Shown here piece by piece: positions 1 to 64,000 of a stretch of 64,000 bases of DNA. Numbering within the stretch: position 1 is the stretch's first letter; each line of letters begins with the position of its first letter. The notes beneath the pieces were generated by a model. The model was given only the letters and a program-made list of their open reading frames with translations. It was not told the DNA's origin and did not search any database. The position numbers and the translations under genes are program-made. Source of the DNA: Diplonema papillatum (taxonomy: Eukaryota > Euglenozoa > Diplonemea > Diplonemida > Diplonemidae); the NCBI GenBank assembly GCA_030068145.1, contig JAPJBO010000363.1, positions 124,001 to 188,000 on the forward strand, given 5' to 3'.

Positions 1-68
1 GAGGAGTCCATCGATGGAGGAACGTGGGGCGGTCTTTGATAATGGTCTCCACTATCTTCCAAAGGGCA

Positions 69-464
69 CCCACACTGTCTCGAGTGCTCTTCGCTCTGCG
101 GTTGGGGTCCTGATTGGCTTCGCTTCATGGAACCGTCGTGACTCTGGCGCCCCAGGCTTCCCTGCTGCATCACCCTCGCCGCCCCTGCGTGGTTGCAGCC
201 TCACCGACCCTCACTGAGGCTCGGTAGGCTGCAGCGGGCCCGGCAGTGAGGCCTCAGTGCACAGGCCAGTGACAGGGCAAATCAGGTGCCAGGAAACACG
301 CCAAAATATGCCCAGAAAACTTCGAAACTGAAGAAATTGGGGCAAAATGTATCCTGAATGGGCTGGGAACCCCTCCCGAAAAAAAGAGCTACAAAAGGCT
401 ACAAAAGGCTACAAAAAGCTACGCTGTAGCTAGCTATAGCTTTGTGTAGCTAAACCTCACACTG
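69..464 (+). mobile_element. Right end of a hAT-like element, cut by the window edge
   Basis: About 390 bp here match the right end of the element at 59140-61763, including the block from CACACTGTCTCGAGTGCTC to the repeated ctacaaaaggctac motif and the terminus TAGCTAAACCTCACACTG. The left part of this copy lies outside the window or has diverged before position 69. No transposase is visible. Only the shared sequence and shared end are seen directly. The assignment to hAT rests on the other copy. Confidence 0.6.
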
Positions 465-479
465 CCCCGAGTGGTGTCA

Positions 480-672
480 TTTTTTTGCGGTAAATTTCCC
501 TTATATCCCACCCCAAACAAATTTGTGCCCTTATATCCCACTTCAAACAAATTTTGTGCCCTTATATCCCACTTCAAACAAATTTTGTGCCCTTATATCC
601 CAATCTGGGATATAAGGGCACAAAATTTGTTTGAAGTGGGATATAAGGGCACAAAATTTGTTTGGTCGTGTA
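480..672. repeat. Palindromic array of a 31-bp unit (cttatatccca family)
   Basis: Units of about 31 bp containing CCCTTATATCCCA and CAAACAAATTTTGTG run forward three times, then invert around the 3-base loop at 603-605. The arms (544-602 and 606-664) are perfect reverse complements of about 59 bp. The same unit occurs as another palindrome at 2214-2320. It would form a long hairpin if single stranded or transcribed. Confidence 0.9.
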
Positions 673-769
673 AAAAGTCTTTTGAGGGAACCGAACCGGC
701 CACCCATGGTGCCGGTGGCATGTGTGCTTTGACTCGGCCACAACGTCCAAAAATTCCAGGGCAAAATTT

Positions 770-1175
770 TCGACCAAAACTTGCCCCAACATTTTTGCCC
801 ACAAAATTTTGCCAACCAGATTATGACCAAAAATCTGGACCCAAAAATTTCGATGCCAAAAAATTGGACCAAAAATTTGGACCAAAAATCTCGACCAAAA
901 ATTTGGACCCAAAGTTTCGACCAAAAATTTCGACCAAAAATTTTGGACCCAAAATTTAGACCCCAAAAATTGGACCCAAAAATTTGGACCCAAAATTTGG
1001 ACCCAAAATTTCGACCAAAAATTTCGGACCCAAAATTTCGACCCCAAAAGTTGGACCCCAAAAATTTCGACCAAAAATTGGACCCAAAATTTCGACCAAA
1101 GATTTGGACCAAAAATCTCGACCAAAATTTTCGACCCCAAAAATTTGGACCCCTAAAATTTGACCAAATTTTTTG
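770..1175. repeat. A-rich minisatellite of gaccaaaaattt-type units
   Basis: Short degenerate units such as GACCAAAAATTT, GGACCCAAAATTT and TCGACCCCAAAA repeat throughout. They leave both strands open in several frames, giving proline/lysine-rich or tryptophan/phenylalanine-rich translations that are artefacts. Related GGACCCAAGTTT units occur at 59960-60310. Confidence 0.8.
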
Positions 1176-2098
1176 ACCCAGTCCACCCCCTTCCATCCGT
1201 TTTTGGTGTTTCCTTGTCCGTAGGCATAAAGCTGGCTTCAATGCCCCACCCGAGACGTCTCAAGACGTTCTGGGTGCCTCAGAGCGACTGGTTGCACCGT
1301 TTCACAACTTCAAGCTGGCCACCGCGGCCACACTCGATCCCCGATCGGGTGCCTCAACTTGGGAGGCTCAAGCAAGTACTCAAGAGAACCGCATCAGAGC
1401 CAGGTGCCTGGCTGCACCGTCTGACCGTGCGGCGTGTAAGCGAAGATTACTGCAGTGAAGGAAGCTGTGTCCACCGTCGTGCAACCGGTGTGTGTGCAAC
1501 CAGTTGCGGTGCAGGCGTGGGCACAACGACAGTTGATGACTTCAGGAAGGAATCAGCCATTCTTGCGCGAGCTGCAGATTCCGTCTGTCGGCAACAGTGT
1601 CCGACTGTGTCGCCACCTTGGGTTGTTAGCCCACCGTCCTCCGCGGTTCTGGCCATCTGTCTTGTAATCTGGGTTCAGTTCCGAGTTTGGTTTCCTATCC
1701 GAGGCTATCGGGCACTGGTTCAGTTTCGGGTTGAGGTTCGGTTTCGGGTTCGGTTCTGCCACCATCACTCCTCACCCGAACTTCTGGGCTCGGGTTCGAT
1801 TTCGGGTTTGGCTCGCCGTGCCAGGGCCCAGGCATGGGCGTCAACTCGCGACACGTGATGTCTCCATGTCACTGCCAATGTCAGGAGCATGGCAGTGCAC
1901 TCAAACGCCACCTTTCGCTGTTGTTCCTGTCTGTCTGAGCACTCAAACTTTGAGTCAAAGCGCACGCGCCCGCTCTCCTCCTTCGTTCGCTGCTGTGACA
2001 GGGGCTGTGCTGCAGTGTGCACGCATGCACGTGGCAATAGCAACAGCAACAGGAGTCCAGCGTCGGGACCCGGCTGGACGAAAAGTTTTTTTTTTTTC
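1176..2098. other. Unassigned spacer
   Basis: No gene or known repeat is recognised. There are GGGTTCGGTTTCGGG-type imperfect repeats around 1670-1815. Open frames on both strands have no protein-like character. A 13-base T run at 2085-2097 borders the next repeat. Confidence 0.5.
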
Positions 2099-2185
2099 GC
2101 CGTAGGTATCCGGATGGTCGAGCCAACCACCCTTGGGTTTCAAGGTGAGTGGTCGGGGGTTCAAGCCCCTCCTCGGCAAGTTTTC
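2099..2185 (+). repeat. tRNA-derived SINE-like unit
   Basis: The segment looks like a degenerate tRNA. A GCCG-start acceptor half can pair with CCTCGGC near 2175, TGGTCGAG at 2115-2122 sits where a Pol III A box would be, and GGGGTTCAAGCCCC near 2155-2168 resembles a T-arm and B box. There is one extra base in the acceptor stem and the B box is not perfect, so I read it as a SINE head rather than a working tRNA gene. It lies directly upstream of the 2214-2320 palindrome. Confidence 0.45.
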
Positions 2186-2213
2186 CAGCATTTTCCTCGA
2201 TCCAAATTTGTCA

Positions 2214-2320
2214 AAACAAATTTGTGCCCTTATATCCCAGTTTGGGATATAAGGGCACAAAATTTGTTTGAAGTGGGATATAAGGGCACAAATTTGTTTT
2301 GAGTGGGATATAAGGGCATT
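2214..2320. repeat. Second palindromic array of the 31-bp unit
   Basis: ACAAATTTGTGCCCTTATATCCCA runs into its own reverse complement around the loop gtt near 2240. Two more units follow in the inverted orientation (GGGATATAAGGGCACAAA). It belongs to the same family as 480-672. Confidence 0.85.
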
Positions 2321-3118
2321 ACACCTTTTTTTGCTGGTCCACGTAGCAGACCTTTTTCGGCGTTTTTTTGCTCGTGATCAGCTCCGATGAAGAGATCCGC
2401 AAAACATAGACCCGGATATCCAAAAAAATGTGCAAAGATCTCGCATTTTGGGGGAATTGTCGCATCTGCTTCGCATGGGGTGAAGGGCTGACACGGGCGA
2501 AGAAATAGGTGCATATTTCTTTTTTGACGGGTTCAAATGTTCTGTCAATTTTCCTGCGTCCTTTTTTTACTGTCGAGCCCCAGTTTACTCCAAGTACAAA
2601 ACCCTCAAACCCCCTATGGACGTGCAGTTTTGAATACGAAACGTGTTAGCTTCAGGTCCGGGGTGGTTCTTAATTAACACGTTTCGTATTAAACCCGTTT
2701 CGTACTAAAAACGTTTCATATCACCCATTCCACGAAAAAGTGTCACAGATTTCGGCTTTTTTCGGATTTCTGCCGAAAATTTCCATCTGCAGGTCCGAAA
2801 ATGGTCGGTTTCGAGATTTTGAGGACACGTTTGAATCCGTTGAGGACAGGGCTTTCCGAATATTTGGTCGGATAAAATTTTTGACCGACCCCCCCCCCGG
2901 AAATGGAGGTCGGCACCCGAAAAAATGGGGTCCTGGAGATCGGTTTTTTTTCTCTCTGCATCCAGGAGGGGGTCAGATTTTGATCGCTGGGCTAGCTGGC
3001 AGCTTGCCCATAATCGCGCATCCCAGAACTACTCGAAAACCAAAAGATTTCCCAAAAAGACCTCGAAAATAATTTCCAGACGGCTGCTTTTCACACCGAA
3101 AAATCGCAAAAAAAAAAA

Positions 3119-3190
3119 TTCGGACCGGGGGAATCGAACCACGGCCTACAGGGGCCCAGGAGGGTGCGGTAACCGTTAGGCTATGTTGCC
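3119..3190 (-). ncRNA. tRNA-like Pol III unit inside the TIR element (left)
   Basis: On the minus strand, TAGCCTAACGG (3183-3173) fits the A-box consensus and GGTTCGATTCC (3140-3130) fits the B-box consensus exactly. A minus-strand oligo-T run (A run at 3108-3118 on the plus strand) follows at once and could terminate Pol III. The acceptor and T stems do not pair well, so this is probably a tRNA-derived promoter unit rather than a functional tRNA. Both boxes are identical in the copy at 48863-48916. Confidence 0.6.
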
Positions 3191-3396
3191 AAACCTCGGG
3201 CCAAAATTCGCTTTTAGCGCCTGCTCAGTTGGAATTCTTATCGGAAAGTGCGAGATCGTCATTTACTCGTTTCCAGTGTCCCAGGACGGTATTTCTGCTC
3301 TCTCAGAGCTTATTTCGCCCGGTTTGCGAAGAACTCAAAATGAGTCCAAAATTCTCACTCGGTAGTGAACAAAAAAAATTTCCGCCGTTTTTTTAG

Positions 3397-3475
3397 CCCA
3401 TGGTCCAGAGGTTACCACACCCACACAGGGGTTTGTGGGTCGGTGGTTCGATTCCTGCCGGAAATCGTTTTTTTG
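3397..3475 (+). ncRNA. tRNA-like Pol III unit inside the TIR element (right)
   Basis: TGGTCCAGAGG (3401-3411) fits the A box and GGTTCGATTCC (3445-3455) is a perfect B box. TTTTTT at about 3469-3474 lies 14 bases after the B box and could terminate transcription. The unit points away from the left unit, so the two would be transcribed outward. Both boxes are unchanged in the second element copy (48590-48644, minus strand). Confidence 0.6.
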
Positions 3476-3689
3476 GGTTTTTGAAACAGCCCCAAAACCG
3501 ACCTTTTGTCCATCTGCACGCCAGATTTTGGTCGCCACGCGAGCTGATTGCTTGCCCATAATCGCCAGGGATAGCTCTTTCCATCCCAAAAAAAATTTCC
3601 CAAAAATTCCAAAATTTTGACCCAAAACGGGCTGCTTTTCAGACGGAAAATCTGTGACACTTTTTCGTGGAATGGGTGATATTAAACCC

Positions 3690-6457
3690 GCATACGGTAG
3701 TTTCAAAAGTTGTCGTATATGTCCGACGTAGGTTCAAAGTTGTCTTATATGCCCGACAAGGTCTGACGACGGTGGACGACGTGAGGCTGCGAGTTCTCCT
3801 GCTGACCGCGGTTCGAAGGGCGCACGCTCCTCTGGTGGGTTTAGGTGCGCCTACAGGTGGTCACACATAAACTCCACCCCACCTTGGAGAGAATAATAGT
3901 ACTAACTGTAATGGCGACGGTGGACGAGGTGCGGCAGGGCTGCGAGTTCTCTGGACTTCTTCAGTCATTGGCCCTCGTTCGCATGGGTTTGACAACAGAA
4001 CACATGCAAGCTGCTCACAGCCGGATAACATTGCACACGGACGGTTGAATTTGAGGTAGCGAGCGTTGCCGAACGAGGAGAAAAAAAAAAAGAGAAAAGG
4101 AATTTTGCATTGACCCGTAGAATTCGTGCCCACACGAAGGAGCAAAAAAATCAGGGAGAAAAAAAATCCAGGGAGGGGGGGGAAAAAAAGAAAACAGCAG
4201 GCTTCAGCAGGTATTCAGTGGGAGAGGACCTCTGTTCGCCCCCTACACGGCCTACACGGTGAGGTCCAACCTCAGAGGCTGGAGGTAAAGAGGGTGTGCC
4301 CGAGTCACACCCGAAAAGCGGGTGTGCTACAATCATAATGCGTGTAAATCCACACCCGAAAAGCGGGGGTGACACCCGCTTTTTTTACTCCAGCTTTCAC
4401 TCCAGCTTCTGAGGCTGGGCTTCACCGTGAAGGGAGGCCGCGAGGCCTGGCCACGGCGGAGTCTCCAGCCTCAGAAGCGGGGAGCGAAGCCGGGGGCGGC
4501 TACATCCGCAGGTTGTAGCCGGGGGGTGAAGGTACGATGTTTTCGGATAGCGACGGGGCTACTAATTAAACCTTGTACGCACAACAGTGGGCTAGGTATT
4601 CGTCGGATATCATGCAGGGTCAAAACCTTGTGTCTTTTTGGAAATGGCCAAAATTTTATTTCCAGAAAAAAATGGGTTTTTTGAATTTTAAAAGTTTGGA
4701 ACAAACTCTACAGTAATTTTTGAGGAAGTTGAGCAAATTTTTTTTTTTCCAAAAAATTTTTTTAGGGCTCCATCGGCCCTGCGGGAGCATTTTCAAAAGA
4801 CACAAGGTTTTGACCCTGCATGATATATCAATCTTCTGAGATCTGCGATCGTATACGACAAAAAAAACATTTGCATTTGCGCGCGTTTTGATTCGTAGCC
4901 CCCCCTGCGGTGGGGCCGGGCTTGAGTCGGGCACCACCACCTTCTGAGGACGGACTCCGCTGTGTGCGCTACCGGAGAGGGGGGTCTGCCAGGTCTGTCG
5001 GTATTATGAGGGAAAACGCTGCGAAGGCGATCTGCTGGAAAAGAGAAAAAAAAAAGAAGGAAGAAGAAGAAAAAGAAGAAAAAAAGGCAGGAAACACGTG
5101 AAAGAGAAGAAAAAAAAAGGGGGGGGGGGGGGGGGGGGTCGTGGAGTCCCCCTTTCTACGTATTTTTTCTTTTTGGTACGCCGGGAGGGGGCGGGGGAAA
5201 TCTTAATCTTAATTCTGTTTAGACAGGACACTGCCTCTCTGGGGGGAAGCCCCGTAGAGGGAGAGCACATCAGGTGTCCAGGGCGCGTGGTAGGGGTGTT
5301 CGCCAGTAGCCGGATCGCCCGGCAGAACTCTGCGGTACCAAACGGTGCCGACGAAATGGCAGCCTCCGAATCGGGTTGGCGTTGACGGCGTCACAACCGG
5401 CCGATCACGCTGCACACTCCCCAACCCTGGCGGGGGGACCAACTGCTGCCTGTCGTGGTGCCCTGCTTACCGAAGCACCTGAAACGCATGCGTCACATTC
5501 CTACAGTGTATCCCTCAATTCACAGACGGGAACCTGAAGAATACATCACCCCCGCCCATCGAGAAAAGGGAAGAACACGTGCACGGTGGACAGTCGCACG
5601 TTCCAAACCCGGTTCGTCCTGCTCCACGCACGCATCACGTGCCAGGATGGCCAATCGAGGCGTGGCAGGCGCGTGTCAAGACACCGCCGCTCCTGGGCGG
5701 TCTAAGCCGTGCGTTTTCTTAGACTGTTTTTTCTTGTGTTACGCGGGCGGCTTTCTTCTTTTTTTCTTTTCTTTTTTTGAAGTCTCTGTTCGACGTGCGC
5801 GGCGGATTCTTTCTTCTGTTTCGCCTTTTTTAGAGCGCCCGATCCGAAACTCCCAGGTGTGGGGGAGACGTTCCGGCTTTGTTGAAACAAATGCGCGTCC
5901 TTTACTGATCCGAAAGTAGCCCGGGATTCCGGTCTTAAGGAACCCGCGTGATGGTTCAGCTGGATATGTTCCCTTTGCCTGCGAATCCAGTAAAGGGGTC
6001 GAATAGTAACAGTATTTTGACACGCGGCTGGTTGTCTAAAACCACTACCACTATTTGATGGCTATCCGCAACTTTTTTTAGTATTCGACCCCCCCCCCCT
6101 TTACCAGGAGAACGAGGGAAGGAATTTGGCAGGATGGTTGCAACAAGGTGGTCTTGACCAACAGCCGACTACACAAACAAGAGGTGAAAGCAGTCAACAA
6201 ACAAAACAACAACAAAAAAGGACTGCAGCACGAGAGAAGAGGGGGGGGTGTGCAAGGGGGGGGTGGAAAGGAAAAAAGGAACTCTTTTGGGTTTAGACTA
6301 TTTTGGGGTTTCCTTTTATTTTCTTGTTTACCTTAGCTTAGGTAACACCGTAACACTAAGAAGCAGACGACGGCCGCACATGTAGCACCGACATCGAGAA
6401 GACGAGAAGCGGAGTGAGGGCAGGCCCCAGGAGCAGTGAGAGAGGTGTGCGGATCAA
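3690..6457. other. Repeat-rich spacer without a recognised gene
   Basis: This holds homopolymer tracts (A runs near 4081 and 5047, a G run at about 5119-5138), copies of a hairpin-prone motif around CACCCGAAAAGCGGGTGT (about 4307-4380, inverted relative at 16524-16556), and a possible F4 trace at 5221. Frames on both strands are low-complexity or lack protein-like character. It lies 3' of the BFR1-like gene. Confidence 0.5.
4607..4826. repeat. 220-bp element with 32-bp perfect terminal inverted repeats
   Basis: ATATCATGCAGGGTCAAAAC at 4607 continues to CTTTT at 4638 and returns as its exact reverse complement at 4795-4826. The interior is A/T-rich and non-coding. The structure is MITE-like. 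No second copy is seen in the window and no clear target duplication was found. Confidence 0.65.
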
Positions 6458-9400
6458 TTAGTCTTCGGCGTCGTCTTCAGCCTTCTGTGCCGCAGCCTGC
6501 GTGTGAGCGTTTGTGACAAAGACCGGTAGTTGCATGATAGAGACGAGTCTGACGACTTGAAATATTACTTTAATGTTTAGGCAGAGCACTGCCTCTCATG
6601 CATGGTTGATGCTAGCATCAAGTCTTCTTCGAGGAAGATGTTGTAAGACTTCGCAAATAGCATGTTTGATGCTAGCATCGGGTCTTCTTCGAAGAAGATG
6701 CTTGAAAAGGGGTCTATAAGACTCCGCAAATAGCATATTCATGCTGAATCGAAAAGGAAAGTAATGCGTAGTTTTGTTTTATTCTTTTACTTGTTAGTTG
6801 CCGACAACATGTTTTTGTGTTGAGGTGTCATTCAGATGTAAATCTAAAGCCGCCCACGTCAAATCTTGTTAAGCTGAGTTCTTTTAAGTACATGAACCAT
6901 GTGGATTAGCATGCACTACACTTGTTAAGCAGCGGCTGCCATGCCGTGACACCTATGATCAAAGTAAGTAGGAAAGGAGAAAAGTTGTTTAAAAAAAGAA
7001 ATGAGGGGGGTGTGGGAGAATCGTAGTATATGTTCAGACAGAACACTGCCCTGGAGGAGGGGGAGTGCAAGAACGTGCTTGGGATGGACGTGGGCTCAGC
7101 ACCGCACTGGTCCCGTCTGCGCCGCGTTTCAGTCCTTTAAGCCACGGACACACAGGGCGGACCATCGCCAGCGCGGAACCTGAGTGTCTGCAGACAGGAC
7201 AGCGGTGTGAGTCCCCTTTGTCAGGCGGCTGTTCGTAGCTCGTCACAGCCAGGTCCACCCGTGCTACCAGAGCAATGGAAAATCCGCCACAGGGTGGAGG
7301 CCACCACCGTGTCTGAGCAATCAGTTAAACCCCCAGGGCCCCGGCCCTGATTGACTGCGACTCGCTAGGCGGCACTGACTTGTCTTCTTTTCACGGCGGC
7401 AATCTGCGAAGGAAACTCCGCAGAGCACAGTGGACATGGAGTTGCCGTGCGCAGCACCAATGGTGAAGTACTAATGGGGAAAAGTGTGCGAGGAAGTAAT
7501 CCTGCGAGCAGAGGGCAGCAAGTCGCGCTACGCGAAGTACCCAAATGGAATGGGGGGATGCATGGGGGAGGGTGGAGGGGGGAAAAACTTAGTTTAATGT
7601 TTAGGCAGAACGCTGCCTCGCATGCATGTTTGATGCTAGGGGGGGTGGGGGTGGATGGCATACCGCGGCTGCGTCGGCAGCTTGCTTCTTCTCACGGTCA
7701 GCCTTCTCCTCCTCCATGGCCTGCTTCTCCGTTTTCTTGAACGTCTCCCAGTGAGCCTTCTTCTTCTTCAGCTCCTCGATGACGTCCTTGACTTCGAGAG
7801 TGTTGTGCGGCGTCTTGACGCCCATGGTTTCGAAGGCTGCAAGCTTTTCGGAGCTGTGCGCGATGGCCTTCGCCTTGGGGGCGACCGGCTCGGCGGGCTT
7901 CTCCTTCGGCTTCGGCTTGGGGGCGGCGGCCTTCTTGTTCTTCTTGCTCCCGAACAGCCAGTCGTCGTCCTCCTCCTTCTTCAGGACGGTCATGCCCTTT
8001 GTCGCGGCCGCCGAAGGGTCGAAGTGCGCAGACGGCGCGTTCTTCGCTTCGTTCTTCTTCTCGTCACGCTGCTGGAACTGTCATGTTTAGAGTTAAAGCA
8101 TGAAATTCCGGGGGTTTGGGGTCACCGTGTGACCGTTGTAAAAGGGGTTCTCTTCGAGCAAGACAGGGCTACATGTGTGCGAGTTGTGTATTCGGTGTAC
8201 GCTTTGTAGTGGTCTTTTTGCGTAAATTCGCTTAGAGATCCGTGGTTTCAAAGTCTCTGGGTGACCAGACGAGTTAGGTGCAGGGACAATCTTTCCGGGG
8301 AGTTTCCGGTCTCCTCACTTCACACAGGGAGAAAAGGTACAGTAGGTTTAAGTCCACTGGCCTTGCGCCACCCCAGTCGCGAAATGTGCCGAACTTGCTA
8401 CAAGGGCAGTAGTGCAGCTTTCGCGTATCCTTGCCCACAAATTCGGCCAACGGCATCCTTGTCAACAGGCCGGATGGCTCGTACGATTCGGGTGGGAATG
8501 TTTCAGCGCAACGACCAATCAGCAGGTCATTGGGGTTTTAGCAACACAAAGTCTGAAATTCCCACCCACCCACATCCTGCAATTCGCTGCTTGCTATCCT
8601 ATCAGTCCGCGGTATCCACAAGATCATCAGGGGGTTAGGCAGAGTTGCGTTGTTATTGTTCGTCAGCATTTCACGTTGAGCCAGACACGAACCTGTGCAT
8701 GTTGCTTGTTCATCTTGCCACCTGCATAAGCGGACCATCATCTTTGCACGAGCCGACTGAAGCGATTCGGCCGAGGAGAGCACCGTCAACCGATAGCCTC
8801 TGCGTACCCCATCGTACGTGAAACCCTGTTTCTTCTTCCCCTTTTTCTGTCGCAATGAGTGAATTGCAGAAGCATTCTGAGAAATGCAACGATCAAGTGA
8901 AGCGCACGCGAAGAGCAGTGAAGTGGGGGAAAACAGGGAGTGGAGACGGTAATGCAAGACGAAGAGGAAGCGCGAAGCGACCAGCCCGGACGGACCAACA
9001 AGACGCAAGACCAGGCGACCAAGAGAAGGAGGGGGACGCGACCCAGAGACCCGAGCGAAGTAGCCAGGAGCTAGATGGACCCTTCTTCGGAGCACGCACT
9101 CAAAGATCGACTTATACGCACGCGAAGCGCAGTAGCGCAGTTCATGCAGAACTTCAGCAGCAAGTGAAGCGCCAAGGCATTCCATCGGTCAGCTACCCGG
9201 TTGTACCATTTTTCTCTTTTGAGGCCCTCGGCCCATCGTGCCAGATTCGGACCACGGTCTGAATCTGGTACCAGTCGCCAATCCCCTGGTTGATCGCTTC
9301 CCACTTGTATGTTTGTTTTCAAGTGAAGAATTCTGACCCGCGCCGAATCGCGGTGTCTACGTCTTTTCAGCCCGCACTACATTGACCCAAACTGTCCCAG

Positions 9401-12400
9401 TCCGCCGAACGAAGCAAACGAAGCGCGCCAACGTAGTACTGGTGCTTCCGAAAGCAGCTGAGGAGGAGCGAACCCCAATCTCGAGAGCGAAGACGAAGAA
9501 GCGACGATCAACCTCGGCAACACCACAGAAGACGACACGTCATCGCCCAAGCGCCGCCGTAAGGAAAGCAACTATCGACGCGCAACCGATGCACCTGGAC
9601 GAGCAATCGAAGGAGAAGCGAGGCACCAAACGCGCTCTCCGGGGAGTTTCCGGTCTTCTCACTTAGCCGCCGCCGTAGGCTGCACAGTCGAGAGAAAGAA
9701 GAGGGCCCGCAGCGTTACATGGCGGCGATCCCCCGCGAGACGAGCTCGCCCGCCGGCCAGAGCCGGAGCGCCCGCTGCAGTACCAGCTCCGGTGCCGCCA
9801 CTCACTGTAGCAGAGCCGCAACCTGCAGCGCGCCTCCGGAGCGACTTCGTAGCAGCACGAAGAGAACACCTTGATGGGAAACTTCGGCTTCCATTGAGAA
9901 AATGATGCACACCGCGATTTTCGCCTTGAGATAGCCAATGAGCGACTCTGCGTTGGCGATCTCCTCCTCATGCGGATTGAGCCTGTGCAGCGCAGCGAGC
10001 TGCAGCTCTCGCTCGCGGGCCTTTTCTTGGTACTTGCGGTCCTCCTCCTCGCGTTCCTTCCGCCTCTTCTCCTTGACCTCCTGGCACTTCTTATCATAAT
10101 CCACCTTCCACTCTTCGAACGCCTTCTTCTTCTTGTCGAAGTCAGCACGAACGTCGTCCATCTTTGCGTAGGACGCCGTGATTTTCGCGGAGATCTGCAT
10201 TGTTGTTATTTTTTCGTCGGCAATTTAGGTACCAGGGAAAGCCTGCTTACACGGGAGCCAAGCTTCACGTGTTCGGCGGTACTGCAGAGCCACGGGCCTA
10301 CGGGTCAAGTTCCCAAACTAAAGCACCAAGGCTTGGCGCACCTTGGGGCTCGCGCTGAACACAAGCTCGTCGAGACGGTCAGCCACAGGGCAGAGCGGAC
10401 GGGGTTGTAGCACTGTGCTGCCTCCGACTCAAGCTTTGTAAGCTGTGGTTGACCGTCACGTTCCTGGACCCGGTGCGGCCTTTTCTTTTTCGTTTTTCTT
10501 CGTCGACAATTTCAGGGCGAAAGTTTCGCTTTGAGCTCGATTGCAAAAGAATGCTTGTCTTGTGCTTACTTCGAAGGAGGCTGCCAGTGGAGGGTCGTTG
10601 TTATTGGTGCTGGTTTTGTAGGGGGGGGGGGGGGGGCAATACAACGACAAAGTGGGTCTTTTTCGTTGAACGCCTGCCACTAAACCCAGAATTCCCTGTG
10701 TTTCGTGTGGACGACAGCACATTATTCTCCTTTGATATGGCAGCTCCTGAAGTATTTCCTACAAAGCAGGTGCGTGTACAACAAACAGGGTGTCGTTCAA
10801 CTCGGTATGATTGACCGTTTCTGCAGGAAACCAAGTGCAAGTACAGTGCGGTCTGCATCGCGGTGTGAATGACAGTACCGCTCGCAGCACGCTACAGAGA
10901 GAAGAGTGCCACATACAACGTCACGTTCTTCACGCTCCTTCTTCACCTCCGTGTTGCCGGTGAAGGCGTTGAGTTCGTTCTGCTTCTCGTCCAACTTCTT
11001 CAGGACGTCCGCGTACTCGTTCGCCTTTTCGTCAATCGCTTTCTGCGTCTTCTTCACGTCGTCGAAAAGCTTGTCCTCTTGCGACCTTTGGCCGATGACC
11101 TGCGGTTCGGATGATTCGGATGATGGCTCGTGGGGGAACAGAAGTGTACCGTCGGGCTTGTGAACATTTTCGGAGTTAGGGCCACTGATAAACGAAGCAA
11201 CGAGCAAACAGCATCAACTGAACAACGAGATGGTGAAAAAAAGTGGGGGTGCTGCGGTTGGGAAGGGGCTTAAATGTAGTTGGGAAAACACGTTCCTCTT
11301 CCCCGCGTTCTGCGTGTGGGGTTACCGCCGGGCAACTGCCGCAGCAGCCGCAGATACGTCCTTCGCCCTTGGCTCACTTTCGGGAGGTGTCGCTGCTCAC
11401 TTACCAGTGTGTTCCTGGTTGTTGCCCTAATTTTGTTGCATTAGTGTGATTGTCAGACCTTCGACTACCCTGATCAACGCACTATGCACACTCCGTGTCT
11501 ACGTTACAGCAGATGGAACGCGTTTGTTGCGCCGCCGCGGGGGCGGCCTATGAGTGGCACTTCCAAGTACGTCGATGGTGTCAAGTTCGCGGGTAAGAGG
11601 CCAAAGAATGGTCGAAAGTGGTCGCCGTTTGCTTGATTGGCCCCCTTTTCCCGAATTAACCTTCACCCCCTCCGTCCGTTAGTGGTATGGTCCTTTGACA
11701 GAGTGAGCCGATGCCTCTCATCTCACCTTTAAAACACGGCTGAGTCACGCATGCTCTTGACAGACGCTAGCGTCCGACATTTCGCACGCGCGTCGCAGTC
11801 GTTGGGCCCCCATCCGTCCGTAAGTTCGCTCTGCAACGGAGCCCATCAAAACGCAGGAAGACCTGCCCAGGCGACGTCGCTGGGCGCACGGAGCTTCGTG
11901 CATCAAAGAGGTCTCACGAATGCCTCCCGAAGAAATTCTGATCGACCGCCAAAACACGCTGCCTACGTCTTTTTAGCCTGCGCAGTACAGAAGGGCGACC
12001 CGCAAGATTGTTAGCACTAAACAGAGGTCGGAACGACCGCGCTAGGATCAAGCTTCTTGGCAGTGTTCTGTCCAAGTACGTGCGCTCGGCTAAAGGCCGG
12101 CGCGGGGCGAGACTGGAGGCAGCAGTTAAAGTTCGGGAAACAGTAAAGTTCGGGCGAAGCTAAGTTCGGGCGAAGCTAAGAAGCAAAGTTCGGGCGACGC
12201 AAAGTTTGGGCGAAGCTAAGTTCGGGCGACGCAAAGTTTGGGCGAAGCTAAGTTCGGGCGACGCAAAGTTTGGGCGAAGCTAAGTTCGGGCGGACCAGCG
12301 AAGAAATGGCATACAGTGTCGGCCTTCTGGACCATCTGCGCGGCCTTGTCGCGAGAAGCTTCGAGCTGTCTGATTTGCTTCATGATGGCCCTCTCGCCTT

Positions 12401-12782
12401 TGATCGTGGCGGAGCTGCCGGACTGGTGTTCGAACTCAAGCTCCTTGATCTTCGCGTCGATCTGCTCGACGGTCATCAGGCTTCCGAGCTCCTTGTTCAT
12501 AGCGCGAATGTCCCGCTCCTGGTCTCTTGCCGCCTGCCGGATCTCGTTGACCTTCTTTTGCATGTCATTCCGGTCGAGGCGCAAGTCGCCGAGCTCCTTC
12601 GAAAGGGCGGACCGCTGCTTGTGCAGCGCGTCCTTGTCCTTGATCAGCTGCTGCCTGGGGTCGTCCTCCTGCTTCTTTCTGTCTTCCGCCTTCGCGCGGA
12701 GGTCGGTGATCTCCTGCTTGTAGCCCTTGATCTGTTCGTGGAGCCCATCGATCTTCGCCTTCATGTCCTTGAAGTCGGGCAT
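6458..12782 (-). CDS. BFR1: BFR1-family (nuclear segregation protein) coiled-coil protein, five exons
   Basis: Exons on the minus strand are 12782-12315, 11099-10917, 10194-9913, 8077-7664 and 6496-6458 (an alternative last acceptor gives 6484). All junctions fall between codons and the coding length is 1386 nt (461 aa), close to the roughly 470 aa of yeast Bfr1. Donors are GTATGC, GTATGT, GTGTGC and GTATGC. Acceptors are all AG. Residues 1-300 are long charged coiled coil. NPHEEEI at 290-296 and the following SLIGYL match the conserved core of the family. A Lys/Pro/Ala linker and an acidic C-terminus (KAEDDAED) follow. Yeast Bfr1 is an RNA-binding protein on polysomes and the ER; a similar role here is inferred. 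Introns of 1.2, 0.7, 1.8 and 1.2 kb are full of repeats. The AG at 12792-12793, 9 bases before the ATG, is a plausible trans-splice acceptor. Confidence 0.85.
6557..6735 (+). repeat. F4 repeat, two adjacent copies at the 3' end of BFR1 intron 4
   Basis: The motif TTAGGCAGAGCACTGCCTC is followed by CATGCATGGTTGATGCTAGC and TCTTCTTCGA. A second partial copy starts near 6659. GGCAGAGCACTGCC is itself an inverted repeat. Further F4 copies lie at 7588-7640, 46222-46280 and 47490-47555, with traces at 5221, 7034 and 19782. Confidence 0.75.
7588..7640 (+). repeat. F4 repeat just inside the donor of BFR1 intron 4
   Basis: AGTTTAATGTTTAGGCAGAACGCTGCCTC with GCATGCATGTTTGATGCTAG ends 24 bases from the donor at 7663 (the intron is read on the minus strand). 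With the copies at 6557-6735, F4 lies near both ends of this intron. Confidence 0.7.
8086..8215 (+). repeat. R1 repeat at the 3' end of BFR1 intron 3
   Basis: The R1 signature TTTAGAGTTAAAG with AAATTCCGGGGGTTT and TTCTCTTCGAGCAAGA is present. Read with the gene (minus strand), R1 ends CTCTAAA, 8 bases before the exon 4 acceptor at 8078/8077. Longer R1 copies are at 21519-21720, 55063-55210 and 55403-55600. Confidence 0.75.
9289..9386 (+). repeat. F6 repeat, diverged copy in BFR1 intron 3
   Basis: TTGATCGCTTCCCACTTGTAT, GAATTCTGA and TGTCTACGTCTTTTCAG match the better-conserved F6 copies at 17003-17145 and 44650-44800, and a partial copy at 11934-12022. It is non-coding here. Confidence 0.6.
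9405..9660 (+). pseudogene. Coding-like fragment K, intron-free copy, antisense within BFR1 intron 3
   Basis: A plus-strand frame contains KQTKRANVVLVLPKAAEEER followed by a basic KTKKRRST block. The same pieces occur on the minus strand at 15830-15420, where the KQTKRA part and the VVLVLPKAAE part are separated by about 220 bp of intergenic-type repeat. A second frame here is acidic then basic (ESEDEEA... SPKRRRKE), so the true frame is uncertain. It may be a gene fragment carried by a repeat, or a processed copy. The family is not recognised. Confidence 0.35.
10553..10800 (+). repeat. F5 repeat in BFR1 intron 2
   Basis: F5 landmarks are CTTCGAAGGAGGCT, TGAACGCCTGCCACTAAACCC, TTTCGTGTGGACGACAGCAC and TATTTCCTACAAAGCAGGTG. 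Other copies are at 25432-25735, 36489-36730 and 44940-45195. A G run lies near 10621-10636. Confidence 0.75.
12120..12300. repeat. Minisatellite of AAGTTCGGGCGAAGCTAAG units in BFR1 intron 1
   Basis: Units alternate between GTTCGGGCGAAGCTAAG and GTTCGGGCGACGCAAAG, starting right after the exon 1 donor at 12314 and running downstream on the gene strand. A dispersed, more diverged field of the same units lies at 30950-31500. Confidence 0.8.
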
Positions 12783-12790
12783 CTTCGGCG

Positions 12791-12850
12791 CCTGTTTTGT
12801 TTGAGCTACAGTTCGCTTGACCTTCGTCGAATGGGTTATTTTGAAGCTAA
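12791..12850 (-). promoter_or_regulatory. R1-derived 3' splice acceptor upstream of the BFR1 start
   Basis: On the minus strand an R1 end (GCGAACTGTAGCTCAAA) is followed by CAAAACAG, then GCGCCGAAG and the ATG at 12782. The AG would leave a 9-nt untranslated leader. In a lineage with spliced-leader trans-splicing this is the expected place for the acceptor. It could also end an ordinary 5'-UTR intron. Confidence 0.5.
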
Positions 12851-13199
12851 TACGTACAGGGTGGGTTTGGGGGGCATGCATGGCTTCTTTCGTGTACACT
12901 CTACTTGCTTGTTTTGGCAGGTTTTTTGTGCGGTCGACGATGTACGTCGTTCTGATGTCTGACGACTTTGTTTCTTTCTTGCTTTGTTTTCCTTGTGGAC
13001 CTTTGATTACCTCCTTTCAAACAAAAAAACTTCTTCCGCTGGGACTATCAACCAGTTTACTCCCTTTTGCAAATAGAAGTTTTGTGTGCGGTCGACGATA
13101 ATTATTATACGTATTGTTTTTGTGTTTCCGACGATCCCGTCGGACGTACAGATTGGTGTCTTTCGACCTTTTGTTTGTTTGTGAGGTTCAGCTCAGCGC
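12851..13199. other. Spacer upstream of the BFR1-like gene
   Basis: TGTGCGGTCGACGA recurs at about 12928 and 13083, and a GTGTTTCCGACGATCCC motif at 13122 recurs at 13725 and 29397. No gene is seen. Confidence 0.4.
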
Positions 13200-13941
13200 T
13201 TTTTTTTCATTTTGTGCAGGGCCTTGTATATAAAAATTCCTCCCACGTAACTGTCCATAAGTTGCTCGGAGTTACTAAAAATCCCAGTTGCGGCACAACT
13301 GCACGTTTATGTATCTGACAGGCTGCACCTCTTTGTGGTTGTCACTACTGTCCATCACAGAGACTGTCCTTCGGAAGCAAAAGAGCCATGCGAAGAAGGC
13401 GAGTGTTGGGGTACTGTAGCAGTGTGCCGGGATCATTCAAGAACACTTGGCAGTAATCTGCAACAGCAGGGCTGACAGCCGCGGTCTTCGCTTTCTTGGC
13501 AACACGTCATGAAACAATACACAAGCCAGAAATACCAGCGCCGCAAGCACGGAAAAATTTTTCAAGCTATTGGGCGTCGCAGGTTCCGAAATTGAGGCTG
13601 TACGTTGCTTCAACGATGATCCAAAGGTGCAGTAACCGGTGCTGTGTACTGCTAGTGTGACTGCTGTACTGTAGCACTACTACTGGCCCCCTCAGCCAGG
13701 GCATTCTGTGCTTTTTTGTGTTACCGTCGATCCCGAAGGACGATCAGTTTGGTGTCTTGCGACCTTTGTTTGTTTGGCAAGGAGTTTAGTGACGTGCTTC
13801 AGTTAGAAAAAGAAATGCGTAGTTTTGTTTTATATTATTCGAAAGTAAGAAATTGAGGTGCCAAATCAGTTTGCTCGCTCTCTTTTTTTTCTTTGGTTGC
13901 TCGGATTTGGTCCGAGCACCAGACCCATATATAAGCCACTG
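13200..13941 (+). repeat. Dispersed repeat shared with 47800-48362, holding the empty site of the TIR element
   Basis: From GGGCCTTGTATATAAAAA through CAGTTGCGGCACAACTGCAC to CTCAGCCAGGGCATTCTGTG this matches 47800-48320 with small changes. At 13884-13941 the sequence GGTCCGAGCACCAGACCCATATATAAGCCACTG is present without an insertion. The other copy has the 958-bp element between two ATAT motifs at this point. Confidence 0.75.
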
Positions 13942-15419
13942 CTTTTGTGAGAGTTCGCTTTGACACTCCGGTTTTTTTGGAGTCTCCAGGTGACTTTTGG
14001 CAACTGGGACATCCTGGGGTTGGGACGGACAGACATGATGCACGCTTGAGCCAGGTTGCCTTGCCGTTCAAGCGCTCTAGCTTCTAGATCCTTATGGGTC
14101 AAATTGCGACTTGGAATCTACGATGCGGTGGGTGCGGAAAGCTGGGAAAAGGATAGCCCATGCGTGCTTCCCCAGCCGGCCTAGGAGCAACGCTCCCGCA
14201 ATATCAATACCTGCAAGCACCTTTCCATTGAGAAGCCAAGAATGCTATCCAAGTGGTCTAAGGCTAGTACTACATCGTTGCATCTTAACCTACTGTGTCT
14301 TTGCATCGTTGCATGTCGCCCTGTGGTTGCCGTATACTGGTTACCATAGCAGCAGACGTGCTGTCGGAGGCCGTCTAAGGGCTTTGGTGAAGCTGAAGTT
14401 CCTGTCGTCCATACTTGTACCCCGCCTTTAAAAAAAGCGGGGGAAGCGGGGGGAAAGCGGGGGATCAGACAACACAATTCTGGACGAATATGGGCGAACA
14501 GGTCGTCCACACCTGTCGGGGAACGCGTCGACGAGGGTCGGAGGTCCTCGAGTCGTATAGATCACGCGGTGCCGGGGACATTGATTCGGACGGGCCCGGA
14601 TCCCCTTTCCTATACTGGGCATGCCCCCTTCCCGAACTGGGGGGGTCGGCGACACGCACACGCATCGTTTTCGCCGTGGCGAAGAACGTCGCCCCGTAGA
14701 AGCAAGGCAGGGCGGTCGCCCCGAAGGTTGCCTGGAAGGCCCCGAAAGCCGAGCGCAGCGACAGCGACAGTGACGGCTATGAAACCGAAGCGACTTCGGC
14801 TGCGACTTCCGCAGCTGCGCACGGGGCATTCTGAGTACATGCCCAGTTGTAACTGGGGTCGACGGCCTGAGTACGATCTCAGGGAACAAGCGCCGCCAGC
14901 GGCTGACCCCGAACGAGCTCTCGCTCAGGGCAAACTCCTCATCAACAGCGACATCACACAGTGTTTGGCTCCGGAACTCGGCGGGAGAGTGTGACGATGA
15001 GGTAGGTGAGTGTTTATTGAATTACCCGCTTTTCCCCTGCTCTTTCCAAATTTGGGAAACAAAGAAAGGAAAAAAGCGGGGGATCCCGCTTTTTTTTAAA
15101 GGCAGAGTACAAGTATGGTCGTCAGAGATAAAAAAGCCGGTATTTTCTCCTGCATGCAGTCTGCTGTAGCAACACAAAACAAAAAACAAAAAAGCAGCAT
15201 ACGTCTGCGGGAATGGGGACCAGCGGCTCTCGCTTCTTCTTGGGGTCAGCCATTCCCCTCGGCCTCTCAGCCACCTCGAGCGGCATTTTTTACAGTCGCT
15301 CTGCTGTTCCTTTTTGATGACAAATGCCTGAAAGCGGGCGGTTCTCAAGACTGTTTCGTTGTGTGCTGTTTCGTGTTTTCAAGCACGGTTGTGCCCCCAG
15401 CGTCTGTCATGTCGACTGA
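13942..15419. other. Spacer, no gene supported
   Basis: A partial R1 (GAGAGTTCGCTTTGACACTCC) is near 13949. A pair of GCGGGGGA-containing short inverted motifs lies at about 14425-14465 and 15075-15110. Several frames around 14430-14995 stay open on both strands because of high GC, without recognisable domains. Confidence 0.4.
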
Positions 15420-15830
15420 CCGTGTCGTCTTCCGCGGTGTTGCCGAGGTTGATCGTCGCTTCTTCGTCTTCGCTCTCGAGATTGGGGTTCGCTCCTCGTC
15501 CTCAGCTGCTTTCGGAAGCACCAGTACCACGTTGAGTCGCAGTCACAATCAGGGCGAATGCCCTGAGTTTTGTAACTGATTGCTCAGACACGGTTGTAGG
15601 GGCCTTCTCCCCGTGACGGATTCGCCTGTGCTCTAGTAGCACGGGTGGTCCTGGCTGTGACGAGCTACGAACAGCCGCCTGACAAACCAGACTCACACCG
15701 CAGTCCTGTCAGGTTCGACGCTGATGATGGCGCGCTTCGTTTGCTTCGGCGGAGGCGCTGCTGCCGCGGGGGTTATCAGCTCCGCCTTCCGCTTCTCCGT
15801 CGTCCCGACCCCTCTCGCTCCGTAGAAACA
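15420..15830 (-). pseudogene. Coding-like fragment K, copy split by a repeat
   Basis: On the minus strand an exon-like piece (15830-15690) encodes EKRKAELITPAAAAPPPKQ then TKRA and ends near a GTGTGAGT donor-like site. A second piece (15530-15420) encodes VVLVLPKAAEDEERTPISRA and ends before GTCAGT. The interval between them contains a repeat also found at 7186-7260. Compare the uninterrupted copy at 9405-9660. It could be the remains of a gene with basic, nuclear-type composition. Function unknown. Confidence 0.35.
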
Positions 15831-16845
15831 ACGGTGTGCTACGAAGACTGCCTTGCTCTCAGCAACAGTGCTCCTGAATCCACGGGATTCTCGTAGGGGA
15901 TGTACGACGGGTGGTGCCGAGTGTATTCGGTTTGCCTCCCTCAAGGTGTGGCAAAGGAGGATTGGCAGTACTACTGCTGGGAAAAGACAGACGAGTGGGA
16001 GGCTTTTAACGGTCCGGGTCAGGGAGAGTTGCGAAATATGGGTCCATTGCAAGACACGTGCTCGTTTAAGCACAAGGTGGGAGTGCAGAGCAGGAATGTC
16101 TTCACTCCGCCTCGTGACCACGGCAAAACAGCCAGCGTTCTTTTTAGCTAACAGATGCTGTCTCCAGGGAAGCAGATATTGGTTGTCGCAAAAAAAAATT
16201 AGTATGGTGGGATTCTTTTTGTTTGTGCGCACTAGCGGCTTTTCACCTGATTTGGTGAGTTGCTTTTAGTACGCTGCCAACTACTAATTTTTAGTACCAA
16301 CAATGCATTGTTAAGTTAACTTAACACAAAAAAAAAAACGGGAGTCACGCCCGCATTTCGGTACGCATCTCCACGCACGACCTTTTAAGAAGACGAATGG
16401 AAGTCGGCTGAACCGGGAGCTACCGGAAGAAGATGTATGTGGGTGTCACAGCCTGGTTCGATTGCGGGATGATAAAACCTCAGGGATATGCTGCGTGTTT
16501 TTCCCGTTCGTAAGTTCTAGTGGCACGCCCGCTTTTCGGGTGTGACTCGGGCACACCACCTCCTTCAACTCCAGCTTCTCAGGCTGGACTTCAACCTCCA
16601 AGCAAAATATATGGGAATGGGTAGCCGGTGGCACGGTGTGTGCCTCTGGTTGCGGGATCGACACAATACGGCGTGCTGGCTTGGGTACGTAGGCTGTTGG
16701 TACCATGGTGATTGCTGGTTGGAGAAGGAGGGCTATGAAAACCGACGGCGGGGGCTGTGGGTTGTTGAAGGACAGCTTCACCGTGTAGCTTGTGATGCCA
16801 CACCTGTCACCCCGTAGCCTCCTGGCCCGTTGCATATCTCGGGGG
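15831..16845. other. Spacer, no gene supported
   Basis: This contains an A-rich tract near 16326, a copy of the CACCCGAAAAGCGGG hairpin motif inverted at 16524-16556, and CTCCAGCTTCTCAGGCTGG, also seen near 4398. A minus-strand frame runs through 16446-17120, but its upstream part is F6 repeat and the rest is not recognised. Confidence 0.4.
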
Positions 16846-16952
16846 GTAGCGGGATCAACGGGACTGCCGGGGGGCCGTACGTGCTCCTGCGGCAGAGGTG
16901 AAATTCTTAGACACACGGTTGTCGAAAGGGCGTCCAAAACAGCGAAAACGCA
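16846..16952 (+). pseudogene. Fragment of nuclear small-subunit (18S) rRNA
   Basis: GGGATCAACGGGACTGCC, GTACGTGCTCCTGCGGC, then AGAGGTGAAATTCTTAGAC correspond in order to the conserved 18S region around the universal AGAGGTGAAATTCT site. Further on, AAAACAGCGAAAACGC resembles the downstream ACAGCGAAAGC stretch. Neither flank continues into rRNA, so it is a short dispersed fragment. The AAATTCTTAGAC form, rather than TTGGA, is what I recall from Euglenozoa. Confidence 0.55.
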
Positions 16953-17002
16953 CAGGTAGATGAGAGGGAAAAAAAACAGGCGCTTCGTTTTGTTTGTGCA
17001 TG

Positions 17003-17145
17003 CCGGTTGATCGTTTTCCCACTTGTATTTACCCTGTGTGTATTCAGGTAAGGAATTCTGATCAACCACCAAAACACGCTGCCTACGTCTTTTTAGCCTG
17101 CACAACACATTGAAGGGCAACCCACAAGATTGTTAGTACTAAAAA
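17003..17145 (+). repeat. F6 repeat
   Basis: GTTGATCGTTTTCCCACTTG, TATTTACCCTGTGTGTATTC, then AGGTAAGGAATTCTGATCAA and GTCTTTTTAGCCTGCACAA, ending GATTGTTAGTACTAAAAA, nearly match 44650-44800. CAG/GTAAGG and CTTTTTAG look like a splice donor and acceptor about 60 bases apart on the plus strand. The meaning is unknown. Confidence 0.75.
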
Positions 17146-18708
17146 AATATTTCGGTGGGGAGAGGGTGCCGCCCACCTCCTCTCCCGGTACTCTTTCGGG
17201 GAGGTTTGCCATGGGGATGCGACGCGTTGCGTCCGTGTTTGAATCCGCAGTCGAAAAAACGAAAGAACATGCGAGGGGGCTCGCGCTTGGGGTCTTGACT
17301 CCGGAAGGAGAAGACGAGAAAGCGACGGCCGTGAGATGATGCGGGGAGGGAAAGTTGTTTTTGCTTGAGTAACGTATATGGGGGGGGCGAAAGGACGGGA
17401 AGCGGCAAAAAACGTCGAGGTGCGTGTAACAGCTCTCCTGCCGAATGCGCCGGTCCAAAAAGGAACTGGTGCTGCTCAAGCGAGCACACAAGGTGTATAG
17501 GGCACAGTGTCTCCAAATCTTCGATTTTGATCATCAATCCAACCTGACACGAGGCTGAGACGTTATGGAGCGTTAGGCAGGCACAAGACTGACACAGGTT
17601 CGGTTCCCTCTACTCCGCCAAGCAAGCACGAGCGCGGACTTTCCACTCACCGATCTCGGCGACGTGTGCTTCAACCGTGGCAAAGGGGAGCATCTAGGTA
17701 ACCTAGCCTGACAGATCCGCGGTACCTCCGGTACAAAAGCGTCGAGGGACTTTTCGACGTTCTTGAAGACTGTCATGCTGTCATCGTGCAGAACAAAAAG
17801 GGGACAGTTCGTAAGGTGTGGCCAATCCGGTGTCTGGTGAAGCCGCACTCAAGAGTATTTGTCAAAGCAGCCGGAGACATCAGGCCTTGCTTCGGTGTTT
17901 TTTATTTCCCTTCACTGGGATGGCTGCCGTGACGAATCTAGCTTCTTCGTATCACATGCGGAGAGAGAGAGAGAGAGAGTGGAGAGAACGACAGTGAGGG
18001 TTTGGAGGAGGACGCGGCGTGCGGCCACCTTGCTAGATAAAACCTGCCTTGGAAGAGGCACCTTATTACTCGCGGGGGTAAGCACCCCGCCCTCTTCCGT
18101 GTGCCTCCACGCGGAAGGAACACTAGGTAACTTTTCAAAGGCCACGGAGGTCAGCGGACCGGAGTTACCGGAGATGCGTTGTGTGGTAACCTGATACGTG
18201 TGTGTGTGTGTGCGATGATGTGGGTCTGCGTGGCAGCCTGATACGTGTGCGCCGGCTGTTACACGAGCTTGATGCTCCGCATGGATGCTTGGTGCCGTGT
18301 GCCGTGGGCACCGCCCGCTGCACACGGGATTCGTTTGCGACAATAAAACTTTTGAGGGAAAAATACTGCGTGTTTATCCCACTCAAGTATATGTTTTGTT
18401 GGGAAAATAATACCCTGTGTTGGAAATGGCTTACGGAGCGTGACAATAAATTTCGTTCATTTTTTAGACGGTTGTGTGTAGGGTTTTGACAGGAACCCGT
18501 TGTGGTTACACAGTATACAATAGCTATGTATTCTCGAGAGAAAGCAGTTTTCTTTCACGAGTAGTTTTCCAGTGTGCCACGAGTGGCCGTGTATAATTGG
18601 GCCCGGACAAGTAAACAATAGCTATTTGTCCGACCCCCGTATTTATTTTGCCCCGCCAGCCGTTTTAGGTGAACAACTTGTGCGTTGCTCAGGGTAGTGG
18701 CAATCGCA
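17146..18708. other. Spacer with possible but unproven exons
   Basis: A minus-strand stretch at about 17820-17720 reads CPLFVLHDDSMTVFKNVEKS and ends at a GTACCG donor-like site. It has no recognised relative. A GA dinucleotide run lies at 17961-17980 and a GT run at 18197-18211. CACACGGGATTCGTTTGCGAC, followed by AATAAA, at 18317 recurs at 55877. Confidence 0.35.
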
Positions 18709-19036
18709 CTAATGCAACAAATTGGGTGGTGACCCCTCCGAACAGCCTCCCTGGCCCTGGCCCACACCTGATGTCGCAACCCCTTAACCCGGGCGGCGGC
18801 GCTTTGGCATGAGCCAGGAACCTCAAGGGGAGCAGCGCGAGAGGCATCATCCACGCTTCAAAGGCCCACATACTAATGCAACAAATTGGGTGGTGACCCC
18901 TCCGAACAGCCTCCCTGGCCCTGGTCCACGCCTGATGCCGCAACCCCTTAACCCGGGCGGCGGCGCTTTGGCATGAGCCAGGAACCTCAAGGGGAGCAGC
19001 GCGAGAGGCATCATCCACGCTTCAAAGGCCCACACA
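18709..19036. repeat. 163-bp direct tandem repeat, two copies
   Basis: Two near-identical copies start at 18709 and 18872 with ACTAATGCAACAAATTGGGT and contain TAACCCGGGCGGCGGCGC. A third start at 19036 is truncated after about 15 bases. It is non-coding. Confidence 0.9.
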
Positions 19037-19233
19037 CTAATGCAACAAATTTACAACTTGTGGGGGGCGCGGACCCGGCTGAAGTGGGGAGAAAATACTC
19101 GAGACAATAGGAAAATAGCGAACATGTAAACCCCGGTAGTATACATACTGGTTCCCTTCGGGCACCGGAGAAGGACAGGAACAGTGTACTGGGGACAGAG
19201 TTTGGCTAAGGTTCGCACGGTGCGGCTGGCGCT

Positions 19234-19725
19234 CTAGGTATTGTCTTTTTGCTTCTTGGCCGTGAACCCTAATTCGAGGAGCCCAGCAGCCCCGGCCGTT
19301 CTTAACATCTTTGCATCTGTGTGCGAGGTTGCCAGAACGTTAGCGAGCGAGCCGATGCTGTAGCTGATCATCCTGTTGACACCAGGCGCTTCATGATTAT
19401 CAGCCTCAACTTGGCATGTCGCACAGGGCTGCTGCACACTACGCCCACGGAAGCAACATAGTTCGTGAGATCTCGTTTCGATAACGGATACGGATAGGGA
19501 TTTCAGAACCCGAGGAATTGCGCGTTGCAACTCTTTGGAGGAGGTCGTCAAGAAGTTCATCGAGAGATAGCGCCGAAGGCTGGCAGAAGAATGAAGAGAC
19601 TTTGGGTGACTGCGAGACAAATGGTATGAGATAGGCGAAAATGCGCGTGCCTCTTTTCGAGTGGAAAAGCGCTGCTCGGGCACCGTCTCCGAGCATTTTG
19701 CGCGGGCGGTTAACAAAGGGCACAC
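19234..19725 (-). CDS. Possible terminal exon of an ARM-repeat-like protein
   Basis: The minus-strand frame ends ISYSIGSLANVLATSHTDAK, MLRTAGAAGLLELGFTAKKQ, KDNT and a stop at 19234. The pattern of a SLAN helix, a polar loop, LRTAGA and LLEL fits the junction of two armadillo repeats. A good acceptor (GTGTCAACAG) at 19373 would make the exon 19372-19234, so the upstream part of the open frame is probably intron. Upstream exons were not identified. It lies 3' of the cyclase on the same strand and could be a separate gene or a relic. Confidence 0.35.
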   Translation of the reverse strand: MCPLLTARAKCSETVPEQRFSTRKEARAFSPISYHLSRSHPKSLHSSASLRRYLSMNFLTTSSKELQRAIPRVLKSLSVSVIETRSHELCCFRGRSVQQPCATCQVEADNHEAPGVNRMISYSIGSLANVLATSHTDAKMLRTAGAAGLLELGFTAKKQKDNT

Positions 19726-19959
19726 CTACCCCGGCGAAAGAATCGACACAGGGCGGGAATATATTGAGTCATGTAACTATGCAGAACACTGCCTCGCACG
19801 CAGGTTCGCAAGCATCAACTCTCAAAAAAACAAGCGAAATGTACATAAACAAGAAGTGAGTGCAAGGCTCCGTAAGGAACGACAGGGGTCGGACAGGGGT
19901 CATATTTTTCAGGAGGGCGGGTGTAGGGTTGCGGACGACACCCTCTACGACCGAGCCCC

Positions 19960-21144
19960 CCTCCGGGAGGGCCACCAAGGCTGCCGAATCCGCGGCGAAG
20001 AAAGCTTGCTCGTACTCCGTCCCTCAGCCCAATCTTCGGAGCATCGAACAGAAGCACGTACCGTATATTCGGTGTCGCCAACGACCAGGGCAGCCGCCGC
20101 CCGCTGGTGTTCCGCCCCGGTGCCTGCGGCCATCGTGACCGTGGAGGACGGTATTCGATGCAAGTCACAACCCGCGTCCGCAATCGATGTATTGGGCGCC
20201 CGAGTGGGACGCGGACAAGAACAGCGGACGCAGGAGATGCTGTTTGTCAGCCAACGTGCGGGCGACGCCCCACGACCGCGTCCCCCTCCGAGCGGGTCAT
20301 TAAAGACCGCCGAATCAGCGGCGAAGAAAGCTTGCTGCGTGCTCCATCCCCTAGGCATAATCTTCGGGAATGTCGAACACAAAATGACTCCGCACGGTCG
20401 CAACTGCATCTACCAACCATCCTGACCGCTCAGGACGGCAACACCTTCGATGCAAGTCATCAGAGGAAAGCCGCGTCCGCAATCGATGGAATGGACGCCC
20501 GAGTGGGACGTGGACAAGAACAGCGGAGGCAGGAGATGCTGTTTGTCAGCCACGACGCCCCACGACCGCGTCCCCGGCCATCAAAGACCGCCGAATCCGC
20601 GGCAAAGAAAGCCTGCTGCGTAATCTGTCCCCCAGGCATAATCTTCGGGAACGTCGAGACCCCGCACGGTCGCAACTGCACTACCGGCCATCATGACCGC
20701 TCAGGACGGACACCTTCGATGCAAGTCATCAGAGGAAAGCCGCGTCCGCAATCGATGGAATGGAGCCCGAGTGGGACGCGGACAAGAACACCGGGGGCAG
20801 GAGATGCTGTTTGTCAGCCAACCTGCGAGCGACGCCGCGTCCCCCTCCGAGTGGACCATCAAAGACCGCCGAATCCGCGGCGAAGAAGCCAGCTGGTACC
20901 AGGTCCCCCAGGCAAAATCTGCGGAGCGTCAGATCCCGCAGAAGCACGGCGCTGTGCCGGCGGTGGGAAACGAAGGGCTGCCGGTGGTGTACGTACGTGG
21001 CCCGAAACGAGCACGGCGCGTACCGAAGTGGTGTATCGTATTTTAGGCGTCGCCAACGACCAGTGCTCCGCCGGGCGGCTGTGGCAGCCGTCGCCCGCTG
21101 GTGTTCTCGCTCCGGTGCAGGACGGCAACATTCGATGCAAGCCA
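19960..21144 (-). pseudogene. Four degenerate tandem copies of adenylate cyclase exon 3
   Basis: The minus-strand motif TTCGCCGCGGATTCGGC, which encodes FAADSA in intact exon 3 (near 21300), recurs near 19990, 20315, 20594 and 20873. Each copy is followed by sequence like the exon end (ADKQHL, SIPSIADAAFL). Spacings are about 327, 279, 279 and 426 bp. Frameshifts, stops and a variable Gly/Arg-rich insert break the copies. On the plus strand the array leaves a long open frame, which is an antisense artefact. The copies lie directly 3' of the real exon. Confidence 0.65.
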
Positions 21145-24100
21145 TCAGAGGAAAGCCGCGTCCGCAATCGATGGAATGGAGCCCGAGAGAGACGCGGACA
21201 AGAACAACGGAGGCACGAGATGCTGTTTGTCAGCCAACCTGCGAGCGACGCCCGCCACGACCGCGTCCCCCTCTGCGCGGGCCATCAAGAGCGCCGAATC
21301 CGCGGCGAAGAAAGCCTTCTCGTACTCAGTTCCCCAGGCCCAATCTTCGGGGACGTCGAACACGAATCGATCCCGCAGGAGCAAGGTCCTGACCTCATAA
21401 AACACGACCCCCTCCCTCTCGTCGACGGGCCGCAGCAGCCCTTCGTACCGCCGGTCGTGCGCCAGCGTCAGGTGTCCGGGAAGCGACGCGGCAAGGCACC
21501 CGATTCCTGTCGTTTTTTTTTTAGAGTTAAAGTTCGCTTGAAATTTCGGGGTTTTAGGGTCTCCGTGTGACCGTTCATGAATGGATTCTCTTTGAGCAAG
21601 AAAGGACTATGTGGTTACGGGTTGTATATTTAGTGCACGCTTTCGTTATGGGTTATGGCTAGCCATGTCCGGGACTGTTTGTGACCGACACCAAGTACAT
21701 TTTTCGTGGAGAAATGTTGGGGACGGGACGGTTTCCCTCGTACCTCTCCCCCTGACTACTAGGACTAATTACGACTACGAACTGGGGGCAGCAGGACACC
21801 TTGTCCAGGTAGCGTCACCTCCCCGATGCGAGCTGATTGCCGGTTGGATGCGGGCAACTGCACCTTTGTACCACCGACATTCTCTGGGTGCTTCCAGGTT
21901 AGGCGCAATCGGGGGTTTGAAACATGATAATTAACCCCTTACCGACCAGCGACCTCCACCGGGGTCGTTAAATAGCCCATTTCTCAGATATGCCGGAATG
22001 TTGGGATAGGTGTTCGAAAACAGCTTTCAAGGGCGGGAATGAAAAGACATGTATAGCGTATCTCTTTATTCCCGCCCTTGAACCTCGGAAATCCCGCTCC
22101 CCCCTCGAGCAGTCGACAAGGTGCCAACCTGACATGACCAGGATTTAGACCCAAACCCCGGAAATCCCGCTCCCCCCTCGAGCAGTCGACAAGGTGCCAA
22201 CCTGACATGACCAGGATTTAGACCCAAACCCCGGAAATCCCGCTCCCCCCTCGAGCAGTCGACAAGGTGCCAACCTGACATGACCAGGATTTAGACCCAA
22301 ACCCCGGAAATCCCGCTCCCCCCTCGAGCAGTCGACAAGGTGCCAACCTGACATGACCAGGATTTAGACCCAAACCCCGGAAATCCCGCTCCCCCCTCGA
22401 GCAGTCGACAAGGTGCCAACCTGACATGACCAGGATTTAGACCCAAACCCCGGAAATCCCGCTCCCCCCTCGAGCAGTCGACAAGGTGCCAACCTGACAT
22501 GACCAGGATTTAGACCCAAACCCCGGAAGTCCCGCTCCCCCCTCGAGCAGTCGACAAGGTGCCAACCTGACATGACCAGGATTTAGACCCAAACTCCCGG
22601 AAGAAAGTCGAGGGCGCCCGGTCGGTATTGGGTTAATACCAAAAGCCCGCACGCACGCGGCGTTGACTGTGGCTGGTCTTTGCAAGTGCTACTTTGATCA
22701 AACTCACACGAAGCTGAAACCACGAACCCTATTCCGACGGGGCACCTCCAGATTAATTCTGGGTTTTCTGTGATGGGGTACTGCGAATAGAGCGATTCAG
22801 AATCCCAACTCCGACCAAGCACCTACAGGTTGATTTCCCTCACTTCCCACTTTGTTTACTGTTCAATTTCGTGGGTTGCCTCCACTCGTTTCGGCGTTCT
22901 GGGGTTGGGATTCCACGATTTTCGAAGCACATGTCCTCCAATGCCGCCCGTCGGAAGAATCGACATGCCCACATTCTCACAATATTCTTCAAACTTCAAT
23001 CTCATCGATGTGGACACTGGATTGATCCCAAAAGCAAACCTGAGTTTCGAAGCGCCGAGACGGCTGCCTCTGCGACGTGGACGGAGGATCCCATGGTGAT
23101 GACGTAGGCCTGCGTGCGAGCCATGATGCTGCCGAAATCAGTGGGTCCCGTGACGACTGCGATGCCGTGCATGTCTTTCCACTGAGTGCTCCGCAGGTAC
23201 TCGGTCAGCATCGTGAGGCACCTGACGGCGCTGAGAAGATGCGCTGAGCAGGGCTTCGAAGCGTTCCAAGCCCCAAGGATGCCGCTGCCGGACGCCGACG
23301 CGAGAACGCCGCCGGTCCTGTGAATGTAATCAGCCGACAGCAACAGGACAGTGCTCAAAGAGTCGACCGAAGCTGGGCCAAATGATCGCAACAGGCACAC
23401 AGTCGCTGACCCACTACGCATGTGCGTCGAGACGACGGTCGAGTCGTCGATTGTAATGGATAATGGTTCCGACGGCAAGGTATGCTGATTCCCGAGTTCT
23501 AGCTCGGTTGTGGGTTCAGCCGGACGATCGAGGATGAAGCGGCGAGCAGCGAGGGACATCGGGAGAAGGAAGTAGATGTTGAACGGCTCGGCGCAGCCTT
23601 TGACGGCGTGCTTCCCCTGCGACATGATCAACGGCAAATCCGCACTCCACGCGTCGAGGGCCCGGTCGACAACTTCCGACGTGGCCGCTATGAACCCGCC
23701 GACTGCCAAATGCTCGACTCTCGCCGCGACGTTGACGGTGGGTCCGAAGTAGTCGGTCCTGTTCGGAAGGGGAGGGTTTGCTCGTATTGTCTGACGACAA
23801 CTGCCAAGAAGGTTGAAGTATGGGTAAAGATAAAGTGGGTGTCACCTGAGGGGGTAATATCAGGTGACAAAGCCGTTAAACACTGGGAACGTTTAAGTAC
23901 ACGGACCACACGGATCAGCATGCAGTGCCGCTAAGCAGCGGCTACCTTTTATACATGCGAGTCTTTTATTCCCTGAACATTTAGACTTTTTTTTGAAAGT
24001 ATCACCCAGTCCCCGCCCACTGGATCAACTAGCCAGAACCCCCCCACAGTAACAACTCACCTGCCGAATGCACCGGTCCCGAAAATGGATGATGCTCAAG

Positions 24101-27056
24101 CGATCCACCCATAGTTGGCCGCGTACTGGTATCACAAAGCCAGGCGTGCGTTGGAGTGCATGGTCCACGCCGCGAAGTCGTTGGCGTGAGCCTCGATGGA
24201 GCGTGGATGAGAGCAGATCTTGGTTGTAGTAGCGAATATTCAATGGAGAACATTGAACAACCGGTAGTTGCTTGCCCCAGACACCGGAGAGTGCAGCTAG
24301 AGTGATGTGGTTGCAGATCAACCCCGGTTTCCCGAGTCAACCTGGCCTGGCCTGCATGTGTCGAACGTGTGCTTCCACTGCTGGAGATGTGCAGAAGCTG
24401 CCAGAGGCAGCCAGAATGAGGCTGAAAATGGTCCCCTCTACGTCTTGAGGGGCAAGCGGGCCCTAGAACGGGCCAATATGCACGGAAACGGCATGAAAGA
24501 CCCGCAACGCTGCCGAGGAGGCCCCAAGCCCCCACAACTGCGGGGTGTGTTTAGAGAACCAAACAGCTGGGAGTAAGACTAACAAGCGACAATAGGCAAG
24601 AAACCCTCACGCAATCACGCAATGACCATCCAGGCCCCTCCCCGACCACCCTCACACCATCCAGAAAATGAACCAAACAGCTGGGAGTAAGACTAACAAG
24701 CGACAATTAGGCAAGAAACCCTCACGCAATCACGCAATAGCCATCCAGGCCCCCGACCACTCCCCACTCTCACACCACCCAGAAAATGAGAGTGCTGGCC
24801 ACCTTGTTGGACGAGCCCCGGGACTGTCGAGAAAGTTTGCGCCTATTGTGATGAAGTGGTTGACTAGGCCCCCACGAAGCCGTATACACAACACGGCTAC
24901 AACACGGTTACAACACGGCTACAACACGGCTACAACACGAGGATGCGGCTCTGCTTAGGTGTGCACTCAGCCATCATCCGGCCATTGGCTGCTAAGCACC
25001 CGACCGGTCGATTTGCCACTTTTGTGGCCCTCTATTCGCCGGGCGGTGCTGTCAGCACTTGTTCCGCGTCGCTTCAAGTACATGATGCTGGCGGTTGGGG
25101 GATCGGCGACCGTGACTCAATTTAGGTGCGGTCAACAGGGTCGCCACGTGAAGGCCCCCCCCCATGACACCCGGGTTCATTCGAAAGAAAAAGAAGGAAA
25201 TGCGTGGTTTAAAAAAGAGCAAGGAGTGCGCAGGTTCGTTGAAAATCGTACACCGCGAGAGTAGGAGAAAGTAGAAAGGGAAACTAGAGGTTTCGTTGAC
25301 CGCACTACCCAGAGCCCAAAATCCTGGACGTGGTTTCAGGTGGCAAACTTGGCAAATGATCATGATCAGAAGGTCCTACGTGGGCGGTTCAGTTTCCTCA
25401 CACATTGCGTGTGGCTAAAGAAAAAAAACAGAAGACAAAAATACTCGAGGGACTGCCTTGTGCTCATTTCGAAGGAGGCTAAAGGGAGAAAACAATACAA
25501 CTACAAAGCGGGTCTTTTTTAGAGTTATAGTTCGCTTGAGAATCCGGGATTTTAGAGTCTCCGGGTGACTTACGTCGAATGGGTTCTTTTAAAGAATTAA
25601 AATTTTTGTTGAACGCTTACGCCCGCCACTAAACCCAGATTTACCTGTGTTTCGTGTGGGCTACAGCACATTTACCTCCTTTGATCAATCGCAACTGGCA
25701 GTCTCCTCAAGCATTTCCTACAAAGCGGGTGCTTATACAAAAAAAAAAAAAAAGAGTGGAGCACCTGTTCGTCAACGGATTTTTGTGAGTCTGCGCGGGC
25801 CCGCAGTGGGCCCCGATCCGAACGCGGAGCCCGTTCCACACGCAGCATTCGTCGACGAGGTCCATGGTGTCCATCTCCGCCGTTTCGTCGCCTTCTGGGA
25901 CCAGCACGTCTATCGGCCAGCACGAGTCGCACAGCTCTTCTTGCGCCGTGAGGGCGAAAGCGACCGCGTGTTCTGACTTCTCGAAGGCTATCATGAATGC
26001 ATCGCCTATCGTCTTCACCTCGTATCCACCATATGCATAGCAAGCCGAACGTATCACTTCATCATGGACCACCAGAGCGGCGGCCATCGAATCAGGATAG
26101 AGCTCCCACAAGCGAGTAGAAGACTGGATGTCGGTGAAGACTAGCGTCACGTCTCCACTGCCAGGCGGTTCTGTTTCAAGCATGCGCACCATCGCTAAGT
26201 TCTTCTCGACGGTGCTGAGCCGCGCCGCGGTTTGGATTTGCTGGACCAGCGACTCGGGGAGGTACCGTTTGTACTTCCGCAGGTTGTCGAGGAGAGAGGT
26301 GAACGACCGCTGCAGGCCTTCGGCGTGCTTGCTGTCGACGAGGTGCTCTGCCTCGTTCAGATCGAACCGCGACAGCGCTTCCGTGACTTCGTGCACGAAC
26401 TCGACGATCGTCCGCACTTTTTCTTTCTCGCCCTCCAGCTGCCACGCGAGTCGCCGGGAGCTCAAAAATCCGATAACCAGCACCCCCGCAGCCTCGCCGG
26501 CTTCGACTACTAGCTGCTTGACGGGGCGGCACGGGAGTCTATCGCAAGAAGTGACGGCATCTCTCCGCTGTTCCTGGCTTAGCAGCCCGGGCGCGTCGGT
26601 GAGGCCGAAGCTGAACGTCAGCTCGAAAAACACGACGGCGGTCCACATCAGGCTGACCACCAGCACGTGCTCGGGCCGCACCTTCGTCTTGCAAATGACG
26701 AGGACGTCGGAGAGGACGAGCAGCAGCGGCCACGACCGCGCGGCGGAGTGGGAAACGGCGGCCAAGTCGAACACCAGCACGGCGGCGACGTACAGCACCA
26801 TGACGGTGTGGATGACGGCGGGGGGCATCTGCTTCGTGGACAAGAGGTAGACAAGCGTCGTTCCGCTGCCGGCGCCGACGAAGACGAACCCGACGCCGGT
26901 CATCAGCGTCGCGTCCACGAGCAGGAGGCAAAGCAGCATCGCGCAGGCGCCGCACGTGGCTGCCAGCATCACCAGCTTCCGGGTGTACTGCAGCTCCGAG
27001 TCGTACGGGGTTAAGAACAGCCGCAGCAGCCGGTTCCAGCAGAGCCGGGTGAGCAT
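21145..27056 (-). CDS. Membrane-bound class III adenylate cyclase, three exons
   Basis: Exons are 27056-25765, 23758-23040 and 21506-21145 (phases 2, 1, end), giving 790 aa. Six hydrophobic segments lie between residues 28 and 200, then a linker with KYKRYLPESL (261-270). The catalytic domain has both metal aspartates (D309 in FTDI, D352 in KTIGD), the adenine-specifying pair K348 and D433 (TDYFG), and N440/R444 (NVAAR). All key residues for an active adenylate cyclase are present, so it should make cAMP from ATP at a membrane. A second cyclase-like half follows (STVVSTHMRSGS to VHVAEAAVSALRN) without metal ligands, then a C-terminal RRYEGLLRPVDE...EDWAWGTEYE segment. This layout resembles euglenozoan cyclases known to me. 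Exon 3 could splice onward to an unseen exon. Confidence 0.85.
21519..21720 (+). repeat. R1 repeat at the 3' end of cyclase intron 2
   Basis: TTAGAGTTAAAGTTCGCTTG starts at 21521 and continues through GGGTTTTAGGGTCTCC to TGTTTGTGACCGACACC. Read with the gene, the R1 end CTCTAAA lies 13 bases before the exon 3 acceptor at 21507/21506. It closely matches 55403-55600. Confidence 0.8.
22078..22600. repeat. 73-bp satellite, about seven copies, in cyclase intron 2
   Basis: The unit contains CCCCGGAAATCCCGCTCCCC, CCTCGAGCAGTCGACAAGG and TGACATGACCAGGATTTAG. The copies are almost identical (one AAATCC to AAGTCC change near 22530), which suggests recent expansion. Each unit has an internal CTCGAGCAGTCGA inverted motif. 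An open frame through it exists only because 73 is not a multiple of three, so frames rotate. Confidence 0.95.
23815..23945 (+). repeat. F3 repeat near the 3' end of cyclase intron 1
   Basis: Landmarks are GTAAAGATAAAGTGGGTGTC, ACCTGAGGGGGTAAT, AAGTACACGGACCACACGGA and AGCATGCA with AAGCAGCGGCTACC. Other F3 pieces are at 6865-6955, 27228-27300, 48045-48090, 57918-57980, 58376-58470 and 63240-63370. Here it ends about 57 bases from the exon 2 acceptor. Confidence 0.75.
24557..24785. repeat. About 112-bp direct duplication
   Basis: AACCAAACAGCTGGGAGTAA followed by CCCTCACGCAATCACGCAAT occurs at 24557 and again at 24668, with matching CACACCAYCCAGAAAATGA ends. It is inside cyclase intron 1 and non-coding. 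A 12-bp tandem repeat (ACACGGCTACAA, four copies) follows at 24889-24940. Confidence 0.85.
25432..25735 (+). repeat. F5 repeat with a nested R1 at the 5' end of cyclase intron 1
   Basis: F5 begins at ATACTCGAGGGACTGCCTTG and ends at TTCCTACAAAGCGGGTGC, 30 bases from the donor at 25764. It is split at 25517/25606 by an R1 insertion (AGAGTTATAGTTCGCTTGAG to GGGTTCTTTTAAAG). Unsplit F5 copies read straight through this point (CTCTTTTTTGTTGAACGC at 36584), so R1 inserted into an existing F5. Confidence 0.8.
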
Positions 27057-27393
27057 TTTGCCTTCCGTGCGCTGCCAGCCCACAGGGGGCGCTCCCGCGG
27101 AGCCGGTCTTGTTTCCCCCCTTTCTTTTTCGAGGAGCGGTTTGTGTAAAGACGGTCAGACCCTGTCGGTCTTAACCCCTGAAGAAATCGTTTAGAAATAG
27201 GTTATGGGAAGAGCGTTGAAGGATCGTTAAAGATAATACAGTGGTGTCACCTGAGGGGGGTAATCTCAGGACCGCCCACGAGATAGCCAATTGTACTTGG
27301 CACAAGCTTTCGAGGTGCAAAACGAGCAACATTGCACGGGGGAGGTGGTGTCAATCATCTGTACCTTTCACAGCATCACTGAGGGGGCGAATC

Positions 27394-27815
27394 AACACCA
27401 GCACGGCGGCAACGTACCATGACGGTGTGGATGACGGCTGGGCGCGTCTGCTTCGTGGCCAGGAGGTAGACAAGCGTCGTTCCGCTGCCGGCGCCGACGA
27501 AGACGAAACCGACGCCGGTCATCAGCGTCGCGTCCACGAGCGGGAGGCAAAGCAGCATCGCGCAGGCGCCGCACGTGGCGGCCAGCATCACCAGCTTCCG
27601 GGTGTACTGCAGCTCCGAGTCGTACGGGCTTAAGAACAGCCGCAGCAGCCGGTTCCAGCAGAGCCGGGTGAGCATTTTGCCTTCCGTGCGCTGCCAGCCC
27701 ACAGGGGGCGCTCCCGCGGAGCCGGTCTTGCTTCCCCCCTTTTTTTTCGAGGAGCGGTTTGTGTAAAGACGGTCAGGCCCTGTCGGTCTGAACCCCTGAA
27801 GAAAATCGTTTAGCG
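27394..27815 (-). pseudogene. Duplicated 5' part of cyclase exon 1
   Basis: This is a near-identical copy of 26771-27195, covering about 160 bases upstream of the ATG and the first 90 or so codons (MLTRLCWNRLLRLFL through the second membrane segment). A few substitutions are present (F to S in place of F to T after LRLFL, LSTKQM to LATKQT). It stops after HTVMV and runs into unrelated sequence. The spacer between the copies holds an F3 piece. It cannot make a cyclase alone. It could be an alternative promoter or leader region, or a dead duplicate. Confidence 0.85.
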
Positions 27816-28996
27816 TTCATTATGGTGTAGAGGTTCGGTGTTTCGGGGTTTCCGGTTGACTGAGGCTGGGAGTCGGGTAGTGCGAGGCATATTGCACACT
27901 TTAACTACGGCTAGCCGTTTAGAATTAGGATACGTTGTTGGTCAAGAAAGCTCAGTCCTGTGGAGCCTCGCCCTAAGCTTAGTTTTCCGCGATACAACGC
28001 AGTCGCACAAGCATTCCTCTTGCGCTGGTACTGTCAGTTACGAAGACGTGTTTTTGCTTCCCTCTTGCTTGTCAGTCTCGTCGGACAGTACGCCGAGCAG
28101 AAACTCCCTCGTCTAGCTGACTCAGTACTCCTGCCCACCCTGGAGGGTGCGAGCTGAACACAACCGAGAATAGCCGCAAAGTCGCTCACAGAAAGAATCG
28201 CAGAATCGAAGAACCGGAAAGATCAGGAATCCGTGTAGGGGCAGTCAATCAACAACTGATGGGATGGGAAGAGGGAGCAGAAACGTGCAAAGGGGGACAA
28301 AGGGCGCTCAGGTTCCCTCTCTGTCTCAGCCTCACAGCAGGTCGGCAGAAAGAGGATACGTATTCTCTCGGCGCGTCGTCGTCGTCGTGCTGCAGCAGCA
28401 ACATGAACGACGCGGGGGGGTAGTGACAAGGGCGGGTGTGGAATACACAAAGCGGGAAAAGGGAAATACATGGATCTAGCAAGATAGAAAGGGGGTTCTA
28501 CTATAAAACGCAAGCAGCGTGTACGTGGTCGCCTTTACTCGTGCTTAGGTCGGGGCCGCCAAGCCCTGGCGACTGCGTCACACCGCACCGTGCCCAAAAT
28601 CCAAAACCCTCTTCGCCGTGAAAAAACACTGTTTAAAGCCAAAACGAAATGCGCTGGATAGGGGTGCCACGGCTTTCCCTAAGAAGCGGGGGTTGCTCGC
28701 TGGAGAGCCAAATTTGAGCTTCAAACTTAACACAACCTCTAGACTCGGAAATATTCATGCGGCGGCAGGCTTCCGAGGTTTCGGAAGCCTGCCACCACAT
28801 TATCAAGCCCTGGTACACATTTTACTTTCTAAATCCGTGCTGCTCTGCGCAAAGCGAAGCTCAACAGAAGAAATGCGTAGGTTTCGTTTTTTTTTTTTTT
28901 TTTTAGTTGCTCGTTGTCGATGACACTTATGTCGAGGTGTGCAGTAAAGCCGCCCACCTCGAAACGTTGCTGCTGGCTAGGCGTTGTTGCGCGATA
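27816..28996. other. Spacer, no gene supported
   Basis: This has a TTTAGCGTTCATTATGGTG motif (related to 29906 and 34990-35030), a CGT trinucleotide run near 28374, and a T run at 28887-28904. No protein-like frame is seen. Confidence 0.4.
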
Positions 28997-29176
28997 TGAG
29001 CCGGTCCGTCCCTATCTCTTGAAACTGCATCGAAGTGCCTGCCGCTGTTTATCACAGTGAATCACGGTCCACCACGGTTCATCAGGTCCATCTCTAGTCC
29101 CTAGAGCTGCATCGAATTGCCCGGTGCTGTATTCTTCGGTCTATCACGGTCTATCAAGAGGGGACGGACCGGCTCA
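28997..29176. mobile_element. 180-bp MITE with 5-bp target duplication, copy 1
   Basis: The ends TGAGCCGGTCCGTCCCTATC and its near reverse complement form TIRs of about 25 bp, closing with GACCGGCTCA. The element is flanked by direct CGATA repeats at 28992-28996 and 29177-29181. The interior has a second level of symmetry (CATCTCTAGTCCCTAGAG; TATCACGGTCTATCA). A 178-bp copy is at 37745-37922. Confidence 0.9.
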
Positions 29177-30949
29177 CGATATGTCCTTAGAACGACTCAC
29201 GCTCTGTGTCAGGATCGACTTCAAACGAGACCTGTGGTGTGCGTTGGAGGGGTGCTTGAATTCGGCCAGTTGCCATCGAGAATATTCGCGTAGCTGCTTT
29301 TACTCCGAATGGAAGGGAGGAACAATAGGAATAGAGGGGGAAATACAATACAACCAATCTGAATTCTTCTTCGCGTACACCCCGTTTGTTGTTTTGTGTT
29401 TCCGACGATCCCGTGGGACGTACCGATTGGTGTCTTTCGACCTTTTGTTTGTTTTGTGAGGTTCAGCAGACTTTTTTCACTCAGTACTTGTATTCGTGTG
29501 TCTTGTCGTGAAGGGGTAGACCCGCATGAACCACCGCGCACGTTGACCCCACCTCGCATGTTCAGTAACTACAACAACACACAGACCATGCACGCGCACA
29601 TTTGTTGTAGGGTTGCCCAGGGGAAACTCCATTGTAGGCTTGCTGCTATTTCAATGAGCAAAATCATGACTGCTTTGCAAAAAGGTTCAGCAGCGGTCGG
29701 ATGAGGAAGAGAAAGGCAAACCATTTTCCCGGACGGGTCTGCCCAGACCACGCGCGGTACTTCCTGTCTGTGCAACGGTGTCGCGATCTTGATTGGCGTG
29801 GGCGCTTCAAACCTGGGTGCGGTTGGTGGTGCTTTGTCCTTTTGTCGCGAGGTGCCTGATCCTGACTAAGCAGACGTGGTGCTGAACCGCGCACTTTCCT
29901 CCTTTTTAGCGTTTATTGTGGTTTAGACCGGAGTACCCCTTGCAGCCTTGCAGTACTTCTGCTGGTGCGCAGGATTACTTCACCTACACGTATGGGTGCA
30001 ATATGGCACTTTGCGGGGATGCTGCGGGTACCGTGACGGTCCTCTGCATATCCATCCTCATATGCCAGTATTGGGCCCAATACTAGGGTGCATTGCACCA
30101 CGCAGCGTACGTTGCTCTGCAGCAGCAGATGCACGAGCTCGTGTAGAGGTTGCTGATGCCGGTATCCGGTGGTACCAGCATATAGCATACCTCTGTGCAT
30201 ACGTGGTGGTACAGTGTACACGTGCATGCATGCATACGTATACACGTAGTACCTAAGTATACAGCATGTAGCTACTACTCGTAGTGCACACGTGCTGCTG
30301 CTAGGTGGTGTATGCAGACAGCGTACTGGTCCTCAGGAGGTGGTCCAGGACCGGATATCCCCGATATCAGGGTCTGAGGTCCCAACCCCGGGGCCAGAAA
30401 CGCTTGTGTCATTGCAAACGCGGCAACGCGGCGAATGCTGGCCCCCCACGGTTGTGGTTGACAACCCGAGAACACCGCCGTTGGGCCGCATGCCAATGGT
30501 CCTCCAGCTAGGTTGGTAATACTTCCAGTACGGTTCACATGAACACCTGACGTCGTCTGATCCCAGCATCCGGCCAACTATGAACAGGTTCTTGACAACA
30601 GCATTGCTGCGGGGTGGGTTGCCCACTCAGTATTGGATGCCTATCTCCACGACAACCGTCTTGCTTTCAAGATGACCTCGGATCTGATGGGACACCTTGC
30701 CTCCTGCCGGCAGAACATTGAGACAAAGTGACATACCTCGACTCGGTCGTGACATCGAGGCTCGGTGACATATCTCGAGAGCGAGACAGTTCGTCGCTCG
30801 CCAGGCGTCTCTGTGTGCGAGTGGCGGTTTTGGTGGGCGGAAAAGGCAATTTGGTTAGTGCTAGGGATGCTTCGCAAGCATCGAGAAAAAAAATACTGCC
30901 CCGAGGCGGTTTAAAAAGTACGTGCGCTCGGCTAAGGCCAGCGCGTGGC
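29177..30949. other. Spacer with short palindromic tracts
   Basis: Alternating purine-pyrimidine palindromic sequence (ATGCATGCATACGTATACACG) lies at 30227-30246, and CCGGATATCCCCGATATCAGG at 30352. A CTTTTTAGCGTTTATTGTGG motif is at 29904. No gene is supported. Confidence 0.45.
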
Positions 30950-31500
30950 GAGACTGGAGGCAGCAGTTAAAGTTCGGGGAACAGTAAAGTTCGGGCGAAG
31001 CTAAGTTCGGGCAATGTTGGTGAAGCTAAGTTCGAGCGATGCTCAGTTCGGGCGTTGCTAAGCGCTCAGGCTGAGCTGGTACTAAAAAACAGTTCGGGCA
31101 CGAAGCGAAGTTCGGCCAGGGTGGTAAAGTCCGGATGAAGCCAAGGTCGGTGCTCGTGCCCGGGGGGGGACACCCCCCCCGGACCCACCGAGTGCGGGAA
31201 AAGTTTGGCGCTGGTACCCGGGTGGGCGCCCCCCGGCGAAGCAAAAGTTCGGGCGCAGCTAAGTTCTGGTGAAGCTCAGTTCGGACGATAATAAGTTCGA
31301 GTGATGCTAAGTTCGGGCGGAGCTAAGTTCTGGTGAAGCAAATTTCAGGCGCAGCTGAGTTCGGGCGAAGCAACGCTCGGGCGAAGCAAAGTTCGGGCGC
31401 TGCAAAGTTCGGGCGATGCTAAGTTCTGGTACGGGCGCAGCTGAGTTCGGACGAAGCAAAAATCGCGCGAAGCTGAGTTCTGGTGAAGCAAAGTTCGGTT
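30950..31500. repeat. Diverged GTTCGGGCGAAGC minisatellite field
   Basis: Dozens of degenerate units (AAGTTCGGGCGAAGC, AGTTCTGGTGAAGC, AGTTCGGGCGCAGC) occur, the same family as 12120-12300. A GC-rich inverted stretch (CCCGGGGGGGGACACC / CCCCCCGGACCC) interrupts it at 31160-31195. Confidence 0.8.
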
Positions 31501-31559
31501 CTCGTAGCAAGTTTGGCCTGTGATGGCAAGCTCGGCCGCCCGACTCCGTTTCCAAATAC

Positions 31560-31725
31560 CGCGAGATACTGAGAAACTCCGCCAAAAACGCAATTTTCGG
31601 GCACATTTGACCCCGAAACCTCGAAAACAATCTTCGACCGGAAAAATGTCAAGGGCGGGATTCGAACCCGGGCCTACCGGCCTGAAGGCCGACACCCGCT
31701 CACTCTGCCACCCGTTTGCATTTTG
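31560..31725 (-). repeat. tRNA-derived SINE-like unit
   Basis: On the minus strand TGGCAGAGTGAGCGG resembles an A box and GGTTCGAATCC (around 31662-31652) is a perfect B box, with a CGGCCTTCAGGCCG hairpin between them. The 5' and 3' acceptor halves do not pair. The tail (TTTTTCCGGTCGAAGATTG and beyond) resembles the A/T-rich tails of the 957-bp element without being the same. Probably a SINE copy or a broken tRNA. Confidence 0.5.
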
Positions 31726-32164
31726 GCAGGGGAAAAAAAAGCTTGCGCCGCACTATTATCTAGTCCAAAAACAATACACTTTTTCATAGACAAAAGCCGG
31801 GTTGGCTCGAATAGAGGCTATTCACATTGCATGTTCATAGGACCTCCAGTCTCGAAAAATGACTGGGCCGCCGGTCTTGAAGCGAGCACTGCTTAGACTA
31901 AAAACGGGTCTGGCGCTTCCTTTCTTTGTGTGCACTTTCTTCAAACCTGTTTTGTTCATCTAACGGGAGTGAGGATAGTACGCTGCCATCGATCTGTTTT
32001 TGTTCTTGACAAATTGCATTTGTTAGACACAAAAACGGATCTGGCGCTTCCTTTGTTTGTGCGCACTTCCTTCAAACCTGTTTTGTTCGTCTAACGGGAG
32101 CGAGGATAGTATGCTGCCATCGATCTGTTTTTGTTCTTGACAAATTGCATTTGTTAGACACAAA
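31726..32164. repeat. 131-bp tandem pair (CTGGCGCTTCCTTTCTTTG)
   Basis: AAAACGGGTCTGGCGCTTCC to TTGCATTTGTTAGACAC at about 31901-32031 repeats at 32032-32162 with few changes. A third relative is at 55205-55318 beside R1. The first 170 bases of this interval show nothing recognisable. The interval lies 3' of the Cys-rich gene. Confidence 0.75.
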
Positions 32165-32262
32165 ACCCCACCCAGTACGTATTAGCTTTAAAGAACCCAT
32201 TCGACGAAGGTCGCCCGGATGCTCTAGAATCCCGGATTCTCAAGCGAACTGTAGCTCTAAAA
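32165..32262 (-). repeat. R1 repeat overlapping the 3' end of the Cys-rich gene
   Basis: R1 lies in the same strand sense as the gene (TTTTTAGAGCTACAGTTCGC on the minus strand), from the stop codon region at 32259 outward to GCTAATACGTACTGGG. It supplies the in-frame TAG that would end exon B if no further splicing occurs. A donor-like GTGTGTG lies 12 bases inside the gene from it. Confidence 0.7.
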
Positions 32263-35200
32263 AGGAACACACACCAAGGGGGAAGGCGCCCTCGCGGACA
32301 CGAAGCCGGGCCCGCCGGGCGAGAGCGGCTGCGCCGCCGCCGCCGGCGGCTGCTGCGCGAACGGGGTCGCGGCGGCCGACGCTGTTTTGAACCGGGCCAG
32401 CTCGTCCTCCAGCAGCAGCAGCCGGCGGCCGAGGTTCGCGTTGGCCGCGCGGAGCTCGGCGACCTCGGGATGCGGGGCAGGGGGCGGCGGCGGCTGCTGC
32501 TGCTGGTGCTGGTGCTGCTGCTGCTGCTGCTGCTGCCTGCGGTCTGGCGGCGGCTGCCTCACCGGGCTGTGCGACCGGCTCGGCGCGCCCAGCGGCGCGG
32601 CCGCCATTAGCTCGTCCGGGCGGGGGGGTGCCTCGAGGGGTCGCCCGGCGGCCTGCGCCGCCATGAGCAGCCCCGCCTGCTGGTCAGCGAGCCCTTGCAG
32701 CTGGCGGACCTGCTCCCGCAGGGCTTCGTTCTCGGCGTCGGCGCCGCGCAGGCGGAGCAGCTGCGCCTTGACCCGCTCGTGGTCGCGCGCGAGCCTCTGC
32801 ATCTTCTCGGCGGCGTCTCGCCCGGCCTCCCGCAGCCGCCGCACCTCCCCCTGCACCGCCGCCGCGTCTGCCGGGCCGTCCAGCGCGCTTTTCGACCGCT
32901 CTCGGCGGGCAGCTGCCGACTGCCCGCGGGCTGTCCGCCGGCGGGGGTCCGAAGGCTTCTTCGGCTGCGGCTTGGGAGGAGGCGTCGCGGCGTCGACGAG
33001 GAAGCTCGCCGGCGGCGCCTGCGGTGCCGTGTACGAGACGTCGCCGCTCCGCCCGATGATCGCGTACACTGGACACGCCTCGCCCTGCCGCCGCAGGGGG
33101 CTCAGCCCGCCGGTCGCAGTCGTCCGGTGCCTCACGAAGTCAGGGTCGTTGAACCCGCCGCCCGCCTGCGGCTCAGGGGGCGCCTCATCCTCTGCCCTGG
33201 GGGAGTATGCGACCACTCCCGCCGGCGGCGCGCGCACAAATGCCGGCTGCTGGTTGTGCTCTGGGCTCCCGCGGGCGGTGGCGAAGGAGTAGCCCCTCGG
33301 CGACTCCTGGTGCAAGGACAGCCCGCTGACGGAGCGCGTGTGGGCCCCGGGGTGGTACGACGACAGGTCGTCGTTGTTGTCGGTTCCCTGCGACATGACA
33401 CTCGCGGTGCCGGCGCGGCGGGGCAGCGGCATGCCGTGGCCGGAGCCCGGTTCGTTGCAGGTGCTCCTCTCCTCCGGCAGCACGGAGCGTTCGTCGTGCT
33501 TCCGGGGAGAAGACGGCTGCGAGATGACATCGACCTCCCTCCAGCCGGTGGCGAACGAAGGGCACGGGTTGCCCGGGGTACCGAGCGACTGGCTCAGGAC
33601 GCGGTTGTTCGACGACAGCGGCTCGTCGCCGCCGTGCGAGGGCGGCCCCTGCGGGGGGGGCTGCACGACGGGGCCGTGGTGGTGCGAGCCCAGGGGGTAA
33701 ACAGACGGCGGCACGGGCACCGCCCGCGCGTGCAGGCGCTGCAGGGCCGACTCCGTCTCGCCGTGCTCCCCCGGGTTGCGCCGCGGGGAGAGTTTCGACA
33801 AGAATTCGCCTGTTTGTGCAGTGGGAGGAAAATGCGTAGGGTTCGCTTACTTATTCGCTGGCGGCGGCAACATAATTGTAGTGGTGTTTCTGGACTCTTC
33901 GAAAAATGGGACGCATTCTGACTTGGTGGATCTTTGCACCCGCGAAATCACTAGACACTGGGTGACTTGTCTTTGGTATGGTTGCTCATGCATGCTTCAC
34001 CGCCGCCGCCGTGCGAGGGCGGTCCCTGCGGGGGGGGCTGCACGACGGGGCCGTGGTGGTGCGAGCCCAGGGGGTAAACAGACGGCGGCACGGGCACCGC
34101 CCGCGCGTGCAGGCGCTGCAGGGCCGACTCCGTCTCGCCGTGCGCCGCCGGCTCCCCCGGGTTGCGCCGCGGGGAGCGTTTCGACAAGAATTCGCCTGTT
34201 TGTGCAGTGGGAGGAAAATGCGTAGGGTTCGCTTACTTATTCGCTGGCGGCGGCAACATAATTGTAGTGGTGTTTCTGGACTCTTCGAAAAATGGGACGC
34301 ATTCTGACTTGGTGGATCTTTGCACCCGCGAAATCACTAGACACTGAGTGACTCGTCTTTGGTATGGTTGCTCATGCATGCTTCACCTTATGGTGCCACG
34401 GCGGGTAAGCACCCGCGCGTGCTGCTGGCGTCGACTTCCCACCAGCGGTGGCGAAGGACGGTTGCCCGGGGTGCCGAGCGACTGGCTCAGGACGCGGTTG
34501 TTCGACGACAGCGGCTCGTCGCCGCCGCCGTGCGGGGGGGGCAGCACGACGGGCCGTGGTGGTGCGAGCCCAGAGGGTACACAGGCGGCGGCACGCGCGT
34601 GCAGGCGCTGCAGGGCCGACTCCGTCTCGCCATGCGCCGCCGGCTCCCCGGGGTTGTGCCGCGGGGAGAGTTTCGACAAGAATTCGCCTGTTTGTGCAGT
34701 GGGAGGAAAATGTGTAGGGTTCGCTTACTTATTCGCTGGCATACATCTCGTGACGGTACCTCCGGTATGTTTACCATGGTTTTTCTGGACTCTTCGTGGT
34801 GTCGGTCGCATCGGTAACAAACTTGGCTCGCCGTAGTTAAAGCTCGTAATTTTGTCGACATCCCTTTTCACCACGCGACTCCCAACCCTCAACGGTCAAC
34901 CGGAGACCCTAAACCACCGCTAAACCCTCTAAACCGGAGGACCCTAAAACACCGCTAAACCCTCCAAACCGGTCGACCGGATACCCTAAAACACCGCTAA
35001 ACCCTCTAAACCCCAATAAACGCTAGATAAAGACGGTACCTGCTTGCCCCTCTTGCGGGGGATGCGCGGCGTGCCCCGGGCGGGTGGCCGCCGTGAGCGC
35101 CGCGACCGTCGTTGGAAGCTCGGGCAGCGCCGTCAAGATCGGGTTCGGCCCCACCGTGCCCGCCGACGGCGGGACGCCGGTGCTGCTTTGCGGGTACACG

Positions 35201-36378
35201 ACGGACCTGCCGGGAGCGTGGTGGCTCGCGGGTTCCGTTGGCGGGCGGTGGTCGAGCGCGTGCAGCTGGGCCGGGGAAATCGCCGGGGGCTCCGCGGAGA
35301 ACGGAATGTGGGGGTGTAGGATGGTGGGAGACCAGGCCGGGTCCAGTGCTGGGTTTGCCAAGGGGACGGCGAGCCGGGGGACGCGGAGGGGAACCGCGGT
35401 GTACGCCGCTGCTGCCTGCGACAGGACGGCCTGCTCCAAGAGCGGTTGGCCGACTTCTTTTCGCCAGTCACTCGTCGGCGAGAGGTCCGCCGGGGGCTGC
35501 TTGGGGAGTTTGGCCTCCCTGCTCTCCTTGTCCTTCTTCGCCCGCTCCTTGCACCGGTGGTTGATCGCGACCTGCTCCTGCAAGTTCGACAGCTCGAGCT
35601 TCAGCAAGCCCCGCTCCTTATTCGACAGCCCCGGCGTCGACAGCGTCGAATTCACGACGCCCAGCAACCGCCGCAGCGTCGGCAGGTCGTAGAACGGCTG
35701 CTGCGCGCCGCCGCCGGCCCCCGCCTTCCGCAGGGCGACTGCCGCCAGCTGCGCCTTCTCCACTGCGATGGCCTCGAGGAGGGCGCGGTACTGCCGCAGG
35801 TGCCGCAGGAACGCCGTCGAGTGGCCCTGCCCAGCAGGGTGGGCGAAGAGCACTTCTTCGTTCGAGTGCCGGCCTTCGCCGAGGAGGCCCTCGCAGGAGC
35901 GGCAGAGGGTGTAGTAGCTCAAACACGCGCCGCAAGGCGTTCTGAGCTCGTCGGGCATCTCTCCCCAGCCAAGGGACTCGCATGGGGTGCGGCAGAGCCA
36001 GCACTGGGTGTGCACGTCTTCTTCGGCGCCGGGGGACGACGAGCCGCCGCGGGGGGCGCCGCGTTTGAGGGTCGGCTTCGGGGCCTGCTTTTTGCCGGGC
36101 GACGGCCGCTTCCTGCCGGCGCGGGCTGGCGGCGACGCGAGCGTCTGCTGCCGCTTGCCGGTGCTGCGGGTCCGGACCAAGTGCGCGGCCTCGTCGTCCG
36201 AGGACGGGGGGCACCGCCACGGGCTGCTAGCCCGACAGCCGGACGTGCTGCGGCTGCCGGCCTGCGCCTTCGGCGCGGGCTCCACGTTCCGGCCCCGCTG
36301 CCCAACCGCGGGGTACCGCGCGCCGCCGCCGCCGATGACGGGTGCCCCCGCCGGCCGCGTCCTCGGCGCGAACACCAT
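32257..36378 (-). CDS. Cys-rich, coiled-coil, Pro/Gln-rich protein of unknown function, two exons
   Basis: Exon A is 36378-35040 (446 codons plus one base) and exon B is 33809-32257. They join in frame through GCAG/GTACCG and AAACAG/GCGAA to give about 963 aa. Seven cysteines at 126, 129, 133, 149, 152, 159 and 162 (CWLC...CGAC...CRSC) suggest a zinc-binding module like a RING or B-box, but the spacing does not match a family I know. A helical Lys/Glu-rich stretch and disordered Pro/Ser regions follow, then coiled coil at about 763-830 and 892-921 flanking a Gln/His then Pro run. A donor-like CTTG/GTGTGTG at 32275/32274 may lead to another exon. Two partial duplicates of exon B lie inside the intron. 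Possibly a scaffold; the function is not known. Confidence 0.7.
34001..34195 (-). pseudogene. Extra copy of exon B 5' end with its 3' splice site (copy 2)
   Basis: It is nearly identical to 33809-33630, beginning at the same AAACAG acceptor (34196) and encoding SKRSPRRNPGEPAAHGETES up to QGPPSHGG. It then runs into the duplicated intron sequence. The duplicated unit, including about 190 bp of upstream intron, is about 386 bp. Two codons (PAA) are inserted relative to the main exon. Confidence 0.8.
34434..34687 (-). pseudogene. Extra copy of exon B 5' end with its 3' splice site (copy 3)
   Basis: The same acceptor (ACAAACAG) and start (SKLSPRHNPGEPAAHGETES) continue further into exon B than copy 2 (to LSQSLGTPGN), with an internal deletion in the Pro/His region. 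About 140 bp of the upstream intron sequence is copied too. If used as an exon it would end at a stop near 34383, giving a shortened protein. Confidence 0.8.
34875..35039. repeat. CCCTAAAACACCGCTAAA repeats at the donor of the Cys-rich gene intron
   Basis: Three units of roughly 45 bp with ACCCTAAAACACCGCTAAAC, CCTCTAAACC and CGGTCGACCGGATA run to within 15 bases of the donor at 35039. They resemble telomere-like CCCTAAA but the period is far longer. Related TTTAGCGTTTATT motifs occur at 27808, 29906 and 37513. Confidence 0.7.
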
Positions 36379-36488
36379 TCGTGCGATCGACACAGGCTCA
36401 AGCACGCATCCGAGCGCGCTGCGACCCCACCCCCTCCCGCGCCTCAACTCCTTGTGTACGACGGAGTACCTTTTGCTGGTCACTGTAT

Positions 36489-36730
36489 TCCGCTACAAAA
36501 ACACGGGGGAAATACTCGAGGGACTGCCTTGTGCTCATTTCGAAGGAGGCTAGAGGGGGAGAAAACAGTACTACTACAAAGTGGCTCTTTTTTGTTGAAC
36601 GCTTACGCCGGCCCACTAAACCCAGATTTACCTGTGTTTCCTGTGTGGGCTACAGCACATTTACCTCCTTTGATCTTTCGCAACTGGCAGTCTCCTCAAG
36701 CATTTCCAACAACGCAGGTGCTTATAAAGT
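36489..36730 (+). repeat. F5 repeat, uninterrupted copy
   Basis: It runs from CTACAAAAACACGGGGGAAA and CTCGAGGGACTGCCTTGTGC to CAACGCAGGTGCTTATAAAG. It lies about 110 bases upstream of the Cys-rich gene start. Comparison with 25432-25735 gives the R1 insertion boundaries. Confidence 0.8.
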
Positions 36731-37744
36731 TGAAGTATGGTCAGTAGTGTTGCGAGACGGCTTGCCGGCTGCCTCAGTTTTGCTCGGATCGACCAGGATA
36801 GGAATGAGTTGAGGAGGTGACCCCGGCATCGTCAGCGAAGGGTAAGTGTCGGCGTCTTCGGACAACGTCCTTGCTCACCGCTGGCCCGACGTGGATAAAC
36901 GCTCGCGGGCTCACGTCAGACACAGCGATCTTGCTGTCTTTTCTTCCTCGAGACCACGGGAATTGAAAGCTGCATGAGAGAAAGGAAGAAAATCCGACGC
37001 TTTTGGGTCGACCTTGACCTAGGACGGACTGCTCCCGCTGGAAAGCGGAAGCGGCTTGTCCCCCGCCGCATTAGGAGAAGAAGGTGGATGTGGGGGGGGG
37101 GAGGGGGGTCGTTGTTCTTTGCTGGTTTTGAGGGATAAGGAAACATTAGAAATCTTTTTGCGGTGGTCTCCGCTGGCCCGGTAGTTTGTGCTACCGCCAA
37201 CTTCTTTTACACTCGTTCTCTTCTCTTCTCACTACTGTACGTACTCTTTCTCTCTTTTTCTCACTTTGGCTAGCCAAGCGTCGACTGAGCCGGGTCAGCT
37301 GTGCACAGCTCGCTGCGCCCGGGTGCGTGAAGGCTGTGACCGGCACAGAAACCGTCCCGGTGCTTATTCGACGGCAGTTTGAGGGGAGGGGTGCCCTGTA
37401 ACTGCAGATGTCTTTCCCTCCGTTGGAGCCAGCAAGCCCAGGTTTTGCCTGGTGTTTCGTGAGGGGCGGCTCCTGCTGAGCGATTCAAAACAGGCAGCCT
37501 CCTCGGATTTTCTAGCGTTTATTTTCCTACGAAGTAGGTGGTTCTTCGATAAAAGGAGAAGGAAGAAGTAGGCACAACATGATGAATCCCCACGCTCTTT
37601 GTCCTTGAGACTAGGCTACTGTCCTAGAGTCGGTTGTGCGTGTGGTATATCCCGTTGCATTTCAGAGTGAAAGTTCGCTTGGAACTCCAAGCTGTTAGAG
37701 TCGAAGAGCGTGCGGGGAAACCACGAAGCCCAGAACAGGAACAA
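36731..37744. other. Spacer, no gene supported
   Basis: This holds a short R1-like start (CAGAGTGAAAGTTCGCTTGG at 37665), a TCTAGCGTTTATTTTCC motif at 37512 and pyrimidine-rich tracts. Frames on both strands are short and without domains. Confidence 0.4.
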
Positions 37745-37922
37745 TGAGCCGGTCCGTCCCTATCTCTTGAAGCTGCATCGAAGTGCCTGCCGCTGTTTAT
37801 CACAGTGAATCACGGTCCACCACGGTCTATCAGATCCATCTCTAGTCCCTAGAGCTGGATCGAATTGCCCGGTGCTGTGTTCTTCCCTATCACGGGCTAT
37901 CAAGAGGGGATGGACCGGCTCA
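37745..37922. mobile_element. 178-bp MITE with 5-bp target duplication, copy 2
   Basis: It is about 95 percent identical by eye to 28997-29176 and in the same orientation. It is flanked by direct AACAA repeats at 37740-37744 and 37923-37927. Terminal TIRs start TGAGCCGGTCC. Different target sequences of the same length in the two copies show true 5-bp target-site duplication. Confidence 0.9.
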
Positions 37923-38298
37923 AACAAGTTCTGGCTGCATCTTCCACGATGGGGTGTCCAGCCTCAGAAGCCGGAGCTAAAGCTGGATTTGAAAAGCAGG
38001 GACAGTGCCTGCCCTTGCTTTAGGGCGATCGACCAGACCCCTGAGATATACAGCTTCAACAGCACCGTGCGCGCCACCGCCCGCGAGAGGGTCAGATAGC
38101 TCTCACGTGCACGACAACAGGAGCTAACTCGGATTATCCAGCGGCACGACCTTCGAATGCGCTGCATGCTGAGCCGGCCTGGGCACCGTCGGGATCGTGG
38201 CGTCGTACTCGGGCACTGAAGCAGCCTGTGTTGCGTTGCTATTTTCTAGCCGTGCACTATGATTTGGTCTGAAAAATTGCAGTCACGGAACAATAGCT

Positions 38299-38570
38299 TG
38301 CGTTGGTCTAGGCGAGAAAGAATGCTAACAGTTGCTCAGTCAAAGGTTTGCGCTAGTCTAAACCAGCAGACACTGAAGAAGATTGCGTTGGTCTAGGCGA
38401 AAAAGAATGCTAACAGTTGCTCAGTCAAAGGTTTGCGCTAGTCTAAACCAGCAGACACTGAAGAAGATTGCGTTGGTCTAGGCGAAAAAGAATGCTAACA
38501 GTTGCTCAGTCAAAGGTTTGCGCTAGTCTAAACCAGCAGACACTGAAGATTGCGTTGGTCTAGGTTAACG
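38299..38570. repeat. 85-bp tandem repeat, about 3.2 copies
   Basis: Starts at 38300, 38385, 38470 and 38552 share TTGCGTTGGTCTAGG, with AATGCTAACAGTTGCTCAGT and TTTGCGCTAGTCTAAACC inside. Decayed relatives (TTGCGTTGG) continue to 38705. It lies just 3' of the potassium channel gene and may be in its 3'-UTR or a last intron. Confidence 0.85.
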
Positions 38571-38708
38571 GTTTCTTGAGCAGAAGCTCGCTGTGGTTCC
38601 ATCGAAGCTCGCCACGAAACGTTGTGTTGGTCTTGGCTAGCAGTTGTTCATATCAAGGCTTGCGTTGATAGAGGGAGCAGCAGCAACCGGAGAAAGGTTT
38701 GCGTTGGT

Positions 38709-41700
38709 TTAGGAACGAAGGTTGCTTGAGCAGAAGCTCGCATTGGTGTCACCACAGGTGGTGGTCCGCACGAACGTGCTCGTCCAACAAAAATAAAAAG
38801 AGCATACGCTTTCTCCGCAGGACGTGGCGGGGATGAGAATGACCTCCGGAGGTGGTGACAGCTTGATTTCTTCGGCTGGTTTGAGTTCGGCGGAAGGGGT
38901 GCAAGCGGAGGAAACGCCGAAGCTGGCCAACCGAGTCTGCGACGGGGGAAGCCGGAGCAAGCGGTCGATGACGGCGTCGGAGCCCCCGGGGAAGAAGGCG
39001 GGCGGGTGGGACGCCGAGTGCCTGAATGACATCCGCGAGGTCACCGACTTCGCCATGCTGCCGCTGCGGCACAGCGGATCCGACGACCGCGACCTGTCGA
39101 GGAACAGCGCCCGGAAGCTCGCCTGCCGAGCCTGCCGGAAGGAGTGCGCGGTCCCGTCGCTGTTCGGCTGCGGCATCTCGTCGCTCGCGCCGCTCTGCCC
39201 GCCGACCGACGCGTGCCGCGCGCTCGACCACAGCAGGTTCTCGACCCCTGGCGGGCCCACCGAGTAGTGGCACCGCGGCTCCGCCCGCTTCTTCCACCGC
39301 ACCGCCGTCGCCAGCTCCTTCGCGAACCCGGCAAAGCACCGTTCGCCGCCGCGGCCCCGCTGCTCCCACAGGCGCACGGCCTTCCCCGCGTAGGCGTCGT
39401 CCCACAGCATCCGCCACATTAGCGCGTCGTAATCGACGTGCGGGTCTTCGTCCGACCCGAACAAGCTCGCCGTCGACAGATGATGCAGAACGGCGACGAT
39501 CGCATCTGTGCGCTGCTTGTTCGCTTGGTGCTTCGCCTTAATCCGACATTCGGTCTTGCGCTGGTACTCAGCCAAGAAGGTGGACCCGAATACGGAGGCC
39601 GGGATGGCGATGATGAACGTGCCCGATACCATGGCCATGGAGGCAAGAAACTTGGCAGCGGGCGAGTACGGCACGTCGTCGCCGTAACCGACGACGGTGA
39701 TGGTCGAGATGCACCACCAGAACGTGGCTGGGATCGACTGGAAGGGGCTGTACTCGTCCTCTCCGTACAGCGACGTGATATCTTCGCGGATCCACGTCTC
39801 GTTCGCTGCGTCGAACGTGCTGATGGAAACCCCCTCGATGAAGAACAGGCAGGACGACCACAGGAGGAGAGAGATCATCGCCACGAACAACACGAGGATC
39901 AACACGTCGCCGAGCTGCCCCATCACCACGACTATCAACTTCAGCCCGTCGGCATACCGGGCAACTTTCAGCAGCCGGAACACTCGCGCAACGCGAACGA
40001 CCCGCAAGACTCTCAATCCAGAGGCATCAGATGAACTGCCGATGATCAGTTCTACGTAGTATGGTAGCACTGCGACGAAGTCGAGGGCGTTGAGGACGTT
40101 CTTTACGAACGCGATCCTGTCCGGGGCCGCCCATAGCCGCACGACGAGCTCGAGCGAAAAGAAGGTGACGAAGATGGTTTCCAGATAGAACCACGGGCCC
40201 TCGTTCCTCCTCGACTGCGCCTGGTACCGGGGCAAGGTCTCGACACACAGCGTGATCGTGGACGCGAGAATGGCCACCAGCGACAGGCCGGCGATGAGCT
40301 TGCCGCACCTTGATTGCGTGGGGTCCTCCAGCGTCTCGTGGATGCTCTGTCTGCAGGTAACTTCCCCGTTTTCAGGGGTGTCCGGCTGACCGGAGCCAAG
40401 CGCCTCGCCTGTGCCGCCTGGTGCGCCAACGCTTTGCGCACAACTTCGCCGCCTACCGGCGCTGGAGTGTGGTAAACTGCCTTCGATTGAAGCCGACGAA
40501 CGCACGTTGTAGCTCCAGTCCGCTTGAGGCGTTTCCTGCCTCTCGCTGCTCCATGCGGACATGCGTCGATGGCGTTCTCGTGGAGCTGCGGGGTGCATTC
40601 CGGCGGCTGGCCGCAGGGGGTCGTCGGGCCACGATCCGGAGTTCTGCGAGCTGATGCTCAGCGGTGGTGAACACGGGAACGTCGTGTTGAACGGCCGCGA
40701 GGAGCTTTCCTTGCTCCACGAGGCCAGCTCCACCCCGCACTTCCGAAGCGCGGCCACGGACAGCAAACTGGGCTGTTTCTGACTCAGCCGCCCCGATGTG
40801 TAGGCACCCGACAACCTGTTGCCCCTCCACGACCCGAGCGAGCTGAGAGACCGCGCGCTCCGGTCCAAGCTCGCCGAGATCGCTTGCTCGCACCCGCCCG
40901 CAGGCTCGAACGGCGAAGGCAGGTTGGAACGGAAGGCGCTCAGCGGCCGCTTTTGGCTCGAATTCAGCGAAAGCAGGCTCTGGCCCAGCCCACAGTCCAC
41001 GGGAGCCGGGTCGCCACGCAGGACGTCTTGGAACGCTCGCACGCGCTGGGACCGTGCTTCGCTTTTGCGAGGCGCGGACGGAACGACTTCCGGCTCGGCC
41101 GCCGAGCTGAAGGGCTTCGAGCAGGAAACGCCTTTGCTGAGCGTCACGGCTATGCTGTCGATCGATTCCATTCTCTCGCACGTCGGCACCAAGCAGATGC
41201 CCAGCGGCGTCTCGCCGGCGATCGTCGACGGCTGGCTGCCTTGGCGCCTCGCCCGGCGCCGCGGGCACTGCGGGTCCGTGCTCTCGCCCCGCAGAAACGG
41301 GTCGACGGGGCTCGGCTCGAAGTGCGAGACGCGCACGAAGTCAATGGTTTCCTCCTCCTCTTCCGAAGTCTTCGGGTGGGCGGTGCCCACTTCGGCCTCG
41401 CACACGACCAAGTCGACCGCTTCAGCTGTCCGGCCGTCCACCCACCGCATGACGTCCCACGGTTGCCGGGCATGATCAGCGCTGTCCTCCCTAAGCAGAA
41501 CTGTGCCGCGGCGCAGCAGGTCGGAGCCCGCGTCTCCCGCGGGGGCGATGGCCCAAGCATAGGCGCCCGAGCCCGGCCCGGCGCAGCAGCGGGCGAGGGT
41601 GAATGCGCCGTTTTGCAGCACCCACGCGCGGGCGCGCGCCGGCGATGCTCGGTACACCCCCCCGCAGCCGGCGTGTTGCGCGGACGACGACGAGAGTGTC

Positions 41701-42839
41701 ACCTCGACGTACTCTCCCGCTTCCCCAGCCCCGATCACTCCGGATGCCGCACGCTGCTTTGGTGTTCCCACGCTCGTGGAAGAGACCCCCTCTTCTTCGG
41801 GTACAAGCGAGCTGCCACTCAACAGCTTTGGTGTTCCGAGGCTCGTGGAAGGGACATGATGTGCTGCCCTTGCACCGGCGTGTTTTCCCGACGGCGAGAT
41901 GTCGACAGACTCGACTTCTTCGGTCTCATGCTGCGCGACCAACGGTCTTCGTTTTCTAGGCGAGGCGTGGTCCGCCCTTGCACCATCGTCGTATGCCGCG
42001 AGTGGCGGGGTGCCGGGTCTGGTAGAATTGACAGCGGGACCAGCCCGTTTCTTCTGCGCACGACGTGCAGGCGAGGCGCGACCTGCACCGCCGTGGTTTT
42101 CAGACGACACGGTGTCTGCTTTGGCCGCTTCTGCGGCTTCGAGTCGTCCGCGAGATGCAACCAAAGACTCGGAGGTTCCCGGCCGGCCCTTGTCAATCGG
42201 CATCGCGCAGGATGCGGAAGACTCGCGGTCGTTTGAGCAGCGTCGCTCGGGTTGCAGCGGCAATGCATCAATCACAGCGGCGGCACAACTCCCCGTTTCT
42301 GCGGCTTCGAGTCGTCTGCAAGAAGCAACTACTGACTCAAAGGTCCCCGGCCAACTCTCGTCGATCGGCATCGTGCAGGATGCGGAAGACTTGCGGTCGT
42401 CTGAACAGCGTCGCTCGGGTTGCAGCGGCAATGCATCAATCACAGCGGCGGCACAACTCCCCGTTTCTGCGGCTTCGAGTCGTCTGCGAGAAGCAACTAC
42501 TGACTCAAAGGTCCCCGGCCAACTCTCGTCGATCGGCATCGTGCAGGATGCGGAAGACTTGCGGTCGTCTGAACAGCGTCGCTCGGGTTGCAGCGGCAAT
42601 GCATCAATCACAGCGGCGGCACAACTCCCCGTTTCTGCGGCTTCGAGTCGTCTGCGAGAAGCAACTACTGACTCAAAGGTCCCCGGCCAACTCTCGTCGA
42701 TCGGCATCGTGCAGGATGCCGAAGACTTGCGGTCGTCTGAACAGCGTCGCTCGGGTTGCAGCGGCAATGCATCAATCACAGCGGCGGCACCACCCCCCGC
42801 CTCTGCGGCACCGCCCCTCTCCGGCCCCCACAGCGGCAT
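38709..42839 (-). CDS. Voltage-gated (Kv-type) potassium channel with very long N- and C-terminal regions
   Basis: A single open frame of 1376 codons starts at the first in-frame ATG (42839); a stop precedes it. Six transmembrane segments lie at about 845-1090. S1 contains LSLVAILAS, S4 near 941 has five or six regularly spaced positive residues (RVLRVVRVARVFRLLK), and the pore ends with the potassium filter TVVGYGDD near 1050. An S6 with AIPASVFGS follows. The N-terminus has four 56-residue repeats (about residues 18-241), then about 600 residues of Ser/Pro-rich, probably disordered sequence. The C-terminus (KHQANKQRTDAIVAV onward) is unlike known Kv tails. It should pass potassium across a membrane on depolarisation. 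A GTATGC donor at 38807, in phase after codon 1344, suggests the last 32 codons may be intron and that another exon exists. Confidence 0.85.
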   Translation of the reverse strand: MPLWGPERGGAAEAGGGAAAVIDALPLQPERRCSDDRKSSASCTMPIDESWPGTFESVVASRRRLEAAETGSCAAAVIDALPLQPERRCSDDRKSSASCTMPIDESWPGTFESVVASRRRLEAAETGSCAAAVIDALPLQPERRCSDDRKSSASCTMPIDESWPGTFESVVASCRRLEAAETGSCAAAVIDALPLQPERRCSNDRESSASCAMPIDKGRPGTSESLVASRGRLEAAEAAKADTVSSENHGGAGRASPARRAQKKRAGPAVNSTRPGTPPLAAYDDGARADHASPRKRRPLVAQHETEEVESVDISPSGKHAGARAAHHVPSTSLGTPKLLSGSSLVPEEEGVSSTSVGTPKQRAASGVIGAGEAGEYVEVTLSSSSAQHAGCGGVYRASPARARAWVLQNGAFTLARCCAGPGSGAYAWAIAPAGDAGSDLLRRGTVLLREDSADHARQPWDVMRWVDGRTAEAVDLVVCEAEVGTAHPKTSEEEEETIDFVRVSHFEPSPVDPFLRGESTDPQCPRRRARRQGSQPSTIAGETPLGICLVPTCERMESIDSIAVTLSKGVSCSKPFSSAAEPEVVPSAPRKSEARSQRVRAFQDVLRGDPAPVDCGLGQSLLSLNSSQKRPLSAFRSNLPSPFEPAGGCEQAISASLDRSARSLSSLGSWRGNRLSGAYTSGRLSQKQPSLLSVAALRKCGVELASWSKESSSRPFNTTFPCSPPLSISSQNSGSWPDDPLRPAAGMHPAAPRERHRRMSAWSSERQETPQADWSYNVRSSASIEGSLPHSSAGRRRSCAQSVGAPGGTGEALGSGQPDTPENGEVTCRQSIHETLEDPTQSRCGKLIAGLSLVAILASTITLCVETLPRYQAQSRRNEGPWFYLETIFVTFFSLELVVRLWAAPDRIAFVKNVLNALDFVAVLPYYVELIIGSSSDASGLRVLRVVRVARVFRLLKVARYADGLKLIVVVMGQLGDVLILVLFVAMISLLLWSSCLFFIEGVSISTFDAANETWIREDITSLYGEDEYSPFQSIPATFWWCISTITVVGYGDDVPYSPAAKFLASMAMVSGTFIIAIPASVFGSTFLAEYQRKTECRIKAKHQANKQRTDAIVAVLHHLSTASLFGSDEDPHVDYDALMWRMLWDDAYAGKAVRLWEQRGRGGERCFAGFAKELATAVRWKKRAEPRCHYSVGPPGVENLLWSSARHASVGGQSGASDEMPQPNSDGTAHSFRQARQASFRALFLDRSRSSDPLCRSGSMAKSVTSRMSFRHSASHPPAFFPGGSDAVIDRLLRLPPSQTRLASFGVSSACTPSAELKPAEEIKLSPPPEVILIPATSCGESVCSFYFCWTSTFVRTTTCGDTNASFCSSNLRS
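42115..42786 (-). repeat. 168-bp coding tandem repeat in the potassium channel gene
   Basis: Four units of exactly 168 bp (56 codons) have anchors at 42261, 42429, 42597 and 42765. Each encodes ALPLQPERRCS, SASCTMPID and WPGTFESVVASRRRLEAAE. The outermost unit, farthest from the N-terminus (42115-42282), has diverged (ASCAMPIDKGRPGTSESLVA). The others differ at a handful of bases, so the array expanded recently. It keeps the frame. Confidence 0.95.
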
Positions 42840-43564
42840 CGGTGTTCTCAAATCGGCTCTCTTCGAGCGGCTGCGTCACCCAGCCGCTTCTTCACCATAG
42901 GAGGGGTCCCCTTCTGGTCGCCCCATCCGTTGACTGCACGCCTTCGAGCTGGTCGGTACTTTTCGGTGGCAGTACGGGCATGCTACTTTTAGTTGTGTAT
43001 ATTTTCCTGTGATCGGTGATGCATTGATACGTACCAGCTGCTAAACCTTGATATTGGATACTGATGCGGTTGGGACGGCGCGCAGTACAGGGTATTCCCC
43101 TGCTACATCACGCACTTCAGTCCCCCTATATTCACTACGCAGGCCCCGCTAGTAAAATGTGTGCTACGTAGTATCGCGCAAGTTGCGCATCACGCCTCAA
43201 AACATCGCTAAGGAAGGCGTAGCACTCACTACTACGCGGCCAGTGGAGGATCAGCAACGTCTTGTCGCCCTGCCAAGAATCTGGCGCGAACGATCGGTGA
43301 AATTTGTGAGCTCCTAACTTCCTTATTGTGCTAACTCGCATAGTCTCGTGAGGTTCACACTTCAAAGGCATGGATTGATTTTTTGGAAAAACAGGTCGTT
43401 CGAATGAAACTCTCACCGACCTCAGCTGTTGAAGATCTACGCGCTAAACTTAAGCATATTGAGTCTCGGTGCAATTTGCCTTGCTCTCCAAGGTTCGCCG
43501 GGCTCCAGCCTCACACTGTAGCGCCGGCGGAGCCCGCAACGTCGGACTGCGGTTGGACGTCGGC
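42840..43564. other. Spacer upstream of the potassium channel gene
   Basis: This is the presumed 5' flank of the channel gene. A plus-strand frame near 43404 (MKLSPTSAVEDLRAKLKHIE) looks slightly protein-like but has no splice context or known relative. Nothing else is recognised. Confidence 0.4.
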
Positions 43565-44165
43565 ACCTACCGAACACTCCCGCGGTGTGACCTGCGTAGC
43601 CAGCAGCGCCCATCTCCCCCGTGCCTCCGGACAGCACCCCTCGTGATGTTCGCATCACAAAACAAAAAAAAACAGAGAAATGGCCGTTACCTTGTCGGGG
43701 GGTTCGCTCACGACCGTTTCCGGGACAAACCTTCGATTGAACCCGGCGGTTAAAAAAAACGTGTCCTCAGTGGTGTGTACACGGCACGTGGCGCGGGTAG
43801 GTTTTTCTCCAGTCGCGCGTCTCTAACCCCGCCGCGAAGTGGGGTCGCCACGACAGTCCGTCCCAGACCATCGGCGCTGGATTGGGACGATGGCGGCTCT
43901 AGGCAGAGCCCGGGGGAATAACCTTTCGAGTATATACAGCGCGCGGTGCTTGCACCGCTGAGGCCACGTTTTTTTAACCGCCGGGTTCAATCGAAGGTTT
44001 GTCCCGGAAACGGTCGTGAGCGAACCCCCCGACAAGGTAACGACCATTTCTCTGTATTTTGTTGTGTGGTGCGAACACCACGAGGTGCTGTCCGAAGGCA
44101 CGGGGGAGATGGGCGCTGCTGACTACCCGCAACGAACCCGCCGCTTTTGACGACGTGTTCTGTCT
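43565..44165. repeat. Large inverted repeat, arms of about 150-190 bp
   Basis: Left-arm landmarks (GCGCCCATCTCCCCCGTGCC, CCGTTACCTTGTCGGGGGG, CTTCGATTGAACCCGGCGG) return in reverse complement from 43967 (CCGCCGGGTTCAATCGAAGG, CCCCCCGACAAGGTAACG, GGGGGAGATGGGCGCTGCTG). The 200-bp spacer contains GTGCTTGCACCGCTGAGGCCA. A third diverged single arm is at 47215-47400. Confidence 0.85.
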
Positions 44166-44286
44166 TTCCGTCACTAAAAGTGGGTACACCTCAACTGGGG
44201 CGGGCTTCGCGTTGTGCTGGAGACGAATCGCATCGAGTGTGAAGCGAAGGACTTCAGTCGCGATTTACTCGTCTGTCGGAAGACCA

Positions 44287-44484
44287 TCAAGTCGTGACTC
44301 CGGGGAACTGCGGATCTCGGGCACGGGCCATCATCTCTCCGCTTGCCCGTTTGGGGTCTTCCGTTTCCTCGGAGCTTGGCCCTTGTAGGTCAACGGCATC
44401 TGCGAAGCTGAAACCCTCCGTCGCTGTTGCTTCGTCGGGCGTTGGGGTGCCGGATTCGTGGGTGCTGATTCCTAGCCCCGAAGA
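44287..44484 (-). CDS. Possible terminal exon of an unknown acidic protein
   Basis: After an acceptor (GCGACAACGCAG) at 44485 the minus-strand frame reads SSGLGISTHESGTPTPDEAT, ATEGFSFADAVDLQGPSSEE, TEDPKRASGEMMARARDPQF, PGVTT and a stop (66 codons). Composition and codon use look coding, unlike the surrounding sequence. The upstream side is non-coding and carries F6 at 44650. No partner exon was found; the family is not recognised. Confidence 0.4.
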   Translation of the reverse strand, partial: SSGLGISTHESGTPTPDEATATEGFSFADAVDLQGPSSEETEDPKRASGEMMARARDPQFPGVTT

Positions 44485-44649
44485 CTGCGTTGTCGCCCCG
44501 CGCATAAAGAAGGGGAAAATGCAACTCTTCGAAAAGCAGGAACGGCGGGAGGGTGGCGGCGGGGGTGTGGGAAGGGCGGGGGAAGGTGGGCACTCGGTTG
44601 CCTGCGAGGGGCAGAGCAGTGTGGCGCAGGCCCTGCAGAATTTTGTGCG

Positions 44650-44800
44650 CGCCGGTTGATCGTTTTCCCACTTGTATTTACCCCGTGTGTATTCAGGTAA
44701 GGAACTCTGATCAACCACCAAAACACGCTGTCTACGTCTTTTTAGCCTGCACAATACATTGAAGGGCAACCCACAAGATTGTTAGTACTAAAAAAAAAAA
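44650..44800 (+). repeat. F6 repeat
   Basis: It nearly matches 17003-17145 (GGTTGATCGTTTTCCCACTT, AGGTAAGGAACTCTGATCAA, CTTTTTAGCCTGCACAATAC), ending in an A run at 44793. Confidence 0.8.
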
Positions 44801-44939
44801 AGAAGATATGTGAAAACGTGTTTTTGCCTGGAGGCCTTTTCGTGTTATTCGGCAGATGCTTTGAGCTATCTTTGTGTCTAGGCTTTCAGTCGTCTTCTTA
44901 ACCATGGTTGAGTGCGCAAATGGTGTCAGCCAGCAGAAA

Positions 44940-45195
44940 ACGAAAAAGAAACACGTGAGGACACTGCCGTATGCTCATTTCGACGGAGGCTGGGAGGGGG
45001 AGAAAACAATCCAACTACAAAGCTGGTGTAATTTTGTCGAACGCTTACGCCCGCCACTAAACCCGGGTTTTGTGTGGGCTACAGCACACATTCACCTCCT
45101 TTGAGATTGGAATATTGTTGCGATAGTAGGGAGTCACCGGCATGCTGATGAGTACCACACGATTTGTACACAGGTATTTCCTACAAAGCAGGTGC
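44940..45195 (+). repeat. F5 repeat interrupted near its end
   Basis: ACACTGCCGTATGCTCATTTCGACGGAGGCT and CGAACGCTTACGCCCGCC match F5. After CACCTCCTTTGA about 65 unrelated bases intervene before GTATTTCCTACAAAGCAGGTGCTTG (45173), where other copies carry only CAACTGGCAGTCTCCTCAAGC. Confidence 0.7.
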
Positions 45196-47799
45196 TTGTA
45201 CAAAAAAGAAGGACCAGCAGGGCTGCGACGGCGACACCTCCCCCCCGCCTCTTGTCAAGCCTGCCCGGCGGGAAGACATGAATCTTCAACGCATCCCTAA
45301 CAGCACGGGTGCGTGCGGTTTTTGCTTTCGCTCCTTGGTTCGCGCGGCGAAGGTGGGTCGAGATTTCCGGAATGCAGCGAACTCGCGTTTTTTTCGCCAA
45401 CGCAGCCGGCACTCAGCTTCTCCAGAAGGCGAGGGGAAGGTGCTCTCGTCTCTCGGAATGGTGTGATGAAAACGATGTTTCACCCAAGTGCGCACGGACA
45501 GTTCTGCTTTGCCGGGACGTGGGACTGCAAGCAGGACCGAGTTGGATTACCGTTGGAACGGCGGCGGCCCGGGCCAGGTGCCGCCGATTACGGCACAGCC
45601 GACTCGCGCGAACCGAATGACGACGTTCTCCAACGGACGCTCGGTCTGCGTGTGCGACTGGGGACCAACAGCGGCATCGCTGGTACCCGATTACCATGAG
45701 ACGAGGTTCACACACACCTGGGCCTTTCGGTGCCCAGAAAACAGGGCGACGCCAAGACGCACTGCGTTCTCTCTAACAAAGTTGAAGCTAATTCCGGGAC
45801 ACGGCTGACCTCTTGTATCGTCACTCGCTTGCGGCAAACACGAGGTCAACAAGTACGAGAGCATATGAAGGATTGGCACTGGTTCGAGAAAAGGGAGGAA
45901 CTGTGTCCTGGGATATCAAAAACGACTACTTGAATCGGCATGTGCTCCATGGCCTGCTGATCCGCTCCGTGGAACCGGAGAACATTTTCGGAGTTGGGGC
46001 TTGCTCTGATAGACGAAGCAGCGGACGATCAGCATCAACTGACCAAAGCTGATGAAAATGATTGTTCTTCGCGTGTACAGGGTATAAACCTCTCTGGGGG
46101 GGGTTTCCTGTGTTAGCACTTTTTCGTTGGCTTCGTTTTCTCTTTCATGTGCAACCGCTGTTCCGGAAATGTTTCCGTCAGTACAGATGTACTATTAAGA
46201 AAAAAAACTGAGTTTCATGCTTGGCAGAACACTGCCTGGGTGCATGCTTGATGCAGCATCAAGTTTTCTTCGACGAAAAATGGGATGGGGAAAAAAGAAA
46301 GGGGACCCGCCCGGGGATGGGAGAGGATAATTTTGGCCGGGCTTTCCGTGAAGGCGGTAAAACTCGCAGTTGAAGAATGCAGCTTCAACACAAGAGAACC
46401 AGCGGAGTCAGCGGTGCGGTGTGAAAGAGACAGGCACTTCGTTTCGCCGGAGCACCTGGCTGGCCGATATTCCTTTTACTCTTTCTTATTGCTCAACCAA
46501 CTGCAGCACGCTGCCGACTATTGAGTCTGCTCCAAGCACTGTACGGCGTCCCCGAAGAGCGGGCGACGCCCGTTTTTTTGAATCAAAACGATTCAGCTTG
46601 AGGTGGGGCGCCAGACGCCTCGGGTCCTGCTGTACAGGCAAAACATAATGATCACAATGTCCACAACAAGCGGGTCGACTCGGATCTCAGTGCGCCGGCT
46701 CAAGCGCCTGCTCTCAAACCCTAGCTTTTAGCTCTCAGCTTTTAGCTCCCAGCTTTTAGCTCCTAGCTTCTAGCTCCCAGCTTTTCGCTCCTAGCTCAGC
46801 TGCTGAGGCTGGGCTTCATCGTGCGGCAGTGCGGACACAGGCCAGCCAGAAAATGCTTTCCTGCTCCGTGGACCTCGTTCCAGATCCGAGACAAGTATGC
46901 TCGTTTGCGCTCGATCAAAGAAGCCACAACGGTGGCAATATGCCTACGCGTCGTTTTGCAGAGTTGGCCTTCTTCGGCGCGACTATCCGATGGCATTTCT
47001 CCGCGGCGTAGGTGTAGTATTGATTTGGGTAGCACCGTCTAGTCTTTCTGAGGCTTTCAGAGGCTTTCAGAGTGTGTGACTATGGATACCTTTGAGGGTG
47101 GTAAGGACAGAAGACAAAGAAAAAGGATGGGCCCTCTTCGCGTTCCTTGAGGCCCGCGCTTCTTGTGAGTCCCACAAAAAGTTGGGGGGGGGGGGGGGGA
47201 ATGTTTCTTGGGTTTGAAGAGCGCGTGGTGCTTGCACCACTGAGGCCAGGTTATTTAACCGCGGATTTAGTGAAGGCTTGTTCAGGAAACGGTCGCGAGC
47301 GAAACCCGACCAGGTAACGACCATTTCACTGTCTTCTTTGTTTTGTGATGCGAACATCACGAGGTGCTGTCCGAAGACACCGCCCACGTGAGCACTGTTA
47401 AGCAGCGGTTGCCAGATACTCCCGTAGCACCTATTCACGGGTTTGCAGGGGTAAAAAGGAAGCCCGGGTTGGGGGGGGTAGGAGATATAGGCAGAACACT
47501 GCCTCCCATGCATGTTTTGACGCTGGCATCAAGTCTTCTTCGAAGAAAAAGAGAGAAGCAATGGGGAGAGCAAGACCCCATAAACAGAAACGAAGAAACG
47601 ACAACCGCCCCCCATCCGGCAAACACGTGTGCCAGGATGGCCCACCAGGGGGGTTGTTGCTTCCGTCTAGGTGGGATCTCTTTAGTTGCGTGGGTTTGGA
47701 AAAGAATAGCCTGTTTTTTTCTGTCTTTTTCATCACAGTGTGCAGGGTTTTACACAGCCTTCAAGGGCCCCCATGTGACGGTGGCATGGTTTTTTTTTT
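45196..47799. other. Spacer with F4 copies and a single inverted-repeat arm
   Basis: F4 copies lie at 46222-46280 (GGCAGAACACTGCC, TTCTTCGACG) and 47490-47555. AGCTTTTAGCTCCCAGCTTTT repeats lie at 46720-46800. The third arm of the 43565-44165 family is at 47215-47400, running into an F3 fragment (GTTAAGCAGCGGTTGCC). Frames near 45134-45700 are open but unconvincing. Confidence 0.45.
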
Positions 47800-48362
47800 T
47801 TTTTTTGCAGATTTACCCAGGGCCTTATATATAAAAACTCCTCCCACGTAACTGTCCATAAATTGCTCGGAGTTACTAAAAATCCCAGTTGCGGCACAAC
47901 TGCACGTTTATGTACCTGACAGGGTGTACCTCTTTTGTGGTTGTCACTACTGTCCACCACAGAGACTGTCCTTCGGGAAGCAAAAGAGCCATGCGCAACA
48001 GAGACTGTCCTTCGGGAAGCAAAAGAGCCATGCAAGAATGTTGAAGTATGGCTAAAGATAAAGTGGTGTCACCTGAGGGGGTAATCTCGGCGGACAGCCA
48101 CGGTCTTCGCTTTCTTGGCAACATGTCATGAAACAGCCAGAAATACCAGCGCCGCAGGCGCGGAAAATTTTTCAAGCTATTGGGCCAGTCGCAGGTTCCA
48201 AAATCGAGGCTGTACGTTGCTTATCCAAAGGTGCAGTAACCGGTGCTGTGCACTGCTAGTGTGACTGCTGTACTGTAGCACTACTACTGGGCCCCTCAGC
48301 CGGGGCATTCTGTGCTTTTTTTTTTTTTTTCGTTGCTCGGACTTGGTCCGAGCACCAGACCC
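47800..48362 (+). repeat. Dispersed repeat shared with 13200-13941
   Basis: The order of landmarks is the same (TCCCACGTAACTGTCCATAA, GTTGCGGCACAACTGCACG, CTGTCCTTCGGGAAGCAAAAG), with a local duplication of CAGAGACTGTCCTTCGGGA and an F3 piece inserted near 48045. It ends at GTCCGAGCACCAGACCC, where the TIR element begins. Confidence 0.8.
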
Positions 48363-48366
48363 ATAT

Positions 48367-49324
48367 CACCCATTCCACGAAAAAGTGTCACAGATTTTCC
48401 GTCTGAAAAGCAGCCCGTTTTGGGTCAAAATTTTGGAATTTTTGGGAAATTTTTTTTGGGATGGTAAGAGCAATCCCTGGCGATTATGGGCAAGCAATCA
48501 GCTCGCGTGGCGACCAAAATCTGGCGTGCAGATGGACAAAAGGTCGGTTTTGGGGCTGTTTCAAAAACCCAAAAAAACGATTTCCGGCGGGAATCGAACC
48601 ACCGACCCTCAAACCCCTGTGTGGGTGTGGTAACCTCTGGACCACGGGCTAAAAAAACGGCGGAACTTTTTTTTGTTCACTACCGAGTGAGAATTTTTGG
48701 ACTCATTTTGAGTTCTTCGCAAACCGGGCGAAATAAGCTCTGAGAGAGCAGAAATACCGTCCTGGGACACTGGAAACGAGTAAATGACGATCTCGCACTT
48801 TCCGATAAGAATTCCAACTGAGCAGGCGCTAAAAGCGAATTTTGGCCCGAGGTTTGGCAACATAGCCTAACGGTTACCGCACCCTCCTGGGCCCCTGTAG
48901 GCCATGGTTCGATTCCCCCGGTCCGATTTTTTTTTTTTGCGATTTTTCGGTGTGAAAAGCAGCCGTCTGGAAATTTTTTACGAGGTCTTTTTGGGAAATC
49001 TTTTGGTTTTCGAGTAGTTCTGGGATGCGCGATTATGGGCAAGCTGCCAGCTAGCCCAGCGATCAAAATCTGACCCCCTCCTGGATGCAGAGAGAAAAAA
49101 AACCGATCTCCAGGACCCCATTTTTTCGGGTGCCGACCTCCATTTCCGGGGGGGGGGTCGGTCAAAATTTTTATCCGACCAAATATTCGGAAAGCCCTGT
49201 CCTCAACGGATTCAAACGTGTCCTCAAAATCTCGAAACCGACCATTTTCGGACCTGCAGATGGAAATTTTCGGCAGAAATCCGAAAAAAGCCGAAATCTG
49301 TGACACTTTTTCGTGGAATGGGTG
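48367..49324 (-). mobile_element. 958-bp TIR element with tRNA-like units, copy 2 (inverted)
   Basis: It is about 98 percent identical by eye to 2722-3678, in the opposite orientation, with the same 31-bp TIRs and ATAT on both sides (48363-48366, 49325-49328). Pol III boxes are intact: the minus-strand unit has its A box at 48644-48634 and B box at 48600-48590; the plus-strand unit has its A box at 48863-48873 and B box at 48906-48916. High identity implies recent movement. Confidence 0.85.
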
Positions 49325-49700
49325 ATATATAAGCCACTGGATTTACCAGGCTATAATTTTCAAATTCCGTCAGATATGCCGTTTTTGTTGGCTGGCCAAT
49401 TTTACCCCCCACCCCACCCCCCCCCCACCCTGCCTTACCATTTTTTTTTTTTTTTTTTTGGGGGTATTTCCCTTCGAGCCATCAAAACAAATTTAATTCC
49501 CTAACAGCCAGCAAAAACAAATTTATTTCCCTTCGAGCCAGCAAAACAAATTTAATTCCCTAACAGCCAGCAAAACAAATTTAATTCCCTAACAGCCAGC
49601 AAAAACAAATTTAATTCCCTAACAGCCAGCAAAAACAATTGCATTCCCTTACAGCCAGCAAAACAAATTTAATTCCCTTAGGGCAGACTATTTTTTTTTT
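49325..49700. repeat. 29-bp minisatellite (CCCTAACAGCCAGCAAAACAAA)
   Basis: About eight units of AACAGCCAGCAAAACAAATT or AATTCCCT with small variants lie at 49480-49680, bracketed by T runs at 49441-49460 and 49691-49709. AAACAAATTT also recalls the 31-bp unit at 480-672. The first part is the flank of the TIR element. Confidence 0.8.
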
Positions 49701-52700
49701 TTTTTTTTTGATCCGCGTCCTAGCGCGCGGAAAATTTTGGGAAACCGTGGAAAAAAAAATAGTTGAAAAAAAATTTTTTTTTTCTTTTTTGCTGTGGGAA
49801 GGGTACAACAGGGTGCCATGGGACTCCAGATGGTCACTGAAGTCCGAGCTTCGGCTGCGGAAACACCAAACCCCGCTCGTGGGGCCAACAACGACACGTC
49901 AGCGGAACGCCGGATTAGAAGCTCGCTGCGAATCTCTAATTTGTTTTGACCCCCTGACCTATCTGTTGCTGCAGCACCACGAAAGCTGTGATGCCGGCAA
50001 AATTCACCTTGACTAAGTGAGTGTTGCATGCTAATGCAAAATGACTCTCAAATGCGCGTCTTCTTGATAGAACGTTTTGCGATCCCCGCTTCTAGGTTTG
50101 TCGTTGGCTCTGTACTGCCACAAGGCCAGTGTGACTCTCAGTCAGAAGTGGAGCGGCAATAGCGGCATTTGCAGTGACGACAAGTCAGAGTGGGAGCATG
50201 CATGGTACGGAAGAAGAACTGGCCAGAGTGGTGAACGTAGTAGAAGACTATCGTTCCCTGGATGTAATAACCTGGTGGTAATGTCTCGGGGGCGGAGGGG
50301 ATTCCTCACAATAGCACTTGTTGCTTGAGTTTCTTCTGTGCAGCCGTTGTTCCGGAAACGTTCCCGTTAGTACAACAGTACTACTTGGAAAAAGGGGAAA
50401 AGGGAGTGCAAGACTTCGTGCGAGGAGGGGGGATAGTTGAGTTGCAGCTCTTGACAAAGACAGATGGAAAAAAGAAGGTGTTTTTATTCTTCGCTTTTTC
50501 TCACGAAAGGGGGGGTCGGTCCTGCTTTTGGCTTTGTAGGTTCCCGACTCCCCAATTCGGGGTTAGCACAAACTCAAGAGGTCTAGTCAACTATTCCCTG
50601 TAGTATTGGCTTTCAAGAAAAAAAGGAGTCTGTTTGTCGTTTTAAACCCTAAGTAGCCTGAGCCGGTTCGTTGTTTTCGATGGAGGGGTTTGGCCGCGTG
50701 TCTTCACGAAAGATGTCTACTCAGAAGGCTGTTCCAGGATATGTCGAAGAGTCCAGGAAGACTGCCTTTGGTTGGCGGGAGAAGTCTTTTGATTGGAAGT
50801 CCCGTTCCCGATCACTTTCAGATGCGGGGAGGGAAAAGCAGCGCATGGTGAAGACCAGCCTCAGCATCTGGAGTTAAAGCTGCAGTTAAAAAGGCTCGGG
50901 GTAGACACGTAAACGCGGTACCCTGGGCACACTCGCTTCAACTCTTGATCGGTCGGCTGTTTGTAAGAACGACGCTTTCGATAAGCATCAATCCTGAGAT
51001 CTACGTATTTCCATCCTTTGCGAGCACCTTGATCGTCGTTTAAGCACGGGTAGTTTGTAAAACAACATTCTTGAAGGGATGTTGAAGACCATGACTAGAC
51101 TGTCCTACCATTAACTCTGAGGCTGGGCTGCACCGTGCAGGAGGTCACTGCGTTAGCTTTGAGTGGCTGACCTGTTTGCGGGCGTTCACTTGTGGGGATG
51201 CGCAGTGGCTTTTCTGAACAAATTCGTGTCGGTTTGCAACAAAGCAAAAGAAACACGCCAGTTTCCTACGTTTCTTTATTTCCCACGGGCGAGGGGCGGC
51301 TGGAGACAGCCTGGGATGACGGAGGACCTTAACCGTTGCGGGGGAAAGCGGGTGTGGGGAATCACCGTGCTTTTCCATCATTTGCACACTTTTTGCACGT
51401 GCTCTGTATTTATTTTGACGTTTAGCTAGGCGTGCGGGACCAGGCCGCAATCAATGCAACCCCGGGCCCCCCGCAGGTGGTCACGGGGTTTCCGGAATTA
51501 GTTTCCGCGGGGAAATAGCTATTTATTCACTGAGATTAATAGAGGAAAAAGGCACACGAGTTTTTTTTTTATTTTTGGCCACGAGTCAGGGTATTAGTTT
51601 GAAGGCTTCCGTACTATGGGGTGGTTTTGGGCGGTGTTTCGGTGCCGGTTTCGCCAATGTACGGCATATTGGGACGGAGCCGACACATCTCCACAACTTC
51701 GTTCGGCAAAAGAGGGGTCTTCTTGGGTCAATTATGGTCACCCCGTCAGTTTGGCGACACATTTTGCGGGCGTTTTTTCAACTGGAACAAGCTTTTCGGG
51801 GGTTTCCGAATGCTTCTGGCTGTGGGGTTGGGTGCCATAATATTATTGGGACGCGATATATTATGGGGACGCGCTCCAAAAACAGTCAAAATCGTAAACA
51901 GACAGTCTCGTCAGGCAGCTGAAGGGGTGACCTATTTTCCTATGATTCCTATGATAATAGGTCCACGGTTTTGGTGTGTCTGCACCTGCACCGCCGTGCT
52001 TACAACAACATTATTAGCGTTATTTTTAGCAACATCGCGCCGAAGGCGCGACGGAAAAAGTGGGCAAAAATAATTCCGCCCCCCCTTTATCATGTGTGGG
52101 CCACTCTTAGCTCGTGTGGGTTACTCAACTGTCAAACAGGACCTTGGCCCGGTAATGAAGCACAGTGGTAGCTGCAACCGACCGACCCGAAGCTGAATAC
52201 AATTGAACGGCAGCGGCTGGGTCTCAGCAGTGGAGGCAGCCTTCCAGCACCTTCAGCACTGCTACAAACACCACCCCCCGCCTATATTTACTTCGAACAC
52301 CGTTTTTTGAACATTTTTTTTTTTCCCCCCGGCCGAGTCCGGTTTGCAGATTTAGACCGACGGTCTAAATCTGCAACGGAAACTAATCCCCTGGCACGAG
52401 TGCCGGATTTGAAGATTTTTTCTGACAGTGGCGCCAAAAACCGGAAAGGGAGAGTGTGTGTGTTTGGGTGTTCACCTATATTGTTGGGAGAATAAGACCA
52501 AGCGAAAAACGACTGCGTGTTTCTTCTCACCCTAAAAATAAAAAAAACGAGAGTGCCTTTTTCCTCTATTCAGTGGAAAACATATTTGTTTGCATCGGTC
52601 ACAAAACTGAGTCACTCAGCCATCTCGTACACGCTGAAATATGGCTCGTGCAAAAAAAGCCGTGAGAAAACCTTTTTGCCCCAAATCGTCCGTTACGACA

Positions 52701-53667
52701 CCACGAGCATCAAAGGTGGCAGACCACTATGCCGATAAGGGAGCGCGCAGAATTTTCGAGTAGCTCATCCGGAGTCCTAGACGCCAGCAGAGCGCAGAAA
52801 CAGAGCTGGCTGGAATGCCTCAGAGTCGAGAGATGAACCTCTGTGCCTGAGGTCCCTCAGGCTTTGCCTTCTGCAGAGAATTCCTTGCCCCGTTTGGTGC
52901 AGTTCCCTTCAGGAAACCCCGTCTGCTGTGAATTCCTACAACAATGCGTTCTCGTACATTTGTGAAGGTGCAAATATCACCATTGGCGTCCCTTCTGCAC
53001 TGATGGCAGCGCCAATGATGGCAGCAAAGGCAACAAGTAGCTCTCAGACGACCACCTCGCACCGCTCTTTCTCCTTCTCTTTCGTCATCAGCACAGCATT
53101 CCTCGTGCGTTCCGACTCACTTCGGTTGTGCATCAGTTATTTACTTGGTTGGCGACCATTTTTATTCACTTTTGTGTCATTTATGTGTGTGCATCACACA
53201 TCCTCACTTTTATTTTGTGCTGTCCCATATTTTTGGAGCCGTGAGATAATGAGCGTTTGCGTGACAAAACGGAGTGAAGAAATTTTGCAGGGACTTTGGA
53301 AACCCGGTTTCCCGGTTTCAGTTTTTCAAAAAACATAAAAATAATTTATGAATTATGATTTCAAGTGGCCCCTGTACTGTACAGTACTGCAGTTGCATGA
53401 CGCGTCACGGTGTGTCACTGCAATTCGAAGCTTTTCACTTACCATCTCCGTAGTTTGATAGTGTGCACACCAATACCGCAAGCTAATATCTCACCACCCC
53501 CTTCGTCCCCTTGTTTGCGTGCGCGGGGCGACGGTTCCAGGACTCAGACACCCACAGGCACCGCAGAGCCCCAAAACCGGGGGGTTTGGCTGATACCGGC
53601 TTTTTTGCTCGGTCAGACAAAGAGCTAAAGTCCCCTGAAATTTTGTGACCCATGCAGGGATTTTCCC
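49701..53667. other. Long spacer without a recognised gene
   Basis: GCAGATTTAGACCGACGGTC, an inverted motif that continues to TAAATCTGC, is at 52346-52374, and a looser relative is at 9233-9275. GTTCCGGAAACGTTCCCGTTA at 50350 recurs near 46159. Possible coding at 50671-50877 and 52928-53338 was considered, but no domain, splice context or compositional support was found. Confidence 0.4.
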
Positions 53668-53975
53668 CTTTAGTGAAAAAAAAAAAAATTCACTAAAAAA
53701 AAAAAATTCCCAAAATGGGCTTGGTGAAAAAACTTTTTTCACTAAAGGGATTTTGCGTTGCTGGGTGTAGGTGGTCAGGGCGCGGGTTGTGGTGGACAGT
53801 GTGGGTGGGCGTGGGTGGTGGGCGCTGGTGGTGGAGTGGGTGCGTGTTGTGTGTGGTCGGGGCGTGGGTTGTGGGTGGTAAGGGCGCGGGTTGTGGTGGA
53901 CAGTGTGGGTGGGCGTGGGTGGTGGGCTGGTGGTGAAGTGGGTGCGTGTTGTGTGTGGTCAGGGTGTGGTTTAAG
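53668..53975 (+). repeat. Inverted T/A-rich motif followed by a G/T-rich 104-bp tandem pair
   Basis: TCCCCTTTAGTGAAAAA pairs with TTTTTTCACTAAAGGGA at 53668-53752. Then TTGTGGTGGACAGTGTGGGT occurs at 53787 and 53891, in a strongly G-rich plus strand with many GGG and GGTGGG runs. The tract could form G-quadruplexes. Confidence 0.7.
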
Positions 53976-54839
53976 CGGCCCAACAACAGGTCTGTATGAT
54001 GCGGACCGTATCCAAGGCGGAAAATCGAGTCAACCAGTGTCCGGATTGAACCCTTTGTGATTTCTACTTACATCTTCTACTTACATCGTTCACGGCATCA
54101 TGTGTAGCTGTTCTGCATGTTCTCTGAATCCGTTTCCTGCTTGATCTGAAGAGGAGCAAGAGGGTAGGGAGTGAGCTAGCACCCCAAACTTGAGTGGGGT
54201 GAAGGGCCAGAGGGACCCCCGCTTATGGGGCTACGAGGTCAACGACGCGTACCACACACAGACAGACACAGGCACGTGTCGACTGGCACCCACACCACAC
54301 CACACCGGCAGAAAAACTTTTCTGCCGGAGTGAAATTTTTTTTCACCACGGGTTTGGCCCGAAACTGGTGAGTGGAAAAACCCCTGGACCCATGCAAAAA
54401 AAAAAAAAAAAAACGCTAAATGATCTTCGGGGAGGGAGAATCTCTGTATGTAGTGACCTTCTCCTCAGCGGAGGCACTGAGCACAAAGTGTACAAGGGAA
54501 ACATGCTGCACGAGAGCCGAGCTCACGTGGTTGGCGATACAGAACCACAGGTTTAGACTGCCAATTGCCCAAACCAGAGCCCGTAGAGACGGTCATGAGC
54601 CAATTCGCCTACCTCCCCCTGAAAGCGACCTAAATAACACGAGGCGATTACACTCGATTGTTGCTAGAGTCTTCTGTCGGCCAAACCAGACCAAAGCCTT
54701 CGTGGGCTTCGCGATTCGACACAAACAGCTCGATTGCACTCGATAGGTCGGTCGTGTATTGGAAACAGCTCCCTTTCGTCGGCGATCTTCTGCTGACCCT
54801 GGGGAAGTTGACTGAGTTCCTTTTGTGGTTCTAACGTCG
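53976..54839. other. Spacer, no gene supported
   Basis: An A run lies at 54397-54414. A minus-strand frame at 54593-54970 reads SPPVTKKERTRNGKESCEGR and is hydrophilic, but overlaps the alternative frame described at 54840-55057. Nothing else is recognised. Confidence 0.35.
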
Positions 54840-55057
54840 TCATTGCAGCGTCCCTCGCAACTCTCCTTCCCGTTTCGTGTTCGTTCTTTCTTCGTGACCG
54901 GTGGCGATGCTTTGGCTTCTGCGGTATCCTGTGCGCATTTCGGTGTATCTGGCACGGTGGATCGGGTCACGGTTTATTGGCAGCTGATGGCTGAGCGGCT
55001 CAGTCACGTCTTCCTGTGGTTGGGGTCGGAGTGCAAGACGACCCACGTTAGCGTTTC
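54840..55057 (-). CDS. Possible exon next to an R1 element
   Basis: R1 at 55063 is followed (minus strand) by CTCTAAACAAAG and then an open frame starting NANVGRLALRPQPQEDVTEP and ending TKREGELRGTLQ, stop at 54840. The arrangement copies the R1-acceptor-exon order of the BFR1-like and cyclase genes, but the AG is weak and no domain is recognised. Confidence 0.25.
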
Positions 55058-55062
55058 CTTTG

Positions 55063-55320
55063 TTTAGAGTTAAAGTTCGCTTGAAATTCCGGGGGTTTAG
55101 GGTCTCCGTGTGACTGTTCATGAATGGGTTCTCTTAAGAGCAAGAAAGGGCTATATGGTTTCGGGTTGCATATTTGGTGCACGCTTTCGTTATGGGCTGT
55201 GGTTATGTTTGTGTGCACTTCCTTCAAACCTGCTTTGTTCATCTAACGGGAGTGAGGATAATACGCTGCCCATCGATCGGTTTTTGTTCTTGACAGATTG
55301 CATTTGTCAGACACAAAAAA
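55063..55320 (+). repeat. R1 repeat joined to a TTTGTGTGCACTTCCTTCAA repeat
   Basis: R1 (TTTAGAGTTAAAGTTCGC to GGGCTATATGGTTTCGGG) runs to about 55205. It is followed by a third copy of the 131-bp family seen at 31901-32162, ending TTGCATTTGTCAGACAC. Confidence 0.8.
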
Positions 55321-55402
55321 AAGGAGGCAGCTTTCTCCTAGCGCAACGGAACTCACCTGCTTTTGCAAGTTGCAAGTAGTACGCTTCCAACTGCTATTTC
55401 TT

Positions 55403-55600
55403 TCGAGTTAAAGTTCGCTTGAAATTCCGGGGGTTTAGGGTCTCCGTGTGACCGTTCATGAATGGGTTCTCTTAGAGCAAGAAAGGGCTATATGGCTACG
55501 GGTTGTACATTTGGTGCACGCTTTCGTTATAGGTTATGGCTAGCCATGTCCGGGACTGTTTGTGACCGACACCAAGTACATCCTTCGTGGAGTGTAGTCG
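55403..55600 (+). repeat. R1 repeat, long copy
   Basis: CGAGTTAAAGTTCGCTTGAA, GGGGGTTTAGGGTCTCC, TGTCCGGGACTGTTTGTGAC and ACACCAAGTACATCCTTCG match 21519-21720 over about 190 bp. It lies in tandem with the R1 at 55063. No exon is seen on its minus-strand downstream side. Confidence 0.8.
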
Positions 55601-56117
55601 TTGTGGGACGCTCGACATTGCCTCGCCATGCGTCCAACCTGACATATTCACGGGCCCAATGACAAATCTTCTCGTCCAGATCGTTCGAGCACGTTGTTCA
55701 TCACTCGAAAATGATACCGATCTTCGTGCATCGAAGTGTGTATAGTAATGTGCATCGGTCTGCTGGGCATTAAAATCCTACGGTTGCTCGTCTTACCTGC
55801 TTAGCCCCTGCTGACTCCTCAAGCACTCGATCTTCACGACGCAATGACAAGTTTATGTGTCGATTGTCCCGATGCACACGGGGATTCGTTTGCGACAATA
55901 AACCCTGAGGGAAAAAGACTGCGTTTATCCCACTCAATTTTATTTTCCTTCTCTGGGAGAACCTGCCGCGCCAAACCTCGGCAGGTGACGACGTCATAAA
56001 GTAACCTGGCCAGTGCACGACAATCCATACGGTTCATGTATTCCAAAGAACTCTGCAATGCTACACCCGGCTAGCAGGGGTGCCCTCTCTTTGAGAACAC
56101 ACACGACGAGGCATACT

Positions 56118-56668
56118 TCAGTCCGTGTCGGAACCGTGATCCGCGGCGTCTTGCTCCCTTTGAAGCATCTGGTGCCTCTCGGCTGCCTTCGAGTATATGT
56201 GCGGGTGCGGGCACGCCGAGCCCCGCGGGCAGCTGCCGGCGTAGAAGTCGGGGCACTTGTCGAAGAAGTCGAGCTTCGTCTTCCAGCACTCGCGGCACAG
56301 CCGGCACCGCAGCGTGATCGAGTTCTTCTTCTTCGAAATCCGCTCCCACTGGTTGTGCCCGGTGCACGGCGCGTCCATTGACACCTGCATCCTCGGCTGC
56401 ACGTGCTCCGTCCGCCACTGCTGGGTTCCACTGCTGCCGCTGCTGTTCATGTCTCGGTGTTTAGTTTGCTTGCCGTTGTACCGCGTCTGGTTGACTGGCG
56501 CCGGCGGTCTGGCGTCCACCGGGCGCTGGTACTGCTGGTGCTGCTGGGGCCGGGGGGGATGGGCGTAGTTGTTGTAGGGGTTGTGCGGCGCGCGGTTGCT
56601 GTGCTGCGGGTGCATGCCGACGGGGTAAACGACGGCCTCGGGGCCCGCCATCATCTCCGGGAAGTAGT

Positions 56669-56723
<55 letters not shown>

Positions 56724-57242
56724 GTTGTACGCGGTCGGCGGGTATGCCCCGATCGGCTGCTTCTCCATTTGGTACGCCACGACTTCGGGCGGCGGCGGGG
56801 GGTGGAAGGGCGCGGGCGCTTTCGCAGCGTCGAATGCCGGCGGCGCCTGCGGCGCAGCCTGCGGCACGGCCTGCTGGGGGGCAGGTGCCCTCGGTTGGTT
56901 CATGATCGATCCGAAGGCGGCTTGGAAGTCGAACCCGGGATCCTGCGCTTGTATCTGCGGCATCAGGTTGTTCGCGAAGTGGCTGATCATCCCGCTGTGC
57001 AGGCCGCTGTTCCCGGCCGTGAGCTCGCCTTTTTCGCTGATGCAGATGCTGGGCAACCGCGTCTGCAGCTCTCCAAGCTGCGCGTTGCTGAGAACAGCCG
57101 GCGCCGACGACGTTTGCCTTCTCTGCGAAGCGTGGATTTGAGGGTGAGCCAAGCAGCTGTCCTTGCTGAAGTAGTAGTTGTTGGTTCGGTTTTGAGGTGT
57201 GAGAGTGCCTACCTTGGTCCCCCATGAGTAGGAAGCCGACAT
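56118..57242 (-). CDS. CCCH zinc-finger protein with poly-proline run
   Basis: A 374-aa frame starts at the first in-frame ATG (57242). The C-terminal part has a block at 296-329 (HNQWERI...LRCRLCRECWK), then a CCCH finger at 330-348, CPDFYAGSCPRGSACPHPH, spacing C-x7-C-x5-C-x3-H. CCCH fingers usually bind RNA, so a post-transcriptional role is likely. I recall this His/Trp/CxxC block before the CCCH in kinetoplastid proteins (memory, not a search). Residues about 174-191 are an uninterrupted proline run, and the flanks are Pro/Gln/Tyr-rich and probably disordered. A GTAGGC donor-like site 10 codons after the ATG (ACCAAG/GTAGGC) leaves the N-terminus uncertain. Confidence 0.75.
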
Positions 57243-58046
57243 GTATCCCGTAAACGGCACACATGCCGGACCCCAGGGTTCTCAAAGCGGGTCACAGGCC
57301 CACCTGCCCCACACGAGGCACGTGCCCAAGTCTCGTGCAGGACTACTGTAGCTGTCTCCATGTTTGCACGTTCCTCAACTACTACAGTCGGGGGGAAAAA
57401 ACTTAGTTTAATGTTTGCCGCATGGGGTGGGGCTTTCATGTAATTGGAAAAACACGTCCCCCCGTGCGCGTGGTATTCCTCCACCAGGGTCACTGCCGAA
57501 GCAGCCGCATCACGTCCTTCCCCCTAACTGGCTTGGGAAGGCGGCGTCACCCAACCTGTCATTTAGCTAAGTTCCTTATGACTGCTGCCCCTCCGGCGAT
57601 GACACGACGAGAGCACCTGAGTTTCGCCGGGTCGCGATACTCTATAATCCGCTACCCAGCATCTTCAGTCGCGCTGCTCGCTTTGCTCGCTTATGGGAAG
57701 GCGACGCCACTCACCTGTCGTGACCCAGCAGAGGCGATGCCAATTCACGATGCTGCCCCAGAAGTAATGTGAAAACGGGTTTTTGCCTGGAGGCTTTTCG
57801 TGTTATTCTGCAGATGCTTTGAGCTATCTTTGTGTCAATGCTTTCAGTCGTCTTCTTAACCATGGTTAAGTGCGCAAATGGTGTCAGCCGAAGCTGGTAA
57901 AGCTTCGGCGCCTCCCACGTTATGTTTGTTTAGCATTGAGTTCTTTTAAGTACATGAACCACATGGATTAGCATGCAATGTTTAGCATTGAGTTCTTTAA
58001 GGTGCAAGTGCCATCAAGGCAGGCGAGCACTGTTCACGGGCTAGTG
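57243..58046. other. Spacer between the CCCH gene and the next gene
   Basis: This holds an ACTTAGTTTAATGTTT piece (57402) like the start of F4, a segment shared with 44820-44940 (TTTGCCTGGAGGCTTTTCGTG, CTTTGAGCTATCTTTGTGTC) and two F3 fragments near 57918-57990. Confidence 0.5.
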
Positions 58047-59011
58047 TTACTCTATGACGTCGTCCGTCGGGAGAGTCAACGATGATGAGGATGTGGTCAA
58101 ACTAGTCATTTCCAAGTCAAGTTCAATTCCCGCTCGCTTTCGCGGTGCGGACTTTCCGGGCCGGTTTGGCTGTTTCCGGGTCGACGATGGGGAAGAAGTC
58201 AGGCATTCCATTTCGTGATCGAGCGTAGAGTTGTTCACGGCCTGCCGCGATCGCTTCGATCTTCGTGGCTTCCCTGTCGGGGATGCGAGCTTCGAGGACT
58301 CCTGCAGGGGTCGCTTCCGCCTCCTTCTGGGAGGCGCGTCTTTGGGCTCGCCGGTTGGCGTGCGCGGAAGGGTTGTTTGTTTAGCATTGAGTTCTTTTAA
58401 GTACATGAACCACATGGATTAGCATGCACTCGGGATGTTTAGCAGCGGCTGCCAAACATCCCGTGACACCGCGCAAGGTGGTAAAACACTCTTTTGTTTT
58501 CTTTTCGATTGCTTTTGATGGGGCGTGCAGGCCTGATATGCAAGAACGGAAAGAGACGGGGAGAACAGGAAAAGGTTGGTGCCCTCGTAGCTCGCCGGGC
58601 CAGCGCTTCAGATAGGACTGGGCTAGGTATTTTGGTGGCATGCGGGGTTTTTTGCACAGGTGCGCTCGTGGATTTCGACACCCTTGCGTTGGCAAAAGAT
58701 CCACCGCTCAGCTTTTCGGTTGCCCCACAGTGGGAACATTCCAGTGGCTGAGCGTTACCTTGAGATGTCTTATCAACATCCTGGTCGGACCATGTCTTCT
58801 TCGTGTCCGGTTTCCCGCTTGGTGACTGGCTGGCTGTTGGACTGGCTGTCGGCATGCGTGGGCGTTTTCTGCGAGGTGGCGACTCGGGTTGCGACTGCGA
58901 TAGGCCTTCGAGTACTTCGTTGAAGAAGCTTGACCCGTCCCCAGTAGGATTGGGAACGGGACCCATGTTCCACGACCGGGTGACAAACCGAGTTTTTGTG
59001 TCATCGTTCAT
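58047..59011 (-). CDS. Basic, Ser/Pro-rich nuclear-type protein of unknown function, split by F3
   Basis: The first part starts at ATG 59011, six bases after a CAGTCCAG acceptor, and reads MNDDTKTRFVTRSWNMGPVP, GDGSSFFNEVLEGLSQSQPE, then PPRRKRPRMP. A CxxC (ECSHCGA) follows. The second part (about 58368-58047) reads PPRRRRKRPLQESSKLASPT and ends MTSLTTSSSSLTLPTDDVIE. Both contain basic motifs like nuclear localisation signals. Between them lies an F3 repeat (58376-58470) with no clear acceptor on its downstream side. An in-frame junction can be drawn across a GCGC direct repeat at its edges only with a one-base shift. A GTAACG donor-like site follows DKTSQ at about 58760. Exon limits are therefore unsettled and the family is not recognised. 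Confidence 0.5.
58376..58470 (+). repeat. F3 repeat inside the split basic protein gene
   Basis: TTTAGCATTGAGTTCTTTTA, AGTACATGAACCACATGGAT, TAGCATGCACTCGGGATG, AGCAGCGGCTGCC and CCCGTGACACC match F3. GCGC occurs directly on both sides of the unit (about 58366-58369 and 58471-58474), a possible 4-bp target duplication. Confidence 0.7.
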
Positions 59012-59139
59012 GTTGCCCTGGACTGGTATGAAATGCCATTGGGCAATGTGGCCAATGGCACTTGGCGGTGAGAGCCGTTTCCCAAAAGAAAAAAAGAAGA
59101 AGATAAGAAAAAGAAGAAAAATAAAAAGGCCGCTCCTGT

Positions 59140-61763
59140 CAGTGTGAGGTTTAGCTACAGTAGCCTGTTGTAGCAGCTATAGCTGCTACAGTTTTTAGCT
59201 ATCCTCCTGTAGCTCCTGTAGCTTTTTGTAGCCTTTTGTAGCCTTTTTTTTGCGACAACCAATTTCTGCTTCCCTGGAGACAGTATTTGTTACAGCTAAA
59301 AAGAACGTTGGCAGCGGTTTAACCAGAACACACGTAGGTTAAATCGCACAAACAATCATCAAAATACGATACCCATGTGAAACGTCAACCAAACCCGAAT
59401 TCCGCCCGATTTTCCACTTGGTGTCTGTCAGTGTCAGCAGCGTACGTTCTTGCACTGTAGCAGTGTACGGTCTCCTGCACTGGCACAGGCTGGAGTAGGG
59501 GAAGGCTCTTGCAACTGCAGGCTACAATTACGAGTCCAACAGTGTGGAGGCTGGCCCCGGGGCTTCGGGGCTGAGCTGGCCCAAGAATGGGTTGTTCTTC
59601 GGGTGCGCACTTTGAAAACAACCAAGAAAATCGGCCGCCCCTATCAGTCAGTCGTGCGGTCTGGGGGCTGGCCGGTGAGAATGGACTACTACAACAGGAG
59701 GGCACTTTCTACTGTTTCAACGTTTCAACAGTAGATCCATTCCCAGTGCCGCCGCGGGGCTCTCCGCGCGGGGTTGAGCCCCGGCACCGGCCTGTGGGAC
59801 TTCCAAACTTGGACCAAAACCAATACAAAAACACGTGCGTGTCCCTTAGCTTTGTGTATGGGCAGGACAGTAAGACGGGAACTTTGCCATTATAGTCCAT
59901 GTTTCCTTAGATTTTGCCATTATAGTCCACGTTGTTAGTTCTACAGTCCTGTCCGCTGTGACCAAGATTTTGGGCAAGTTTGGGACCCAAGTTTGGGACC
60001 CAAGTTTGGGACCCAAGTTTGGGACCCAAGTTTGAGCCAAGTTTGGGACCCAAGTTTGGGACCAAGTTGGGGACCCAAGTTGGGGACCCAAGTTGGGGAC
60101 CCAAGTTGCAGGAGAAAAAAGGAATGCGTGGATGATGAATGCTGCTCTTGAGCAACAAAAGGCGAGCATGAAAAGTGAGAATGAGCTTTTCACGCCAGTG
60201 CGGACCCAAAGTTGGTCCAAAATTTGAACCAAAACTTGAACCCAAAACTTGGACCCAATACTTGGACCCAATACTTGGACCCAAAACTTGGACCCAAAAC
60301 AAAAGTTTTGACTCCAAGTAAATCTAATCATTTCAACACGGGCTGCCAACTGTAACTTGCGACCCAAGTTGCAAATCACCAACCACCACGAAGCTTTGCC
60401 GAAGGCCTCTAGGCAAAAGAAAACAGTCGAACGACGAAACGGAGTCATCACGATTTCCCAAGAAGTCTACAGTAGGGTCGGGCGTGCGTGCACCCTACGA
60501 CCCGACTACTGTTACCGCGCACCGGCCAGCACCGGTGCCAGCCCCCACACTGTACTACTAGTACAGTCACCCGCAGCAGCACCCCGCTCGCAGTCAGGGC
60601 AGTGCAAGTCGCACGGCTCAACGTGTGCTGCGTTACAGGCTAATGTTTTGTGACACGTCTCGTATTGTTTCCTTGATCATAATTTGGATGAGCTCTCTCG
60701 GTTTGTGAAAACCGGGATGATGAGAGTGTGGCTGCCGCAGTGCCGCGGAACAAGCACAGCGGCGTGACAGCCACGCGTTCGTAGCGCGGTGGCGGCGACG
60801 TCTGCAGGGTCTGGGGGTGCGGTAAGGATCGGCAGGGCCGGGTTCAGTCGGCGTTTCCGCCAGATCCAGCGGTCTTGAACAGGTGACGACTCAGCTGGAA
60901 ACGAAGACGTTCTTCGAGCTGCCGGCCATTCAAGCCTACAAGGGGTTCGGCAGATGAGTGTGACCATACCGAACGACCACCCAGTACCTGCATTTGCAGG
61001 CTGCTCACACGATTCCGCGACGTTTTGTCGCAGATCGCTCACTACTTTAATGCTTTAGTGGCCGGACTGCGTTTTTGATTCGTGCTGAGCGGCGTGCTCT
61101 TCCCGGGAGGTCCCGCCTGCCGGGAGCGTGCTGCCCTGCCGAGACACAAACGAAACTGGGCTGGACACCGGGACACGCATTCTTTTTGCAGTTTGTTCGG
61201 CCTTTTTGGGTCCAAATGGAAGGTGAGTGCGTTCTTGTGGCGAATCCCCAGGAGGCTTTTGGGGGCCCCGTCCGAAGGGGAGTGACTGGTCTAAACCTGT
61301 GGCTTCGGGAGTCCACACTGCAGCATCTGCCCAAGTGTTGGTAAGTGGGGGTTCCGGCCAAATACCTGACCCAGCCCGGGGCTCCGGGCCCACACTGTCT
61401 CGAGTGCTCTTTGCTCTGCGGTTGGGGTCCTGATTGGCTTCGCTTCATGACTCTGGCGCCCGCCAGGCTTCCCTGCTGCATCACCCTCGCCGCCTCTGCG
61501 TGGTTGCAGCCTCACCGGCCCTCACTGAGGCCCGATGAGGCTGCAGCAGGACCGGCAGTGAGGCCCCAGTGCACAGGGCACAAAGCAGGTGCCAGGAAAC
61601 ACGCCAAAATATGCCCAGAAAACTTCGAAGAAATTGGGGCAAAAAGTATCCAGAGTGGGCTGGGAACCCCCCCCCCAAAAAAAAGAGCTACAAGAGGCTA
61701 CAAAAGGCTACACAAAGCTACGCTGTAGCTAGCTATAGCTTTGTGTAGCTAAACCTCACACTG
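59140..61763 (+). mobile_element. 2.6-kb element with hAT-like ends
   Basis: The left end CAGTGTGAGGTTTAGCTACA and the right end (reverse complement at 61744-61763) form 20-bp perfect inverted repeats. The flanks GCTCCTGT (59132-59139) and CTCCTAGT (61764-61771) look like an 8-bp target duplication with one lost base. CAGTG-type ends and 8-bp duplications fit hAT elements. Subterminal GTAGC/GCTAC-rich repeats lie inside both ends. There is no transposase frame, so it is non-autonomous or decayed. The right end recurs at 69-464. Confidence 0.7.
59960..60310. repeat. GGGACCCAAGTTT minisatellite in two blocks
   Basis: Block 1 (59975-60107) has about ten TTTGGGACCCAAG units. Block 2 (60200-60300) has TTGGACCCAATAC or TTGGACCCAAAAC units. 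They are related to 770-1175. Both lie inside the hAT-like element. Open frames through them are artefacts. Confidence 0.8.
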
Positions 61764-62775
61764 CTCCTAGTCCAGGAACGTGACGGTCAACCACAGCTTG
61801 CAAAGCTTGAGTCGGAGGCCACAACCCCGTCCGCTCTGCCCTGCGGCTGACCGTCTCGACGAGCTTGTGTTCAGCGCGAGCGCCAAGCTCAAGGTGCGCC
61901 AAGTCTTGATGCTTTAGTTTGGGAAATCGGTAGCCCCTTGACCCGTAGGCCCGTGGCTCTGCAGTACCGCCGAACACGTGAAGCTTGGCTCCCGTGTAGG
62001 CTTTCCCTGGCACCCGGAAATAAAATCGCACATTGCCATGGTTCAGCCCCCGCCTAGTATGTGTCGTTCTAGTCCGGGAACAAGTCAGGGAGAAGACCGG
62101 TTTTTATTTCAAACCCCAATGATAGGCGACAATACAGTTGTCGGATGGCATAAACGTAAGCTGCGACACAGACTCTTCGTAGACTGCCTCCTTTGAGCTG
62201 CTTACTGCCTTATTTATCACAGTCAGGAAAGCTCCGAGGGTGTACGAAACAAGGATGTTTGTGAACATCCTATGCTGGGCGGTGCCGCGGTCTTGCAGAA
62301 GCCAATGACCGCGCGACGCAGCCGCTGTGCGGCTCGCCCACACAACCACTTGCGTCACACAGGCTGGCTGCCAATCAGTTCGTTCCCAGTCTCTTCGTTG
62401 TCAGCTGCCGGATCTCTACCATAGCTTTTTGTTGCAATGTGAAAACCACCTTCAGCGCCATTCACGGCACAGCAGACTGGAATTTAGTCTGTCAGGTTCA
62501 CGGCGCAGCGGTCAGTAAGTAGCTACGTCGTCTGCGAAGCTTTGCTCGACGCTTGACTCGCTCTTGGATTGCACGGCCTCACGCCGCTGCGCAGGCGACA
62601 AGCCCCGTTGAACTGCATAGAGCAACTCCTTCTCACGTCCTCTTTCTGTGCATGATGGATGCCAGAGATCAGGTTGATACTGCAGGCGCAGATGCGGACA
62701 CAGACGCGGACGCAGACGTCTGCACGTCTGCAGATGGCACCTGGTCTGGTGGCGGGCATGGTCTCAGTTTCCTAC
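61764..62775. other. Spacer with a copy of an intronic repeat
   Basis: 61776-61990 is the reverse complement of a sequence in BFR1 intron 2 (about 10250-10455; GGGAGCCAAGCTTCACGTG, GTCGAGACGGTCAGCC, CACAGCTT). The remainder has a CGGACGCAGAC-type repeat near 62690-62725. No gene is supported. Confidence 0.6.
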
Positions 62776-63725
62776 CGACGGCCACGGATCTGATTCCGTT
62801 CGCGTTCGCAGGAAGAGAATGAGAGGTTAAAGAACGATACCAAGTTGTCCAACGTCAGCTCGATCTGTGCTTGCGACGCATTGGCGTTCAACTGGTTCGA
62901 TATGTCCCACGCGGGAGCGGACATCAGAAACGCCTGCGGTGTTCAAAAGGTTATAATTGAGCGCCAGATCCCCCTTGGCTCCCCCGGTGTTCGCACTAAG
63001 GATGAATAACCACTTAAGGACCAGGGGAATTTGGGAAATAAGGGCTCCGTGGCAAACCTCATGTATCCGTTGAGAGCTCGGAGCGAGGATTTCTGCCCGA
63101 TGAAGGGCGCATTTCAAAGATTTGTGTCAGATCTTTCCGACAAAGCAACAACGGCGACCACTTTCGACCATAATTTGGCCTCTCATCCGCGAACTTACTT
63201 GAATTCACTACCACTACAGCGGTAGTTCGCCCGGAAGTGGTTAAAGATAATACAGCGGTGTCACCTGAGGGGGCTAATCTCAGGACCGCCCACGTGATAA
63301 AGCCGTTAAGAAGTACATGGACCACATGAACGTTAAGCAGCGGCTGCCGGCTTGTCCCGTGACACCTTTTCTCTAGGGAAAACGACAAGTGGATTCTATA
63401 TAACTGGATTACGACAAAGTGGATTATAATCCACTTTGTCGCCAATCCACTTTGTCGCCTAATCCACTTTGTCGCCCCGTATGGGGCATTTGTGGGGAGT
63501 CACAGGGGCCTTCCGAGGGGGTCATTGAGACCATGGGGGGGCGATATATGCGAGTACCGAATCCTTGTTGTCGTCAACACGGTAACCAACACTGCCATCT
63601 CGTTCACTTTGCAAGTTTCTTCCGTAACTGAACATGAACTTGGCATCACTCTTCACCCCTCTAATCAGCGGAATTGGAATACTGGAATCGAAGTGCGGAC
63701 AAGTGCTGAGAGCAAAGGGTGGCAA
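62776..63725 (-). CDS. Possible gene, two exon-like segments
   Basis: Two minus-strand stretches look like protein. Segment 1 (63725-63530) reads FALSTCPHFDSSIPIPLIRG, VKSDAKFMFSYGRNLQSERD, GSVGYRVDDNKDSVLAYIAP. Segment 2 starts at an acceptor (GAACACCGCAG, 62934) and reads AFLMSAPAWDISNQLNANAS, QAQIELTLDNLVSFFNLSFS, to a GTAGGA donor at 62775. They lie in the right order for one gene. The interval between them contains F3 and a palindrome, as in other introns here. Phase across the gap was not resolved and no family is recognised. Confidence 0.3.
63240..63370 (+). repeat. F3 repeat, fullest copy
   Basis: TTAAAGATAATACAGCGGTG, TCACCTGAGGGGGCTAATCT, CAGGACCGCCCACGTGATAA, AGCCGTTAAGAAGTACATGG, then AAGCAGCGGCTGCC and CCCGTGACACC. 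This copy joins the two halves that appear separately elsewhere (27228-27300; 58376-58470), so it defines the family. Confidence 0.8.
63413..63440. repeat. 28-bp perfect palindrome with tandem half-sites
   Basis: GACAAAGTGGATTA is followed at once by its reverse complement TAATCCACTTTGTC. Two more CCACTTTGTCGCC half-units follow to 63476, and TGGATTACGACAAAGTGGAT precedes it. It could be a cruciform or a dimeric protein-binding site. Confidence 0.8.
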
Positions 63726-64000
63726 ACCCGAAAATGCCTCCGATCAGCGTAATTTGGATGATGAAAGGAAAGTGCGAACGAATGCCAGTACCCACTCTCC
63801 AGGCTCACGCGATACAACTGTCAGAATCTCCCCGACGGCAAACGCGAGTCTCTCCAGTTTGGTGCCAGTGAAGCCAATACGAGCGACCAACTGCTATGTC
63901 GCTCCTGCATCTTTGTTCCTCGTTTGATTTAGCTGGTGCTACTTTGAAGTAGTTAGGCGCACTCACAATCTCTTGTTCAAATGTGCTGGACTAAGAATCG

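Follow-up and report, generated by a model that had tools for sequence, protein, structure and literature searches.

Introduction

Pol III promoters within mobile DNA are already known from SINEs and from a few LTR elements, and so is the habit of certain retroelements to seek out tRNA genes. tRNA-derived SINEs carry A and B boxes at tRNA spacing, Cassandra TRIM retroelements hold a standing Pol III promoter of the 5S type in their LTR and, among the DNA transposons, the Chapaev/CMC group is known for short derivatives of high copy number. The hallmarks of the latter, according to the sections of its description covered here, are CAC...GTG termini and a target duplication of 3-4 bp, which takes the form of a 3-bp TWA in the Chapaev3 subgroup (PMC4079192). 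Dada elements likewise link DNA transposons with Pol III genes in that they insert into small RNA genes, producing duplications of 6-7 bp, and two of them (Dada-U6 and Dada-U1) are described as having no terminal inverted repeats (TIRs) (PMC3706591). Besides, several retroelements (Ty3, TRE5, NLTR-A) insert tightly upstream of tRNA genes. TFIIIB is bound by the integrase of Ty3 and by the ORF1 protein of TRE5-A, and the insertion sites of NLTR-A, a non-LTR element, are found 2-6 bp in front of the mature tRNA sequence (PMC5911963).

Here, we describe a transposon family (family A) from the diplonemid Diplonema papillatum, present in two copies in a 64-kb window, i.e. the whole stretch of DNA that was analysed (C363:124001-188000), and traced throughout the genome (271,365,524 bases in 2910 contigs were searched). 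Family A shares the A and B boxes at tRNA spacing with tRNA-derived SINEs, yet has TIRs, a fixed 4-bp duplication and two divergent units, and lacks a retro tail; Cassandra differs from it as a Class I element with a 5S-type promoter and LTRs. Short, high-copy derivatives are what Chapaev/CMC and family A have in common. The CAC...GTG termini and the duplication length of family A match the Chapaev hallmarks, whereas its 4-bp N-TA-N duplication departs from the 3-bp TWA of Chapaev3, and the sections of the Chapaev description covered here mention no Pol III units, as against two in family A (PMC4079192). Judged by its ends and the 4-bp duplication, the family may belong to Chapaev/CMC. Unlike Dada, which targets small RNA genes, family A carries Pol III units inside, and it has 4-bp duplications and TIRs (PMC3706591). 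The retroelements found within family A land within a few bp of a type 2 Pol III unit, on its upstream side, much as NLTR-A does; they differ from Ty3, TRE5 and NLTR-A in targeting another transposon, and in a diplonemid host (PMC5911963).

A search of the open-licence PMC literature by title and start of abstract retrieved no DNA transposon with standing Pol III units, in line with the original prediction, which named no described family of such layout. A Harbinger-derived protein acting on a 7SL gene was considered as a precedent and set aside for its different layout, as far as the covered part of that source describes it (PMC11893794). In the sections covered here, the D. papillatum genome paper names 211 tRNA genes as well as TATE, MULE and Helitron proteins, and no such element (PMC10161547), and MITE-like elements have been proposed as a source of diplonemid introns (PMC12621601). 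What sets family A apart from other DNA transposons with CAC/GTG ends is the presence of Pol III promoters in its terminal modules.

Results

The window element spans positions 2722..3678 of the plus strand (957 bp), starting with CACCC and finishing with GGGTG, i.e. with CAC...GTG ends. The perfect 31-bp TIRs that had been predicted were found at 2722-2752 (plus strand; CACCC..., inverted-repeat search and genome pattern matches) and 3648-3678 (minus strand; ...GGGTG, inverted-repeat search), and the 40-bp arm pair at 98% in the inverted-repeat search is made up of these TIRs, the palindromic ATAT and some flank. The ATAT seen on both sides (2718-2721 on the left, 3679-3682 on the right) proved to be a true target site duplication when end pairs were compared: exact 4-bp flank duplications of the pattern N-TA-N were present in 33 of 34 distinct end pairs from the window and the loci examined (20 ATAT, 6 ATAC, 2 ATAG and one each of TTAT, GTAT, GTAC, ATAA and CTAT), and the single exception (L054) pairs the ends of two different repeats. 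Empty sites, for which the element flanks were joined and searched against the loci examined, were recovered for L003 (in L071, 200/200 bases), L050 (in L074, 99.5% over 196), L002 (in L011, 98% over 167) and L048 (in L047, 96.5% over 200); they complement the duplication statistics as evidence for the left ATAT. From the TIRs, the 4-bp target duplications and these paralogous empty sites, it follows that family A moved by DNA transposition and is a DNA transposon.

The second copy in the window lies on the minus strand at 48367-49324 (958 bp), again between ATAT flanks, and its four boxes (48590-48600, 48634-48644, 48863-48873 and 48906-48916) are all exact, just as the original prediction had it. 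The longest stop-to-stop frame across this copy amounts to 220 codons. Family A shows the properties of a MITE (TIRs, a constant short duplication with empty sites, high copy number, uniform length and no evident coding capacity), and it departs from a SINE by having TIRs and a fixed duplication and by the lack of a poly-A or simple-repeat tail.

Hairpin-forming inverted repeats occupy window positions 2627-2712, immediately left of the element; Rfam matches around the element (mir-722 at 2627-2712, and others) were far below their cut-offs and were discarded. Elsewhere in the window, the minus strand holds a frame of 1388 codons that includes an ion channel domain (PF00520; 38709-42875) and inside which a 168-bp tandem repeat is found at 42125-42809, and an adenylate/guanylate cyclase domain that is split across two frames (25707-27170 and 23002-23841).

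Two Pol III-type units point outward from within the element. Unit 1 is on the minus strand, with its A box TAGCCTAACGG at 3173..3183, its B box GGTTCGATTCC at 3130..3140 and an oligo-T terminator of 11 T on that strand at 3108..3118. Unit 2 is on the plus strand, with the A box TGGTCCAGAGG at 3401..3411, the B box GGTTCGATTCC at 3445..3455 and a terminator of 7 T at 3468..3474. All boxes are exact matches to the consensus. This corresponds to the layout of a type 2 Pol III promoter, namely A box, B box, tRNA spacing and T-run terminator, and the distance between the starts of the two boxes (43 and 44 nt) is close to that of a real tRNA-Gly (42). Exact A+B pairs at tRNA spacing occur four times in the window, all of them within the two element copies, as compared with a mean of 0.00 and a maximum of 0 in 100 dinucleotide shuffles of the window; throughout the 361 kb examined (partly overlapping), they were confined to these elements, a tRNA-Gly (L035/L036) and a SINE-like stretch (L013). 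Since the T-runs follow the units within the element, transcripts would stop inside it, and the whole-element transcription of the SINE type is not seen, as both units end at internal T-runs.

ARAGORN reported no tRNA in the 64-kb window and recognised none of six units from subfamilies A, B and C as a tRNA, and Rfam gave no tRNA match either in window 2600-3800 (E<=10) or in the element loci L044, L078 and L080 (E<=5); the control tRNA-Gly in L035 was recovered by both tools. Of the two outward-facing tRNA-like units originally proposed, the boxes, the spacing and the T-runs therefore stand, and the tRNA fold, sought with ARAGORN and Rfam, does not.

Genome-wide, the TIR pattern at <=3 mismatches matched 471 forward and 487 reverse ends, against none for the reversed control pattern. 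Part of these 958 ends belong to relatives or fragments and not to family A copies, so that the family numbers some hundreds of copies. A genome search with the element returned 1134 candidate copies, of which the 40 scored were all near full length at 98-100% identity, and uninterrupted copies in the loci examined span 940-962 bp. Private substitutions were counted in 46 family A fragments (>=97% identity, >=150 bp; contained ones removed, five two-allele columns set aside), and at only ~0.5% outside the units they identify family A as young, i.e. recently amplified. At C46:460785-461148, four right-type ends of family A stand in tandem, spaced 111 bp.

As for the fate of the units in single copies, unit 1 was intact in 18, unit 2 in 17 and both in 16 of 19 distinct complete, uninterrupted copies. 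Copies lacking the units had been named beforehand as speaking against a tRNA-carrying element, and what we found were three copies with a damaged unit. Faster decay of the units, named alongside, was borne out overall, private substitutions being 1.6-fold more frequent in the units than in the rest (46/5991 versus 104/21435 cells, p 0.013), but this excess was confined to CpG columns (13/744 versus 8/2742); in non-CpG columns the rates were alike (33/5247 versus 109/20759, p 0.35), and the boxes alone (9/1353 cells) were not different either (p 0.32). Substitutions in CpG columns are thus ~6x denser in the units of the element (2718-3682) than elsewhere in it, possibly through methylation or shared minor alleles. 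The faster decay speaks mildly against a functional reading of the units, and because they change no slower than the rest within family A, there is no sign of selection on single copies to keep them after insertion.

Subfamily B was recovered by a search with TIR variants alone, in which the boxes were ignored, and comprises five complete (L078, L080, L082, L083, L086) and four partial copies (L070, L079, L084, L087). Its outer 100 bp are 96-99% identical to family A, whereas inward the identity drops to 47-67%. Boxes and terminators are nonetheless arranged alike in three subfamilies. The left unit of B (minus strand) has the B box GGTTCGAGTCC and an A box with one mismatch in all seven loci showing it, and the right unit (plus strand) is exact in six of the eight loci showing it and damaged in L079 and L086. 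T-runs follow the B units, that of the plus-strand unit of L083 being interrupted, and between the good units there are a further unit, whose B box has two mismatches, and, by eye, a lone B box.

The 11-bp segment of the unit 2 B box is kept at 11/11 in four of the five complete B copies (9/11 in L086), and the segments flanking it are 50-61% identical. Between the window copy and the B copy L080, the constant box positions of both units agree at 29/30 as against 86/139 other positions (Fisher p 5e-5), the degenerate box positions agree at 8/14, and for unit 2 alone the figures are 15/15 versus 44/70 (p 0.002). On alignment, the boxes of unit 2 are thus kept in subfamily B while their neighbours diverged to ~60%, and such retention amid diverged surroundings suggests that the units work. 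Unit 1 is less straightforward. Since its surroundings align poorly, it may have been swapped in B and C for another tRNA-derived unit instead of being kept by descent, in which case the agreement of its boxes would mirror the donor. Either way, a unit is present at the place of unit 1 in B.

Two further TIR variants were set aside. In 13 of 16 loci examined for the second variant, the end is embedded in a repeat, often along with a 119-bp tandem (L064-L069, L071-L077; genome-wide, 68 + 70 places fit the pattern, A or B elements being among them); in L003, family A itself is inserted into this 119-bp-tandem repeat. The third variant partly (L054, L081, L085) lies inside the 3' region of a LINE, and in L045:6359-6831, L054:474-897, L081 and L085 this LINE 3' region terminates in a transposon end like that of subfamily B. 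A LINE may therefore have captured part of this transposon. The same TIR core with a different inner sequence was matched twice, in a scan able to catch about a quarter of random ends of this sort.

A coding relative was identified in L044 (C82:329423-333222), a 3800-bp element with the same ends, ATAT duplications and exact boxes in both units. Its identity to family A is 86.7% on the left and 95.8% on the right, and its centre of ~2.9 kb between the units holds two ORFs on the minus strand (554 and 332 codons), which overlap in different reading frames. Neither product (P0001, P0002) has a Pfam match below E 0.05. For P0002, there was no PDB match at E<=10, the best PHROG match (E 0.016) is a family of unknown function, and an AlphaFold2 model computed without alignment reached a pLDDT of 35. 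Searched against the genome, P0002 found itself as the only perfect match, along with 25 matches of lower score. Ten of these score nearly equal, at 39% across residues 3-154, and belong to frames that are 313 to 1013 codons long; several others reach only the Cys-rich C-terminus of P0002. By eye, P0002 contains Asp motifs like those of DDE enzymes. P0002 is thus a likely transposase candidate, and ORFs of the L044 type may encode the transposase of the family. Long TIR pairs in L042, L043 and L045-L054, considered as autonomous partners, turned out to be family A copies with nested inserts; the insert in L042:708-4085 has a TIR of its own (TGAGACTTAGCTA...) and encodes a Cys-rich stretch 39% like the P0002 C-terminus. 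A relative of P0002 at C59:271259-271735 and a family A end at C59:274940-274970 are 3.2 kb apart, a pair that could be a second coding element or due to chance.

The nested inserts were informative in another respect. In family A copies of L009-L062, we counted 23 breakpoints (L042, L043 twice, L045, L046, L047, L048, L049 twice, L050, L051, L052, L053, L054 twice, L061, L013 twice, L014, L021, L027, L034 and L062), leaving out L044 with its different centre, the subfamily B loci and the locus-end fragments of L053, L058 and L059, and counting once a copy present in several loci (e.g. L049 with L009 and L010). Some loci had been chosen partly for widely separated ends, irrespective of insert position. 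With element position n corresponding to window position 2717+n, seven of the 23 breakpoints (L043, L045, L049, L050, L053, L054, L014) fall at 475-487 (3192..3204), just upstream of unit 1, that is, into 13 of 957 bp (binomial p 2e-8, or ~1e-6 allowing for 74 windows). Six breakpoints are one-sided and could be truncations (L013 at 663, L014, L021, L027, L054 at 480, L062), two of which (L014 and L054) sit in the hot spot; L013 and L014, probably two ends of one copy, are counted as given. A second insertion point is found just upstream of unit 2, at positions 663-674 (3380..3391; L054, L013).

Five of the seven hot-spot inserts carry a reverse transcriptase (RT) domain and three of these an APE endonuclease as well: those of L045 and L053 are LINEs with APE, RT and RNase H domains, that of L054 has APE and RT in the stretch examined, that of L050 RT and RNase H, and that of L049 RT. 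The inserts of L043 and L014 are shorter and have no domain match. The L043 insert is closely related to a part of that in L050, and L050 and L054b share one stretch at 68%. Of the seven, L045 alone is opposite to unit 1; the other six run in the direction of the unit, five of them with the 3' side visible at it. Where both sides were clean (four cases), the duplications measure 4-6 bp, and the edges of the L045 insert are at 480 and 510. Genome-wide, an exact A-B unit is preceded at a distance of 4-24 bp by the end of an A10+ run in 74 places, some resembling duplicated segments and hence partly non-independent, versus 2 at 104-124 bp. Six distinct places were readable: three at unit 1 (one of them L049), one at unit 2, for which the element's own A-run may account, and two resembling ordinary tRNA genes.

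Not all clustering sits at promoters, as two more groups of breakpoints show: four in a C-run at 172-181 (L046, L049/L010, L061, L034), at a good distance from the boxes, and another four at 382-396, inside or close to the unit 1 T-run. Inserts starting with TACTC lie in this T-run in L048, L051 and L052 (positions 385-396, at the 3108..3118 terminator) and possibly represent a terminator-seeking element family. L061 contains a 337-bp insert with a tRNA-like head, as judged by eye.

The LINE upstream of unit 1 in L053 (L053:644-9538; C173) has a spliced leader at its 5' end and poly-A at its 3' end, and therefore looks like a reverse-transcribed, trans-spliced RNA. A 22-nt piece of the D. papillatum spliced leader had 342 + 303 genome matches at <=1 mismatch, and the reversed control none. 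These 645 places exceed the 110 spliced-leader genes reported in the covered part of the genome paper (PMC10161547), an excess that may partly stem from retroelements carrying the leader at the 5' end, as at least one (that of L053) does.

Discussion

Our data support family A as a MITE carrying Pol III units. TIRs, 4-bp duplications and empty sites, together with the presence of both units in 16 of 19 copies, bear out the tRNA-carrying MITE of the original prediction, with the reservation that the units consist of promoter and terminator only. The option it had put forward alongside, in which a DNA element captured a SINE dimer, is at odds with the same place and outward direction of the units in subfamily B and in the 3.8-kb ORF-bearing relative, from which we conclude that the units are part of the two terminal modules; such a capture may have occurred long ago, when the family arose. 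That a Pol III retroelement of the SINE type merely resembles a MITE is scarcely credible: the A and B boxes would be accounted for, but the constant 4-bp duplications and empty sites contradict it, the TIRs are perfect, a poly-A tail is missing, and Pol III RNAs would stop inside the element.

tRNA genes serve as boundaries in other systems. Taking the lines of evidence together, we think that family A is a young, non-autonomous CAC...GTG DNA transposon whose outward-facing Pol III units are probably used in vivo and would help it to persist. Each terminal module contains an internal (type 2) promoter and its own terminator, pointing outward; TFIIIC/TFIIIB and Pol III would bind the units in vivo and produce RNAs of roughly 80-90 nt that end inside the element. 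As the tRNA shape is not kept, it would be the binding or the act of transcription that matters and not a tRNA product. Most likely, the units would aid persistence by forming boundaries of chromatin or transcription, which would hold open the DNA lying between them and at the ends amid host genes presumably co-transcribed in long clusters, with D. papillatum genes likely being co-transcribed in groups of up to 100 according to the covered part of the genome paper (PMC10161547). The transposase would probably be supplied by a coding relative like the 3.8-kb L044, in which the same two units flank two ORFs. More ambitiously, and with considerable reserve, we propose that the divergent units might be standing functional parts of the terminal modules, which flank the transposase gene in the coding form, are kept in the miniature one and act both as portable boundaries that separate the element from polycistronic host transcription nearby and as a landing platform for Pol III-seeking LINEs.

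Several alternatives deserve consideration. An ancestor could have acquired a tRNA-derived sequence, from a SINE or a tRNA gene, whose promoters, active or decaying, brought no benefit while the ends drove the spread. Extra decayed units in subfamily B would be expected of such a passenger, the units of family A change no slower than the rest and faster at CpG columns, and SINE-like inserts with tRNA heads exist in the genome (e.g. L013, perhaps L061). We nevertheless regard it as somewhat unlikely, given that unit 2 kept 15/15 constant box positions in B next to neighbours at ~60%, that place and outward orientation are alike in A, B and the ORF-bearing relative, and that most complete copies still hold both units. 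The boxes might also bind TFIIIC without Pol III transcription, in the manner of extra-TFIIIC boundary sites, which would suit the retention of boxes but not of the tRNA fold. T-runs, however, follow the units (that of L083 being interrupted), and the hot spot for insertions lies where TFIIIB would sit, whereas the extra TFIIIC sites of yeast are not Ty3 targets (PMC5911963), making this reading very improbable.

The hot spot upstream of unit 1 suggests, by analogy with the tRNA-gene-seeking retroelements, that the units recruit the Pol III machinery. It could alternatively reflect the taste of an endonuclease or open poly-tracts, and sequence preference would agree with the four breakpoints in the C-run (172-181), which is remote from the boxes, as well as with the four located in the A/T run at 382-396 or close to it. 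Against this, several unrelated retroelements use the unit 1 spot (though L043b and part of L050 are close relatives), the unit 2 spot differs in sequence, and poly-A runs occur at equal distance from other A-B units, including two readable ones like ordinary tRNA genes. A mere sequence preference therefore seems improbable to us, and we retain the recruitment of Pol III factors by the units as the preferred explanation.

D. papillatum is transformable, gene replacement being mentioned in the covered part of the genome paper (PMC10161547). If our interpretation is true, family A would join Pol III-promoter mobile DNA with the retroelements that seek tRNA genes, and it would offer a natural test of TFIIIC/Pol III sites as boundaries in a genome that is read as long gene clusters. 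More generally, the finding suggests that transposons can hand out landing sites for other transposons.
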